Positions 1-64,000 of a stretch of 64,000 bases of DNA are shown one piece after another. Within the stretch, counting starts at the first letter, position 1. Each line of letters starts with the position of its first letter. The notes beneath the pieces are model-generated. The model saw only the letters and a list, made by a program, of their open reading frames with translations, did not search any database and was not told the DNA's origin. The DNA is from Siphonodentalium dalli. Its lineage: Eukaryota; Mollusca; Scaphopoda; Gadilida; Siphonodentaliidae. Made by a program: the position numbers and the translations under genes. The stretch lies in assembly GCA_032622095.1 (NCBI GenBank), contig CP136063.1, positions 219,499,982-219,563,981 of the forward strand, written 5' to 3'.

Positions 1-450
1 GGTCCCCATATCATCAGATTCCAACAACAAGATTTTTTTAAATGCCTTTTCAGTTGTCAGAATCGATTAATTGTTCAAATATATCAATACTAACCATAGT
101 CAACTATAGCATAAAATCGACAAAAACCTGTAATTTATCAAGTTTTTGTTCAATGAATATTGCCAGTTTGTCAAATATCTGACAAAAAAAAAACTTAATT
201 TTAGAGTTATCCATCTTTTTCTGCAATTTGGTCAGAGAAAGTATTCTCGTCTGCTGTTTACTGGGCCACTTAAAATTAAAATAATAGTCTTATAAAAATT
301 TATATCAGATCACGCTGAGCTTTGATGGGTGGGTTCCTCGACCCGGATCAATTTTTTTTTACCTCCGCAGCAGTCCGAAGTCAAGGAAATAGTAATCTGC
401 GAGGGTTAATTCAGATTGAGTACCTTTAACAGATGTGACTGTTTTATGCA
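1..450. repeat. Interspersed repeat, inverted relative to 40020-40430
   Basis: This stretch reads as a diverged reverse complement of 40020-40430. Matching landmarks, in order, are the start (GGTCCCCATATCATCAG against CTGATGATACGGGGACC), the TCAGAATCGATTAATT word, the TGGGTGGGTTCCTCGAC word near 330, and the AAATAGTAAT and ACCTTTAAC words at 390-430. No coding frame is seen. The window starts inside or exactly at the edge of the element, so its true end is unknown. Confidence 0.7.
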
Positions 451-1570
451 TCGATAATGACATTGATTGCTTATTAATTACAACAATCTGCATAAATACG
501 TTTTATGGAGAAAATATATTAAAAACACTAAAATAGTAAATCTACCCAGGTGATACTTAAAGTGATATGAAACACTCCGTTTGTGTGATCAAATAGAAAT
601 GGAGAATAATGTTGCTCATGGTAGTTATTTTTACGAATATTAATAAAAATTTATAGCACACATCGTCATTCTTATATATTAATTAAATGCAATGACTCTT
701 GGTGGCGAAATCATTTGCGTTAGTTTATCGCCGATTGTTGCGTCCCGAATCGAGATGTAAATATTTACAATTAATCGTAGTTCAGACGATGCTTTCTATG
801 GAGTGGTATGGCCGATTTCTTTGAGTTTTTCGGCGATGTTAGTATAATACTACATTCCCACAGTTGGCATAGCGCCTGGGTACTAACTTGTCAGTTCTAC
901 ACACTTGAACAAGTCCATAATATGTCTTTAATATGTCTGGACATCATCTGCTCTTTAAACGGAAAATTTGGGTGCTAAAATATTTATACCATAGTAAAAC
1001 TACATCGTAGTTAGGAAAATAGTTCTTATGTAACATTCATTTAAAATTGAAGTTGTCATAATTTCAATTAGTTATGAGGAAAATTGCTTGCATTTCATTC
1101 AAATGTAGCTTGCTAGTGTTATATGATCTTGGACAAATATGAATGGGAATATCAAGTGACTGATGGCTTAGAAACAGGTTGACATGACGAAATGTTCACA
1201 TCACTATGCGTGAAGCAAATTCCTTATTGCGCTGTGTGTGTGTCTGTGGTGAGAATATACATCCCAAGCCATGAATGCAGATTTTTTCTGATATCATGCA
1301 ATTTTTTTTCAAAATCATTTCTAAGACAAATTACAGCTTCAAAATGAATTGAAACAATCAGATTCATATAGTGGTGCATGCTATAGCCTCATACAAGTGA
1401 GGGGGCTCAATAATTAAAATTTTTGTCCACAATTTCTCCCTTTAACAGTTGAAACCATGGGGTGGGTCTGGTTTTGGTCGAGGAAAAAAATTGCAGTGAA
1501 AAAAAATCCATTCTCATCTTTTCTCATAGTTGATCATGGCTTTTTAAACTTATTATACATAGAGGATACC
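451..1570. other. AT-rich stretch without a recognised gene
   Basis: About 1.1 kb of AT-rich sequence with stops in all frames at short intervals. I see no splice-bounded coding frame, RNA gene or clear repeat. It lies downstream of the 3' end of the minus-strand coiled-coil gene. Confidence 0.5.
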
Positions 1571-1702
1571 TGTGTGTTTTGAGTGAATACCGGAAGTATC
1601 TAATGAGTGGTCACAGTGAGATACTGGAATCATCACATGTGATGATTCCAGTATCTCACTGTGACCATGTATGAGGTAAATCCGGTATTCACTCATGACA
1701 CA
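1571..1702. repeat. Foldback palindrome (hairpin repeat)
   Basis: The core at 1609-1666 is a perfect 58-bp palindrome centred between 1637 and 1638 (TCACATGTGA at the centre). Outside it, arms around GAGTGAATACCGG (about 1581-1593) and CCGGTATTCACTC (about 1682-1694) pair again, extending the inverted repeat to about 130 bp. This is typical of a MITE-like foldback insertion. It sits about 350 bp downstream of the coiled-coil gene's stop codon. Confidence 0.85.
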
Positions 1703-2046
1703 AAGGTTTTCTTTTTATTATATTATATACAGAAAGACCATGTGGTTCAATAAAATACTGTCGATAACTCAGAATACACATGCTTCAAATGTGTGTAATC
1801 TATCTTCTGTTGACCCAATATTCTTTGCCGATTGAGCTAAATACATATGATGTCATTTACGTTACCATTGACTTATTGGCCACCTTTCTACTTATTGGCC
1901 AACTTTTTCACTTATGGCTTTTGTTACTTATGATACAGGTAGCGTTCTACTTATTGCAGCCGATAACCTATAGCTAATTAATGATGGTGTGTATGTAAAT
2001 GTACCTTCTGCCGCAGTCCATCTGTTATTGTCAAGACTTGGTTTTT

Positions 2047-2262
2047 TCATTGTTTTTTTTTTCTTAGCCCAAGACCTGAGCTAATACTCAGCTCTTCCTG
2101 GCTGAACAGCATGTCAATGTGTTGGTTGAATAAGTATCCTGCTGGATCAGGTTTGCTACTCGCAGCAGCTTGTGCCTTGGACAGGGTTGTTATATTCACC
2201 AAAAGATCCGCAAATCTCTCTGGATGGTTGGCGTCCACCAACAATTGTCCCAAGACAATAGT
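2047..2262 (-). CDS. Coiled-coil protein, terminal exon
   Basis: The acceptor is CTATTTAG at 2263-2264, giving a phase-0 exon of 71 codons and a TGA stop. The peptide starts TIVLGQLLVDANHPERFADL and ends in a basic GLRKKKQ tail. Its balanced composition and lack of repeats look like real protein. A TTTATT word near 1714 (AATAAA on the minus strand) is a possible poly(A) signal about 330 nt downstream. Confidence 0.75.
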   Translation of the reverse strand, partial: TIVLGQLLVDANHPERFADLLVNITTLSKAQAAASSKPDPAGYLFNQHIDMLFSQEELSISSGLGLRKKKQ

Positions 2263-5200
2263 CTAAATAGAATAGAAACATATAATGCTGTATTAGGATG
2301 ATCAATTTTTATAAGCCCGTTTTGAAAAAAAAAAACATATTGAAAATGTATGTTATTAGTATGTCTGTCTGTTTGTTTGTCTTTTTTTGTTTCTGGATGA
2401 TAACTTTAGTAAGTTAGCTGAACTGAGTCTGAACTTACAGCCCTGGGAATTAGCCTAGGTCTTAAGCAGAGACAACATCAGTTTGCCAAGGCAATATTTA
2501 GGCAATAATATTGCCTAGGTAGAAAATACGTTCATTACAGGGTGGGGGGGGGGGGGGGGCCGGAAAAAAACTGCAGACACAGGGTGGAAAAAACTGTTTT
2601 TCTTCGGTATGGGTACCCCCCCCCCCCAAAACAGCAAAAACTGCAGTTTTTTCTACTAACCATTTGCCCCCCCCCCCCCCCCCCCCCCCCCATCAAATCT
2701 ACCCCAGCCGGACAACAACTCGGTTTGACCGGAAACCGAAAAAAAACACCGGAGCATACAATTCACGAGAAGGTGCTTGGTAACTTAGTTTAGATTATTA
2801 TGACTAAAATGGTCATTGTCTACCAGTAGAACGCAGATTTGTACTTCGTGATGTCATGACATGTACAAACATGTATATTGGTGATCGCAACGCTTTGTAT
2901 GCACTTTAAAAAATGACAACTAGTCATTACCTCGACTTTGAAAAAGATGCAAATGAGATGAGTGAGATACCAGCATATAACTGTTTTCTGATACCATTGG
3001 AGGAGAAATTGTTTAATACATGGGATAGTTCTGCAGTAAAATTTTGCCAGATAAGCGATCGCCAGGGTAGAATTCTGCATTCGACTGGTAGACACTGACA
3101 TAGTCGGCATTATTAAGAGGGTGGTTAATGGGGTCAATATCGCATGTAAACCAAGACAGTGGTTATCCAAAATTGTTTTAGGTGGATTGTACTACTCATG
3201 TATATATGATTTGGATATTAAGGTTAATCCATATTCTATAAAATGAGAGAAAATTGAAGTTGTGAGTCTGAAAATACATATTTGGAAAAAAATTACATGC
3301 AATTTTTTTCCGACAACCCCCCCCCCCCCCCCCCCCCTCCTAAATGAATAAGGAAAAAATTTACGTGTAAATTTTTTACCGCCTAGGTACCCCCCCCCAC
3401 CCGGTACGTTGTGTCCCGCAGTTTCCCCCCCCCCCCTGTTCATTATGTTACTAACTTTCATGCTGTCAATCAAAATTAAAACCTCTTTACTAGTGTCCAA
3501 ACTGACTACCTTTCACTCTTCTTTACATACCGGTATATTATTCTGCAATATCATCTATACAGTGACATTGACTTAATTTGACTACAAGGACACTGTTCGG
3601 GAGATGGTTGGGAAATTGTACATATATGTTGAGTAGTGGCCTGGAAAAAGTGTTTCCAAATTTAACTAAGAATTTAGTGTTGAAATTGTCCACAATGTCT
3701 TATAACTAAAAGTAACTCCTCAGTTTGTTTTTATTTGGATATCTTTTATCAAATTGGACAATCTAAATCACCTAGAGGTAGAGCTCATTTTAAACCGAAA
3801 CGAAGTTTAATTGTTAGCTACCGTAGCTGAGTCAAATACATATATGTACATGTAAAACTTGACAACATTAAAGAAGGTTGCTCTTTTATGCATGCCTATC
3901 ATGTTCCTATATCGTGATAGGCATGTATGGGAGGCCAAATTCACATTTAATAATTAATTGTGCTTAAGCGCAATCAATTGCGCTTAAGCGCGCAATTAAT
4001 TAATAATTGCGCTTAAGCACAATTAATTGCGCTTAAGCGCAATTCATGGTTATATGTAACAAAACACCCCTGGTGAATAAATAGGTTTCTCCATAACTTA
4101 GCATTAACTCCTATTGACACGTCACTTCTTGGTTTCATTGGTTTGGATGGGTAGGGAGCTAGCCCAACTTCTTTATCAAAATGGCTAACTCGCAATAGTA
4201 TCACCTTCTGTTTTAGTTGGAGCGATTCGTGATAGCATTATATTATCTTCGGTATATATTAGTTGGGGCTACTTGCAATAGCATTACTTTCTGTATTAGT
4301 CGGGGCGACATTGATTTTCTTCAATTTTCGAGTATACAGGCACACCATGAGGGAAGCAAGCCCTCGGTGACACCACATTCACACTATATGATCATGGAAA
4401 TACTATAGATTTGGGCAAGAGCTGCTGATTTAATAAGAAAAACTAGAGCTTCAGGACTGAGACACAAAAGCTCCAGTAATTACACACCATTTTTTGGACA
4501 GGGATGCTGATAATATGAAAATAGGGTTTTTTCCCCCTGATTTAAGTCAATAAGTAAACCATACAGTAATGCTCTAATTAATCGACTCCTTAACCACAGC
4601 AGAATTATGGATAACTTTTCAGGATTTAGTCGGAAATATGGCTTGTTGCCATTCATCGGAAAGCTCTCGAGAGCTTTTCGATGAATGGCAACAAGCCATA
4701 TTTCCGACTAAATCCTGAAAAGTTACCCATAATTCTGCTGTGGTTAAGAAGTCGATTAAATAGAGCATTACTGTATGAGGTAAGAAAGCCCTCATGCAGT
4801 GACACCGCATGCATGTATAGGATATTACCATAGTAAAGGCTAAAATCTGTGCAAAAATACATTAAAAACATCATACAAAACATTACTAGAGTTCCGGGAA
4901 GGCGACATCAATTCTTTGGATAGAGGGATGCTGATAATATGTAATTAGGGGATTCTCCTTGTTGAACACATACTCACAGTTTGACTGTTGAGTACAGGTC
5001 AAAATTAGCCCAATGCTCATCTTGTGTTGCTAGGTGATACACCAGGTCATGCTAATAGTTTATGGGTAGGTTAGATAGTAGTCACAATTACGCTTAAGCG
5101 CAATTGATTGCGCTTAAGCGCAATTAATTGCACTTAAGCGTAATTAATTACGCTTAAGCGTAAATGCCCTATTTGCGCTTAAGCACAATATGTGGTATTT

Positions 5201-8200
5201 GCGCTTAAGCGCAATTGATTGCGCTTAAGCGCAATTATTTGCGCTTAAGCGCAATCAATTGCGCAATTCATTATTAAATGTGAATTTGGCCTCCCATAGG
5301 CATGGGCACGATATGATACAGGCATTGTTTTAAAGTGTACCCCAATACAATGAAATCATGATCAGAATCATTACAGGCCTATTTCAGACTAACAAATTTG
5401 TCCACAACATCACACTGAAGTTGACTGAACATCATAAAGATTTATAACATTTTATCAAATTAGTAGGACAAAACATAATAAATTTGATCAGACTAAGTTT
5501 TTGAATTTTTCACCAACAAGTCCACAATATGTCTTGAATAAGTAGCTTTTCTCTGAAGAATAATTTACCTGTTTAAAAGGCTTTCCCAGCAAAGCAATTC
5601 CCAATTCCCTTCCAATATATGTCAATTGACGCTGTTGACTGGCTATGAAGAAAATACAAAATTCATGTTTGAATACAGACATGTAGGTCTGTAAATCAAA
5701 TTTAATGTGGGCGATTGATCCAAATGTGAAATCTAAGATGGTCACTGGAGGCCATGTTTTTTTTATCAAATATGGGGGAAAATCTGTGGTTCTCATCTAG
5801 AGGTCATACCTGAGATCTATTTAAAAAAAAGATGTTGATTTGCTTGCGTTCCATAGAGTATGGATGCAAGTTGGTCGACCAACTTGCATCAACCAACTTG
5901 CATCCATACTCTATGAAACAAAATCAACATCCATTACTTATATTCACATTTAATCAAGTCAACTGGCAGACTAAAAGAGTTTTAAGCGCCCATTTCCAAC
6001 ATTATTATCGTGGCTCGGTGCAAGTTGCGTCTACACAAAAATGGTGCAAGTTGGGGTCAGCATGCGACGTCATGTGACATAATTTCAACCAACCAATGTC
6101 CTGCATTTATATTCCACAATACAAATGCATGTGTGAGTGTAAATATATAAAAATTGGTGACGATTGGAGGAAGAGGAATGTGGCCTGTAGGATGTGATGA
6201 TGGTATTCAGTTATCCAAAAAAAAGAGAGGCCGATCATGATCGGCAGATGTTATCCCATCCCTTAGCGATAGGAAATTACTATGATCGGAATCATAAATG
6301 AGAGTTTTGGTGTTGAATTATAGAGTATACTGTTATGTACTATTATAGACAAATGTCCATAACAAAAAACTTATTGGAATTTATAGGTCACTCACATTTA
6401 TATAAGAGAATGCACTGGTACAGCTAAACCACCACAGCCTTGGGTTAAATGTGAAAGGTGGCCTGGACATGGAATACTTGGGTTAAGAGAGTCCAATTTA
6501 AGTTTACAATAATAATGTATCAAATTCTAACAACAATATAATATACAGATAAGCCACCTGACTGCTGACCCATTAATATCAATTATATGGCAGAGCTGTC
6601 AACAAATCACAAGAATTGTTTATGTTGAACACTGACCTCTCTATTAAACCAATAACAATTATAATGACTTCAGCCCATCTGAAGATATCACTCTGCAGCA
6701 CAAATGTCCAAGTCTAATGTTAATACCATGTGATGTTTATTGCTTTCTTTATCAGATTATTTGCGCATCAATTGGCATAAGAGACATCAGAAAATAATAT
6801 AGCCTTATCAATAGCTAAGTAATTCAAAGGCATGGGTTGGAATTTGTGAATTGGGTTTAAAGTCGCTCCAAACAAATTTACCAGTACATAACACAAGATT
6901 ATGGACCGATTTAAACCAAATTTGGTGTGGTGACTCAGGATACCCTTAGCAGAGTTATAATGGTGTTAGTTTTTCAAATTTTGTTACTTTAATTTTTATT
7001 TTTTTATTATTTAAACAAAAAATATTTTATTATATATTATTTTTATTTATTTATTTATATTCATTTTTTTATATATATAAAATATATAGAAAATATTTGA
7101 GTTATCGCACCATGCGTAAAGTGTCTACGTACAGACAGACAGACAGACGCACGGCAAGTGGTCAATCCAGACAACGACACTATGTTTACCATACTATGGT
7201 ATGGGTAAACATAAAAACAAAATGTAAAATCCAAGATAGTCATGTATTTTAATGAATATTCCACAAAAAAATGATGGCTTACATCTATTTAAGCTCATCC
7301 GAAATATCCATAGAAATTTTTTGACAAACAGATGAGGGATGTGGACTGTATGGTGTGCTGAAGGATTTAGTCTTGCAAAAAAAAATTCTAGTTTTCAAAT
7401 ACACCTACTTCCAGTATTTTCATCTGATGAGATTGTTTCTACCCTCTTCTCTGTGACATGTGATTCACCATCTGGCTGGTGCAATTCTGTGAGAGAATAT
7501 GTGGAGAAAACAGAAGTTTATATTTGTGACATACATAATTTATCTGTCACTGAACATGTCTGCAGTGACAGAGTATAGATATGAATTTCAATAATACACA
7601 CTTTCAATGTTGGCCCTCAATGGAATAAGGTGTTGATAGGTTAACTGGATCATGGATAATCAGTGTTTGCTAAGTGTCACTGACCTTATTACTGCATGGG
7701 ATCTTCTTGATCTTGACCAGTTGTTATTGTGGGACTTTAAAGACATGATTTTGAACCACTCCCATATCTGGTCCACTAAATTCACTCAAAAGAACCCTGC
7801 CTTGACCAAACAAGTGTTATCGCCATAGGTTCATGATGAACCGTTCATCCAGTTATCCCATCAACATGCTATAACTTTTTTTAGGTGAACTAATAGAAGA
7901 ACTTACAATTCGGAATAATAGTACAGGGTGGAAAATCTCCAAAATCATAATAACAGTACAATTTGGAACAATAGCACAGGGTACTTAATTATAAGAGTAC
8001 CAGATATTCCCTATACTAGTACATAGTTTATCATGTGTTTATCTCTCACATTTACAATAATTTATTGTAAATATTAACAATAGACACTAGTGAATATAAA
8101 GTTAAATACATGTATGTACCCATTAACTGCAGTAAACATGTATACTTCTATTTTTGAGCAGTTCATACTGACATTTTATTAATCAAAGAATTAGGCAGGT

Positions 8201-9369
8201 TCACATATCAGACATGGTAAAAATTATTAAACGTACAGGGCCAACTAAGGAACGTATAGGTGCACATTTCAATTGAAAAAAAAAATAAACATATATGTAT
8301 GACTATAAGGCACTCGAGAGTAACAGTTACCAATTTCTTGCTGTTTATCTTGCTGTTTCTGTTCATCTTGCTGTTTCTTTTCCTCTAGTTTCTTCTGAGC
8401 TAAAAAGTTTGAAGAGTTTCATTTCAGTATGGTACATGTATAAGATTTCTTTTCAAATCTATACATTTGAACTTGAGACCAAGAAAATATAACTATTCAA
8501 GCCTGCTAAGTGCAAATATTGTGCAATTTTCTCCAATTTAACAGGGCTGCACATATCAAAGGAATAAGGCAATATCAAAGAATGAACACACATAACTCAT
8601 AAGCCAGTGCTCCCTTACATTTTATTTTAGCAATTTAATATTGTTCTTGAGATATATTTATGGTTTTACCACTATGGGTGAAATTAGTTAGTCCTTATTG
8701 TTTATTTTAACGGACACCCACAATACAGCAGCTGCCAAAAGCCATTTCCAAAAAATTAAAATTTATAATAATAATCCAGTTTCAGATATTAAAAGTTATG
8801 AAGTCACAACAATTAATTTCTTCAGATAAAGTCAACAGTTTAAAAATAATAAAGTCTTCAATTTAGTTAAAATTTCAGATTAAGTCTCCCTAAATTTCCT
8901 GAAGTCTCCCTAAATTTCCTGGAGGGAGACTTCAAGTCTCCCTGTTCTGAACCTCTAGCCTGAGGCCTGGGGTGAATATCTGAAAAGTGTGCAATTTGAA
9001 GTTACGACCATTAGCCTTATAATTACAGAAGTGTGTGCAACAGGAAAAAAACAAATAATATTTTGTTCTATTAAAGTATCATAGTACTTATAAAGAGGTA
9101 CATGTATGTGAGGCTCCCTATGGGATATATGGGAGACTGGCACAATATATTTAATGCTGCACCAGTCATGAAGGTGTTAAAAATGCACCAAGTCAAATCT
9201 CAAATTTTAAATTGTGAAACACTATAATTAATGACATGGTTAAAAATATTTTAACAATTAATGAAAATATCACAACTTCAAGTAAAAGTACTGTAACAAA
9301 CAACATACCACAAAATAATTGAACATTTCTTGATTCCAGTTCTTTGACATTGTCCTCCAGTTTTTTTTG
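2047..9369 (-). CDS. Unrecognised coiled-coil protein, last four exons visible
   Basis: Four minus-strand exons fit one frame: 9309-9369, 8331-8399, 5569-5642 and 2047-2262, ending in TGA at 2049-2047. All have AG acceptors and GT donors. The phases agree at each join: G+CT gives Ala, G+CC gives Ala, and the last join is phase 0. The first two exons are rich in Gln, Lys and Glu with heptad-like leucines and begin with similar QKKLE words, suggesting a coiled coil and perhaps an exon duplication. The last two give a more globular C-terminal tail of about 95 residues (ELGIALLGKPFKQ, then LLVDANHPERFADLLVNIT). I cannot name the family. Upstream exons were not found. One intron carries the foldback element at 3892-5325. 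Confidence 0.75.
2263..3891. other. Intron sequence with poly-G/poly-C repeat copies
   Basis: This is part of the last intron of the coiled-coil gene. It holds long G or C homopolymers at about 2544-2560, 2618-2628, 2667-2691, 3318-3337 and 3425-3437. They are embedded in GGAAAAAA/CTGCAG-like sequence that recurs near 14.9-15.5 kb, so this looks like a repeat family rather than isolated slippage. No coding exon is seen. Confidence 0.5.
3892..5325. mobile_element. Foldback element with GCGCTTAAGCGC subterminal arrays
   Basis: The ends pair as inverted repeats. Left 3905-3957 (ATATCGTG, then GGGAGGCCAAATTCACATTT) matches the reverse complement of right 5270-5315 (AAATGTGAATTTGGCCTCCC, then CACGATAT). 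Just inside each end is a run of the self-complementary word GCGCTTAAGCGC separated by AATTAATT-like spacers, at about 3958-4042 and 5090-5265. The left tip adds its own hairpin (3891-3925). The interior encodes nothing recognisable and contains a second, nested palindrome. The element is non-autonomous and lies inside a coiled-coil gene intron. No clear target duplication is visible. Confidence 0.85.
4560..4777. repeat. 218-bp near-perfect palindrome nested in the foldback element
   Basis: The two 109-bp arms are reverse complements with few mismatches, centred at 4668/4669 on AAGCTCTCGAGAGCTT. The outer ends are CATACAGTAATGCTCT and AGAGCATTACTGTATG. A single arm recurs alone at 62788-62895, showing that this is a dispersed foldback family rather than a local accident. 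Confidence 0.9.
5569..5642 (-). CDS. Coiled-coil protein, penultimate exon
   Basis: The acceptor is TTCTTCATAG and the donor GTAAAT. The 74 nt consist of two bases plus 24 codons, ending in phase 0. It encodes QRQLTYIGRELGIALLG and then KPFKQ. The incoming phase matches the 8331-8399 exon. Confidence 0.7.
5831..5931. repeat. 101-bp inverted repeat
   Basis: The outer arms GATGTTGATTT and AAATCAACATC, then CCATAGAGTATGGATGCAAG and its complement, fold around a central GTTGGTCGACCAAC. The word CAACTTGCATC is repeated in the right arm. It lies in an intron of the coiled-coil gene, about 190 bp upstream of the 5569-5642 exon in transcript order. Confidence 0.85.
5932..8330. other. Intron with a retroelement-like tail and no extra exon seen
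   Basis: Non-coding AT-rich sequence. The part at about 7090-7215 (GAGTTATCGCA, GTAAAGTGTCTA, a GACA run, then GTGGTCAATCC and ACGACACTATGTTTACC) is shared with 59590-59705 and is probably a 3' fragment of a dispersed LINE or SINE. The GAGAGGCCGATCA word near 6226 recurs near 56404. Confidence 0.5.
8331..8399 (-). CDS. Coiled-coil protein, internal Gln/Lys-rich exon
   Basis: The acceptor is CTTTTTAG and the donor GTAACT. The 69 nt consist of two bases closing the previous codon, 22 codons and one base. The peptide is almost entirely Gln, Lys, Glu and Asp (starting QKKLEEKKQQ), consistent with a charged helix. The other two frames contain stops. Confidence 0.65.
9309..9369 (-). CDS. Coiled-coil protein, internal exon (first visible)
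   Basis: The exon is preceded by ATTTTAG and followed by GTATGTTG. It has 61 nt: 20 codons plus one base. The frame begins QKKLEDNVKELES and has spaced leucines typical of a coiled coil. Its phase-1 end joins the 8331-8399 exon, completing an Ala codon. The 5' boundary is less certain than the others because the acceptor is followed by an A run. Confidence 0.6.
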
Positions 9370-10591
9370 CTAAAATGTTTTAAGAGTTTCATTTCAAGAT
9401 AGATATTGGATAATTTCAATCTTTCAAATTAATGATATGAAGCAAGGAACACTCAGGACGCTCAAGTCGCTGATAAACAAATGCCAATGGTCCAGCCAAT
9501 GACATATACTGGAAATAGTTCATTTATAAAGGATCTCAGTTGAGTTTCTATTTAATACCGGTATATGGAATTTATTAACCGAGTTCATTAAATTTGATTT
9601 GAGCAAAGGTTTACCGAGGCTCAAATCGAATTTACATGATTAAATAAATGCAAAGTTTTTATTGAAAACAACAATCATAAACTTCAGCGATCACAAGTCA
9701 TTTAAATTATGATGTGACATCATCGCACGCACTAATATTACACGTGTGTCTTACCAATAATTATGAAGCTGGTTTTGTGAATTAATTACATGTATCAGCA
9801 TGTATGTGATAAATTAGAAATATGTTTCCAGAGTGCCATAATATTGGATACGGTACAAAATTCATGGAAATAACTTCTTTATGGTTTTCTTTGTTTAAAT
9901 GTTATCACCCTACTACTATGTGTGACATAATTATTATTTCGACGACACTAATATTTATTATTACAGCATGTAAAAAAAACATTTTAAATGTCGCATACCA
10001 AAAACGACTACATAATTATTGTTTCATTGCTTTACTGTGACCAGCAAACATGCGAAAATGCTGCATGTTTTTTATCTGTACATATCGGTCTAATTTGTCA
10101 TGTGCTGAGAGCAACATAATGTACAACACAAATTTGTCGCTTTCAACGTGAACAACAAAACATCTGACATTATCACATTTTTTGTGGCTCACCGAAAGCG
10201 ACAAATTAGGTTCGAAAGCAATGAAACATCAAGTCATCAACATTTTGTCACTTGTAAGTTTATTGCATGACAAATTATGTAAAATGTCACATGTTTTCTT
10301 GCATTCCGAAGGCGACACAACCTCACAAAACTTCACTTGCAACAAAATGTGCGACATAATGTTTTGTCAATTTGAACTCGCGATGACTAATGTTGCATTA
10401 GCAAATGGTGAATTTGTATTCATCCAAACCTAATTTCAATTATCAGATTATCTAAAAATCTTAATTTTTTTTATTGAGAAGTTGTCTCCAAATTGTGATA
10501 GGCCTAGAAACACAATTAAAATGTCAACTGGTCAACTAGTCTGACTCAGACCTGGTAATATGGCTAATGGGATAAGCCATGATCAGCAGAT
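9370..10591. other. No gene seen; recurring GACAAAATGT-like words
   Basis: No splice-bounded exon could be joined to the 9309-9369 exon. A small inverted repeat (AAATTTGATTTGAGC against GCTCAAATCGAATTT) lies at about 9590-9635. The part at 10016-10430 repeats short words on both strands (GCGACAAATT, TGTGACATTTT, GACAAAATG), possibly a very degenerate old repeat. Confidence 0.4.
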
Positions 10592-11145
10592 CAGGTCAGG
10601 CACATCCTTAATTCCACTATTATAGTGATATTCCACTATTATAGTGGTATTTGACCATTACCGTTTTGTTAATTTGATAAAAGTGCGATAATCCAAAAGC
10701 ATATTTCCCACCAATATTATTCAAAATCAGATCGCACTAACTCGATACCATGCATATAGTTTGTCCAGGAGCATTATTATTTAATCAATCATGACGACAC
10801 ACGCTAAGCAACTCAATTTAATAGCATGTAATTAGTCGAAATATTGTTATGAAGGAGCAATTGAGTCATCCTGCTATTGTCATTTAGAACTGGATATATT
10901 AGTAATAGTATAATATTATTGAATATCAAAGCTGGCGCAAGAGATTGCACAACGAATTTTGTCGGAAGACGGTTCATATTCGCTGCGATATTGTTATGAC
11001 TTATGGGTGACATTTGGCTGTGCACTGGTATGCGCCGTCTTCTATTCCCTACGCAAATAAAGGAAACATGAATATGTTATAGTCAAATATCACTATAATA
11101 GAGGAATATCGCTATAATAGTGCAATTCATGATGTGCCTGACCTG
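10592..11145. mobile_element. MITE-like element with about 65-bp terminal inverted repeats
   Basis: The left end CAGGTCAGGCACATC at 10592 is matched by GATGTGCCTGACCTG ending at 11145. The similarity continues inward for about 65 bp. Each arm carries two copies of the near-palindrome CACTATTATAGTG or its variants. No transposase frame is present in the 554-bp element. The target duplication is not obvious. Confidence 0.8.
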
Positions 11146-12613
11146 TGAAATTTCGAGATGCCGGCAACCAAAATGCTAATATTGTCCTATATATCACTTT
11201 TTCAGTCACTGCGTTCATAAAAGAATTTGAACATACAAAGGTGGCAATAAAAAGACCAATGACGAGTCTTCTAAATCATCGTCATCATTGTTGTAAATCG
11301 AATCTAATCGATGTTGTAAAAATATTTAAGACTTCGTCGTTGGTCGCCATTTTAAGTTGTTGTTGTAAAATGACAGTCGTTCAAACTTTATCAGAACCAT
11401 GGTTATCATTTTACGGTGAATACCGAGCTTTGCCGAATGCTGCACTGATACAACTGATTCTGTGTACAGTATAAGGTAGCCTCGCGTTACCAACGAATCA
11501 CACGCCCGTTCGTCGAATGGAGCAACTTGACTGATTATCTGGAAACGTTTCTGGACACAGGCATATTTCCTTGTAAGCAAACATGGAAAAGGCTTGTGAA
11601 ATCAACAGTTCGCACATAAGAATGGATTAGCGATGTTTACAGCAACGAATCGCTGGCTTCAGCTCGGGATATTCACAGCCTGTCCAATGGACGTGATGTT
11701 TTGCATGTGTGAAAATGAAAATGAACTCGGTCACGCACAAACTGGTGTAACTCCCTATCAATATGCAATCTGCGAAACATGTGTTGGGAACGAATTATTG
11801 ATGGCATTGAAACCTTTTTTTTTCTTCCTGTATCCAGTGTTATGTAAGTGTTTGTCAATGTTCTTGTCAAAAACGGTGTTGCGTCAAACAGAACCAAGAT
11901 AATCATTACATGCAGACACAGCCACTTCCTCCCCATCAGTTGCACTCTTATAAGAGGCTAAACTTGTTGCCCAAGGCGTCTATCTAAATGGACCTACAAT
12001 ACATGTGGACTACTCTATGAATATGTGTGTGTATAAAACGTAATTGATATATTGTTATGTGTATATAGAATGTTTATACTCTCCGCATATGGAGACAATA
12101 AATAAATAAGATACATGACTGTTTGTTTTTAGAGTGCTGGCTCTGGTTGTCTCCTAAATTAATCTAAAATGATCACTGAAGTAATGCGCGTGACATTCGA
12201 CTCTGAGTAAATCAATTGAAAAATATTAATACCGCTGTACAAACTCCAGGCAGAATTATCTCCCATCGCTCCGCTGAGATACCACTGCCATAATTACATT
12301 AATTGGTAAGGAATTCTTACGTGTTTTTAGTTCTTATGTTTTAGGATTAAAATTGTCTATGTCTGGCTCAGTTCATATTGTTCTTATCAATACCGAAAGA
12401 ATTACCATTATTGCAAACTTAAAAAAACATTTGGTGGTCAAAACAAGATAATAGGTGACTAAATAGTAGTAAATACAGATTTGACGATTTGTAAAAATAG
12501 ATTTATCGTCTGAAAAGTACACTCATTGTGGCAGTGATATATCGCAGCGATAGCGTAGAGGGCGCTGTATGGAGTTTGACCGCTGCCCGGTTTCTGTGTG
12601 CGCGTCTCCTTTA
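11146..12613. other. No confident gene; poly(A)-like signal at 12098
   Basis: Short open frames occur on both strands, but none has a family signature or consistent splice sites. A minus-strand ATG near 11351 in good context (AAAATGGCGACC) opens only 21 codons. AATAAATAAATAA at about 12098 could be a plus-strand poly(A) signal, but no matching gene is recognised. Confidence 0.35.
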
Positions 12614-14688
12614 AGACAGCGACCCGGATGGAGGCGCCTAAATCAACGAAAGTTAGGATAGCGACCAGGATGGAGGCGTCTAAAATCTAAATCCACGTTA
12701 GTAAGGATAGCGACCCCGATGGAGGCGCCTAAATCCACGTTAGTTAGGATAGCGACCCGGATCAGCGCCTAAATCCCCGAAAGTTATGATAGCGACCCGG
12801 ATGGAGGCGTCTAAATCCACGAAAATTAGGATAGTGACCCGGATGGAGGTGTCTAAATCCCCGAAAGTTAGGATAGCGACCCGGATGGAGGCGTCTAAAT
12901 CCCCGAAAGTTAGGATAGCGACCCGGATGGAGGCGCCTAAATCCACGAAAGTTATGATAGCGACCCGGATGGAGACGTCTAAATCCACGAAAGTTAGGAT
13001 AACGACCCAAATGGAGGCGCCTAAATCATCGAAAGTTATGATAGCGACCCGGATGGAGGCACCTAAATCCACGTTAGTTAGGATAGCGACCCGGATGGTA
13101 GGGTCCGACGAATCGGCAATTTCAACATCGAATCGAATCTCGAATCGAATCATGATAATGATTCGAAATCGAATCGAATCTCGAATCGAATCTTTTTAGT
13201 AGTTTCTTTAGTTGATTCGCGTTACCGGTCAGTTGGAGGTACGGGCAAAAATGCGGGCAAAATTAATGTCAGATGATTTTATAACGTCAGTGAGATAACT
13301 CAGATTACGAAGGAGGTTCATTCAACTTACTTGCTATCACATGATATTAACAATATTTAATCACAGTTTAAAACAGTTTAATATATGAGAATGGCACGAC
13401 ATCATTTCATATTTTGTGCCACTGTCACTGTGCGTGAAGTTCGTGAAAAGTCAGCAGTTTGGAGTCAATTGAGTCTGATTCAAGTCATTGCAAACGGAAA
13501 CTCTGCTGCGCATGTTCGCTTCACCCTGTCGCGCACAGCAGACACACGCGATATCAAAATTGCTCATCGTGACTTGGGAATGGCGCATACGCAAACGATA
13601 TTACAGAGAACTATATATATAGTATCCCAACTTGGGCCTGTTCGTCGGAATGATGTTTAAAGATGTTGGTCGAATTTGGAGACGATATGTTTATTTAATA
13701 TATTTATATCGTTTTAATTTTGAATTAAAAAAAATATGATATTATTTGATTGAGCTGAGTAACATAGTATAGGCTTTTCTGGTAAGAATGTCATAAAACG
13801 ACATACAAATATTTCCCACCAGAAATTCACTCGCTTCAGCAGCTGGGGCCGGGCTATATCGCGACATTGCTGGTTTTATGTGGTGGAGGAAACCGTGTGC
13901 GCTATGGTACAATCGCAATGAACACGCGAACCATCACAGACCTATACCTGCAGGTTGCACGAGTTGCACCGACTTTCCACAAGTAACCAGGACTGAGACT
14001 GGGGGCCAATATATATATGAGCAGTGAGATTTTGGGCGACTTACCATATACGCATTGGACCACGGAGGTTCCAGGTGGTCGCGGAAAGAGAATCGGGTTA
14101 AGTATTTGGGATATAATGAACAATTGTTATAGATAATGCAGTCTATTTCCGGTGATAAAGGACTTGTATATTATATATATAACGATTCGAAATATCCCGA
14201 ATCTGCCGACCGCTTTCGAATCGAATCGAATCGGAACGGAAGATTCGAAATCGAATCGAATCTCGAAGCTTCGTCGGGCCCTACCGGATGGAGGCGTCTA
14301 AATCCCCGAAAGTTAGGATAGCGACCCGGATGGAGGCGCTTAAATCCACGAAAGTTAGAATAGCGACCCGGATGGAGGCGTCTAAATCCCCGAAAGTTAG
14401 GATAGCGACCCGGATGGAGGCGTCTAAATCCCCGAAAGTTAGGATAGCGACCCGGATGGAGGCGTCTAAATCCCCGAAAGTTAGGATAGCGACCCGGATG
14501 GAGGCGTCCAAATCCACGAAAGTTAGGATAGCGGCCCGGATGGAGGCGTCTAAATCAGCGAAGTTAGGATAGCGCACAGGATAGAGGCGCCTAAATCCAC
14601 GAAAGTTAAGATAGCGACCCGGCTGGAGGCGTCTAATCCACGAAAGTTAGGACCGCGACCCGGATAGAGGCGTCTAAATCCCCGAAAG
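12614..14688. repeat. 42-bp satellite, array A (split by a hAT insertion)
   Basis: This is tandem 42-bp sequence built on GGATGGAGGCGTCTAAATCC, then CCGAAAGTTAGGATAGCGACCC. The main variants are CGCC for CGTC and CCACG for CCCCG. The portions 12614-13098 and 14284-14688 total about 21 units once the 13099-14283 insertion is removed. Because 42 is a multiple of three, long open frames arise on both strands; I treat these as by-products. Confidence 0.95.
13099..14283. mobile_element. Non-autonomous hAT-type transposon inserted in the satellite
   Basis: The 1185-bp element begins TAGGGTCCGACGAA and ends TTCGTCGGGCCCTA, inverted repeats with one mismatch. It is flanked by the 8-bp direct repeat CCGGATGG (13091-13098 and 14284-14291), which is part of the satellite unit; 8-bp duplications are characteristic of hAT. 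Subterminal regions at both ends are packed with GAATCGAATC words (about 13130-13190 and 14215-14262). The interior shows no transposase domain. Confidence 0.92.
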
Positions 14689-15864
14689 TTATAGGCCAGG
14701 CAAATATGGACATAGGTGTCGCCTGGAGAGGGAATTTATGAGACCTACATTTTTGGTTAGCGTAAATACTAAACTTTCGGAATCCGTATGTTGGATTTGT
14801 CAGATAGGCGGACTTTTTTCTCACCGCGTGGTTTTCTTGAGGCACCCGATGAAAAAATCGGTCATTTTTTAAATAAAGCCGATATTTTTGACAGAGTATT
14901 TTCATACATTTGGAGCAGGGGGGGGGGTCGGAAAAAAATTTCAGGCACGTATGGCATTTTTCCCCTTTCGATCATTTTTTGTACCCACCCACCCCCACCG
15001 CCAATTTTTTTTTCCGTTTTCGGCAGTTTTTTCCGACCATTTTTTGACACCCACCCCCCCTTTTAACACTAAAACAGAGATTTGCGGGGGGAAATTTACT
15101 GTAAACAGCTGTATATGAATTTCTGTGCATACTATTTATCATGGATGATGGATGTTAACATGGACATGTGAATAGGAATGAGTCATTTTGAGGTCATTCG
15201 GCCAAAAAAACATGGCTGCCAGCGGCCATCTTGGATTTCAAAATTTGCAACAAAATACAACACGATAACTGCCTGCAGTCAGTTTACCAGTTAGAATTAC
15301 ATTATTTCTCTCATTCAAACTGATTCAAAGTGGTTTTGAAGCCCAACTCATTGCCAAAACACTAAAAACAAGCAGGAATTTTTTTTTTTAGTTGCGGAAA
15401 AAATTGCTTGTTGGTGGCTTTGACCACCCACCCACCCCGGCATACGTGCCGGAAGAAATTTTTTCACCCCCCCCCCCCCCTGTTTGGAGAAGAAATATTC
15501 GTCCAATTTTGATACATGAGAGTGGGGCGATAACCAGAGTAGGGTAAAACATGCAACCATTGAATATCGGAATTGCAGTCATGACGTCATGTGACGTCAA
15601 ATAATATTTTGGTTGAGACAAATATGACGATTCAAGAACAGCGTTGTCTTTCGTTTCTTTTAAATCATAAATTAAGACGGGTATGCCACATTGTTCTATA
15701 TCATGGGAAACTACTGCCAATTGGCTATATTTTGATATATAACTATTTTTTATCAGAGGCTGTCAGAGGCACACAAATCAACCCTCCCCCCTAAAGTTAA
15801 GATGCGCCATGCTGTGGTATAAGGCGCACATAACTCACGGTTACATGTCAATAGGCTTAATTAA
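14689..15864. other. Non-coding stretch with two poly-G/C repeat copies
   Basis: Two copies of the homopolymer-bearing repeat occur in opposite orientation: about 14915-15060 (GGGG, GTCGGAAAAAAATTTCAG, then GCACGTATGGC) and about 15390-15482 (ending CCGGAAGAAATTTTTTCACC and a C run). They share the GCACGTATG and CATACGTGC words and CCACCCACCC tracts. No gene is seen. Confidence 0.5.
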
Positions 15865-16540
15865 CACAACGGCCGTTGAAAGTCTGCTAAAGAGTATAAT
15901 AATATATAAGTTTTTGTCTACAAACTCGAACATTAACGTAGAAACAATATATAATGTACCCCCAGGCCCGAAATTTTTATAAATTTTAGATTTTTTCCTA
16001 AAAAAAATAATAACGCGTTTTTTTTATTTTCTAGAAGGCAAAAAGAACAGAAAAGAATTAGTAATGGTGGAGATAATTGGTGTATACGGCAATTTCATTC
16101 CGCCTTGGATTAAAAAATGACATACTAACCCAAAATGGCTGCCAATATGGCAGCCGCAAAATAGGTGGAAATTGTGAAATATGTAAGAACGCACAATTAT
16201 TTGCTTAAATGGCTTACCTAAAAGCGGTCGTTGATGAACTGCTAAACTATAGTTTAAGGTATATATCCCGATCTACAAACTCGAACAATAAAGTGAAAAT
16301 ATTACACAATGCACCTCCTGGCAAAACATTTGGATAAAATTTAGGCATTTTTATCCAAAAATAACCTAAAGCCATTTTTGTCATCTTCTCGGAAGCCACA
16401 CAGCGCAGAATGTAGCGTGGCGGAGATGTTTGGTGTGTACGATAATTCAATGTCGTTTTTTGATTATAAAATGGCTTACTAACCCCAAGATGGCTGCCAA
16501 TACGGTGGTCAGAATAAATGGTGAAATATGTCATGTTTCA
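15865..16540. repeat. Diverged tandem duplication of about 345 bp
   Basis: The first copy runs at about 15865-16190 and the second at about 16205-16540. Shared landmarks in the same order are CTACAAACTCGAACA, CCTAAA, GGTGTATACG or GGTGTGTACG, AAATGGCTTACTAAC or its variant, and ATGGCTGCCAATA. Neither copy encodes a protein that I can recognise. Confidence 0.7.
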
Positions 16541-17097
16541 CTTTTATCGCCGTCATTGCCGCCATCTAACGTCTCACACAACCCAAAGTATTATATTCAT
16601 TGTATCATGTTACTCCGGGTCATCATGATCCGCAATTCTATTTAAAATTGCTACCTGAAAGTCCTGAATGGTGCCCATTATTGACGAATCTTGCATTCAT
16701 GAGCATTCGTGCTCAAGTAATCCGTGTCCCTTGAAATAGGTGGCAATTTGAGCGAGGTATGTACAGATGAACAGGATAGTTTAAAACAGTAATACACATT
16801 GAATGCCTGATTGTTATTTATGCCAGTCACCTTTGACATAATCAATATGAAATTACTTAAACCCGAAAATAGAAGGTCAATCTTTCTCAATGAATATTAT
16901 TCCAACTGCTACCAGATATGGTGGTGTATATGAGGTGGATATGTCGTGGATACCATTATCGACATATGGGCTAGACGAGGTTGATGCGGGTTGATTCGGA
17001 CCGATTTTAAAGCTAGATGTGAGATAAGGAACATCTTATTGTGCCATCCGATAAATACATGACCACTTCGATAAGAAATGATCATTTGTTCACACTC
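16541..17097. other. No gene seen between duplicated unit and satellite
   Basis: About 550 bp of unique-looking AT-rich sequence with only short frames. It separates the 345-bp duplication from satellite array B. Confidence 0.4.
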
Positions 17098-20000
17098 ACC
17101 CGGATGGAGGCGCCTAACTTAACGAAAGTTAGGATAGCGATCCGGATAGAGGCGTCTAAATCCACGAACGTTAGGATAGCGACCCGTATGGAGGCGTCTA
17201 AATCCACGAAAGTTATGATAGCGACCCGGATGGAGGCGTCTAAATTCCCGAAAGTTAAGATAGCTACCCGGATGGAGGTGTCTAAATCCCCGAAAGTTAC
17301 GATAGCGACCCGGATGGAGGCGTCTAAATCCCCGAAAGTTAGGATAGCGACCCGGATGGAGGCGCCTAAACCACGAAAGTTCTGATAGCGACCCGGATGG
17401 AGGCGTCTAAATTCCCGAAAGTTAAGATAGCGACCCGGATGGAGGTGTCTAAATCCCCGAAAGTTATGATAGCGACAGGGCGGAGGCGTCTAAATCCACG
17501 AAAGTTAGAATAGCGACCCGGATGGAGGCGTCTAAATCAGCGCAGTTAGGATAGCGACCAGGATAGAGGCGCCTAAATCCACGAAAGTTAAGATAGCGAC
17601 CCAGATGGAGGCGTCTAAATCCACGTTAGTTAGGATAGTTACTCTAAATCCCCGAAAGTTATTATAGCGACCCGGATGGATGCGTCTAAATCCACGAAAG
17701 TTAGGATAGCGACCCGATTGGAGGTGTCTAAATCCCCGAAAGTTAGGATAGCGACCCGGATGGATGCGTCTAAATCCACGTTAGTTAGGATAGTGACCCG
17801 GGTGGAGGCGCTTAAATCCCCGAAAGTTAGGACAGCGATCCGGATGAAGGCGCCTAAATCCCCGAAAGTTAAGATAGCGACCCGGATGGAGGCGCCTAAA
17901 TCCACGAAAGTTAGGATAGCGACCCGGATGGAGGCTTCTAAATCCACGATAGTTATGATAGCGACCCGGATGGAGGCGTCTAAATCCACGAAAGTTAGGA
18001 TAGCGACCCGGTTGGAGGCGCCTAAATCCACGAAAGTTAGGATAGAGACCCGGATGGAGGCGTCTAAATTCACAAAAGTTAAGATAGCGACCCGGATGGA
18101 GGCGTCTAAATCCCCGAAAATTATGATAGCGACCCGGATGGAAGCGTCTAAATCCCATCCGGGTCGCTATCCTAACTTTCGCTGTCTAAATCCCCGTTGG
18201 AGGCGCCTAAATCCTAGAAAGTTAGGATAGAGACCCGGATGGAGGCGTCTAAATCCACGAAAGTTAAGATAGCGACCCGGATGGAGGCGTCTAAATCCCC
18301 GAAAATTATGATAGCGACCCGGATGGAAGCGTCTAAATCCCATCCGGGTCGCTATCCTAACTTTCGCTGTCTAAATCCCCGAAAGTTAGGATAGCGACCC
18401 GGATGGAGGCTCTTAAGTCCACGAAAGTTAGAATAGCGACCCGGATTGAGGCGTCTAAATCCACGAAAGTTAGGATAGCGACCCGGAAGGAGGCGTCTAA
18501 ATCCCCGAAAGTGAGGATAGCGACCCGGATAGAGGCGTCTAAATAATCGAAAGTTAGGATAGCGACCCGGATGGAGGCGTCTAAATCATCGAAATTAGGA
18601 TAGCGACCCGGATAGAGGCGCCTAAATCCACGAAAGTTATGATAGCGATCCGGATGGAGGCGTCTAAATCCCCGAAAGTTATGATAGCGACCCGGATGGA
18701 TGCGTCTAAATCCCCGAAAGTTAGGATAGCTACCCGGATGGAAGCGTCTAAATCCCCGAAATTTAGGATAGCGACCCGGATGGAGGCGTCTAAATCCACG
18801 AAAGTTAAGATAGCGACCCGGATGGAGGCGTCTTAATCCCCGAAAGTTAAGATAGCGACCCGGATGGAGGCGTCTAAATCCACGAAAGTTATGATAGCGA
18901 CCCGGATGGAGGCGTCTAAATCCCCGAAAGTTAAAATAGCGACACGGATGGAGGCGTCTAAATACCCGAGAGTTAGGATAGCTACCCGGATGGAGGCGTC
19001 TAAATCCCCGACAGTTAAGATAGCGACCCGGATGGGGGCGTCTAAATCCACGAAAGTTAGGATAGCGACCCGGATGGAGGCGTATAAATCCACGAAAGTT
19101 AGGATAGCGACCTGGAGGGAGGCGTCTAAATCCACGAAAGTTAGGATAGCGATCCGGATGGAGGCGTCTAAATCCCGAAAGTTAGGATAGCGACCCGGAT
19201 GGAGACGTCTAAATCCACGAAAGTTAGGATAGCGACCAAAATGGAGGCGCCTTAATCATCGAAAGTTAGGATAGCGACCCGGATGGAGGCGCCTAAATTC
19301 ACGTTAGTTAGAATAGTCACCCGGATGAAAGCGCCTAAATCCCGAAAGTTAGGATAGCGATCCGGATGGAGGCGCCTTAATCATCGAAAGTTAGGATAGC
19401 GACCCGGATGGAAGCGTCTAAATCCCCGAAAATTAAGATAGCGACCCGGACGGAGGCGTCTAAATCCACGAAAGTTAGGATAGCGACCCGGATGGATGCG
19501 TCTAAATCCACGAAAGTTAGGATAGCGACCCGGATGGAGGCCTCTAAATCCCCGAAAGTTAGGATAGCGACCCGGATGGAGGCGCTTAAATCCACGAAAG
19601 ATAGGATAGCGACCCGGATAGAGACGTCTAAATCCCCGAAAGATAGGATAGCGACCCGGATGGAGACGCCTAAATCCACAAAAGTTATTATAGCGACCAG
19701 GATGGAGGCGTCTAAATACACGTTAGTTAGGATAGTGACCCGGGTGGAAGCGCCTAAATCCCCGAAAGTTATGATAGCGACCCGGATGGAGTCGTCTAAT
19801 CCACGAAAGTTAGGATAGCGACCCGGATGGAGGCGTCTAAATCCCGAAAGTTAGGATAGCGACCCGGATGGAGACGTCTAAATCCACGAAAGTTAGGAGG
19901 ATAGCGACCCAAATGGAGGCGCCTTAATCATCGAAAGTTAGGATAGCGACCCGGATGGAGGCGCCTAAATCCACGTTAGTTAGGATAGTCACCCGGATGG

Positions 20001-22978
20001 AAGCGCCTAAATCCCTGAAAGTTATGATAGCGACCCGGATGGAGGCGTCTAAATCCACGAAAGTTAGGATAGCGACCCGCATTGAAGCGTCTAAATCCCC
20101 GAAAGTTAAGATAGCGACCCGGATGGAGGCGTCTAAATCCACAAAAGTTAGGATAGCGACCCGAATGGAGGCGTCTAAATCCACGAAAGATAGGATAGCG
20201 ACCCGGATGGAGGCCTCTAAATCCACGAAAGTTAGGATAGCGACCCGGATGGAGGCGCTTAAATCCACGAAAGATAGGATAGCGACCCGGATGGAGACGC
20301 CTAAATGCACGAAAGTTATTATAGCGACCCGGATGGAGGCGTCTAAATCCACGTTAGTTAGGATAGTGACCCGGATGGAAGCGCCTAAATCCCCAAAAGT
20401 TATGATAGCGACCCGGATGGAGGCGTCTAAATCCCGAAAGTTAAGATAGCGACCCGGATGGAGGCCTCTAAATCCCGAAAGTTAAGATAGCGATCCGGAT
20501 GGAGGCGTCTAAATCCCCGAAAGTTAGGATGGCTTCCCGGATGGAGGCGTATAAATCTACGAAAGTTAGGATAGCGACCCGGATGGAGGCGTCAAAATCC
20601 CCGAAAGTTATGATAGCGACCCGGATGGAGGCGTCTAAATCCCCGAAAGTTAAGATAGCGACCCGGATGGAGGCGTGTAAATCCCTGAACATTATGATAG
20701 CGACCCGGATGGAGGCGTCTAAATCCACGAAAGTTAAGATAGCGACCCTGATGGAGGCGTCTAAATCCCCGAAAGTTATGATAACTACCCGGATGGAGGC
20801 TTCTAAATCCCCGAAAGTTAGAATAGCGACCCGGATGGACGCGTCTAAATCCCCGAAAGTTATGATAGCGACCCTATTGGAGGCGTCTAAATCCCCGAAA
20901 GTTAGGATAGCGACCCTATTGGAGGCGTCTAAATCCACGAAATATAGGATAGCGACCCGGATGGAGGCGCCTAAATCCCCGAAAGTTAGGATAGCGACCC
21001 GGATGGAGGCGCCAAATCCCCGAAAGTTAGGATAGCGACCCGGATGGAGGCGCCTAAATCAACGAAAGTTAGGATAGCGACCCGGATGGAGGCGCATAAA
21101 TCCACGAAAGTTAGGATAGCGACCCGGATGGAGGCGTCTAAATCCCCGAAAATTATGATAGCGACCCGGATGAAGGCGTCTTAATCCCCGAAAATTATTA
21201 TAGCGACCCGGATGGAGGCGTCTAAATCCACGAAAGTTAAGATAGCGACCCGGATGGAGGCGTCTAAATCCCCGAAAGTTATGATAACTACCCGGATGGA
21301 GGCGTCTAAATCCCCGAAAGTTATGATAACTACCCGGATGGAGGCGTCTAAATCTCCGAAAGTTAGGATAGCGACCCGGATGGGGGCGTCTAAATCCCCG
21401 AAAGTTAGGATAGCGACCCTATTGGAGGCGTCTAAATCCCCGAAAGTTAGGATAGCGACCCTATTGGAGGCGTCTAAATCCACGAAATATAGGATAGCGA
21501 CCCGGATGGAGGCGCCAAAATCCCCGAAAGTTAGGATAGCGACCCGGATGGAGGCGCCAAATCGCCGAAAGTTAGGATAGCGACCCGGATGGAGGCGCCT
21601 AAATCCACGAAAGTTAGGATAGCGACCCGGATGGAGGCGCATAAATCCACGAAAGTTAGGATAGCGACCCGGATGGAGGCGTCTAAATCCAAGAAAGTTA
21701 GGATAGCGACCCGGATGGAGGCGTCTAAATCCACGAAAGTTAGGACAGCGACCCAGTTGGAGGCGCCTAAATCCACGAAAGTTAAGATAGCGACCCGGAT
21801 GGAGGCGTCTAAATCCCCGAAAATTATGATAGCGACCCGGATGAAGGCGTCTTAATCCCCGAAAATTATTATAGCGACCCGGATGGAGGCGTCTAAATCC
21901 ACGAAAGTTAAGATAGCGACCCGGATGGAGGCGTCTAAATCCCCGAAAGTTATGATAACTACCCGGATGGAGGCGTCTAAATCTCCGAAAGTTAGGATAG
22001 CGACCCGGATGGAGGCGTCTAAATCCCCGAAAGTTAGGATAGCGACCCTATTGGAGGCGTCTAAATCCCCGAAAGTTAGGATAGCGACCCTATTGGAGGC
22101 GTCTAAATCCCCGAAAGTTAGGATAGCGATCCGGATGGAGGCGCCTAAATCCCCGAAAGTTAAGATAGCGACCCGGATGGAGGCGCCTAAATCCACGAAA
22201 GTTAGGATAGCGACCCGGATGGAGGCTTCTAAATCCACGATAGTTATGATAGCGACCCGGATGGAGGGGTCTAAATCCACGAAAGTTAGGATAGCGACCC
22301 GGTTGGAGGCGCCTAAATCCACGAAAGTTAGGATAGAGACCCGGATGGAGGCGTCTAAATCCCCGAAAGTTAGGATAGCGACCCGGATGGAGGCTCTTAA
22401 TTCCACGAAAGTTAGAATAGCGACCCGGATTGAGGCGTCTAAATCCACGAAAGTTAGGATAGCGACCCGGATGGAGGCGTCTAAATCCCCGAAAGTGAGG
22501 ATAGCGACCCGGATAGAGGCGTCTAAATCCACGAAAGTTAGGATAGCGACCCGGATGGAGGCGTCTAAATCATCGAATTTAGGATAGCGACCCGGATAGA
22601 GGCGCCTAAATCCACGAAAGTTATGATAGCGATCCGGATGGAGGCGTCTAAATCCCCGAAAGTTATGATAGCGACCCGGATGGATGCGTCTAAATCCCCG
22701 AAAGTTAGGATAGCTACCCGGATGGAGGCGTCTAAATCCCCGAAATTTAGGATAGCGATCCGGATGGAGGCGTCTAAATCCACGAAAGTTAAGATAGCGA
22801 CCCGGATGGAGGCGTCTTAATCCCCGAAAGTTAAGATAGCGACCCGGATGGAGTCGTCTAAATCCACGAAAGTTATGATAGCGACCCGGATGGAGGCGTC
22901 TAAATCCACGAAAGTTATGATAGCGACCCGGATGGAGGCGTCTAAATCCCCGAAAGTTAGGATAGCGACCCGGATGGA
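17098..22978. repeat. 42-bp satellite, array B (about 140 units)
   Basis: This is the same unit as array A over 5.9 kb. Units are mostly exactly 42 bp, with occasional 1-2 nt indels (for example near 19173 and 20433). Higher-order structure is visible: 18370-18850 is nearly repeated at 22355-22835, 17815-18060 at 22125-22350, and a block with CTATTGGAGG and ATAACTACCC variants occurs near 20700-21060, 21180-21560 and 21840-22130. Short inverted half-units occur at 18156-18181 and 18341-18366. Translated frames give 14-residue repeats such as MEASKSPKVRIATR (plus) and DLDASIRVAILTFG (minus). Confidence 0.95.
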
Positions 22979-23789
22979 GCTTAATTTGTGAAACCATTTT
23001 GCCAAAATTTCCTGTAGTTCAAAATAGATTTTCTCACAATATGTCAGGAATTTCTGTGTGCAATTTGGTACACGCGATTAATGTGACAAAATATTTAAGA
23101 TCCATCAACCCGTTTGACGGTATAACCTCATTTTCTTTAATTTAATGGCGTGAACAATATTTTTAAATTCATTGCTTTCAGGTACCAAGAACTTCTGTAA
23201 AATAATCTCTTACAATTTTTGACTGAATGTATGCATGTATATAGGCCTTCATAGCCAATGACAAGACTTTGCATACCAAGAGTTCAAATCGCGGTATGTT
23301 AGCAGGGACAGTGGGTGACTCACCCCCCCCCCCCCCACCAAACTTTAGTCCAGATTTTCAACAGTTCATGTCTGACGCAATACCAGTTTTTTTATTAGAT
23401 TGAAATTGTTCTAATAGTTTGATTTTCGATCAGTAATTAATGAGGAATTTGTTGTTTTTAGACCAGAAATCTTTTTTATTGAAATGGTCATTAGTTGGAA
23501 ATTGTCTAACCTTAGTGGGGTGTCAGGTTGGAAATGTTCGACAGTTGTAATCCTTGAGGTAAATACCAGTTAGAAACTCCAACCCAATTGGGGTGCAAAT
23601 AGTCTTTCCTGAACTTGGTAATTTGGGTCTAGGCTGGTTCAAGGGGATCCAGATGGGAAAATATAATATGGACACCCCGTTCCCCCCATGAGACCCTCTA
23701 GCCACGTCTCTGTATATAAGTACACGATTCATAATTCGACATTGAAAGGCTCACGTGTGGTATTTACGGTTGGCCTACTGCGATAATGC
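22979..23789. other. No gene seen
   Basis: Unique-looking sequence between the satellite and the 23790 repeat, with a C homopolymer near 23322-23336. No exon or domain is recognised. Confidence 0.4.
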
Positions 23790-24000
23790 AGATTTTGTTT
23801 TGTGATATCAATAAATACTAGTTATCACATATTTGATTTTATGATATCACAATTTCACGGGGCGCCGTTCTACTATGTGTTACATATTTACACTGTGTAA
23901 AGGAACTGTTACATAGGAAGTCGTTCTATCGCCGGTATTGTGTTGGTTCTTGACTGATTTGTTACGGTTCGTTATGATTAAAAATTATCATGTTCGGGAC
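23790..24000. repeat. Left member of an inverted repeat pair (partner 28590-29020)
   Basis: The sequence has TGATATCA-rich ends followed by GGAACTGTTACAT, GGAAGTCGTTCTATCGCCG and TTCTTGACTGATTTGT. The reverse complement of 28590-28740 carries the same words in the same order. It may be one end of a DNA element about 5.2 kb long or one of two opposed copies. Confidence 0.75.
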
Positions 24001-24898
24001 AAAATCATGCATAATTATATATATCTTAAATACATTAAACTTTCTTGAACGAATATAGGCTGCATAAGTGCCGTTTTACCGAAACCTGAACTACTTTAGA
24101 TCACAATTAACTCGGATATAGCGAGTTAACGTGTAGTTATCAACATGTAATCACTGAAAATCAAGCCATGTAAACGTAATTTCTTTGTTTTCGGTGGCAT
24201 ACCGACTGTGAAACGCATTCTGACGACGAACACTGAGTATAAATTGTACCTGTGTTATTCTTCTGTAAAATACCTGAGGAAATATCCCGAGCTTCCAAAT
24301 TTTGTCTAAGGGTGTATACGATTGGTTGCAAATACAAGAAATGTTGATAAGTATATACCGGCCTCATATGCTCTGAGAAATACATACCTTTTCCAGCTGT
24401 TTGCAATTTTTCGCACAGAAGTACAAATGCGTTTATTTCTCATCACCATTTCTCAATGGTATTTCAAGAAAAGTACAAAATGATTTATACACTGGCTGCC
24501 CTTCCCAATAATAACAAAAAAACAACAATATAGATATGAAATGGCTACATTATGAATGTGATACAAAAAGAGCGAATATATAGTTCATGCCACCTGCCAG
24601 GGGTGAGGTTTGGACTACCAGTGTATATACAATAAATTTACGCATACGCCAAACGGGCACGCACCGCTACAAGTTCATCGATTTCAGACGTGTAATAAGT
24701 ACGTATTGTTAAACAATTATATGGACACACTACTTTATTAACTGTTTGTTGCTCCTATTCGACCTGGTTTGAATCGGTGGGAGTTGACACATCTGAAAAG
24801 GGATATTGTATTGGGGGGGGGGGGGTATGTTTACGGTGGGAGGGGGGTGGAGAGGTATACATTTATGGTTCATTTCATATATATTCATTGTGTTTATA
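24001..24898. other. No gene seen; LINE 3' flank
   Basis: AT-rich sequence lying downstream of the minus-strand LINE stop codon. A G run sits at 24813-24825. On the minus strand, directly after the LINE stop, short ATGAA-like repeats could be the LINE's tail. No other feature is seen. Confidence 0.4.
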
Positions 24899-26833
24899 TT
24901 ATTTATTATAGTACACCTTGTTTATTTGAGTTATCAGTTTGCAGATTCCACGCATTACCTTCGCTTTTGGGTTGTTAAATAGTTGCGCTAATTTCCAGTT
25001 ACTCGGGTGTGTGTAGTAATATTTTGCTATATAGTTTCGCCTTAAATCGTTCAAGGCATCGCATTCAAGAAGTGTATGTAGTTCATTACCTGACGCGTCT
25101 TTGTCGCACAATTTGCAGTTTTTTTCATAATCGGGTAAGTTCATCCAGTCTCCTGTTTCTATTGGTAAGCGATGATTTCGAGTACGGAATTTAAAAATTA
25201 AAATAGAATCGTTTGTATGCAATTTCGAAAAATATACCTCTTCTCGGTAGATTGTTTTGATATATCGATACGTAATATACTTGTCAGAAGAATACAATGT
25301 TTGCCACCAACTTTGAATATAAAGATCTTGAAGTTGCTGTTTTGTAGCCTCGCGGAATAGTTTCAGGGGATTGGGAGCGTGTGTAGCCCATGTGCCACTG
25401 AGCCCAAGTTCATTTAATAAAGAGTAAATATAATTGATCCATTTGGATTTGTTATTAACATATCTGTCCCTTTGGTTGTATCTACGGCACAGTGTCCAGT
25501 ATAGAGTATACGCGATCTTGTTTCTACTTCCGCTCACTAATTGACCCCAATAATTCAACATCTGATGTTTGATTTTCATCGTGACTGGGAATATCCCAAG
25601 TTCACCGTATATCATAGCATTTGGCGTGGACCGGTTTGCTTTGAGTATATATTTAAGGAACCATAATTCCAATCGCTGTATAATATTGTTGTTCCAAAAA
25701 CCCCAAACTTCTGCTCCATAAGTCAATATCGGGACAATCGATATTTGATAGAGTTCGAGAACGCATTTTAAAGGGAGATTCATGGTTCGCATCTTTGATA
25801 TAAGGCTGAACATTGCGCGCTTTGCTTGTTGACATCGTATTTTTTTTTCTTCGACGAAAGAGCCGTTACTACTAAATGTCGTTCCAAGGTACTTATACGT
25901 TTTCGTTACTTCAATCTGCTCACTATTCAGCATAAAATGCCCATCTTTTTTCCTTTTGTTTCCAAATATAACTACATTACTTTTTGCATTATTGATTTCC
26001 AATTTCCAGATACGGCAATATTCGGCATAATCATTTAACATGCATTGTAGCCCTTCCGCAGAATACGATAAAAGAACGGTATCGTCAGCATACAGGAGGC
26101 AGAACAATTTCAAGTAATGAAGGCTCGAACCACAAGGCACGTCTGTTAGAACTATACCGCAATTTTCGTTTTTGCGTAAATACATTTCTAAGTCGTTTGT
26201 GTATATGGAAAAAAGGAGAGGGGAAAGATTCCTACCCTGTCGGACGCCCGTTTCGCATGGAAATAATGCTGATATAACACCATTATGTGCAACACAAGAC
26301 TTTATGTTCTTATACATATTTATTATCACGTTTAGAATCCTACCTTCTATTCCAATATGAAAGAGTTTTCTCCACAGTCCTACCCGCCAGACCCGATCGA
26401 AAGCCTTCGATAAATCGATGAAAGCACAATATAAGCTACGCTTGCGGGCTTTAACAAGGTCAATAAGACTATTTAATGAGAATATATGATCCAGTGTCGA
26501 ATAATTTTTTCTAAATCCAGCTTGATTTTCTTCTAATAGTTTGTTGGTTTCTAGGAAGCTTTGGATACGTTCGCTCAAAATAGATGTGAACACCTTTGAT
26601 ATACAACTTACTAGAGTGATTGGTCGATAGTTATTTGGCTTTTTCGGATCATTTGATTTAAATATCGGCTGAATAATACCAATTCCCCAGTCGTCTGGTA
26701 CAATACCGCTGTTTAGAATCAGGTTAAAATATGTCTGAAGATGAGTCCTTAGTTTTCCAGAAGCCATTTTAATGTATTCATTTTTAATTTCATCTATTCC
26801 ACTGGCCTTACCGAATTTCAAGCTGCGTAGTGA
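24899..26833 (-). mobile_element. 5'-truncated non-LTR retrotransposon (LINE), RT frame intact
   Basis: The 640-codon open frame runs from 26821 to 24899. Numbered from its first codon, it shows the RT domain: KASGIDEIKNE near 5-15, NYRPITL near 64-70, motif A FIDLSKAFD at 134-142 with catalytic Asp136, GVRQG at 192-196, and YADD at 244-247. A C-terminal CCHC-type finger follows (Cys569, Cys572, His582, Cys587). RT activity would copy the element's RNA at a nicked target site. No endonuclease domain precedes it: an in-frame stop lies just upstream near 26840, so this copy is 5'-truncated, as is usual for LINEs. The clade (CR1/L2/jockey-like) is not settled. No frame interruption is seen, so the insertion is fairly recent. 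Confidence 0.95.
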
Positions 26834-26840
26834 AACATTG

Positions 26841-27158
26841 GCTCTTTATTTTATACCATATCAAGAATAGACTAACACGGAACGCTCTTTTCTGTTCCAT
26901 GTCGTGCAAATGGCTGTTTATGATTGGAACCCAAATATCGGGTTCAAAGTTGTATTTTTCATGACTCCAATGTGTCTTTCTGTGACATTATTTTACTGCC
27001 CGTAGAAAAGTAGTTCAAGTGTTTATCGAGCTATTTCTATATCGGGAAAACTTTAAAAGCGACTATTATTACGCGTATTTTGGAGCGCAAGTGACTTTAA
27101 TTGATAAATGAAGGTCTATGAATGAAAGTTCCAGGTGGGATATGTGTTCAATTCTAGC
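26841..27158. other. No gene seen upstream of the LINE
   Basis: About 320 bp between the truncated LINE 5' end and a hAT-like end. No feature is recognised. Confidence 0.4.
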
Positions 27159-27330
27159 TAGGGTTGGGGCGATTACATGCCAATGTAATCGATTACTATT
27201 ACAATTACTTTTGATTTAGATGATTACGATTATTGATTACATTTTTTTCAAATGTAATTGATTACGATTACAATTAATTTAGTAAAATGTGACTGATTAC
27301 TTTTTGATTACATCTGATTACAATTTTTAG
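27159..27330. mobile_element. Probable hAT-type transposon end (partner end not found)
   Basis: The sequence starts TAGGGTTGGGGCGATTACAT and is followed by repeated GATTAC and TGTAATCGATTAC words, a subterminal pattern common in hAT elements. No complementary CCCCAACCCTA end was found in the window, so this is probably a truncated copy. Confidence 0.5.
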
Positions 27331-28589
27331 TTTCCAGCCATTTTGATCCCATAGGAATAAATAATTAAATAAATCAAATTAAAATATCAAATTTTATTTA
27401 GGAACGACTGAACAAATAGAACAAGCAAGCAATAAGCACATAATCTTTTTACATTAATTTGTTTTGTTTTGTCCTGGAGTTGTGCACCAACATATTGGGA
27501 ATAGAACATGTTTTATGTGAATTTATTTAATTTTATTAAATATAGTTTCATTTCGCTCGAACCATCCAAAATATCATCGAGTGAAAAGTTAATAAGCTCG
27601 TATATGCTTAGCTGCCTATTTATATATGAAGCATTTTTATAAATAACCCAAATTGCACAAGTATAAGCCCAAAATAGAGTTAAAACGAACTTAATTACAA
27701 ACTATATACCGGTACACGGACTGACTAAATCGATTCTGACTCACTTCATACTGCCTCAAGGTGAAATGACAACTGTGGACAAAATGAAATTAAAACATGT
27801 GTCGACAAGACACCATAAACCCCCCCCCCCCCGATCAAAATCCAGTTGACCGCCGTCAATTTTGGATCGGGTGGGGATTGTGCTGACTATTTAAAGCGTG
27901 TGGGGGGGGGGGGGGCAACTTACATCACCCTTTGTTTGACCTTAATATATAAAGGAACCGAGAAATGGCATGGGTCACCTATATGAACCCCTCTGATTGG
28001 GCGGCGGCCATTTTCGAATAACGAGTGGAAGTCACGTGGTTCGTATAAATTGAATACAAACTGAAAAATGCGACTTTTTCAAAAAAACAGTGGCGGCCAT
28101 TTTGAAAAAAAAGTGACGGCCATATTGAAAAAAAGTGGCAGCCATTTTGAATCAGTCGACCATTATGGTTGGTTTTTGGGGCAAAAATCAGTCTTCAAAT
28201 TGACCATTCATGTCAAATTGCATGCTTTGCGTCACAATAAAGTGAACGATTCTGTTACTACTGTTGACACGTAATTATATATAAGAAGGCAGTGTAACTC
28301 ACCGAAATTGATCATAAACTTGTGGTGTAAATTCAACATAATTGATATTTCGTTTCGTCCCAAATAATAGTCATCGTATTTCCCGGACAGAACCGATTAA
28401 ATTGGGAGAGAACCGATCGAGATATCACAATTCGCAGTTTTCGTCGTTGTTATTACTCACACAATAGGATTTTCATTATGTTTACGTTATTTGGGACCAT
28501 AGATTATGGGGAATGGAAAAACTAATCGAATTATCACCTAGATGGCTCAAAAATTGCGATTTAACAGTCAAAAACTCGCGAAAATGTAT
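27331..28589. other. Non-coding stretch with small repeats
   Basis: The segment 27840-28035 is related to the units inside the 32795-33963 element (GGATCGGGT, GAGAAATGGCATGGGTCACC, CCTCTGATTGGGCGGC). At 28091-28152 a unit of about 30 bp, GCGGCCATTTTGAAAAAA with variants, is repeated three times. C and G runs occur near 27822 and 27902. No gene is seen. Confidence 0.5.
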
Positions 28590-29020
28590 AATTTGGATCA
28601 TAAGGAACCGTCACAAATCAGTCAAGAACCATCATAAATCGGCGATAGAACGACTTCCGATGTAACAGTTCCTACAAAGTGCATATTTAGTGATGTCAAT
28701 AATTTATTTTATGACATCACGAAATGAATATATGATATCACAAAATCGAATATATAATATCATTAAATTATGATATCCCACAATTATTTTAAGATGTCAC
28801 TAATTACAATTTGTGATATCATAAATAAATTTATTGATATCACGATCGAATTATTGATATCACAAAATAGTGAGCATTTAGTGATATCAATAATTCGATT
28901 TTGTGATATCTTAAAATTAGTGATTTCACAAAATGATTGTATGATATCACAAAATGGAATTAGTGATACATGTATCATAAATTAATTTTATGATATCACA
29001 ACATCGAATATATGATATAT
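28590..29020. repeat. Right member of inverted repeat pair with TGATATCA cluster
   Basis: 28590-28740 is the diverged reverse complement of 23790-24000. From 28680 to 29010 it continues into about fifteen copies of a self-complementary TGATATCA core separated by AT-rich spacers, either TGTGATATC or GATATCACAAAA. The left member has only about three such cores. Confidence 0.75.
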
Positions 29021-29248
29021 GAACTGTCCATATATATTTGAAAATTGGCTAGATCAAGCCATAATGAATTGTAACTGAAAAACACTTTAAAATGTTAGAT
29101 TTAAAACCCTTTACACAACAAACCGGCCAAAACCGGCCAAATAAAGCTTCAACAGCCTAAAATATCTTCGGTCTGTCTCAATAGAACCATACAAATATGG
29201 ATGTCATTGGAACCGGCTCCTTGACCACATTGTGATAGTTACAGTTAT

Positions 29249-29480
29249 GCCCTGTGCCAATGCATTCTCTTATATATGCGAGTCGACCATAGGTCGCCTC
29301 GCATATATAAGAGAATGCATTGGCCTAAAAAAAAATCTTTTTTTAACACTTTTTACCATTTTTTCTTACATTCTTTAACAATTTTATAACTTTTATTGTG
29401 TTAAGCCAATGCATTCTCTTATATATGCGAGGCGACCTATGGTCGACTCGCATATATAAGAGAATGCATTGGCACAGGGC
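29249..29480. repeat. Palindrome made of palindromes (two 80-bp arms)
   Basis: 29249-29328 and 29401-29480 are near-perfect reverse complements of each other, matching position for position, with a 72-bp spacer. Each arm is itself a palindrome: CCAATGCATTCTCTTATATA runs into TGCGAG, a short GTCGACC centre, then the complement. Flanking GCCCTGTG and CACAGGGC words close the structure. Related copies sit at 29961-29998 and 30026-30105, and a half-arm word near 6400. Confidence 0.92.
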
Positions 29481-29960
29481 CCTTCTGTTGGGTAAAGGGT
29501 TAATGACGAAAGATATACATGATGGCAGCGATCAGACAAGCATATCAAGAGAACTGAACTCTATCTTGCAGCTTGCGATAGAAAACTAGAAAGTTGTCGC
29601 GTCCAGTCGTACGCTCGAACAACTCGAAATGTAGAGACTTGGTTGAAGACGAAGGGTATTGGCCTTCAGGCCCTGTGAGTACCGGTCCTTCAGAAAAAGT
29701 CATTCAACGTCGTGAATGCCATCTAGGTAAAGTGGTCGAAGGAGGGTGGAATGATCGACAAAATCGAAAGCTTTATGTGCATCTATAGTTGTTAGCCCTT
29801 TAGAGAGACCCAAATAGACTGCAACCGACAACATTCCGTAGAGCATGCTTCCGTCTGTGTGAGGCTCCTTGTGTGTTAAACATTAAACTCGATTATATCA
29901 CCTCGGCTTGAACCCTTTCGTGGCGGGAGCTGCGATGGTGCAGCATTAAAGACACCGTGT

Positions 29961-29998
29961 CAGTGCATTCTCTCCCGCATATAAAAGAGAATGCACTG
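29961..29998. repeat. Short member of the TGCATTCTCT palindrome family
   Basis: CAGTGCATTCTCT and AGAGAATGCACTG form inverted arms around a 12-bp centre. It is a shortened version of the arm at 29249-29328 and sits within the decayed LINE. Confidence 0.8.
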
Positions 29999-30025
29999 GC
30001 TTACAAGAGCAATGTAAATATTGTT

Positions 30026-30105
30026 AGGCCAATACATTCTCTTATATATGCGAGGCGTCCTATGGGCGACTCGCATATATAAGAATAAGAGTATGCATTG
30101 TTGGC
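30026..30105. repeat. Third copy of the CCAATGCATTCTCT palindrome
   Basis: An imperfect palindrome: GGCCAATACATTCTCTTATA and TATGCGAGGCG pair with CGACTCGCATATATAAG and GCATTGTTGGC. The right arm has an extra AATAAG insertion. It interrupts the LINE pseudogene. Confidence 0.85.
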
Positions 30106-30860
30106 ACATGGTTTTCGCAAAAATTCAGGAATCACCAGTCCAGAGTTGTTAAAAGCATTGGACTCGCTGAAGCATGCAGTTATAATGAAAGGAGCATTGA
30201 AAGATGAGGATCCTCTTTTTTTTGTAAATCCGGTCTGAAGTTTTGATTGGATTTTGGATGTTATTCCTTCGTGACGTAGTAATATGATATTTTATCAGAT
30301 CTGGAGTATGACACTGGTGACCGTGATGTCTCTGCGGTTGTTAGAATTTCGTATGTCACCTTTCTTGAAGATAGACGTGGGTATCTATTGATGTTTGGGG
30401 GTACGGTACACTTGTTGACGATGACATTGGGGAGGTCAACGAGGGGACCTTGACGGCTTCCTCTCCAATCTGCATGTGTTCGCTGGGTTTTCATAGAGCG
30501 CCAGTGGCTTTGTTGTTTGAAAGTTTCCCGAGGGCGTTGTGCGTCTCCTCTGTGGACGGACTGTGGTGATTGGTTTTAGTGCCCATTTGTCTCCAGAAAT
30601 TGTATTTGGCGAAGTCTGTCGACAAAAAGATGGTGTAGCAAGAGTCTTGAAATGTTGAGTCCACCCTTGTAGAATGTCATCTTGGGCTGTAAGAGTACAC
30701 TCATTGACGACCAACTCAGCAGTTGATTCAGAATTGGCAGTGCGTTGTCTTCTGATGAGCTAAGAGTGTTTTTGGATCATTGGGTGTCGCCATGAGCTTC
30801 TCAAGTTTCTATTTCGGTCGATCCTAAATTTATTACAAGAGTCTTGTTTTCCAGGGCTCG

Positions 30861-32794
30861 TATTCGCCAACTTTGTTTATGTTATAAACCGGGTAGCTTA
30901 TAGTTAGTAGCGGCAAAACGCACACGACAGCTAAGTTGGTAGCGGCTGAACGCACACGGTAGCTTATATATAGTTGGTAGCGGCTGAACGCACACGGTAC
31001 CGTTGCTGGTGTTTACGACAAACACTCTGGTCGATATGATTGACCCAATCAATCAGATATGCCATTTCTCAATAGAAACCGCCTCGTGCACGACTAAATC
31101 ACGAACATTCACCAGACAATCCGCATAGCGGTAGCGGTAGAGACACAGACTGCAGAATGGGTGTTGAATAAATATAATTGGTCTGTTGGAAGCTCCTCGT
31201 CTCCTCCTCTCCTCCTTATAATCCAGACTGTGGGCGCTGATACACAAAAACCCGTTACTTTCGTCCGTGTATGGTATATTTCGCTCAATACGACATTTCC
31301 CTAATCTTGGTTATATAACTGGAATGAACCAAGCTTTAGTCGGATTCCTTATGTCGAAAAAAATGGTCGCGCGTTTTCGGAATGTTAAAAGCGATATGAG
31401 AACAGTTTCTATACCACCAGTGTGTCTATTTTCAGAATCTACCTGTTTCCAGCTTGATATTTTTGTGGAAACAGGTTTGTGCGGGGCTTTTGTTTGTGTA
31501 CCCTCTATTTTTTTCCCCCGTCCACCTGGTAATAAAAACATGCTATTACGCATAGCAAGTTCGGTGAGTGGCTTTCTTTGTTCTTGGAAATCGAAAAACA
31601 TGGGGAGATCTTGCCACAAATTACTTAATTACATATCTTAATGTTGAATTTTATCAAAAATCATCAGATGAATTGCAATTATGACTGCATTTTCAATTTT
31701 CTTTCCCAAATATTCAGGTATTGTATATTCGTAAAATCAGCTACATCACATATAGACGAACATGAACAATCTACAAGGATATCTTGACCATATGCCAGAA
31801 ACAAAACTTCGATACATCGATTTTTGGTATAGATATCGCAGAAAAGCTAACCCTACCCCCACCCTCGCTGATTTCACAAGTCAGATTCCTTTGGTCAAAA
31901 ACAACGGTCGCGCCATTTCGGATTGTCTAAGACGACATGCGAACGGTTTATTTATCAATAGCGTGTCTACTTTCAGAGTTTACCTGTGTCCAGTTGAAAG
32001 TTTATCGGAAAAAAAGAGTTTTTAGACTGTTTTAAGAATTTAAAGAGCGTTTGCTTATTATACAAATATTAATCGTCATAACTAACATTCTGGTGGACTG
32101 TGCGAGTTGAAATTAACAAAAGTATCAAATATGGCGGTCTACTTTCAGAGTCTACTTGTTTCCAGTCTGACATTTTAGTGGAAACAAATTGTTTGGACGG
32201 TTTAAAAAATTTAATGAGCGTTTCCTGATTATACAGATATTGACTAACACGATTAGCCTTTTCATGAATTGTGCAAGTTGAAATTGTGCACATTATGTCA
32301 AGTATGACTCTGAAATGTATTTTTGAGAATGGTGTCGTCAGATAAGTCTCCGCTAGAACAGTACTACAGTTGCGAACACAACTAACGTTGGACCCTATAG
32401 AGAGTTTGACAATTTACTCAAATGTTCACAGTGGTGGAACTTAATGGCTATCATATATCCATGGCTCTTACATGTAATCTATCGTAACTACGTGTGATTT
32501 TACAAAATTAACTTGTAATATAGTCAGGCAACCAGATACAGTAGTTGTTAAAAAATGTTGTTCACATCAATCATATACATCACAATCACGTGCTTCAGTG
32601 ATAATGTCCACTATTATACAAATGTAATGTTTATCAAGACTAGACTCGAGTTTCGGGATGTCGTTGTAAAATTGATTGATGGTGTTTTTTCATCAATTGA
32701 CAAAATTAATGTTTATTGCCATGACCAAGTACCGCATAATACGGAGTTGTGTGCTAACAAATATGGGAGTCATATTTATGTGTCAGTCAAAACT
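30861..32794. other. No gene seen; thrice-repeated hairpin module
   Basis: Near 30895-31005 a CGGCTGAACGCACACGGTA-like unit repeats about three times. Three diverged copies of a module with TTTCAGA, TCTACCTGTTTCCAG and GGAAACA words lie at about 31430-31480, 31970-32015 and 32140-32195. In the first, CCTGTTTCCA and TGGAAACAGG form a hairpin. Short frames here lack any family signature. Confidence 0.45.
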
Positions 32795-33963
32795 TTTAGG
32801 ACATGGGAATATTTTTTTTATCTCGTGGCCACGGAATACTAATTCGTGGCCACGAAATAACTAGTTCGTGGCCACGAAATAACTAATTCGTGGCCATGAA
32901 ATAACTAATTCGTGGTCACGAAATAAATAATTCGTGGCCACGAAATAACTAATTGTGATAAACGATCGTCAGTCCCATTGTTGTAATGGAAGCGGATAGA
33001 GATGATCTGGTTGTATTAACTGTTGTCCACCATCTTGGCATGAGCCACGGCGATTTGAGACAAAGGGTGTTGTAGGGTGGCCTGTAAAACAAATTGAGTA
33101 ATCACCCCTTTCACCAACCCGATCCAACGTTGCCGCCGTCCTGGGGTGGGTTACATAGGCACCCACGACATTCAGTATATCTTGGGGCCAACCCATACAG
33201 CACCAATTACACCACATCAAACGTTTAAGGGGTCGAGATATTGTATAGGTGTCATATTTGAACCCATCTGGGGTGGCCATTTTGGATCGGGGATGGTGAA
33301 AGCGGGTGAACATTTAGTTTGGCTCAGGGGTCACAATACAACACAATATATTCGACCTAAAATGTGGGGAGGGATTGCATGGTACCATGTATGGACCCCT
33401 CTGATCAGTTATCATTTTCGCTCGAGTGGGCTGAAGGTGTGAAAATTTAGCTTGCTTTGTGAGCCACGGTACAACACCCTTTACTTGATCGATATCGGTC
33501 AAGTGACCGAGAAATAGTGTGTACCCCATTTGACCCCTTCTGAGCGGCGACCATTTTGGATCCGGTATGGTTGAAAGGGGTGAATATTTATAAGTTTGTT
33601 TTTTTTAGCCCACCCTGCAAAACCCCTTATTTGACTTAAATCGGCCAATATGCCGAGAGAAATGGCACTCCCATTCTAATGAATATTCAGTTTGTCTTGG
33701 AGCCACCTGACCCGTGTTTCCCCGTTCTCTCTGGGCTAGTTTATATCGTCCATATCCCCATAGAGCCCAGGCCCCACACCATAATAGGGTTTATAGTAGC
33801 TTATCTGCGATCGTACGCATTGTTTCTAAAACATCATGAAGTTAGTATAACCATACCGTAAAGGTATATGGACATATTATGCAAAGGTCAATTAGTTATT
33901 TCGTGGCCACGAATTAGTATATTTCGTGGCCACGAAATGATAAAACAATTCGCATGTCCTAAA
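32795..33963. mobile_element. Foldback element with TCGTGGCCACGA arrays
   Basis: The ends are TTTAGGACATG (32795-32805) and CATGTCCTAAA (33953-33963). Next to each end is a run of the self-complementary 12-mer TCGTGGCCACGA spaced by AATAACTAAT-like sequence: six copies at about 32821-32946 and two at about 33898-33937. The interior contains three diverged copies of a module with GGATCGGG, GGTGAAAG and ACACCC words, the first inverted. There is no transposase frame, and I see no target duplication. Confidence 0.85.
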
Positions 33964-34059
33964 CCAGCCACCGTAGCTTATGGATCATTCTGTTTTAGTA
34001 TTAAATTTGGAGAAACCCGACCAGCATCAATGTAACAACTACAACAACTCATCTATGCC

Positions 34060-35217
34060 CAGTGTTCGCGCTGGACCGAAAAAAACTTTAGCCAAAAGTT
34101 TAGCCAAATGAAAATTTTATTAGCCAAATGAAAAAAACTTTAGCCAAATGTTTTTTGGCCAAATTAAATCATCGTTTTCTGGTCGGTTCACAATTAATGA
34201 CTAAAACGTAAAATCTAACAGACAAAGGTAAAATACACAATAATTTAAATAATTTTGATGAACTAGAAGTATTTTTATATATATCATTTATTAAAAATGT
34301 ATTAATCTTTATGTGAAAGAGTGATTGGGGGGGGGGGGGGGGGGGTAACCCGGGATTGTCCTTCTTAATGTCATTATTTTTTGGTTTTATATCAATATCT
34401 ATTTTTAAATCATTAAATATTTATCCTTGCGAAAATATCTAAGTGACATCTGGAAACTAATAACTTAATATTGTTACGCCATTATCAAATTACAATCTGT
34501 CATAAAAGCATGCATATTATTTTGACTGTATCGGTATTGAAGACAAATAGCCACAAAATATCTGTCGTGATTCACATTTGGCTGATTAAGCTATTGTCTT
34601 ACACTTGGTGCTCATAAACCTCGACCGTCATAAATACAATGTCATCATAAACGTGCATTGTGCAGGTTCGCCGTGAGTGACCAGACAAACAATTGGCTGA
34701 ATGGGGATTAGGGGATTAAATGTAAAAATTAATAATGACCTTTTGCTGCTTCGTGCAGAGTGACGTAATCTTTCTCCAGATTAAAACAGCCTGCACATGT
34801 TACGAACAAATTGCTTATATACCGCGTCAATGCACTTTTCCAAACATTGCTTTCTTCACATTGTCATAATTCAACCACGGTTTAATGTCCATGCGTCTTT
34901 GAATGTCCGTCTTGTGAAAACTAAAGATGATTGCATATCACTTTGTGATCGCTTGGTTGATAGAGTTGTCGATCGGGTTTCCCTTTGTACGATATTTCAT
35001 AAGTACGAAACTAATGAAATACTTTCGTCACCTAACTTCGTCTTGAATGTCGATCTATTGAGCGCTTTTATTGATTAGCTTTCTGGCTCCATGCTTTCAG
35101 TCTCCATTTGGGTTCAAAAAAAGTTTAGCCAAAAGTTTAGCCAAATGAAATTTTTATTAGCCAAATTCGAAAAAGATTAGCCATTGGCTAATTTGGCTAC
35201 CGACAGCGCGAACACTG
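34060..35217. mobile_element. Non-autonomous hAT-type transposon (1158 bp)
   Basis: The termini CAGTGTTCGCGCTG and CAGCGCGAACACTG are perfect 14-bp inverted repeats. They are flanked by the 8-bp direct repeat TCTATGCC at 34052-34059 and 35218-35225. Inside both ends, TTTAGCCAAA or TTAGCCAAAT words recur in direct orientation (34089-34162 and 35121-35200). A G run lies at 34326-34345. Only short frames occur in the interior, so the element depends on a transposase made elsewhere. Confidence 0.95.
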
Positions 35218-35225
35218 TCTATGCC

Positions 35226-37039
35226 AATGATATGTTTAGCCATATAAATGTGGATAGGGTGGTATTGTTTAAAAATGTTAAACAATTTTATCATGTCCAT
35301 ATGTATTGCTAAATATTGCTGGGCTTATATAGATGGTTGTTCTATCATTCCTGGTCGGGTTTATCCAAATTGGGAGGTTAAATTATGTTCATCTGGTGAT
35401 AAAGAAAACACTTTCTCCGCCCACTCGATACCTCCCCGGGATACATGTTCCACATACTAAATTAACATCTTAGTCAACATAACACAATTTATCTCTCCCT
35501 CAAATCCTTTGCCACAAGAATAAAAATAAATTGTCAGTATAAATAGGCAAGACATCTCTGGACACTTTCTAAGAGATAATTTATTTATAAGAAGATATAT
35601 ATGTTCATTATGTGATTGGTCTTATATATAGTACAACACAGTAAGCTGCAAGTGACACAGTGCGGGGACAATACTGTGTCGAATAACATAGTTAAGGGGA
35701 CCCTTCCACCATTCTTCATAATGTATCATGACTCCATCTTTTGTGAACAAACAATCGACTTAGGCTTAATGGATCGTTCTCCCCCAATAATATACTTGGC
35801 TTTGAACCGATCAATACTATGGGCCATGGTATTTTCCCGTAAAATTATATAGTGTCTATAGTCGGATGATATTGGTTATGTTCAAATGGTGACACAGATA
35901 TGAAACTGTACATGGTTGTGCCCCATGGGCCATTGATTATTATAAGATCGAGAAACTTAGTCTAGGAAATTGCCAGGAATTTACTGGAAATTGCAATTAT
36001 AGCTTATATGGTCGTAATTCAACGTTTGCGTTTCCGATAAAATGAATACCCAAATGTGAAAATTGAGATATACTTGGTCGTCAAAGCGAACCAGATGTCT
36101 TATTTAAGGTTAGCAACGGTTGCTAATCAAATACCACAATTGTGTACTAATCATTCATTGGTATTGCCTTAATTTAGTCAGTGTCTAATCACATGGTGCT
36201 GGTTTTGTTCAATGTTGGGCACATGCATCTAAAACTATATATGCAGCCATATTCTGCATAGGCCACTGATCACTATAAGATCGGGAGACTTTGCCACCGG
36301 TCCCGATAGCTCATTAGTAACGGTTACTAAGCACCTACTCGGAATGCAGGAAAATGCAACTATGGTTGATACCTATTTTACTCATTAAGCTCTACTTTAG
36401 TGGAAATTCGTATTTACTTGATTTTCACATCTATACACGAACTGTGGTCAGATTATTGATGGTGAATGTTGGGTTTCAGTCGCTGCACTGAAGTTGGTCA
36501 AATGTAACTGGCGTGGGAAGCGTGAAAGCAAAGCCTATACCGCTATAGTGAAGATCTCAGCAGCACAGAAATGTCCGTTTGTCAGTAGCAAAAATCCTGC
36601 GAAAACACAGATTCTCTCAGTGCATGTGGGATAGACTCCGATGACAACGATTGAGTTAATTACAACGAACAACTACCATATATACTTGTGTATCTATGAC
36701 ACTACATCCCGTTATGATCAACGATGTGGTTTTAAAACTAGTCAGTGGACAACAAGACAGACAAGTATCAAATAAAACAATGATATAATATGTAATACAT
36801 CGTGACCAGTCTTGTTGTGAATATTTTCATTTGATTCAACAGGCTGCATATTATCGGAATTACAAAACCATTCGACACTTACTTTTGCCAATTACTGTAT
36901 CTTGAGGCATAACTATATCATATGTTGCAACTATTAAATCACGGATAGTTACAGTGGGTCAAATAGGAGTGTTAAACTTCATATATAGTTGCGCACGATT
37001 TCCAATAAGTGATATTACAATCAACGTTTGAGCATAACA
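35226..37039. other. No gene seen
   Basis: About 1.8 kb of non-coding sequence with scattered small repeats, such as the GTTAGCAACGGTTGCTAA hairpin near 36110 and a related TAGTAACGGTTACTA near 36314. The short plus-strand frame at 35616-35852 has no recognisable domain. Confidence 0.4.
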
Positions 37040-37420
37040 CGAAATTCTCCATAGGGTTAAGTGTTAAATTTGGATCGCAACTGTAGCCAGCAAGAATCAT
37101 CTGATCACATCCATTTTTTAAAATTAAAACTACGTCTGTGTTTCATACTTAGTATTTTTTTAGGAATATCAGTACGCGCATATCATCATACGCAAAATGG
37201 CGCCATTTATCCCAAGTACTAGAATCTCCATAGGGCTCAGTGTTAAATTTTGATCACAACTGTAGCCAACAAGAATGAACCGATCACATCAAAATTTTCA
37301 AAAATACATGTAATGGTCATATCTAGTAGTTTGGAGAAGTTTCAAATCGCACCGATCACCATACACCAGATGGAACCATCTATCGTTTTCTGTAAATACG
37401 AAACGCTCTCTAAATTATGT
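37040..37420. repeat. Diverged tandem duplication, about 185-bp unit
   Basis: Two units begin CTCCATAGGG, then AGTGTTAAATTT, CAACTGTAGCCA and CAAGAAT, at about 37047 and 37228. They remain alignable to the ACCATCTATC or GCCATTTATC region. No coding frame is seen. Confidence 0.65.
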
Positions 37421-37649
37421 TGACCCCGATTTAGGCCGACCAGCCAAAATTCAAGAATGGAAACAAGTCAATCCTGAAAACACACCTACTAGGCATACAT
37501 AATCCGTTTTCAGATCGCTTTTAACAAACCAAAAATGCAAAATGACATAAGGAATCCGACTACTTGTAAATGTAGGTGTTTATGTAACCGCGATCAACAA
37601 TATTATATATAGTCAATCAACGATCGCCGTAAAATCTTCGCGTTACATA

Positions 37650-38560
37650 AACCACCTGGACTACATATAAACCCAGTTGATGAATACGAGCCCGGGTGTT
37701 ACACAGGTAGCTTCGCGTTGAGCCTCGCCCGGTATAAATTTAACCACCTGGACTATATATAAACCAAGTTGGTGAATACGAGCCCTGGTATTACACAGAT
37801 AGCTTCGCATTGAGCCTCGTCCGGTATAAACTACCTGGACTATATATAAACCCAGTTGATTAATACGAGCCCTGGTGTTATACAGATAGCTTCACATTAA
37901 GCCTCACCCACTATAAACTACCTGGACTATATATAAACCCGGTTTATTAATACGAGGCCTGGTGTCACACAGATAGCTCCGCGTTGAGCCTCGTCCGGTA
38001 TAAACCACCTGGACTATATATAAACCCAGTTGGTGAATGCGAGCCATGGTGTTACACGGGGTAGCTCCGCGTTCAGCCTCGTCCGGTATAAACACCTGGA
38101 CTATTTATAAACCCAGTTGGTGAATACGACCCCTGGTGTACGTTACACATATAGCTTTGCGTTTAGCCTTACTGGGTATAAACTACCTGGATTATATTTT
38201 AACCCAGTTGGTGAATACGAGCCCTGGGTGTTAGAGATAGCTTCGCGTTGTGCCTCGCTTGGTATAAACCACCTGGACTATATATAAACCAAGTTTGTGA
38301 ATATGAGCCCACAGTTAGCTTCGCATTGAGCGTCACCGGGTATAAACCACCTGGACTATATATAAACCCAGTTGGTGAATACGAGCCCTGGTGTTACACA
38401 GATAGCTACGCGTTGAACCTCGCCGGGTATAAACCACCTGGACTATATATAAACCCAGTTGATGAATACGAGCCCTGGTGTTACACAGATAGCTACGCGT
38501 TGAGCCTCGCCGGGTATAAACCACCTGGACTATATATAAACCCAGTTGATAAATGCGAGC
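37650..38560. repeat. 87-bp tandem array, about 11 units
   Basis: The unit contains CCACCTGGACTATATATAAA, CCCAGTTG, GAATACGAGCCCTGGTGTTA, CACAGATAGC and GCGTTGAGCCTCGCC. Starts are near 37651, 37744, 37829, 37918, 38006, 38092, 38183, 38269, 38348, 38432 and 38519. The last units are the most alike and stay in register, giving a 29-residue repeat frame on the plus strand (YKPPGLYINPV core). Earlier units have indels that break that frame. Confidence 0.92.
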
Positions 38561-38604
38561 ATATGGTTCATATTTCACCACGCAAGAGTGACATGTTCTG
38601 AGTA

Positions 38605-39755
38605 AACCATTTGTATACCAAAGTGGTTGAATAGTTATCCCATAGGACATGTTCAGATAATAAATTTAACCCTCTCTGTACATAGGCATCATTGATGAGT
38701 AGTTATCCCAAAGGTAAAGTTCAGATAATAAGTTTAACCCTCGCTATACTAAAGCATAATTGATCAGTAGTTATCCCATAGGAAATGTTCAGATAATAAG
38801 TTTAACCCTTTCTATACTAAAGCATCATTGATAAGTAGTTATCCCATAGGAACTGTTCAGATAATAAGTTTAACCATTTATATACCAAAGCATAATTGAT
38901 GAGTAGTTATCCCATAGGACTTGTTCAGATAATAAGTTTAACACTTTCTATACTAAAGAATCATTGATGGGTAGTTATCTCATAGGAAATGTTCAGATAA
39001 TAAGTTTAACCCTTTCTATACTAAAGAATCATTGATGAGTAGTTATCCCATGGGAAATGTTCAGATAATAAGTTTAACCATTTATATACTAAATCATCAT
39101 TGATGAGTAGTTATCCCATAGGACATGTTCAGATAATAAGTTTAACCCTTTATATACTAAAGCATCATTGATGAGTAGTTATCCCATAGGACTTGTTCAG
39201 ATAATATGTTTAACCCTTTATATACTAAAGCATCATTGATGAGTACTTATCCCATAGGACATGTTCAGATAGTAAGTTTAATCCTTTATATACTAAAGCA
39301 TCATTGGTGAGTAGTTATCCCATAGGAAATGTTCAGATAATAAGTTCAACCCTTTCTATACTGAAGCATCATTGATGAGTAGTTATCCCATAGGAAATTA
39401 TCAGATAATAAGTATAACCCTCTCTATGCTAAAGCCTCATTGATGAGTAGTTATCCCATAGGAAATGTTCAGATAATAAGATTAACCATCTATCCTAAAG
39501 CATCATTGATGAGTAGATATCTCATAGGAAATGTTCAGATAATAAGTTAAACCATTTCTATTCTAAAGCATCATTGATGAGTAGTTATCCCATAGGAAAT
39601 GTTCTGATGATAAGTTTAAACCTTTCTATACTAAAGCATCATTGATGAGTACTTATCCCATATGACATGTTCAGATAATAAGTTAAACCATTTCTATTCT
39701 AAAGCATCATTGAGTAGTTATCCCATGGGAAATGTTCAGATAATAAGTTCAACAA
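38605..39755. repeat. 68-bp tandem array, about 17 units
   Basis: The unit has GTAGTTATCCCATAGGAAAT, GTTCAGATAATAAGTTTAAC, CCTTTCTATACTAAAGCATC and ATTGATGA. It directly follows the 87-bp array. 68 is not a multiple of three, so no long frames result. Variation is mostly substitutions, plus a 3-4 bp loss near 39430 and 39710. Confidence 0.95.
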
Positions 39756-40019
39756 TATAAACATTTTCTCCAATAAATAGGACTCCTTCTGCACTTGTAT
39801 TTATATGTCGTCTGATCTGTGGCTTCAATTCAAGAATACATTTTATTATGCTGACACAACTCGACCACAGCACCTTCTCCTGTTATATTAGAGAATGAGA
39901 TGTCAGTGCACTGAATTACACTGTTAATTATTTATCTAATGTAACTGCAATATGCCTGAACAATACACCCTCGAGCGTATAGCAACTAATGGAGCTATTA
40001 GGAATCAATGGATTGTAGT
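39756..40019. other. No feature seen
   Basis: Unique-looking AT-rich sequence between the 68-bp array and the 40020 repeat. Confidence 0.4.
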
Positions 40020-40430
40020 AGAATGAGGCAGTTAAAGGTGCACAATCAGAATTAACGAGCCTAAATTACTATTTCTTTGGCTTCGGGGGTAAACAATAGT
40101 TGATTCGAGTCGAGGAACCCACCCATCAATGCTAAGATATATTGATTTTATATCTGTAATTTTTCACAACATGGAATATTTGGAGGCCCAGCAAATATTC
40201 AACAAGCTGACCGACATACTCTCGATATCAAATTGCATTGAACAAAATGATATATAACACGTTTTGGGAAATTTTGTATTACAGTTGACAGTGGTTAGCA
40301 TTATTATTTTTGGGAATTAGTCGATTCTGATAACTAAAGCGTCTTTCGAAGAAATGATGTTGTTATTGTTGTTGTTATTTTTGTTGTTGTTGTTGTTGGA
40401 ATCTGATGATACGGGGACCATCGAATAGTA
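40020..40430. repeat. Interspersed repeat, inverted partner of 1-450
   Basis: Read on the minus strand, it follows 1-450 from GGTCCCC to ACCTTTAAC in the same order of landmarks. It differs by a GTT microsatellite at about 40361-40398 where the other copy has CCAACAACAAG only. The two copies lie about 40 kb apart in opposite orientation. Confidence 0.75.
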
Positions 40431-41569
40431 TTGTGTACCTTCAAAGTGTCCACTTTGGGAAATTCCAATTGCACCCCCCCCCCCCCTGAATCTGAATCAG
40501 ACAAAAACACAAGTTTTGCTTAATTCTATTTGCACCCCTCGCACCTCAGTGCTCAAGCCTAATATGCTCTATATTCATAAAACATGGTTCTATATTCCCG
40601 GTATGAGAACATTCAGATATTTTAACCTCAAAAATTGCATAAATCCTAACATATAGTGGTCTAAACTCCAGATAAATGCACACGGCTACGAGCAAGAAAG
40701 CAGGACACACCAGGCTTACCATGGTTGTTCGGCCTGGTATGAGAAAATTTTGAAAACTATACAAGAAAATCGCAAATTCTAGCATCTGGACTGGCCTATC
40801 CTAGTGTTGGAAATTTCAAGCCTCATACTCCCCCCTCAGGTTGGAAATTTCTCCAACTGATGACCATTTCAGTCCACAAGTTTAACCAAAATTAGTAATT
40901 TTGTATTGGCCATGCATGGGGGAGGGACAATGACACACAGGGCCGACCATGGTTTTGAAATCTGAACAAGAAAACGCAAAATCCTAGCATCTAGACTAGC
41001 CTCAAGCCTTCCTAGAGTTGGAAATTTCAAACCTGACACCCCCCACTTAGGTTGGAAAATTTCCAACTGATGACAATTCCAATGACAATGTTGACCAAAT
41101 GTATGACAATATTGTTTTTTTTAAATTAACTAGCAGTTTTCCAAGTGTAGGAAATTTCCAACCTGTCACCCCCCCCCCCCCCCCAAGGTTGGAAAATTTC
41201 AAACTGATGACCATTTCAGCCAAAATTTTGACCAAAAATAGGAAAATATGCAAATATTGGTAAAAAAAAACAATTAATTCCCCCAATAAATTGTTTGAAA
41301 ACTACAAGAACATTTTCAACCTATTGTTGGTGTGAAATTTCCAACTAATGTTTTGGCAGGTATGAAATTTCCAACTTTTGAAAATTTTGACCAAAGTTGG
41401 GGGAGTGAGACACCCCCCCCCCCCCCCCCTCCCTCCCTCCCCTTGTCGCCACATGTCTGCTTCAAAGCCATGGCTGTGGTTAGAGGGTTTTCGCTCCGGA
41501 ATGTCCAAATTCGAATTTTAAACTGCACCCGCCCGAATACTCCACATGTGGGACTGTCCCAGTGGGACT
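40431..41569. repeat. Degenerate direct repeats with GGTTGGAAATTTCCAAC core
   Basis: From about 40780 to 41420 the self-complementary-like core GGTTGGAAATTTCCAACTGA recurs at about 40840, 41050, 41187 and, partly, 41332-41372. Each copy is usually preceded by CC-CACCCCCC tracts and followed by ATGACCATTTCAG and GACCAAA. Related words reappear near 53860-53930. C runs lie at 40472 and 41412. No gene is seen. Confidence 0.6.
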
Positions 41570-41979
41570 AAGCCTGAATTTAATGTGTCTGACATTTGCA
41601 GAATGTGGTTCCCAGAGGGTGAATTTAGTGACGCTGTCCTGCACAGCAGGCTAGCATCACCAAATTCACCCTCTGAGGACCTCATTCTGTTTAGGCCTCA
41701 TCTTCTGGGAAGTATATATAGTCTCAAATTAACGTTGTTTTAGTTAGTTTTTCCCTTCTGTGGAGTTTCTAGTTCCCTAATTTGCAGAAGATAGATGCAT
41801 AATCGAGGTGACTAATGGGTGAACAACACCAACTTCAACTGGGGAACTTCAATCTGATCCTAGGTCTCCGTAGTAGTTGAGGCCTAAGTAGAATGAGGTC
41901 CCCGGAGGGTGAATTTTGTGATGTTAGACACCCTCTGGGGGCCTCATTCTTCAAAAGTCAGACATTAAATGCAGGCTTG
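41570..41979. mobile_element. Nested foldback element (GGTCCCCAGAGGGTGAATTT family), copy 1
   Basis: The outer inverted ends are AAGCCTGAATTTAATGTGTC and GACATTAAATGCAGGCTT. Just inside each end is a smaller foldback module with GAATGAGGTCCCCAGAGGG and its complement (41598-41690 and 41889-41951, the second shortened). The middle keeps a conserved ATAATCGAGGTG word. There is no coding capacity. Confidence 0.8.
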
Positions 41980-43286
41980 ATTGAGACTAAGGATACCTCC
42001 GCGGTACAATTGGGCTGCATTAAGATGAGCTATATTAACCCTTTGAACCCGAGCGGCCGGAAAACCGACCGCTGTGTGAACCTCCAAATATCCCAGCGGC
42101 CGGTATACCGGCCATATATCGACCGCCACGTGTTTGTCGTCTGCTTCTCCAATAATTATGTTTTTCTTTGTGTCTTGTTGTTATTGTGTTTAAGCACACA
42201 ACATCATGAGTTATGAAGCCTAAAACATCCGACCAGATATATAACAAATTTCACAGTGGGTCATGGGCTGCATCGAAAACGCCATTTCCTAGGGCTGAAA
42301 TACGTCGATAAAAGCTATAATTGCATTAATTACATTCAATTTTGCTGCATAGCAACCATTGCCAGGGAGAGATCGTGTGGCAATGTATCCCATTGCACCT
42401 AAACAAAGTCTACAATAAATAAAAAATAACACTGGGAGCCCAGGGTCATCGTGTCGATCGTTGTGGGGAGCCAGGGTTCACATATTGTATTCTAAAAAAA
42501 TAACTCTCTCGAAATGATAACAACTAATCTCACAATTGCAGGGGTACAGCTCCCGTGGTGGTAAATATTTTTGTCAAGTTTCAAAAGAATAAAAGGTAGC
42601 CGACAGTGCGACCACACATCCGAAAAAAGATGGCATTCTTAGGCGGTTGGCTTTTTCAGAACCAAAAAAATAAAACTTCGTGGTAAAAATCATTCAAAAA
42701 TTGAAAATTAGAATAGTAAAACGTTTTCAGATTCAAGAAAGGTGAATAACTGTGATTTGTTTTTTTCTTTCATCCATATGCATCTTGCACATATACAGGT
42801 AAAAATATCCAAAATTCGAAATTGGGGGAGGAATTTATTACAATGAAATTTTGAACTCAAAACTGATTTCTAATTTCTAAAGTCAAGAAAGGTGAATAAC
42901 AATATTTCCGTCCTCCATGTTGCACATCAGTCAAAGTTCATTGGACGTAAACCAGTTAGTGATGTCCGTCAAGCCAGAAGCTATAGTAAACAAGTATCTC
43001 GTTCTAATGATATCACTACATTTTATATAGCTGGTTTACGTCCAATGAAACTTGGACCTGTTGCACATCTGCAATATATTGGTAATAATACTCTAACATT
43101 TAAATTCTCTACGTTCAAAACTGTGGAAGCAGTTGGTTACACTAAGACGGTACTCATAACGTGTAACAGACACACGAACGGACAGACCGCTCAACGGAAT
43201 GATGGAGGTAATATCTAGTCCCCCGAAAATTCATTTTTCGGGAGAGAAATTAACCGCGAAATGAATTAATAGAAGCTTGGACTCAC
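41980..43286. other. No gene seen
   Basis: Non-coding sequence. A GAAAGGTGAATAAC word repeats near 42738 and 42888. CAAAGTTCATTGGACGTAAACCAG-like sequence near 42934 pairs with its complement near 43030-43052, forming an inverted repeat of about 120 bp. An ACGGACAGACCGCTC tail near 43178 resembles LINE or SINE 3' ends. Confidence 0.45.
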
Positions 43287-43775
43287 GTGCCGGACATTTT
43301 CAGAATGATGTCCCCAGAAGGTGAATACAATGACGCTACCTCGTACAGTGGATTAGCTTTACTAAATTCACCCTCTGGGAACCTCATTCTGCTTCTTGTT
43401 GTGTATGGTGCTGGAGCCAATACTGCAGCGGGATGGAGTCTTAAACTTAGGCCTTATTTTCTCTGTAAATTATCTTTATTAAAAAATAAACAAGTTATTT
43501 TTTTGTGTCTTTAGAACGTTACTTTATCTTTTTAGTTAGTATGCCCATATCGCCAAATTGGCAGATGACACAATGCATAATCGAGGTGCCCAATGGGTGC
43601 ACATCACCATCTCCATCATCTGGGAACTTAAATCTGTCCTGGTCTCACATAGCAGATGAGGCCATGCAGAATGAGGTCCCCAGAGGATGAATTTGGGGAC
43701 ACTAGCCCACTGTGTGAGGTAGCATCACTAAATTCACCCTCTGGAGACCTCATTCTGCAAAATGTACTGCACCAT
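43287..43775. mobile_element. Nested foldback element, copy 2
   Basis: Foldback modules at about 43300-43393 and 43664-43760 each pair GAATGAGGTCCCCAGAGG-type sequence with CCTCTGGAGACCTCATTC-type sequence. They flank a middle containing CACAATGCATAATCGAGGTG. Outer ends around GGACATTTTCAG and CTGCAAAATGT are weaker than in copies 1 and 3. Confidence 0.75.
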
Positions 43776-44229
43776 ATTTTGAGGCCTGCTTGGACTAAAT
43801 TATGTACATTTCACAATAAAGTTGTTGGTCAAACAGAGAAAAAACTCTCATAAATTTAATCAGTCAGACTCATGAGAACTGGTCCCTGGGGTAAAATACC
43901 ATATAGACTATACCATTGACTAATTAGTCAATATTGGTATTTTAGTATATTTCCCCAGGGGCCTGTGGTGCAGATGTTCCCACAGTGGTAAATGTGCAAA
44001 GATTCGAATTGACCAGGAAATGAACATTTCCAATTCATAAAAGGGGGATAGCTCCACTAAAAGGTATGCATGGGTGGCTGGTCCGAGAGGCAAAAAACAC
44101 ATTTTTTACAACCTCATGCAAATTTTTTACAAAACACTTCTTGTGCCAATATTTGACATTTGTAACATGTTAAAACATACAATAGCTGCAAAAACACCAT
44201 ATTTATGTTACTGGGACCTGATATTGGCA
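43776..44229. other. No gene seen; small inverted repeat
   Basis: Near 43895-43965, CCCTGGGGTAAAATACCA and TGGTATTTTAGTATATTTCC with CCCAGGGG form a short inverted repeat. Nothing else is recognised. Confidence 0.4.
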
Positions 44230-44740
44230 GTAAAAATGATTCGTACCAAACCCATTATCGAACTTCACCTGCATTTTGGTCTGGAAAACTCACATACCAA
44301 ATTTGGTTCCGATAAAATAAACGAAACTAAAATTATCATCCGAAAACCTCAAATATTGAAAGTTATAAGTCGAAAAGAGCCATAAGTTTGTAAAAAATAT
44401 TCGGACCAAACCCATAATCAAACTTGGCCTGTACTTTGGTCTGGAAAACTCGCATACTAAATTTGGTTCCGATAAAATATCATTCAGAAACCTCAAATAT
44501 TGAAAATTTCTAAGTCGAAAAGAGCCATGTCAGTACAAAATAATCAGAACGAACACAAATTCGAACTTGACTTGGTTAAGTTAGTCTGGAAAACACACAT
44601 ACCAAATTTAGTTCCGATAAAATAACTGAAACTAAAGTTATCATCCAGAAACCAAAATTGCTAACAGATGGACGGATGGCTAGACGGACGGACAGCTAGA
44701 CAAATCACATAATATAGCCGTTTTTCAAACGGGCGTATAA
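44230..44740. repeat. Triplicated unit and tail of a dispersed retroelement
   Basis: A unit of about 150 bp (ACCAAACCCAT, TCTGGAAAACTC, CATACCAAATTTGGTTCCGA, AAGTCGAAAAGAGCCAT) occurs three times, starting near 44243, 44403 and 44547. It ends in GGACGGATGGCTAGACGGAC and CACATAATATAGCCG. The same vocabulary occurs at 59340-59700. I read it as the 3' part of a LINE or a SINE, without the coding part. Confidence 0.65.
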
Positions 44741-46396
44741 AAATAGGATGGAGACCTTCAACAATCCTGTAAATAAAACCGTTCAGAAAATATATAACTG
44801 AAATAAATTAGGTTTTTCCTTGATTAACTTATGAAACAACATTGAGACCAGAAACTTCAACAGTCTTGTAAAAAGAAAAAGCTTTTATAATGCATCTGCC
44901 TCAGGTGGCATGGGATACGTCATCACGTATTTTAAAATTCAGTGGTATTCAATTTAGAGACTGAAATATTTGACCAAACTGACTTGACTCTGAATCTGTC
45001 AAAGGGGATGTCGCTCCCATGCACCTCCTGTCTGAGGGCAAGGACCCAACTGCCTCTGCATGCCCCCCCCCTCACCCCACCCCTGCTACAGCAGCCCTGA
45101 TTTAGGAAAAAAAGTTAATGATAGTTCTATATTTTATTTCTTGCACAGAGAATCGTTGAACATAACAAATAGCAAAATATACCACAATGTTAAACAGAAT
45201 ATCAGTAAATCAACAATCATTACAGTCATTAAGATGCACCTGTTGTATTCTCAGTGCAAACATACGCAGAACATGAGTGTGTTAATGGGTTCATTGATAA
45301 GGCATGAGTGTCAGTGTGGAAGGATAGAACGAGAAGCAAAACCTCAAATTCTATCCTTCAGCAATGGCTGAAGTGCCACTTCATCGTACCCATTAACACA
45401 CATGTCATTCTGTTTATTACACGTCACCCGTCCTAGATTCCATGAATTAAAAAAAAACAGACTTGCAAGGTTTATTCAGGCACATACAGGGTTTTGTCAA
45501 CTGTGGCGATGCTTTTATTTTAGTTTCAGTTTCATGGTTGAAGCAAACGTCATTTTCATCATGTAACGCCAACAGCATGCATATGCCGCAAGTGGGTCAT
45601 ACGGATTTGTAAACAGCTGGAACACTGTATTTCTAGGAACAAACGTGTAATAAACTGTTAAAATTTGACAGATCGCTCTACGATGATCCCTAAATTTCCC
45701 TGGAGGAAAGCAACATAACTGAAATTGCAAAAGTTTTTCATGTCAAAAGTGTTATAAATCAGAATAGCTTTCAATGGTATCACATTTGGATATTTTAAGT
45801 GATTGGGTCATGTCAGGACACAGGGGTTCATATGCGAAGATAAATTATCAGTCAATACATCTGGCTTTAGCATTAAATGAGATTGTAATGTGTTTTATCA
45901 ATTTTTGATGAGAGAAGGCTTGAGGAGGGTGTATTTTCGAGTATTGGCATCCATTTCTCCCCGAGAGAGATGATCCTGGATAAACGATGGCCTTGAGGGA
46001 CGATATTCGGTGTCCAAAACAAAATTAAATGCTAAAGACAGAAATGGAATTGAGGGGCGTTTGTGGTATTATTTTATAGAGGAATCCTTAGCCGATCCAT
46101 CCTTGCAGACATCGATGCCATTGTTCGGATAAATTTATCATGGAATGAGTTATTAAACTTAGTTTAGTATTATCAGTTCTTTGGCCGCAGTGATAAGTTG
46201 CATAAATGAATCAGTGTCATCAATCCATTTTTTACTTTCAGTAGGAATGCATTTCCAAAAGATTTCTTGGTTTGAATCGAACAGCTCTCCAGCATCATAT
46301 CAGACATCCCTGCCTTGGAAGCAGTTTCTTTCTCACGCCACATGAGCTGGCCATCACCATAAAGTCAGTCACATCCATGGTCCAAATCGTCATCCA
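44741..46396. other. NSA2 3' flank with one inverted repeat
   Basis: Non-coding sequence downstream of the NSA2 stop. At 45272-45404, CATGAGTGTGTTAATGGG and CCCATTAACACACATG are arms around a second pair, GAAGGATAGAA and TTCTATCCTTC. A fragment with the ATGAGTGTCAGTG word recurs near 63319. A C run lies at 45063. No other gene is seen. Confidence 0.5.
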
Positions 46397-46464
46397 TCAC
46401 ACCAGAAGGACAGCGTTGATACAGCCATCATTCTCTGGATTATTCGTCACCTGAGCATATTTAC
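46397..46464 (-). CDS. NSA2: NSA2 terminal exon
   Basis: The acceptor is CTTTACAG. Two bases, 21 codons ([20 protein letters not shown] plus Val) and TGA at 46399-46397. It matches the conserved C-terminus of NSA2 exactly in length. Confidence 0.96.
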
Positions 46465-49400
46465 CTGTAAAGTGAATAACGTTAACATTTTATTTAATAA
46501 ACCATCCTTAAATGGGTAGGCCTAGTTTTGGATTGAATTGAGTATTTTACATATTTGTTTAAGTATTTTACACGGTCAGGATCCTGAGATCCATGGGATC
46601 CACATGAAAAATTATCAAGTTCTGTATGTGAACATATGTAGCAGCAATGGATAAGTCGCCTCATTGTATAAGTTGCAGTGCATTTTGGAGCTTAAAATGC
46701 TGCCTTATGGCTCTTTCTAGTGTTTATGTCGCACCTATTTCATTGGGCTTTAAGTGAACGTTCAGCATTGGGAAGTATTTGGAAGAGCACAGGATGCAAA
46801 TAGAATGGAATTATTGTTAAATCGCTGCTTGATCACAAACATAAGCTAAACAAATATTCTAAATTTGATAACTTACAACTTATATAAATTTTTGGGACTT
46901 ATACCTGGTAGATATTCCATTTTGATGCCATGTTTATCCATTTCAAATTCAAAGAAAACTGATATTAGAAAGCACAATGTCGTTCAAATTATGTTTTTGG
47001 TCTGAGGAAATCTAAAAATAGTCTATTAATATTAAACGAAATATAACTCTGCTTATTGTTGTTTTAGGGTAATGACACCATTAATTTAGTTGTTGCCTCA
47101 TTGTCACAAAACAGGAAATCGCTTGGGGCTATCAGTAATGCACTCTTCAATATTAAGTGTCAAACTTTCATAAAATAGGGATTAAATGTCTGCACCCGAA
47201 GCCTACAGCATAATAGAATCTTTGCGCAATGTATAGATGGGTTCACTGATGCCTCATTAAAACATGAGAACATGCTGCCCCATTCAGAATCAGAGTTTTT
47301 ATAATGCCCATTCCCAGGGTTTAAAAAACATCATTCCGACATGACGTCATCCAGTAGAAAGTTACCAGTAGCAGACACATGAACAGTAAATGTGTAGCAA
47401 CAGTCATTGAATCATGCACATCAGCAAGTGCCTATTAATACACAGGTCAAGGAAACACAGTTTGTGAATTGGCAGTTGGGTGGGTCCTTTTATATAATTA
47501 TGAAATGATACCACATGTAGGCCACTAGCGAGTAGCGAAAACAAAGAAGGAACTGTTTTTTGTATAATAAATAGTCCTGCTTTTTACGGACATGCGCAGT
47601 ATGCGAGATAGAGAAGGGTGGTGTGCCATAGTATCAAACTGTAGCTGATCCGATGGTCGGGAAATGATCGCTTTACTATGGTAGTAATGGGGAAAGAAAA
47701 ACGATAGACATATAATAAAGCCAGTTATCAACTAAGCTCGCCAGCAACCAAACAGTATCGTCATCAGAAACAAATTTTGCCAGCAAACTCCATGCAGGGT
47801 TTACCTCCCTTGATGACTCGGTAAGACCGCTGCTACCGGCGAGTCTTACTACCATGAGATCGCGAGGAATGACCCTAGGGGGTCGCCAGACTGACAGCAA
47901 ATGGACTAGGGTGACACGAGTGACCCAGGGGGGGGCGAGTCTCCGAGATTTGCTGACTGCTGATGAGACTAATGCACATGACATACCTTGACAAAGAAGT
48001 ATGACATAAGAGTACCTCATTGCCTTCCATATGCATACAGTAAACAAGGAAAATGGATACCAGGTGAAACAAACACTGAATTTATGCATGAAAAAATATT
48101 GAAACATAAACATTGAAACAAACAATCTATAATAACTGAATTAACAATGAATAGAAGTGGTGTAAAGGTTTTTAGATGAGTGAATAGGTAATTAGTTAAT
48201 TGAGCCCAATAAGTAGACTTGTTTTAGGCAGGTTTTGTGTTGGACACATAGTCATTATTGTCCCAGAAATTTGATACATCTACAGTTCCAACAGAACAAA
48301 TGCAGCAATACTACAGCTTTAACAAAACATAATACTGTACTAACGTTCCAATGCATTTATTGGCCAAATTATGAAAGAAGTTATCACACTAACAGCCAGT
48401 CTGAGTAAACTCATACCTAAATATTCATTACAACATTGAATATAAGGTCTGACGAATAACATCGCTATCTCATTTCCAAGTCCTCGGGATTCCGTAATCT
48501 GATTGATTGCGTAAATTATTTTCCGTCCAATGAAACCGTATGGGTTAATAAACAAGTGTTAGTGGGCGGAGACTCCCATAATGTCACCTCTAAATATAGT
48601 AACAGAGTGGAATTTCTCCGATCGAAAGCGATGCTTGCAAATACAACAGAGACAGAAACAATGGCTTCGAAATTATATATTCGGTACGATTCGGATTAAT
48701 TTGAAGGATGTGCTAGACCTGATAGACAGGCCTGCGCATGGTACCAACTTGGCCTCCCATAAATATAAATAGAACTCACTCATGTCCGTGTATTTGATAT
48801 ACTTTATTGTACCATGGTTTGCAAATCAAATTATTTGTCGTAAAAAAGTCATCTGAAAGTTAACACCGAGGAAATGACTTAAATTTATGCTTTTAAATAG
48901 TTCTAAAGCATCATTTTTGATGACGACCTTATTTTTTGCTCTCGGATGCAGCTTTCCGGTTGATGCAGCGAGTTCATCTCCCGAAAAAGAATAGTCGCAC
49001 ACACGACAAATATTATCTGCTGTAAGTTTATGTCGCGACACAGGCCATTGCTATTGCGAAGCACAACAAATAACACGTGGGGACACCTGTCAATCATCGA
49101 TGTATTTTTTTAAATCCGTGACGTCATTTTGGGGAATAGAAATGGTTTTGGCGACATAAGCTCCAGACTCTATATTTCAAATATAGAGTCGGCGTTCACC
49201 CAGACTGACTAACAGCATAATATGATAGCAGCATCGAACACTCCATGAAACAAAAGACCCTGGTCCGAAATTTGCCATGAAAAGTCTTAATTTCACTTTG
49301 AAACTTCCCAAGAGAATTTTTCTGCACAATGCAAATTCTGTACTGATGACATAAGCTTACAACACAAGTTGCGTTAAAAATATATATGTATACCAATTTA

Positions 49401-52400
49401 CCAAATAAAAATTGAGATGTAAAACGGGACGTAACTTTGGCAAATATAAATAATAGAACTGAACTGAAATTCAGTCACAGCCTATATGTAACCTTCGTAA
49501 CAATTTTCAGGAATTCTGTTGCTTTCTAGAGATAGACATATTTTTATCCAAGAGTGTCTCGGACTACATCATTTATGCATGACCCATACACCTTCCAATT
49601 TGTTAATCCGATAATTTTAACACTTACCCCATATGACTTTTCCGCCCTGTGTAACTAAACCTAATTCACTGATGTTAACCTGAAATGAATCAATGTTCAC
49701 AATTCAAGACTGATTATAGTGTGTCTGTCATTTGCAGAATGAGGTCCCCAGAGGGTTAATTTAGTGATGCTATCCCGCAAAGCGGGCTAGCATCACCAAA
49801 TTCACCCTCTGAGGACCTCATTCTGCATGGCCTCAACATACTCAGATTTGAAGTTCCCAAATGGTGAATATTGTGATGTACACCCATTAGGAACCTTGAT
49901 TATGCAATTTGTCGTTGGGGATATAGAGAAACTAAACTAAAAAAGAAACAGAATCTATGTGATGAAGTTTCTATAGAATTTGATAATAAAGAAACTTTAC
50001 AGAGAAGATGAGGTCTTAGCATAATGAGGTCCCCAGAGGGTGAATTTAGTTATGCTAGCCCACTATGTGGGATAGCTTCACTAAAATCACACTCTGGGGA
50101 CCTCATTCTGCAAATGACAGGCACACTAAACTCAGGCTTGTCACAACTACTTCAACTAAAATTTCCTTTCTGTGATGACTGTTTAGCTCATAAAAATGCT
50201 GAAGGAACCAGCTGAAGGAACTAATTTGATTGTGGTTGACTGACAGTAACATGGTGTGGCATTGATGGCTTGTAGCCAACGTTCAACGTCATCCAGACCT
50301 TCGATTTCAATGTGTGCTACAGTTCTTGTGCATGCAGGACACGGCAAATGTTTTTTAAAACTTCGCTATTATATGTGCGCACAAGTAATATTTTAAATCA
50401 ATGATTATATTCACACTGAAAGGGATAATTCAGTCAACATCCACCATTCAAGGACCACCGAGGACCACTATTTTGGCATAGTCAACGACAAGCCTTGCAA
50501 TATTTATTATATTTTATCGACCGTTCTTCATGCTGACCCAGATCCCATGTTAATTAGTCAACAAAACATTTTCTCCCCAAAATAGACATAAGATTTGTTT
50601 CGAAATTTTAATATGTTGTGAATTTAGGCAATTGACAGAAAATATCGAAGCGATATTGTGATCAGCGAATAAATTAACAGGATAAATCCTCACATCTAAC
50701 ATGTGGATACAATCACAAATATAAAGAATTTGGTTAAGATAATTAATTGTGCTCTAGATTTCGATTACAAAGACATTTTGGACAAAAAATGCTGAAAAAT
50801 TCAGAGAGTGCTACATGTAAAGGTAAATTTAAAGTAATTATACCACTGGAGTAGGGAACTCACACATGGTGGTCACGCTAGTGGCTTCTTTGATATCGCA
50901 TCGGCCAGAAGAGGCCTCCTTATTTGAATACATTTATTGCAGTAATACTCATATCCACAGGACGAATAGAGTAGCTAAGAAGGGAAAACTGTTCCTAAAC
51001 CAGGCCTGAAAATAGGGTGCACAACATTTTCAGAATGAGGTTCCCAGAGGGTGAATTTAGTGATGATACAATGCACAGCGCGCTAGAGTCACTAAATTCA
51101 CCTTCTGGAGACCTCATTCTGCTTAGGACTCATCTTCTCTAGAATATCTTTGGTATCACATTAAGTTTTTTTTAGTTTCTTTAGAAAGTTTCTTTTTCTT
51201 TTTTAGTTTAGTTTCTCTGTATCCCCAAATTTTCAGATGACACAATGGATAATCGAGGTGCCCAATCACCATCTGGGAACTTAAATCTCAATCTTTTATG
51301 TAATAATAATAATAAATTATGTAATAAAACCCATAAATTCTAAATATGCAAAAAAGTCCTTTCGCACAAGCCTGAGTTTAGTGTGCCTGTCATTTGCATA
51401 ATGAGGTCCCCCAGAGGGTGAATTTAGTGTCACTATCCCACATAGTGGGCTAGCATCACTAAATTCACCCTCTGGGGACACAATGGATAATCGAGGTGCC
51501 CAATCACCATCTGGGAACTTAAATCTTAATCTATTATGTAATAATAATAAATTATGTAATAAAACCCATAAATTCTAAACATGCAAAAAAGACCTTTCGC
51601 ACAAGCCTGAGTTTAGTGTGCAAGTCATTTGCATAATAAGGTCCCCAGAATTTGAATTTGGTGACACTATCCCACATAGCGGGCTAGCATAACTAAATTC
51701 ACCCTCTGGGGACACAATGGATAATCGAGGTGCCCAATCACCATCTGGGAACTTAAATCTTAATCTATTATGTAATAATAATAAATTATGTAATAAAACC
51801 CATAGATTCTAAATATGCAAAAAAGTCCTTTCGCATAAGTCTGAGTTTAGTGTGCCTGTCATTTGCAGAATAAGGTCCCCAGAGGATGAATTTAGTGACG
51901 CTATCCCACATAGCGGGCTAGCATCACTAAATTCACCCTTTGGGGACCTCATTCTGCATGGCCTCATCTGCTATGGGAGACAGAGACTCAGATTGAAGTT
52001 CCCAAATGGTAAATATTGTTATGTACACCCATTGGGAACCTTGATTATGCATTGTGTCGTCTGCCAATTTGGGGATATAGAGAAATTAATCTAAAAAAGA
52101 AATAGAATCGAAGTTACTATAGAAATTTATTAATAAAGAAAATTTCTAGAGAAGATGAGGCCTAAGCAGAATGAGGTCCCCACAGGGTGAATTTAGTGAT
52201 GCTAGCCTGCTATGTTGGATAGTGTCACTAAATTCACCCTCTGGGGACCTCTGGGGAGCTGGGGTTTTACTTACCTCGATGACCGTTCCTTTCGTGATGA
52301 TACCAAGAGTAGTGTACATTGTTGAGCTCGGGTTTTTCTTCACACCAATTATCGGAAGACAGAATGTTGCTTTCAACTCTGGGTGAGTTACATGAGCTTT

Positions 52401-55400
52401 TTTAAATCTCAGTCCCTGTAAATTACAACACATATATTAACAGTCTGGATAAATCCTATTACTATATCTGAGTTGAGATTGTGTGGCATCATTCAAAGGG
52501 ACTCATGGTGTTCGAAATCGGTTCATGTGAAATAACATACAAGTCTGTGAAACTTCTATCGTCAACAAGTAGAAGAAAACATGGATTAACTTTGTTCTTA
52601 TTTTCACTATTAATAAGGCAAAAAAAGGTTTTGATTCCATAGGCACCGCCGCATTGAAAAAAATGGCCCACGTTGGACCGATTTCAGATTTCCCCGAAGA
52701 AAATAGGAAACTGTCACATGGAAATTAGTTATGTTTCAAATATCGAATAGAAGCTAAATACAATGGTGTATGTGTGGGTATTCAACAAAAACCATAGGCA
52801 ACGATAACTATCAGGTATATTGTTACCAGGCTGTCCAATGAGTGAAATGCTTACCATTGGCTGTATAAACTGCTCAAATTTGTGAGGTTTACAAGTGAAA
52901 TGCTTACCATTAGCTGTATAAACCACTCAAATTTGGGAGGTTTACGAGTGAAATGCTTACCATTGGTCATATAAACCGCTCATATTTGGAAGGTTTAAGG
53001 GTGAAATGCTTACCATTGGCCGTATGAACCGCTCAAATTTTGGAGGTTTACGGGTGAAACCTTCACCCACATAACACACTTTGGTAACCATTCGTTTCCA
53101 TGCTTTCCCTGCAAAGAGATCAGAGTAAGGACATTAAAGTAACATATCTGTGTTCTCAGGCAATTAGATCTCAATAAGGACATTAAAGTAACATATCTGT
53201 GTTCTCAGGCAATTAGATCTCAATAAGGACATTAAAGTAACATATCTGTGTTCTCAGGCAATTAGATCTCAATAAGGACATTAAAGTAACATATCTGTGT
53301 TCTCAGGCAATTAGATCTCAATAAAGACATTAAAGTAACATATCTGTGTTCTAAGGCAATTAGATCTCAATAAGGACATTAAAGTAACATATCTGTGTTC
53401 TCAGGCAATTAGATCTCAATAAGGACATTAAAGTAACATATCTGTGTTCTCAGGCAATTAGATCTGTTTTAAGATGAGGGAGGGAGGATATTTATTTTTT
53501 ATTTTTTTTGTCTCAAAATATGGAAAACATACTCCAGAAAGAAAACAAAATAAATTTTGTTGTTCAAATCCAATATTTCTAAGAGAAAATGTTGAAAAAA
53601 TGTTTGACAATGTTAGTTAAAAGAAAATTTCAGTGACGAGAGGGCACCTGAGAACACATAATTTTATTTATTTGGCCTAAGAAACATACTATTTTTAACA
53701 TCAGACAATTGTTTTATCACCGTGAATTATAGAGTAAGTAAGATAGGGCTATCTTTTTGGTAGCTGCATATTACTATCCTCACAGGAGAAATACTAAATA
53801 CTGGTTAGAAAATCAAACTATGAAACCATGTGCAACCCATTTTCGATGTGTAATATCCAACTGATGTTGTGATAGGCATGAAACTTCCAACAGTTGATTT
53901 TTTTTAATCTAAGCTGGGGAGGTTGTCAGACACCGAACCCAGTCACCATGTCCATGCATATATAGAACTCATTTCTTTCCATATTACTTCTCACACTGCA
54001 ATAAAAGTTAAAATGAGGGATGGAGGTGGGGGAGCTCACTGGCTGTATGTTCATCTCAATAGTAAATCAAAGTATTTTTTAATGTATATTGTTTGTATTT
54101 GAGTTAGTTTCTTGTTCCGAATCAAGTATAAAAGTAATTTTTCCTTGTGTATTGTAAAACTGTGTTTTAAGTCGGTTAATGGACTTGTGACTGGACATTT
54201 GGAAACTAAATGGTTTCCGAAATGTCCAGTAGCTCATGCATTAAATCTGACAGAATAAAAGGTCGCTGACCAAAATCTCCCCCGACAAAGGTGGCAGGTT
54301 TGAAGAATTAATGGGTTTCAGATCCCTATACTAAAAACTGTAGGAGGAATTGATAACACCAATATGATTAGTGTTGAAACGATTAATCGACTAATCGAAA
54401 TCGACGCGATTATTAAATTAGTCGATTCCGAAATCGGCTAGTCGACTAGTCGGAACACACCCACCACCATTATGCCATCGCAAAAGCAGTGCCGTTGCTG
54501 CCGTTACCGAATTACTGGACAATTTAAACAATCAGGCTATCGAAATACACAATCACAATTAGCTTGTTAAAAAGCCTTCTTTGTTGTCCCTTTGATGCGA
54601 TAACTGCTTTCAGTACTTGGTGGTCATGCACGAGCGTGAAACCCAATGACCTCAACTCAATGTATTTGTCGGCGCCGCGGCGGCTTATTCTTTGAAGTTG
54701 AGACGGCCGGCTTTGATAATCAACTTCAAAGAATCAGTGCCTATCGCAACCGTGTTTATTTCGGCGTGACGGAATTGATCTGAGTGGTAACTGGTCAACG
54801 TGTTTGCAGGTGTGCAGGACTCAACTTCAATCAAGTTAGTTGCGAGGTGACATTATTAAGTTTTAAGTTTAATAACAAGTCCAATATATTACAGTTTATA
54901 GAAGCACTATGTCAGTATACCTTTAAAGTTTATTTGTAAAATTGTGTGATATTTTTACAACCACCACATGCATCAACTGACACATGGGTGAGCGTATACG
55001 ATCGCACGTTCTAGATATATTGTATTATAGATATAAATATAAAGCCAACCCGCCGTCGGCCATGCTATGCATCGAATAGTGTCGCGTATTTCAAACTAAA
55101 CTGGCGAGTCACTTCGGAAATCCCACGTCGTTTATGGGCTGTGTTTGTGAAAAATTACAATGTATTTTAGCACCTCAAACTTAAATCCTTCGCGGAATTG
55201 GGCGGTGACAAAGCTGTTCCCAGAAACGTAATCTGGATGACGCAAATTCCTGGAATCGGGCTAAATATAGAACTTACGACATCGAATTGAAATGTACTAT
55301 TAACATCGCCGGTCTGCGCAGTTTTATTACTGAAACTGACACAATCGATTGTGTATTCGGGGACTCGCGAGTAAAATTGTATATATTGTATATATATTTA

Positions 55401-58400
55401 CAATGTATACCATGCACGAGAGACAATTATGTACGCGATCAAATCAAACAGTGAAAACACATGCGTTTTGGCGGGAAAATGACTGTCCGTGATTAAGCTA
55501 TGTCATATCGCGACCTTGCAATGAATACAAGGAACAACATTATGTACGCAATGCATGGCCCATTTTTAATATATGCGGACTCTATATATACAGGGAACTT
55601 TACCACATTCCGTGTCCGATATATGTACATGACATCTGCGAGCATAAAAGGCTTGTACGCACTACAGCTGTTATAACATTTATTTTGTAACTTTTGTTTG
55701 ACTCTGTCGGAGATGAAGTTCGTTTCTCAAAATATCTTGCATTTCTTCATGTACGCCCATTTGTGAAGTCAATCGGTGACAAGCACACTGGGCAAGTTCG
55801 AAAACAACGATGTTCGATTGTATGTAAGAACCGGTACGGCCCAGTAGACCATACCATATCAATTTTAAAGGAACATTTTTACACAAAACATATAGAATAA
55901 TGCACCGGTTTCTGATTGTTGCACGCACTTCCACTCCGTAATCCGTAGCGTTTCCGCGATCGATCAGGTGTTTGTCACCACCGTTTAGATACATACATCG
56001 ACTGGATGGTAATTTGATTGTCATAAAACATCATATACCTGGGAAAAATTAATAACCTATTAACCTTCAGTGATATTAAACCAAATAATCATGGCAAATG
56101 GTGTTAAATCACGTCTTGCTTTGCGTTCGAAAATGCAAAGTTGGTTACTGGTACTCAAATAAAACGGCAAATTATATACATATATGAGCACAAACCGGTA
56201 AGTTTCGGAAGGGGTCCGACTAGTCGACTAGTAGTCGATTCCCTCTGGCGACTAGTCGATTCCTCAAAACCACTAATCGTTTCAACACTAAATATGATAT
56301 AAAGTGCATATTCACTATACATGTATATGTTGCACATCTTCAATGTGTCGAGAAAGAGTCAATAACTCTAAAATAAAAAACATAAAACATTTCTATATAA
56401 AACGAGAGGCCGATCACGATAAGCAGATGTTTAAACCATACCATGGCGATAGCGACTAGCCATAACTGATAATTTGTCAAAGATATGATCACAGGAATTA
56501 ATCCATATATCAGTACCCAACTTGAAATCAAAAGCTCAAATAATTTGTCTTAAGAAAGGGTTAAAGTATTTGGGTTGGGGAGGAGTAGTTTTAAATCTCA
56601 TAACTCTGTCTCTATTCACACAAGGACCTCTCACTGTGAGATCCAATGGTTTAGTGATTTCGGAGGACATGTTTAGGAGTTTAAGTTAACTCATTGGAAG
56701 CAAAAGTGATAAATCCCTATCTTTGCCACTTTTGACATGCCAGACATTCAAAATTTATTATTCACTTCTAAAGAGAAATTATAATTGTTGACAAGCCAGA
56801 CTGCTTAGAACGTCATATATGTAGGGGATTCCATCTTGTATTTAAATGGTACTTTAATTACCCCCCCCCCTTCCCCCATTCTCCCCAGTTATTTGTTTAT
56901 CAAACATGGACAGATATAAGATCAGATCTGACCTGTGTATTAAATAAGATTAAGTGTTTCATAACAGGGGTGTATGGTTTTCAAAAATATATGTAGTTTA
57001 TAGAATTCAAAAGTATTATCTACCGTACTGACCCGGTTCAAAGCCCATGCCCGTGTTTAAGCCCACCCATATATTTTGGCCAAATTCCATGCACAGGGGT
57101 ATATTCGTGTTTAAGCCCACCCCAAATTTTTTTCAATTTCAGCAGTGGTAAGCAAGTATTTGTTAATGATACTCCCCAAATAAATAATTCCAAGAAGTAT
57201 ATTCACAAACGATCGGTGACGGCGAGAATGCCACGAAAAATGGAAAGTTATAATTCGTAGGTAAGTGATAATATTAAATGAAATAAAATAAAGTGAATCT
57301 TAAATTCACATTTCTTTATTCAATTATACTTCCTTGGGGAAACCAAACGTTTAACAGACATAAAATACAATAGAACCCACTTGCTAACAGCGTATAGCTT
57401 TAAAAGCCATGTGCGGCTATGCACGTGCAATACTTTTAAGTTTAATCAAAGCGCACCTGTTCCAACTACAGTACCGGTACTGTAAAAACATATTTTTCGT
57501 GTTCAGTGACAACGTAGACCTATGTGTTCCTACATGTGGCCAAACACAAAGAACTGGCCTCTTGGTTATGTAAACACACAGTGGGTATCATAATGGAGCA
57601 GAAGGGGGAACTTGTCAATTAACAAAAATGTCTTCCAAACTGCGTCAACTTTATTCACTCGAAACCAAAATATTCAAACACGTGCTTTTGTATACGTTTT
57701 TTATACGTTTTAGCATTCGGCAAACCTCGTCAGATTCCGTCACCGTTTGCCCCCAGAGGTCACAGGTCGAGGAGTTCAGAATGCCGTTTTAGTAGAAATA
57801 CAACTGCCTTGTCAGTGCTGTTAAATAATTACACTCACTGGCTTTTGTTAAACATGCAATTAGTCGCCATTGTAACATCCTCTATGTAGACAATGGATGA
57901 CGAATAAAGCGCCGGGCTTATTGTTTTCCTAATCAGTCCTAATCGGATTAAATCTGAACATTGATATAAACTATAGTCAGACTATAGATAACCCACATTG
58001 CCGCTTACATAATAACCAGGGCATTCCTGACTCCAAGCATACACTTTGGGAACAAGACGGCTGTCAGTCAAGACTACATGTACTTACATAATAGTGTCAT
58101 TTTAACATGGGAATGTTGTCCAATAAAACTACAAGACTTAAAGTGTTATTATAATATTCACATTTAATTGAAAAAAATCCCAAATAATCGGCGTCAGATC
58201 GGCTTTCATTAGTTTTACTGTCCCGATTTCTTAGGATTTTTGGTTTGCATTTTTGCAAAGGGCCATATCCGAGTTTAAGCCCACTTGGATTTTTGAGCTC
58301 AAATAAAACAAAGGCCCCCTGGGCCTAAACGCGGGTCAGTACGGTATATAATGTTATACAGACGTTTATATATGATGGGGATGCTGGCCCCTATGACCAC

Positions 58401-61400
58401 TAAATCGTTCATATAAAAGAAATTAAGTTAGCCCTCATTTGAATGGTTTCACACATTACAATGTTTTACAAGTAGCTTGGGCACTAAAAGCCACAACCTT
58501 CTATGTTAATCTTCTAAGTGCTCTGTGGCCCCTAAAACAAGTCAGCACTTACAATAGTCATGTATATTTATCTGCCTGTTTCCCATTGCATAGATAAATC
58601 AGATTGGCTATCAGCTGTTGTTTTAATTTCAAATTGAAAGCACGTGTCTGAAGGGATAATATATTTTGTTCAAAAATCAATTAATCAGTCAATAACAAAA
58701 TTGATAGAAGTGAATAGTGTGCAAAGATACCCAATAGATATTAAGAGATATGAGGAAGAGTCCATGTACATTATAGCATGTGTCTATGGAAACCTTGGAA
58801 AGGGTTAATTATTTTTGAAGCAAATTAATGGAATTTAGAAGACACTTATATAGGTGAGGGGGCCCTTATCTCACCCTGTAATGAAATTTCAAGAATAGGA
58901 AAAACACAAGTCTTGTGCTGCCATTAATCAATTTGACAGTTAGAATAAACAAACAGCCAGCCACCAGTGTTGTTTATCTTGCTTGACCCACCAGAGCTCT
59001 GTATCATATGTCATCACTCATTTCATAACAGATTTCACTTGGAATGACAACATCTATAAAAATCCTCTCATATACTCTGGATGTTGGATGATCACATGGT
59101 AATTTATTGATATCATTATATTACATGAAACTATTGCAATAAAAGCTTCATATTTTCAAAACAGGATATCACACCTAATTAATCGTATAAAACTAAAATA
59201 AATGAGTGTCAATTTGTTTTTATTATTATTTTTTTTTTTTTTATTGTTATTAAAGTTCAAACAAAATTTAATATTTGTACATGTATATGCTAAATTTAGC
59301 AAGGAGCTAAATCTAAAAAAAAAAAAATATATATCTTGAAAAAGGGTCATAACTCCTTTAAAATTAATCGAATCAAACCCATATTCGGACTCGATCTGTA
59401 TTTTGGGCTGTGAAACTCACATACCAAATTTGGTTCCAATCAGACAAATGTTTGAGTTATGGCAGAATGTGTGAATTCTAAGTCGAAAAAGGGCCATAAC
59501 TCTGTATCAAAAACTTGGATCAAACCCAAATTCGAACTCGATCTGTATTTTGGGCTGAGAAACCCATATACAAAATATGGTTTCGATCGGATAGAAAATG
59601 TTTGAGTTATCGCATTACTCGTAAAGTGTCTATGGAGAGACAGACAGACGGACAGATGGACGAACGACGAGTGGTCAATCCGGGCAACGACACTATGTTT
59701 ACCATACTATGCAGTCTGGAGTAAACTACATACCCACATATAAAAAATAGTGGGTCTGACGACCTTTCGTTCAGTTTTCATTTCCCAAACCCGGGATTCC
59801 TTGTAATTACCGCCAATCAAAACTTAGCTCCAAGAAATGTGTGCCCCAATAAAAAACTAGTAACATGGCACGTGCTCTCGGTGTGGAAATTCCGAAGGTG
59901 TGGCTAAATGTTGTTAAAATAGTATCCATGACGTCATGTTATACCGGAAGAGAAATTCATAAATCGACAAATAAAGTAGATTGTTGACGAGCGGTCGAAA
60001 TTTTAAAATCAAGAATCACCGGAATTTGGATTGCAGACAACTGTAATTAGGGTACAACTGGCCAATCGTTGGAGCTAATAATACGGTTGTGTAAGGTCGG
60101 GAGGGTTTCGGTGGGGTTGGTGGTAGAATTGTGTTGCTCTTCGCTCGTTTTGGCTGCGGTGGTACTACTGCCGGTACTTGGGAACTGATAGATCGTTTTG
60201 TTATGTCATTTAACTTTTTTTTAGTTCTGGAGTTGTTTTAGCAAATAGTCCCGACATTCATGTATTTTTTATTCGTGGCCGTTGATTTGTGTTATTTTTT
60301 GACAACATGGTCGACAAATCGCCTGGCCAATCTAAAAAATAATTCGTTCTGAGTCCAAGAGATCCACATAAATTGACATTTTTTATAATTTCAAGAAGAT
60401 CTGTCTTAGTTATTGTACATATTATTTTGGATCCCGGAAGTTAGCTGTTTCCCTTTATTGTCAGTAAAACAACCGCCGAACGAAAAGTCACAAACCCTGC
60501 AACTATTAATTCCGATTCTTAGAATCAGCTTAACAGGGTTGAAGTGGCCATGACGGCACTGGCACGTGACCATGTTTACGCCTGTCAATCACAACTAATT
60601 TCAGATTTATATTTAGTGCCGTGTGACGTAATTTGGGGAAAGCCCACTACTGTTCAGAAATGAAAAGTTGATGGGAATGCAATAGACTCAGTATCAGTAT
60701 GAATCTGAGTGTATGTTTACATAGACTGCATACTATGGTATGGGTAAACATCAAAATGGCAACAACTGCCAAAATGACTCTGACTGAATTCAAAATCACA
60801 GGTTAGCAGTTTCCCATGCTGGTTGACATCTGTGACAAGTTTTTAAAAAATTGACTGGAAAATGACGGAATACAGGCTCGGAAAAAAGATGTGTCCAGGC
60901 TGTACGATTCTATGTTGAAAAGGGCAATAACTCCGTCAAAATGACTTGGAATAAACTTTAAATCGCAGGTGTCAAGGTTCCCATGCTGGTTGATATCTGT
61001 GCAAAGCTAAAAAAAAAAATTGATTGGAAAATGACGGAATACAGACTTGGGCAAAAGATGAGTCATTACTATAGTCCTCCAACGGAAAGTCAGGGGACAA
61101 TAACCGAAAGTCCAGTCTTGATGCCATTTCACGGCAATGAATGATATGATTGCCACAAAGAGATAGATATTAAGGCCACGAGGTGATTACAAAGAGATAG
61201 ATATTAAGGCCACAAGGAGATTACAAAGAGATAGATATTAAGGCAACGAGGTGATTACAAAGAGATAGATATTAAGGCCACGAGGTGATTACAAAGAGAT
61301 AGATATTAAAGCCACGAGGTGATTACAATTTAAGACACAATTTCAGAGAACAGATCTAACTCATCACTATATGATGTATTTGTGAGTTTTGTTGAAAACC

Positions 61401-63075
61401 CGAGACCGTAGTTATAACTACGGATATGACAAAACGACAAGTGATCGAAAGAACACAAACTCAAGTGATGTAGTACCTATTCGTAATTCTTAGCAGCAGT
61501 GGTGTGAAAGGTGGCTATTTATGCCTAGTTTTTCCTGGTTTGACTACTTACGCCTAGATTTTCCTGTTTTGACTATTTTAAATGCTTCAGTCTCACTGAC
61601 ACCTTTCACTTTTGGTAATGGAACATCCCATTTCCCCTGAAAATTGAAAGAAATTGGTGCTTATCATCAATAAAGCTACAACATTAAAATAGCCTGGTTA
61701 TGAACATTTAGGTTGCCAACCACACATCCCACAAAAAATGTTATTTTCTTATGTGGTTGGCTTTTTTTTTTTAAATCGGACTTTGGTAAAAATTGAAAAT
61801 TAGAATGGCAAAAAGAGGAAGGGGAATAACTCTGTGAAAATTATTTTTGCTCTGTCGTCCATATACATGTTACAGATTAGCAATAAATGGGCAACATTTT
61901 TCTGAATTTTCAATTCTCTACATTCAACACATTTCAACACTACCAATTTCTCTCCCCTGAATTTTGTCATCTGTGCTTTTTAAATTGCTATGTTGACTTT
62001 ATTTCTATTTCTCAGGGCTATCAGAGCTCTATTGGTTAGAAGAAACTTATTTAGTGACATTCGCTCTGTCATGGTCTACTTGGGGTTGACAATGGTCAAC
62101 TTTAGTAAAAGAAATTTGCAAAATTGGGCATTTTGTGTGTGCAAACCAAGGGGCATAACTCATCTATAAATAGTACCGACAAACCAAAGTAAAAATATCT
62201 ACCATCTCTGTAAAAAATATATATTGCTTGATCGGGCCTATGCCAAAGATAATGGCTTAGCACAGATTTGAAATACAGTACCCACTTTTTCATTTTTCAC
62301 ATTTACCCACTGCAAAGAGCTGCGAGTGCCTAATATTGGTTTATAGAAAATAGCAACAGCACCAAAAACATGATGTGCCATTAAGAAAAGCGACCAAGAC
62401 ATAATCCGTGCATCGGTGATAGGTTTTACATTAATTTTGCAACTCACAGCTTTTTCTTTCCTCTTCTGTTTAATGGTATTTGATAAGACTTTAGCCCTGG
62501 TCTGGCCTTCTCTGTCCAACAGATATGTCGGTATAGCTCCATCTGGTACCTCCTCCTTCTTCTTCTGTTTTGTCTTTTTCTCTTCGTGCATTTTCATCCT
62601 GTAAATGAGTTTTGTCATTTCCTTTTTGATCATGTTATGATTGGGTTGGGGATTGGAGGGGGAATTCAAGCATGGACAAATTTGCATCCACGGATGGAGG
62701 GACAGACAAAATAGCTGATTCCTATATACCCCCCCCCCCCCCCCCACAATAACTTTGTTACTGGGGGTATAAAAAACATTAACTCTCATTGAGCTTTCCG
62801 ATGAATGGCAACATGACGTATTTCCGACTAAATCCTGAAAAGTTACTCATAATTCTGCTGTGGTTAAGGAGTCGATTATTTAGGGCATTACTGTAGGATA
62901 AAGATGTGTCCTCGGACAGAATGAGGGATGCATAAGTTCATTCCAATAACCCCACTCAAAATTTTTATTTTTTTTGCAGGATATATACTAGGCTGCCCAT
63001 TCAAGCAGAAGGCATACTCACGTCTTTTTCATCTGGACCTTTTCAGAAAACCTCTGCTTGTTGAACAACTTGGCT
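46397..63075 (-). CDS. NSA2: Ribosome biogenesis protein NSA2 (seven exons; 5' end off the window)
   Basis: NSA2 is a nucleolar assembly factor of the pre-60S ribosomal particle, needed for 27S pre-rRNA processing; its C-terminal half is related to the S8e fold. Seven minus-strand exons give a continuous 214-codon reading: 63022-63075, 62448-62598, 61552-61636, 53014-53108, 52275-52415, 49628-49679 and 46397-46464. All introns are GT-AG and all joins keep phase. Diagnostic segments are [60 protein letters not shown] and [15 protein letters not shown]. Animal NSA2 has about 260 residues, so about 46 N-terminal codons lie beyond 64000. No internal stop or lost residue is seen, so the gene looks functional. 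Introns range from 423 to about 8440 nt and carry most of the mobile DNA on this side. Confidence 0.97.
46465..48825. other. NSA2 last intron, part without a supported feature
   Basis: Mostly AT-rich intron. A GC-richer patch at about 47800-47950 contains GTAAGAC, then GTCTTAC and repeated GAGTC or GACTC words and probably belongs to an old repeat. Short open frames here have no family signature. Confidence 0.4.
48826..49150 (-). pseudogene. CRVCD zinc-finger-like N-terminal module, copy 1
   Basis: A minus-strand frame from about 49041 reads [20 protein letters not shown] and continues open to 48829. It has a C-x2-C pair like the start of an animal zinc-finger protein family with SRxKLTxxxCRVCG-type N-termini (my recollection of the family, not verified). 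Its first codon is GTG where ATG would be expected, so it may be dead. Upstream it shares TGTCAATCA and CACGTG words and the TGACGTCA motif (49120-49127) with copy 2 at 60403-60660. It lies in an NSA2 intron on the same strand. Confidence 0.45.
49628..49679 (-). CDS. NSA2: NSA2 exon
   Basis: The acceptor is CATTTCAG and the donor GTAAGT. 52 nt (17 codons plus one base). It encodes [17 protein letters not shown] with the next Gly split. A foldback element ends about 25 nt upstream of the acceptor in transcript order. Confidence 0.95.
49705..50140. mobile_element. Nested foldback element, copy 3 (next to an NSA2 acceptor)
   Basis: The outer arms CAAGACTGATTATAGTGTGT, then CTGTCATTTGCAGAATGAGG, pair with GGACCTCATTCTGCAAATGA, then CAGGCACACTAAACTCAGG. 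Each end contains a foldback module (49735-49826 and 50021-50112). The left edge lies about 24 bp from the NSA2 3' splice site at 49680-49681. The middle has TTGATTATGCA, the complement of the ATAATCGAGG region of the other copies. Confidence 0.88.
50141..51015. other. Intron sequence, nothing recognised
   Basis: About 870 bp of NSA2 intron between two foldback loci. AT-rich, with no repeat or frame of note. Confidence 0.4.
51016..52256. mobile_element. Nested foldback locus, copy 4, with internal tandem expansion
   Basis: It contains five foldback modules at about 51030-51122, 51399-51480, 51630-51717, 51867-51957 and 52160-52256. A unit of about 236 bp starting CACAATGGATAATCGAGGTG begins at 51241, 51479 and 51713, so the interior plus one module was tandemly multiplied. 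The right end lies about 18 bp inside the intron from the NSA2 5' splice site at 52274. TAATAATAA microsatellites occur in each unit. Confidence 0.88.
52275..52415 (-). CDS. NSA2: NSA2 exon
   Basis: The acceptor is AATTTACAG and the donor GTAAGT. Exactly 47 codons, phase 0 at both ends. It includes [19 protein letters not shown] and ITKGTVIE. A foldback element begins about 20 nt after its donor. Confidence 0.97.
52842..53058. repeat. 53-bp tandem array derived from NSA2 exon end plus 5' splice site
   Basis: There are four units, beginning at 52842, 52895, 52948 and 53001, exactly 53 bp apart. On the minus strand each reads like CGTAAACCTCC, then AAATTTGAG, GGTTTATA, CCAATG and GTAAGCATTTCAC. 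That is the last 13 codons of the 53014-53108 exon, its donor, and about 13 nt of intron. The copy at 53001 contains the true exon end. The other three have substitutions, and the 52948 copy has an in-frame TGA. All four keep GTAAGC. The joint falls at TTTCACCC or TTTCAC, present both in the exon and just after the donor. Confidence 0.95.
53014..53108 (-). CDS. NSA2: NSA2 exon flanked by splice-site-derived tandem arrays
   Basis: The acceptor is CTCTTTGCAG and the donor GTAAGC. 95 nt (two bases plus 31 codons). It encodes [19 protein letters not shown] and [12 protein letters not shown]. The 3' end of the exon plus the donor is repeated three more times directly downstream, and the acceptor region is repeated upstream. 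The choice of 53013 as the used donor rests on the first copy being the only one in frame with the intact upstream exon. Confidence 0.95.
53109..53466. repeat. 49-bp tandem array that includes the NSA2 3' splice site
   Basis: About seven units of 49 bp (CAATTAGATCTCAATAAGGA, then CATTAAAGTAACATATCTGT and GTTCTCAGG on the plus strand) have starts at 53161, 53210, 53259, 53308, 53357, 53406 and 53455. They are almost identical. The segment 53109-53160 is a diverged first unit. There GCAAAGAGATCAGAGTAAGG replaces GCAATTAGATCTCAATAAGG, and this is the stretch carrying the functional acceptor CTTTGCAG. Confidence 0.93.
53467..54368. other. Intron sequence between tandem array and hAT element
   Basis: NSA2 intron. 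Near 53860-53930, ATCCAACTGATG, ATGAAACTTCCAAC and similar words recall the repeats at 40.8-41.4 kb. A TGGACATTTGGAAACTAAAT and GAAATGTCCAG hairpin lies near 54192-54230. No exon is seen. Confidence 0.4.
54369..56290. mobile_element. hAT-type transposon (1922 bp), probably transposase-dead
   Basis: The ends TAGTGTTGAAACGATTA and TAATCGTTTCAACACTA are perfect inverted repeats, flanked by the 8-bp direct repeat AATATGAT (54361-54368 and 56291-56298). Subterminal ATTAGTCGACTA-like words are dense at both ends. A plus-strand frame at 55694-55900 ends with two Cys (CSIVC) and LKEHFYTKH, resembling a worn BED zinc finger as found at hAT transposase N-termini. No catalytic region is left. It lies in the largest NSA2 intron. 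Confidence 0.93.
56299..57020. other. Intron sequence, nothing recognised
   Basis: NSA2 intron between two transposons. A GAGAGGCCGATCACGAT word near 56404 also occurs near 6226, marking a small shared repeat. A C run lies at 56861. No exon is seen. Confidence 0.4.
57023..58344. mobile_element. TA-flanked DNA element with 13-bp terminal inverted repeats
   Basis: The ends CCGTACTGACCCG and CGGGTCAGTACGG are perfect inverted repeats with TA on both outer sides (57021-57022 and 58345-58346), the target pattern of Tc1/mariner-type elements. GTTTAAGCCCAC is repeated in direct orientation at about 57055, 57110 and 58273, near both ends. The 1.3-kb interior has no transposase frame, so it is non-autonomous. 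The superfamily is inferred from the TA only. Confidence 0.85.
58347..59329. other. Intron sequence, nothing recognised
   Basis: About 980 bp of AT-rich NSA2 intron, ending in a T-rich tract (59217-59247). No coding, RNA or repeat feature can be supported. Confidence 0.4.
59330..59710. repeat. Dispersed LINE/SINE 3' fragment, duplicated unit
   Basis: Two diverged units (GTCATAACTCC or GCCATAACTC, then TCAAACCCA, TTCG, CTCGATCTGTATTTTGGGCT, GTTTGAGTTAT) are followed by GTAAAGTGTCTATGGAGAGA, a GACAGACGGACA run and ACGACACTATGTTTACC. The same tail occurs at 7090-7215, and a relative of the body occurs at 44230-44740. It is the non-coding end of a retroelement. Confidence 0.65.
60403..60660 (-). 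pseudogene. CRVCD zinc-finger-like N-terminal module, copy 2
   Basis: The minus-strand frame reads [13 protein letters not shown] and then about 25 residues before a stop at about 60406. Copy 1 at 48826-49150 has [10 protein letters not shown] at the same place. Both are preceded by a CACGTG word, a TGTCAATCA word and a TGACGT-containing motif (here TGTGACGTAATTTGGGGAAA on the plus strand). No good ATG lies in frame near the module, so it looks decayed. It sits in the largest NSA2 intron. Confidence 0.4.
60700..61065. repeat. Diverged duplicate of a retroelement-like unit of about 175 bp
   Basis: Two units share CCCATGCTGGTTGA, ATCTGTG, AAATTGA and TGGAAAATGACGGAATACAG. Before the second is AAAGGGCAATAACTCCGTCA, the usual opening of this repeat vocabulary. 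A hairpin with ATGTTTAC and GTAAACAT lies at 60713-60751. Confidence 0.6.
61148..61328. repeat. 34-bp tandem array, about 5 units
   Basis: The unit is GATTACAAAGAGATAGATAT and TAAGGCCACGAGGT, with single-base variants. It lies in the NSA2 intron about 220 bp downstream of the 61552-61636 exon's donor. Confidence 0.93.
61552..61636 (-). CDS. NSA2: NSA2 exon
   Basis: The acceptor is ATTTTCAG and the donor GTAAGT. 85 nt (28 codons plus one base). It encodes [13 protein letters not shown], then [15 protein letters not shown]; the next Arg is split. A large intron of about 8.4 kb follows. Confidence 0.94.
62448..62598 (-). CDS. NSA2: NSA2 exon
   Basis: The acceptor is TTTACAG and the donor GTGAGT. 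151 nt (one base plus 50 codons, ending phase 0). It contains the very conserved [16 protein letters not shown] and IKQKRKEKA segments. The open frame runs past both ends of the exon into the introns, but similarity to NSA2 stops at the splice sites. Confidence 0.96.
62788..62895. repeat. Single arm of the 4560-4777 palindrome
   Basis: GAGCTTTCCGATGAATGGCA through TTTCCGACTAAATCCTGAAA and AGCATTACTGTA-type sequence matches the right arm at 4669-4777 with about 10 percent differences. The other arm is absent. It lies in the NSA2 intron next to a C run (62730-62747). Confidence 0.85.
63022..63075 (-). CDS. NSA2: NSA2 exon (first visible)
   Basis: The acceptor is GTTTACAG and the donor GTGAGT. 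The 54 nt consist of one base, 17 codons and two bases. It encodes [17 protein letters not shown], with the following Thr split across the intron. Confidence 0.93.
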
Positions 63076-64000
63076 CTGTAAACAAGACGGAATAATGTTA
63101 CAAATGGGACATTCATCTTTTCAAAACACCAACACAACCAAGGATTCATTGACTTGATATCAAGACCTTAAGAAAACAGGTCATTGAGTTCATTATACCT
63201 GGTATGCTTCAGGATGTTTGGGCAGATCAGATTAGAGATTACGCACTAAATATCACCAATATCTTTTCCAGGAATATAATTTGTTAACATAAGAGCTGAT
63301 GGATATATTGATATATCATGAGTGTCAGTGCGGAAATATAGAATGAGAGGAGCAGTATCGACAAACCAGTTAACCAGGCCTATACCAGCATGGGATCCCC
63401 TCAAAGGGCCCCGTTCCCCTAGCCAAGTGTTCCCCTGTTGAGCCGCCAGTTTATTTTAATTTTTAGGGTCCAATTCCCCCGGCCCAGATTTCCCCTGCTA
63501 CTATACCCCAGGACACATAACATGTGTATAAAAGTGTAGATAAATCTTCTTTCCATCCTGTTGGGATATCAATCTTACGAATTATTACAGAAAGTGCATA
63601 CCGGAACTGACATGGTGGCGACATCACTAGAATACATCTTTTTGGAGCTGAGCTAGTTACGTTAGTTAGGTTACGAAATAATGTCAGCAGTTTAATTGTA
63701 CTTGGCGATTGTCTCTATGTTTTATGTCGCAAAATCCACTTCATATTTTTGCACGGTTCTACCATAATTTATTTACTCTATATTCTGACATTTCCGGTTG
63801 TTACGCATCCGTAAATAAGTTCTGATCATTTGAAATGGGTACATACTATCGCAATAAATTTCTATTGCTTTAGAAGTTAGGTTTGATAGCTTGACAACTT
63901 TGGTAGAAAATATATGCAGGTATATATGCAGGTAAAACATTCTGCCAATTACAATATCTTACACTTCTAGATTATAGACATATATGGCGAAAGTACATGT
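63076..64000. other. NSA2 intron, no further exon seen
   Basis: No sequence matching the NSA2 N-terminus (about 46 residues, basic, Lys/Arg/Glu-rich) is found before the window ends. A fragment with ATGAGTGTCAGTG near 63319 is shared with 45278-45320. Otherwise it is AT-rich without features. Confidence 0.5.

Follow-up and report, generated by a model that had tools for sequence, protein, structure and literature searches.

Tandem copies of a splice donor and of a MITE end flank exon 7 of NSA2, and splice-site-spanning arrays recur at conserved exons of the same genome

Exon 7 of the gene NSA2 in the scaphopod Siphonodentalium dalli lies between two tandem arrays (Table 1), which, judging from the sequence, are probably the products of two unrelated repeat events: a tolerated local duplication of the exon's own splice donor on the downstream side, and on the upstream side the insertion of a MITE with a multiplied end. 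Arrays whose unit contains an exon–intron border are also found at one other exon of this gene and at exons of other conserved genes. This recurrence across genes is more interesting than the NSA2 locus itself, and the exon 7 donor array is a good natural experiment. The gene lies on the minus strand of the window, by which we mean the whole stretch of 64,000 nucleotides analysed, which comes from contig 3 in an assembly of nine contigs and 2.23 Gb.

Table 1. Features at and near exon 7 of NSA2, in window positions
Feature	Position	Strand	Description
Donor-side array	52841..53059	-	Four 53-bp copies, in each of which GTAAGCA follows 46 nt of exon end, and a remnant of 7 nt; TRF and copy comparison
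NSA2 exon 7 (95 nt)	53014..53108	-	Exon-proximal, frame-keeping donor at 53013; in-frame joins to exons 6 and 8
NSA2 exon 8	52275..52415	-	Next exon; donor 1 of exon 7 joins in frame
Duplication of exon end and donor, 29-bp unit, 2.1 copies	61515..61575	-	At donor of exon 6 (exon 61636-61552)
PIF/Harbinger-like MITE, including multiplied 3' end	53129..53677	-	Starts GGCCAAATAAATAAAAT, ends AATGTCC; imperfect terminal inverted repeats of ~31 bp
49-bp array, the tandem 3' end of the MITE	53126..53465	-	TRF 6.9 copies, 98%, score 666
Target-site duplication TTA, 5' side of MITE	53678..53680	-	
Target-site duplication TTA, 3' side of MITE	53126..53128	-	
Host intron end CTCTGATCTCTTTGCAG, real acceptor of exon 7	53109..53125	-	Outside the target-site duplication of the MITE

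NSA2 and its duplicated donors

An NSA2 frame of 260 residues was assembled from nine coding exons (E2–E10), all in frame and with GT..AG borders; the initiator ATG is assumed and presumed to lie on a separate first exon, and the first two coding exons lie outside the window (in L025). The assembled protein matches the Pfam family Ribosomal_S8e (PF01201, E 3.9e-40) and, given the assumed initiator, the full-length frame of this family member is intact. The first-pass annotation had assigned exon 7 to NSA2, which is borne out both by this frame and by a PDB match (E 9.9e-16), in which 31 residues align with NSA2 residues 144–174 at 90% identity. Searching the genome with the Ribosomal_S8e family gave four matches, of which three lie at a single other locus of contig 3, probably RPS8, and the fourth is exon 8 of NSA2; as the search recovered only one exon of the NSA2 gene, it is weak evidence against a second NSA2. 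At the DNA level, exon 7 together with its donor array matches nothing in the genome but itself, which argues that the donor array is derived from the gene. An Rfam scan of the window gave no matches at gathering thresholds.

The 53-bp unit described by the first-pass annotation does occur four times downstream of exon 7, in an array that TRF places at 52840-53059 and scores at 328 (4.2 copies, 86% match) and whose four copies can be aligned. All of them have kept GTAAGC, as had been stated, with G+1 of the four minus-strand donors at 53013, 52960, 52907 and 52854; each donor reads AATG followed across the border by GTAAGCATT, the four are identical over 13 nt, and their U1 duplex energies are equal (-8.0 each). 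Pairwise divergence among the copies is 0.09–0.19, with 14 of the 53 columns variable, and the changes are spread evenly over the three codon positions (4/6/4), which argues that the additional copies are evolving like noncoding DNA. The in-frame TGA noted earlier is in copy 2. The first base of the array is exon position -46; the array opens with TTTCACCC and closes with GTAAGCATTTCACT, TTTCAC being repeated at both; this is the microhomology between exon and intron start that had been proposed at the duplication joint, and it fits the first duplication.

Inflation of copy numbers by the assembler is a very improbable source of these arrays. Units that are 98% identical, as in the 49-bp array, or near-identical, as in two of the surveyed arrays described below (L104 and L177), could be miscounted, but the differences among copies 1–4 of the 53-bp unit mark them as distinct old sequences, and arrays of the same class stand at several unlinked places.

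When exon 7 is joined to exon 8 by donor 1, the extra donor copies fall inside a 598-nt intron. The 260-residue frame needs no extra intron, so the locus is not a case of intron gain by tandem duplication. Use of donor 2, 3 or 4 would extend exon 7 by 53, 106 or 159 nt, and in the computed mRNAs each of them leads to a premature stop 189–298 nt upstream of the last exon junction. The view that the copies are tolerated since the exon-proximal site wins, one of those offered by the first-pass annotation, is the best supported, by these stops and by the preference for the first donor in a human reporter study (PMC6783452). We thus favour a history in which a short tandem duplication over the border of exon 7 and its intron would have been seeded at a TTTCAC(C/T)C microhomology and then amplified to four copies through unequal exchange or slippage, with the exon-proximal copy remaining functional and copies 2–4 decaying as intron. 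Splicing would take the first donor transcribed, and products of donors 2–4, which carry a premature stop, would be removed by nonsense-mediated decay.

A two-copy repeat overlooked by the first-pass annotation lies at the donor of exon 6, where the exon ends in CTAGGC, followed across the border by GTAAG; the donor of the second copy is mutated and reads ATAAAT. The repeat units at exon 7 and at exon 6 both include the exon–intron border, and two of the eight NSA2 donors (exons E2–E9) are duplicated together with their exon end.

A MITE end upstream of the acceptor

Upstream of exon 7 the first-pass annotation had counted about seven copies of a 49-bp unit, the exon-proximal one carrying the acceptor, and had seen in the two arrays an independent amplification of both splice sites, each array being built from its own splice-site region. 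The copy number (6.9) is confirmed and the donor side of that account stands, but the acceptor lies beyond the target-site duplication of a MITE and the 49-bp unit is the 3' end of this dispersed element. Growth of the 49-bp array from the gene's acceptor, and with it the amplification of both sites, is therefore rejected.

The element is separated from exon 7, on the upstream side of the exon, by 17 nt plus TTA. Its terminal inverted repeats, aligned as typed consensus ends, begin with GGCC and differ at few positions over about 31 bp. A consensus 33-mer of its 3' end has 776 matches in the genome at up to 3 mismatches, compared to 0 for a reversed control. Twenty dispersed loci were fetched, selected by match score, and at these loci the 49-bp unit forms the 3' end of an element. 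A 5' end starting GGCCAAAT was resolved to the first base in 7 of the 20, as well as in L002 and in the window copy, and was partial or lacking in the other 13 of 22 rows. For the nine rows with both ends resolved, the length between the ends is 120–304 bp, and seven have TTA on both sides, one has TAA/TTA (L013) and one, inside an array, has neither (L002). Directly after the 3' end, TWA is found in 17 of the 20 rows in which that end is complete (the misses being L002, L010 and L023). The target-site duplication of PIF/Harbinger (Tourist-like) elements is a 3-bp TTA or TAA, and that of the MITE fits this rule.

Multiplied 3' ends are also present in other copies of the element, namely in an array on contig 1 (L002–L004) and, among the 20 fetched loci, at L006, L009, L010 and L023, a sample biased toward such ends by the choice on score. 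The contig 1 array (C1:19498215-19499578) contains the 3' end about 13 times, and multiplication of the element end is thus recurrent. At exon 7 TTA flanks element and array together, from which we infer that the element inserted near the acceptor and that its own 3' end was then multiplied about seven times. By eye, the acceptor stretch resembles the 49-bp unit only at GATCT and TTGC, and since it lies outside the target-site duplication the true acceptor of exon 7 is host sequence. An introner supplying the splice site was dropped as a candidate on the same grounds, the exon-side 17 nt and AG being host sequence. In the reading that we prefer, a nonautonomous PIF/Harbinger-like MITE would have inserted 17 nt plus TTA upstream of the exon and the host acceptor would have survived; what lies further upstream is now MITE, probably including part of the branch-point region.

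Other repeats are found in the same window. A second short palindromic repeat, starting CCCCAGAGGGTGAATTTAGTGATGCTA and present at 52175-52250 and 51239-51947, lies just past the exon 8 donor; it occurs in tandem and is also seen at L131 and L175. A 5.9-kb array at 17098-22979 has a 42-bp unit and also fits a period of 126 bp; arrays related to it lie at 12611-13098 and at 14284-14691.

Arrays at the borders of other conserved exons

We surveyed 142 conserved exons, consisting of 43 from CCT, 30 from myosin, 19 from proteasome and 28 from adaptin genes, then 22 more (18 AAA, 3 myosin and 1 CCT). Exons and flanks (250 bases for L026–L085, 1500 for L166–L175 and 400 for the rest) were scanned for adjacent repeats with units of 25–150 bp and an identity of at least 0.78; the first 60 exons were exploratory and the criteria were set before the later 82. 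Borders were the ends of HMM hits rather than annotated exon ends, and 283 of the 284 were covered (L035 is cut at the hit start). Paralogues are among the exons, not all of which are independent. The paralogous pair L072 and L074 was counted once, as were L129 and L130, which hold the same array; L142, an AT-rich repeat, was dropped though the script called it a 5' border, the HMM hit start there not being an exon edge. L184, L185 and L189 were fetched only for array extension.

With the two NSA2 cases excluded, splice-site-spanning arrays amount to nine independent events in the 142 exons (284 borders). Five are donor-type (L040, L043, L050, L072/L074 and L104), in CCT, myosin and proteasome exons, and four are acceptor-type (L029, L118 with four copies, L144 and L177), in CCT, adaptin, myosin and AAA exons. 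The donor pattern is therefore not singular but recurs in the same genome, both at exon 6 of NSA2 and in these other genes.

Several of the arrays are long. A proteasome-family exon (L104, C9:184587063-184588078) has seven copies of its exon end and donor in a 58-bp unit, the first being its own, with GTAAG in all seven. An AAA-ATPase exon (L177, C8:150238725-150239695, bases 1-480) is preceded by near-identical 71-bp copies of acceptor and exon start, six with its own, which is the last; this array may extend past the fetched stretch. At L144 with L185 (C4:291687600-291690011) the start motif of a myosin exon has 14 exact matches, 13 upstream plus its own, in a unit of 28/32 bp, and nearby L074 has a donor-type duplication in common with its paralogue L072. 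Several CCT exons occur twice within a few hundred kilobases (C1:54.1/54.27 Mb, C1:68.37/68.54 Mb, C7:133.43/133.49 Mb and C8:26.61/26.65 Mb), which suggests partial local gene duplications or uncollapsed haplotypes.

That the extra copies are kept as coding sequence was rejected, given the even codon-position changes, the stops and the lack of any excess of unit lengths divisible by three (4 of 11 events; for the mixed unit of L144 this count used 32, and the breakpoint table 62).

How many border events are to be expected depends on the background. Tandem arrays cover about 10% of random bases. A given base falls in a repeat seed with a probability of 0.018 in the random sample of 90 kb, of 0.014 in the window, and of 0.0036–0.0059 in intron beside the surveyed exons; the stricter of these last two rates excludes, and the looser includes, L131 and L175, where copies of another MITE lie side by side, and L178, a palindrome. 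The nine events compare to 5.1 expected from the random sample (P 0.076), 4.0 at the density of the window (P 0.021) and 1.0–1.7 from nearby intron (P 1.4e-6 to 6.1e-5). For the later 82 exons, four events compare to 2.95 (P 0.34), 2.3 (P 0.20) and 0.68–1.17 (P 0.005 to 0.03), respectively. Border arrays are thus above nearby intron and only about twice the rate of the genome at large, over which an excess is not clear.

These figures bear on the idea of a mutational hotspot, in which exon edges, and donors above all, would be preferred for short tandem duplication through some process linked to splice sites or to transcription. We consider it improbable. The comparisons with nearby intron speak for it, both overall and in the later 82 exons, as does the finding that six of the seven donor-type units, a set that takes in both NSA2 cases, end 5–13 nt into the intron, for which P is about 0.0003 under uniform placement with a cut-off chosen post hoc, or 0.007 for 5–20 nt. 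However, the random sample gives no such contrast, overall or in the later exons, the events are few, some exons are paralogous to one another, and the first 60 belong to the exploratory phase. It would be a long shot to go further and propose that tandem duplication in this lineage starts from the donors themselves, where DNA breaks made a few bases into the intron by some splice-site-linked process would repeatedly copy exon end and donor; several percent of conserved exons would then stand beside rows of equal sites, and correct splicing would depend on a strict first-donor rule and an unknown last-acceptor rule.

Within the coding stretches of the HMM hits (27,246 bases) no array was wholly contained, whereas the density of arrays in the random sample would predict 7.9 and that in nearby intron 3.0. 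Under a first-donor rule a duplication over a donor leaves the mRNA unchanged whereas one within an exon alters it, which would account for the survival of copies at borders but not within exons. In keeping with a tolerated duplication, border-spanning copies would recur in such an array-rich genome, those within coding exons being purged and those at borders being survivable.

Within the counted extra copies, variation is lower in the splice cores than at the other sites (3 of 130 sites compared to 103 of 1377, Fisher P 0.029, the copies not being independent; P 0.049 without L104 and L177, and 0.099 for the donor type alone). The count took only three L043 copies and two L144 copies, though more exist, and lies apart from L184, an extension of L043 in which four of eight exact motif copies lack GT at the donor. 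Low core variation and unit ends 5–13 nt into the intron fit poorly with plain tolerance or neutrality, the events being few and partly dependent.

The same observation enters into a further possibility, a regulatory dose switch, in which the downstream donors of exon 7 would be variably used and stop-carrying transcripts would tune NSA2 output by nonsense-mediated decay. It would be helped by the less variable cores, by three extra donors that are intact and equal to the first in U1 pairing, and by the early stop codon that each of them would bring, at a good distance before the last junction, but as read from the letters it seems quite unlikely. Retention of the seven donor columns across the 53-bp copies is weak (P about 0.10 on this array alone), and a 17-nt invariant run around the donor (P about 0.03) was picked post hoc. 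Moreover, the second donor of exon 6 is already lost, several L043 copies are without GT, and predicted RNA pairing shows no clear difference separating donor 1 from the other exon 7 donors, for which reason pairing was also rejected as the cause of donor choice.

Tolerated donor duplication beside a MITE insertion thus remains our preferred explanation for exon 7. A point against it is that four of the nine surveyed events are acceptor-type, while the first-donor rule, known from human reporters, covers donors; acceptor arrays need a different rule.

Relation to known systems

Splice-site duplications are of a known kind that is apparently frequent in this genome. For splice-site arrays recurring over the conserved genes of one genome, we found no report among the matches listed in searches of the open-access literature, subscription papers being mostly outside the search. 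A paper on the clam Donax is reportedly cited for MITE-linked satellite arrays, and a 2007 PNAS paper is said, from its title, to concern human introns from tandem arrays.

Tandem repeats in MITEs give rise to satellite arrays, as with Xstir and miDNA4 in Xenopus, according to a review (PMC12628747). The likeness is in a short nonautonomous element tied to a tandem array; however, miDNA4 is described there as Tc1/mariner, whereas the element here is PIF/Harbinger-like, the repeated part is the end at its 3' terminal inverted repeat, and the array abuts an acceptor.

For genes of human segmental duplications, tandem repeats at exon–intron boundaries and 27 intron modifications are reported in PMC2812944. 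Those repeats are likewise internal and tandem and contain the border, but they differ from one young primate paralogue to another and can give rise to introns, whereas the exons here are conserved housekeeping ones and the copies lie within an existing intron. Intron gain when coding sequence that holds a proto-splice site is duplicated in tandem, buffered by decay of mis-spliced RNA, is put forward in PMC2891723, and a case from potato in PMC4974935. Both involve short tandem duplication of exon sequence bearing splice signals, as here; the difference is that here the copies are of a donor or acceptor already in place, and a new intron is unnecessary.

A parallel for site choice is the reporter study in human K562 cells (PMC6783452), in which the first of two equal donors is predominantly used, native donor spacings are 2–77 nt, and no first-come rule was seen for tandem acceptors. 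The six near-identical acceptors of L177 are therefore the hardest case. Its libraries resemble the present arrays in having two donors tens of bases apart with the first favoured at equal strength, but they are designed pairs in human cells, while the arrays of this genome are natural and have from two up to about eight donors. Such natural rows of equal donors or acceptors, spaced by a few tens of bases, allow the choice among identical sites to be tested as they stand, and if the survey holds genome-wide there would be very many of them in essential genes.
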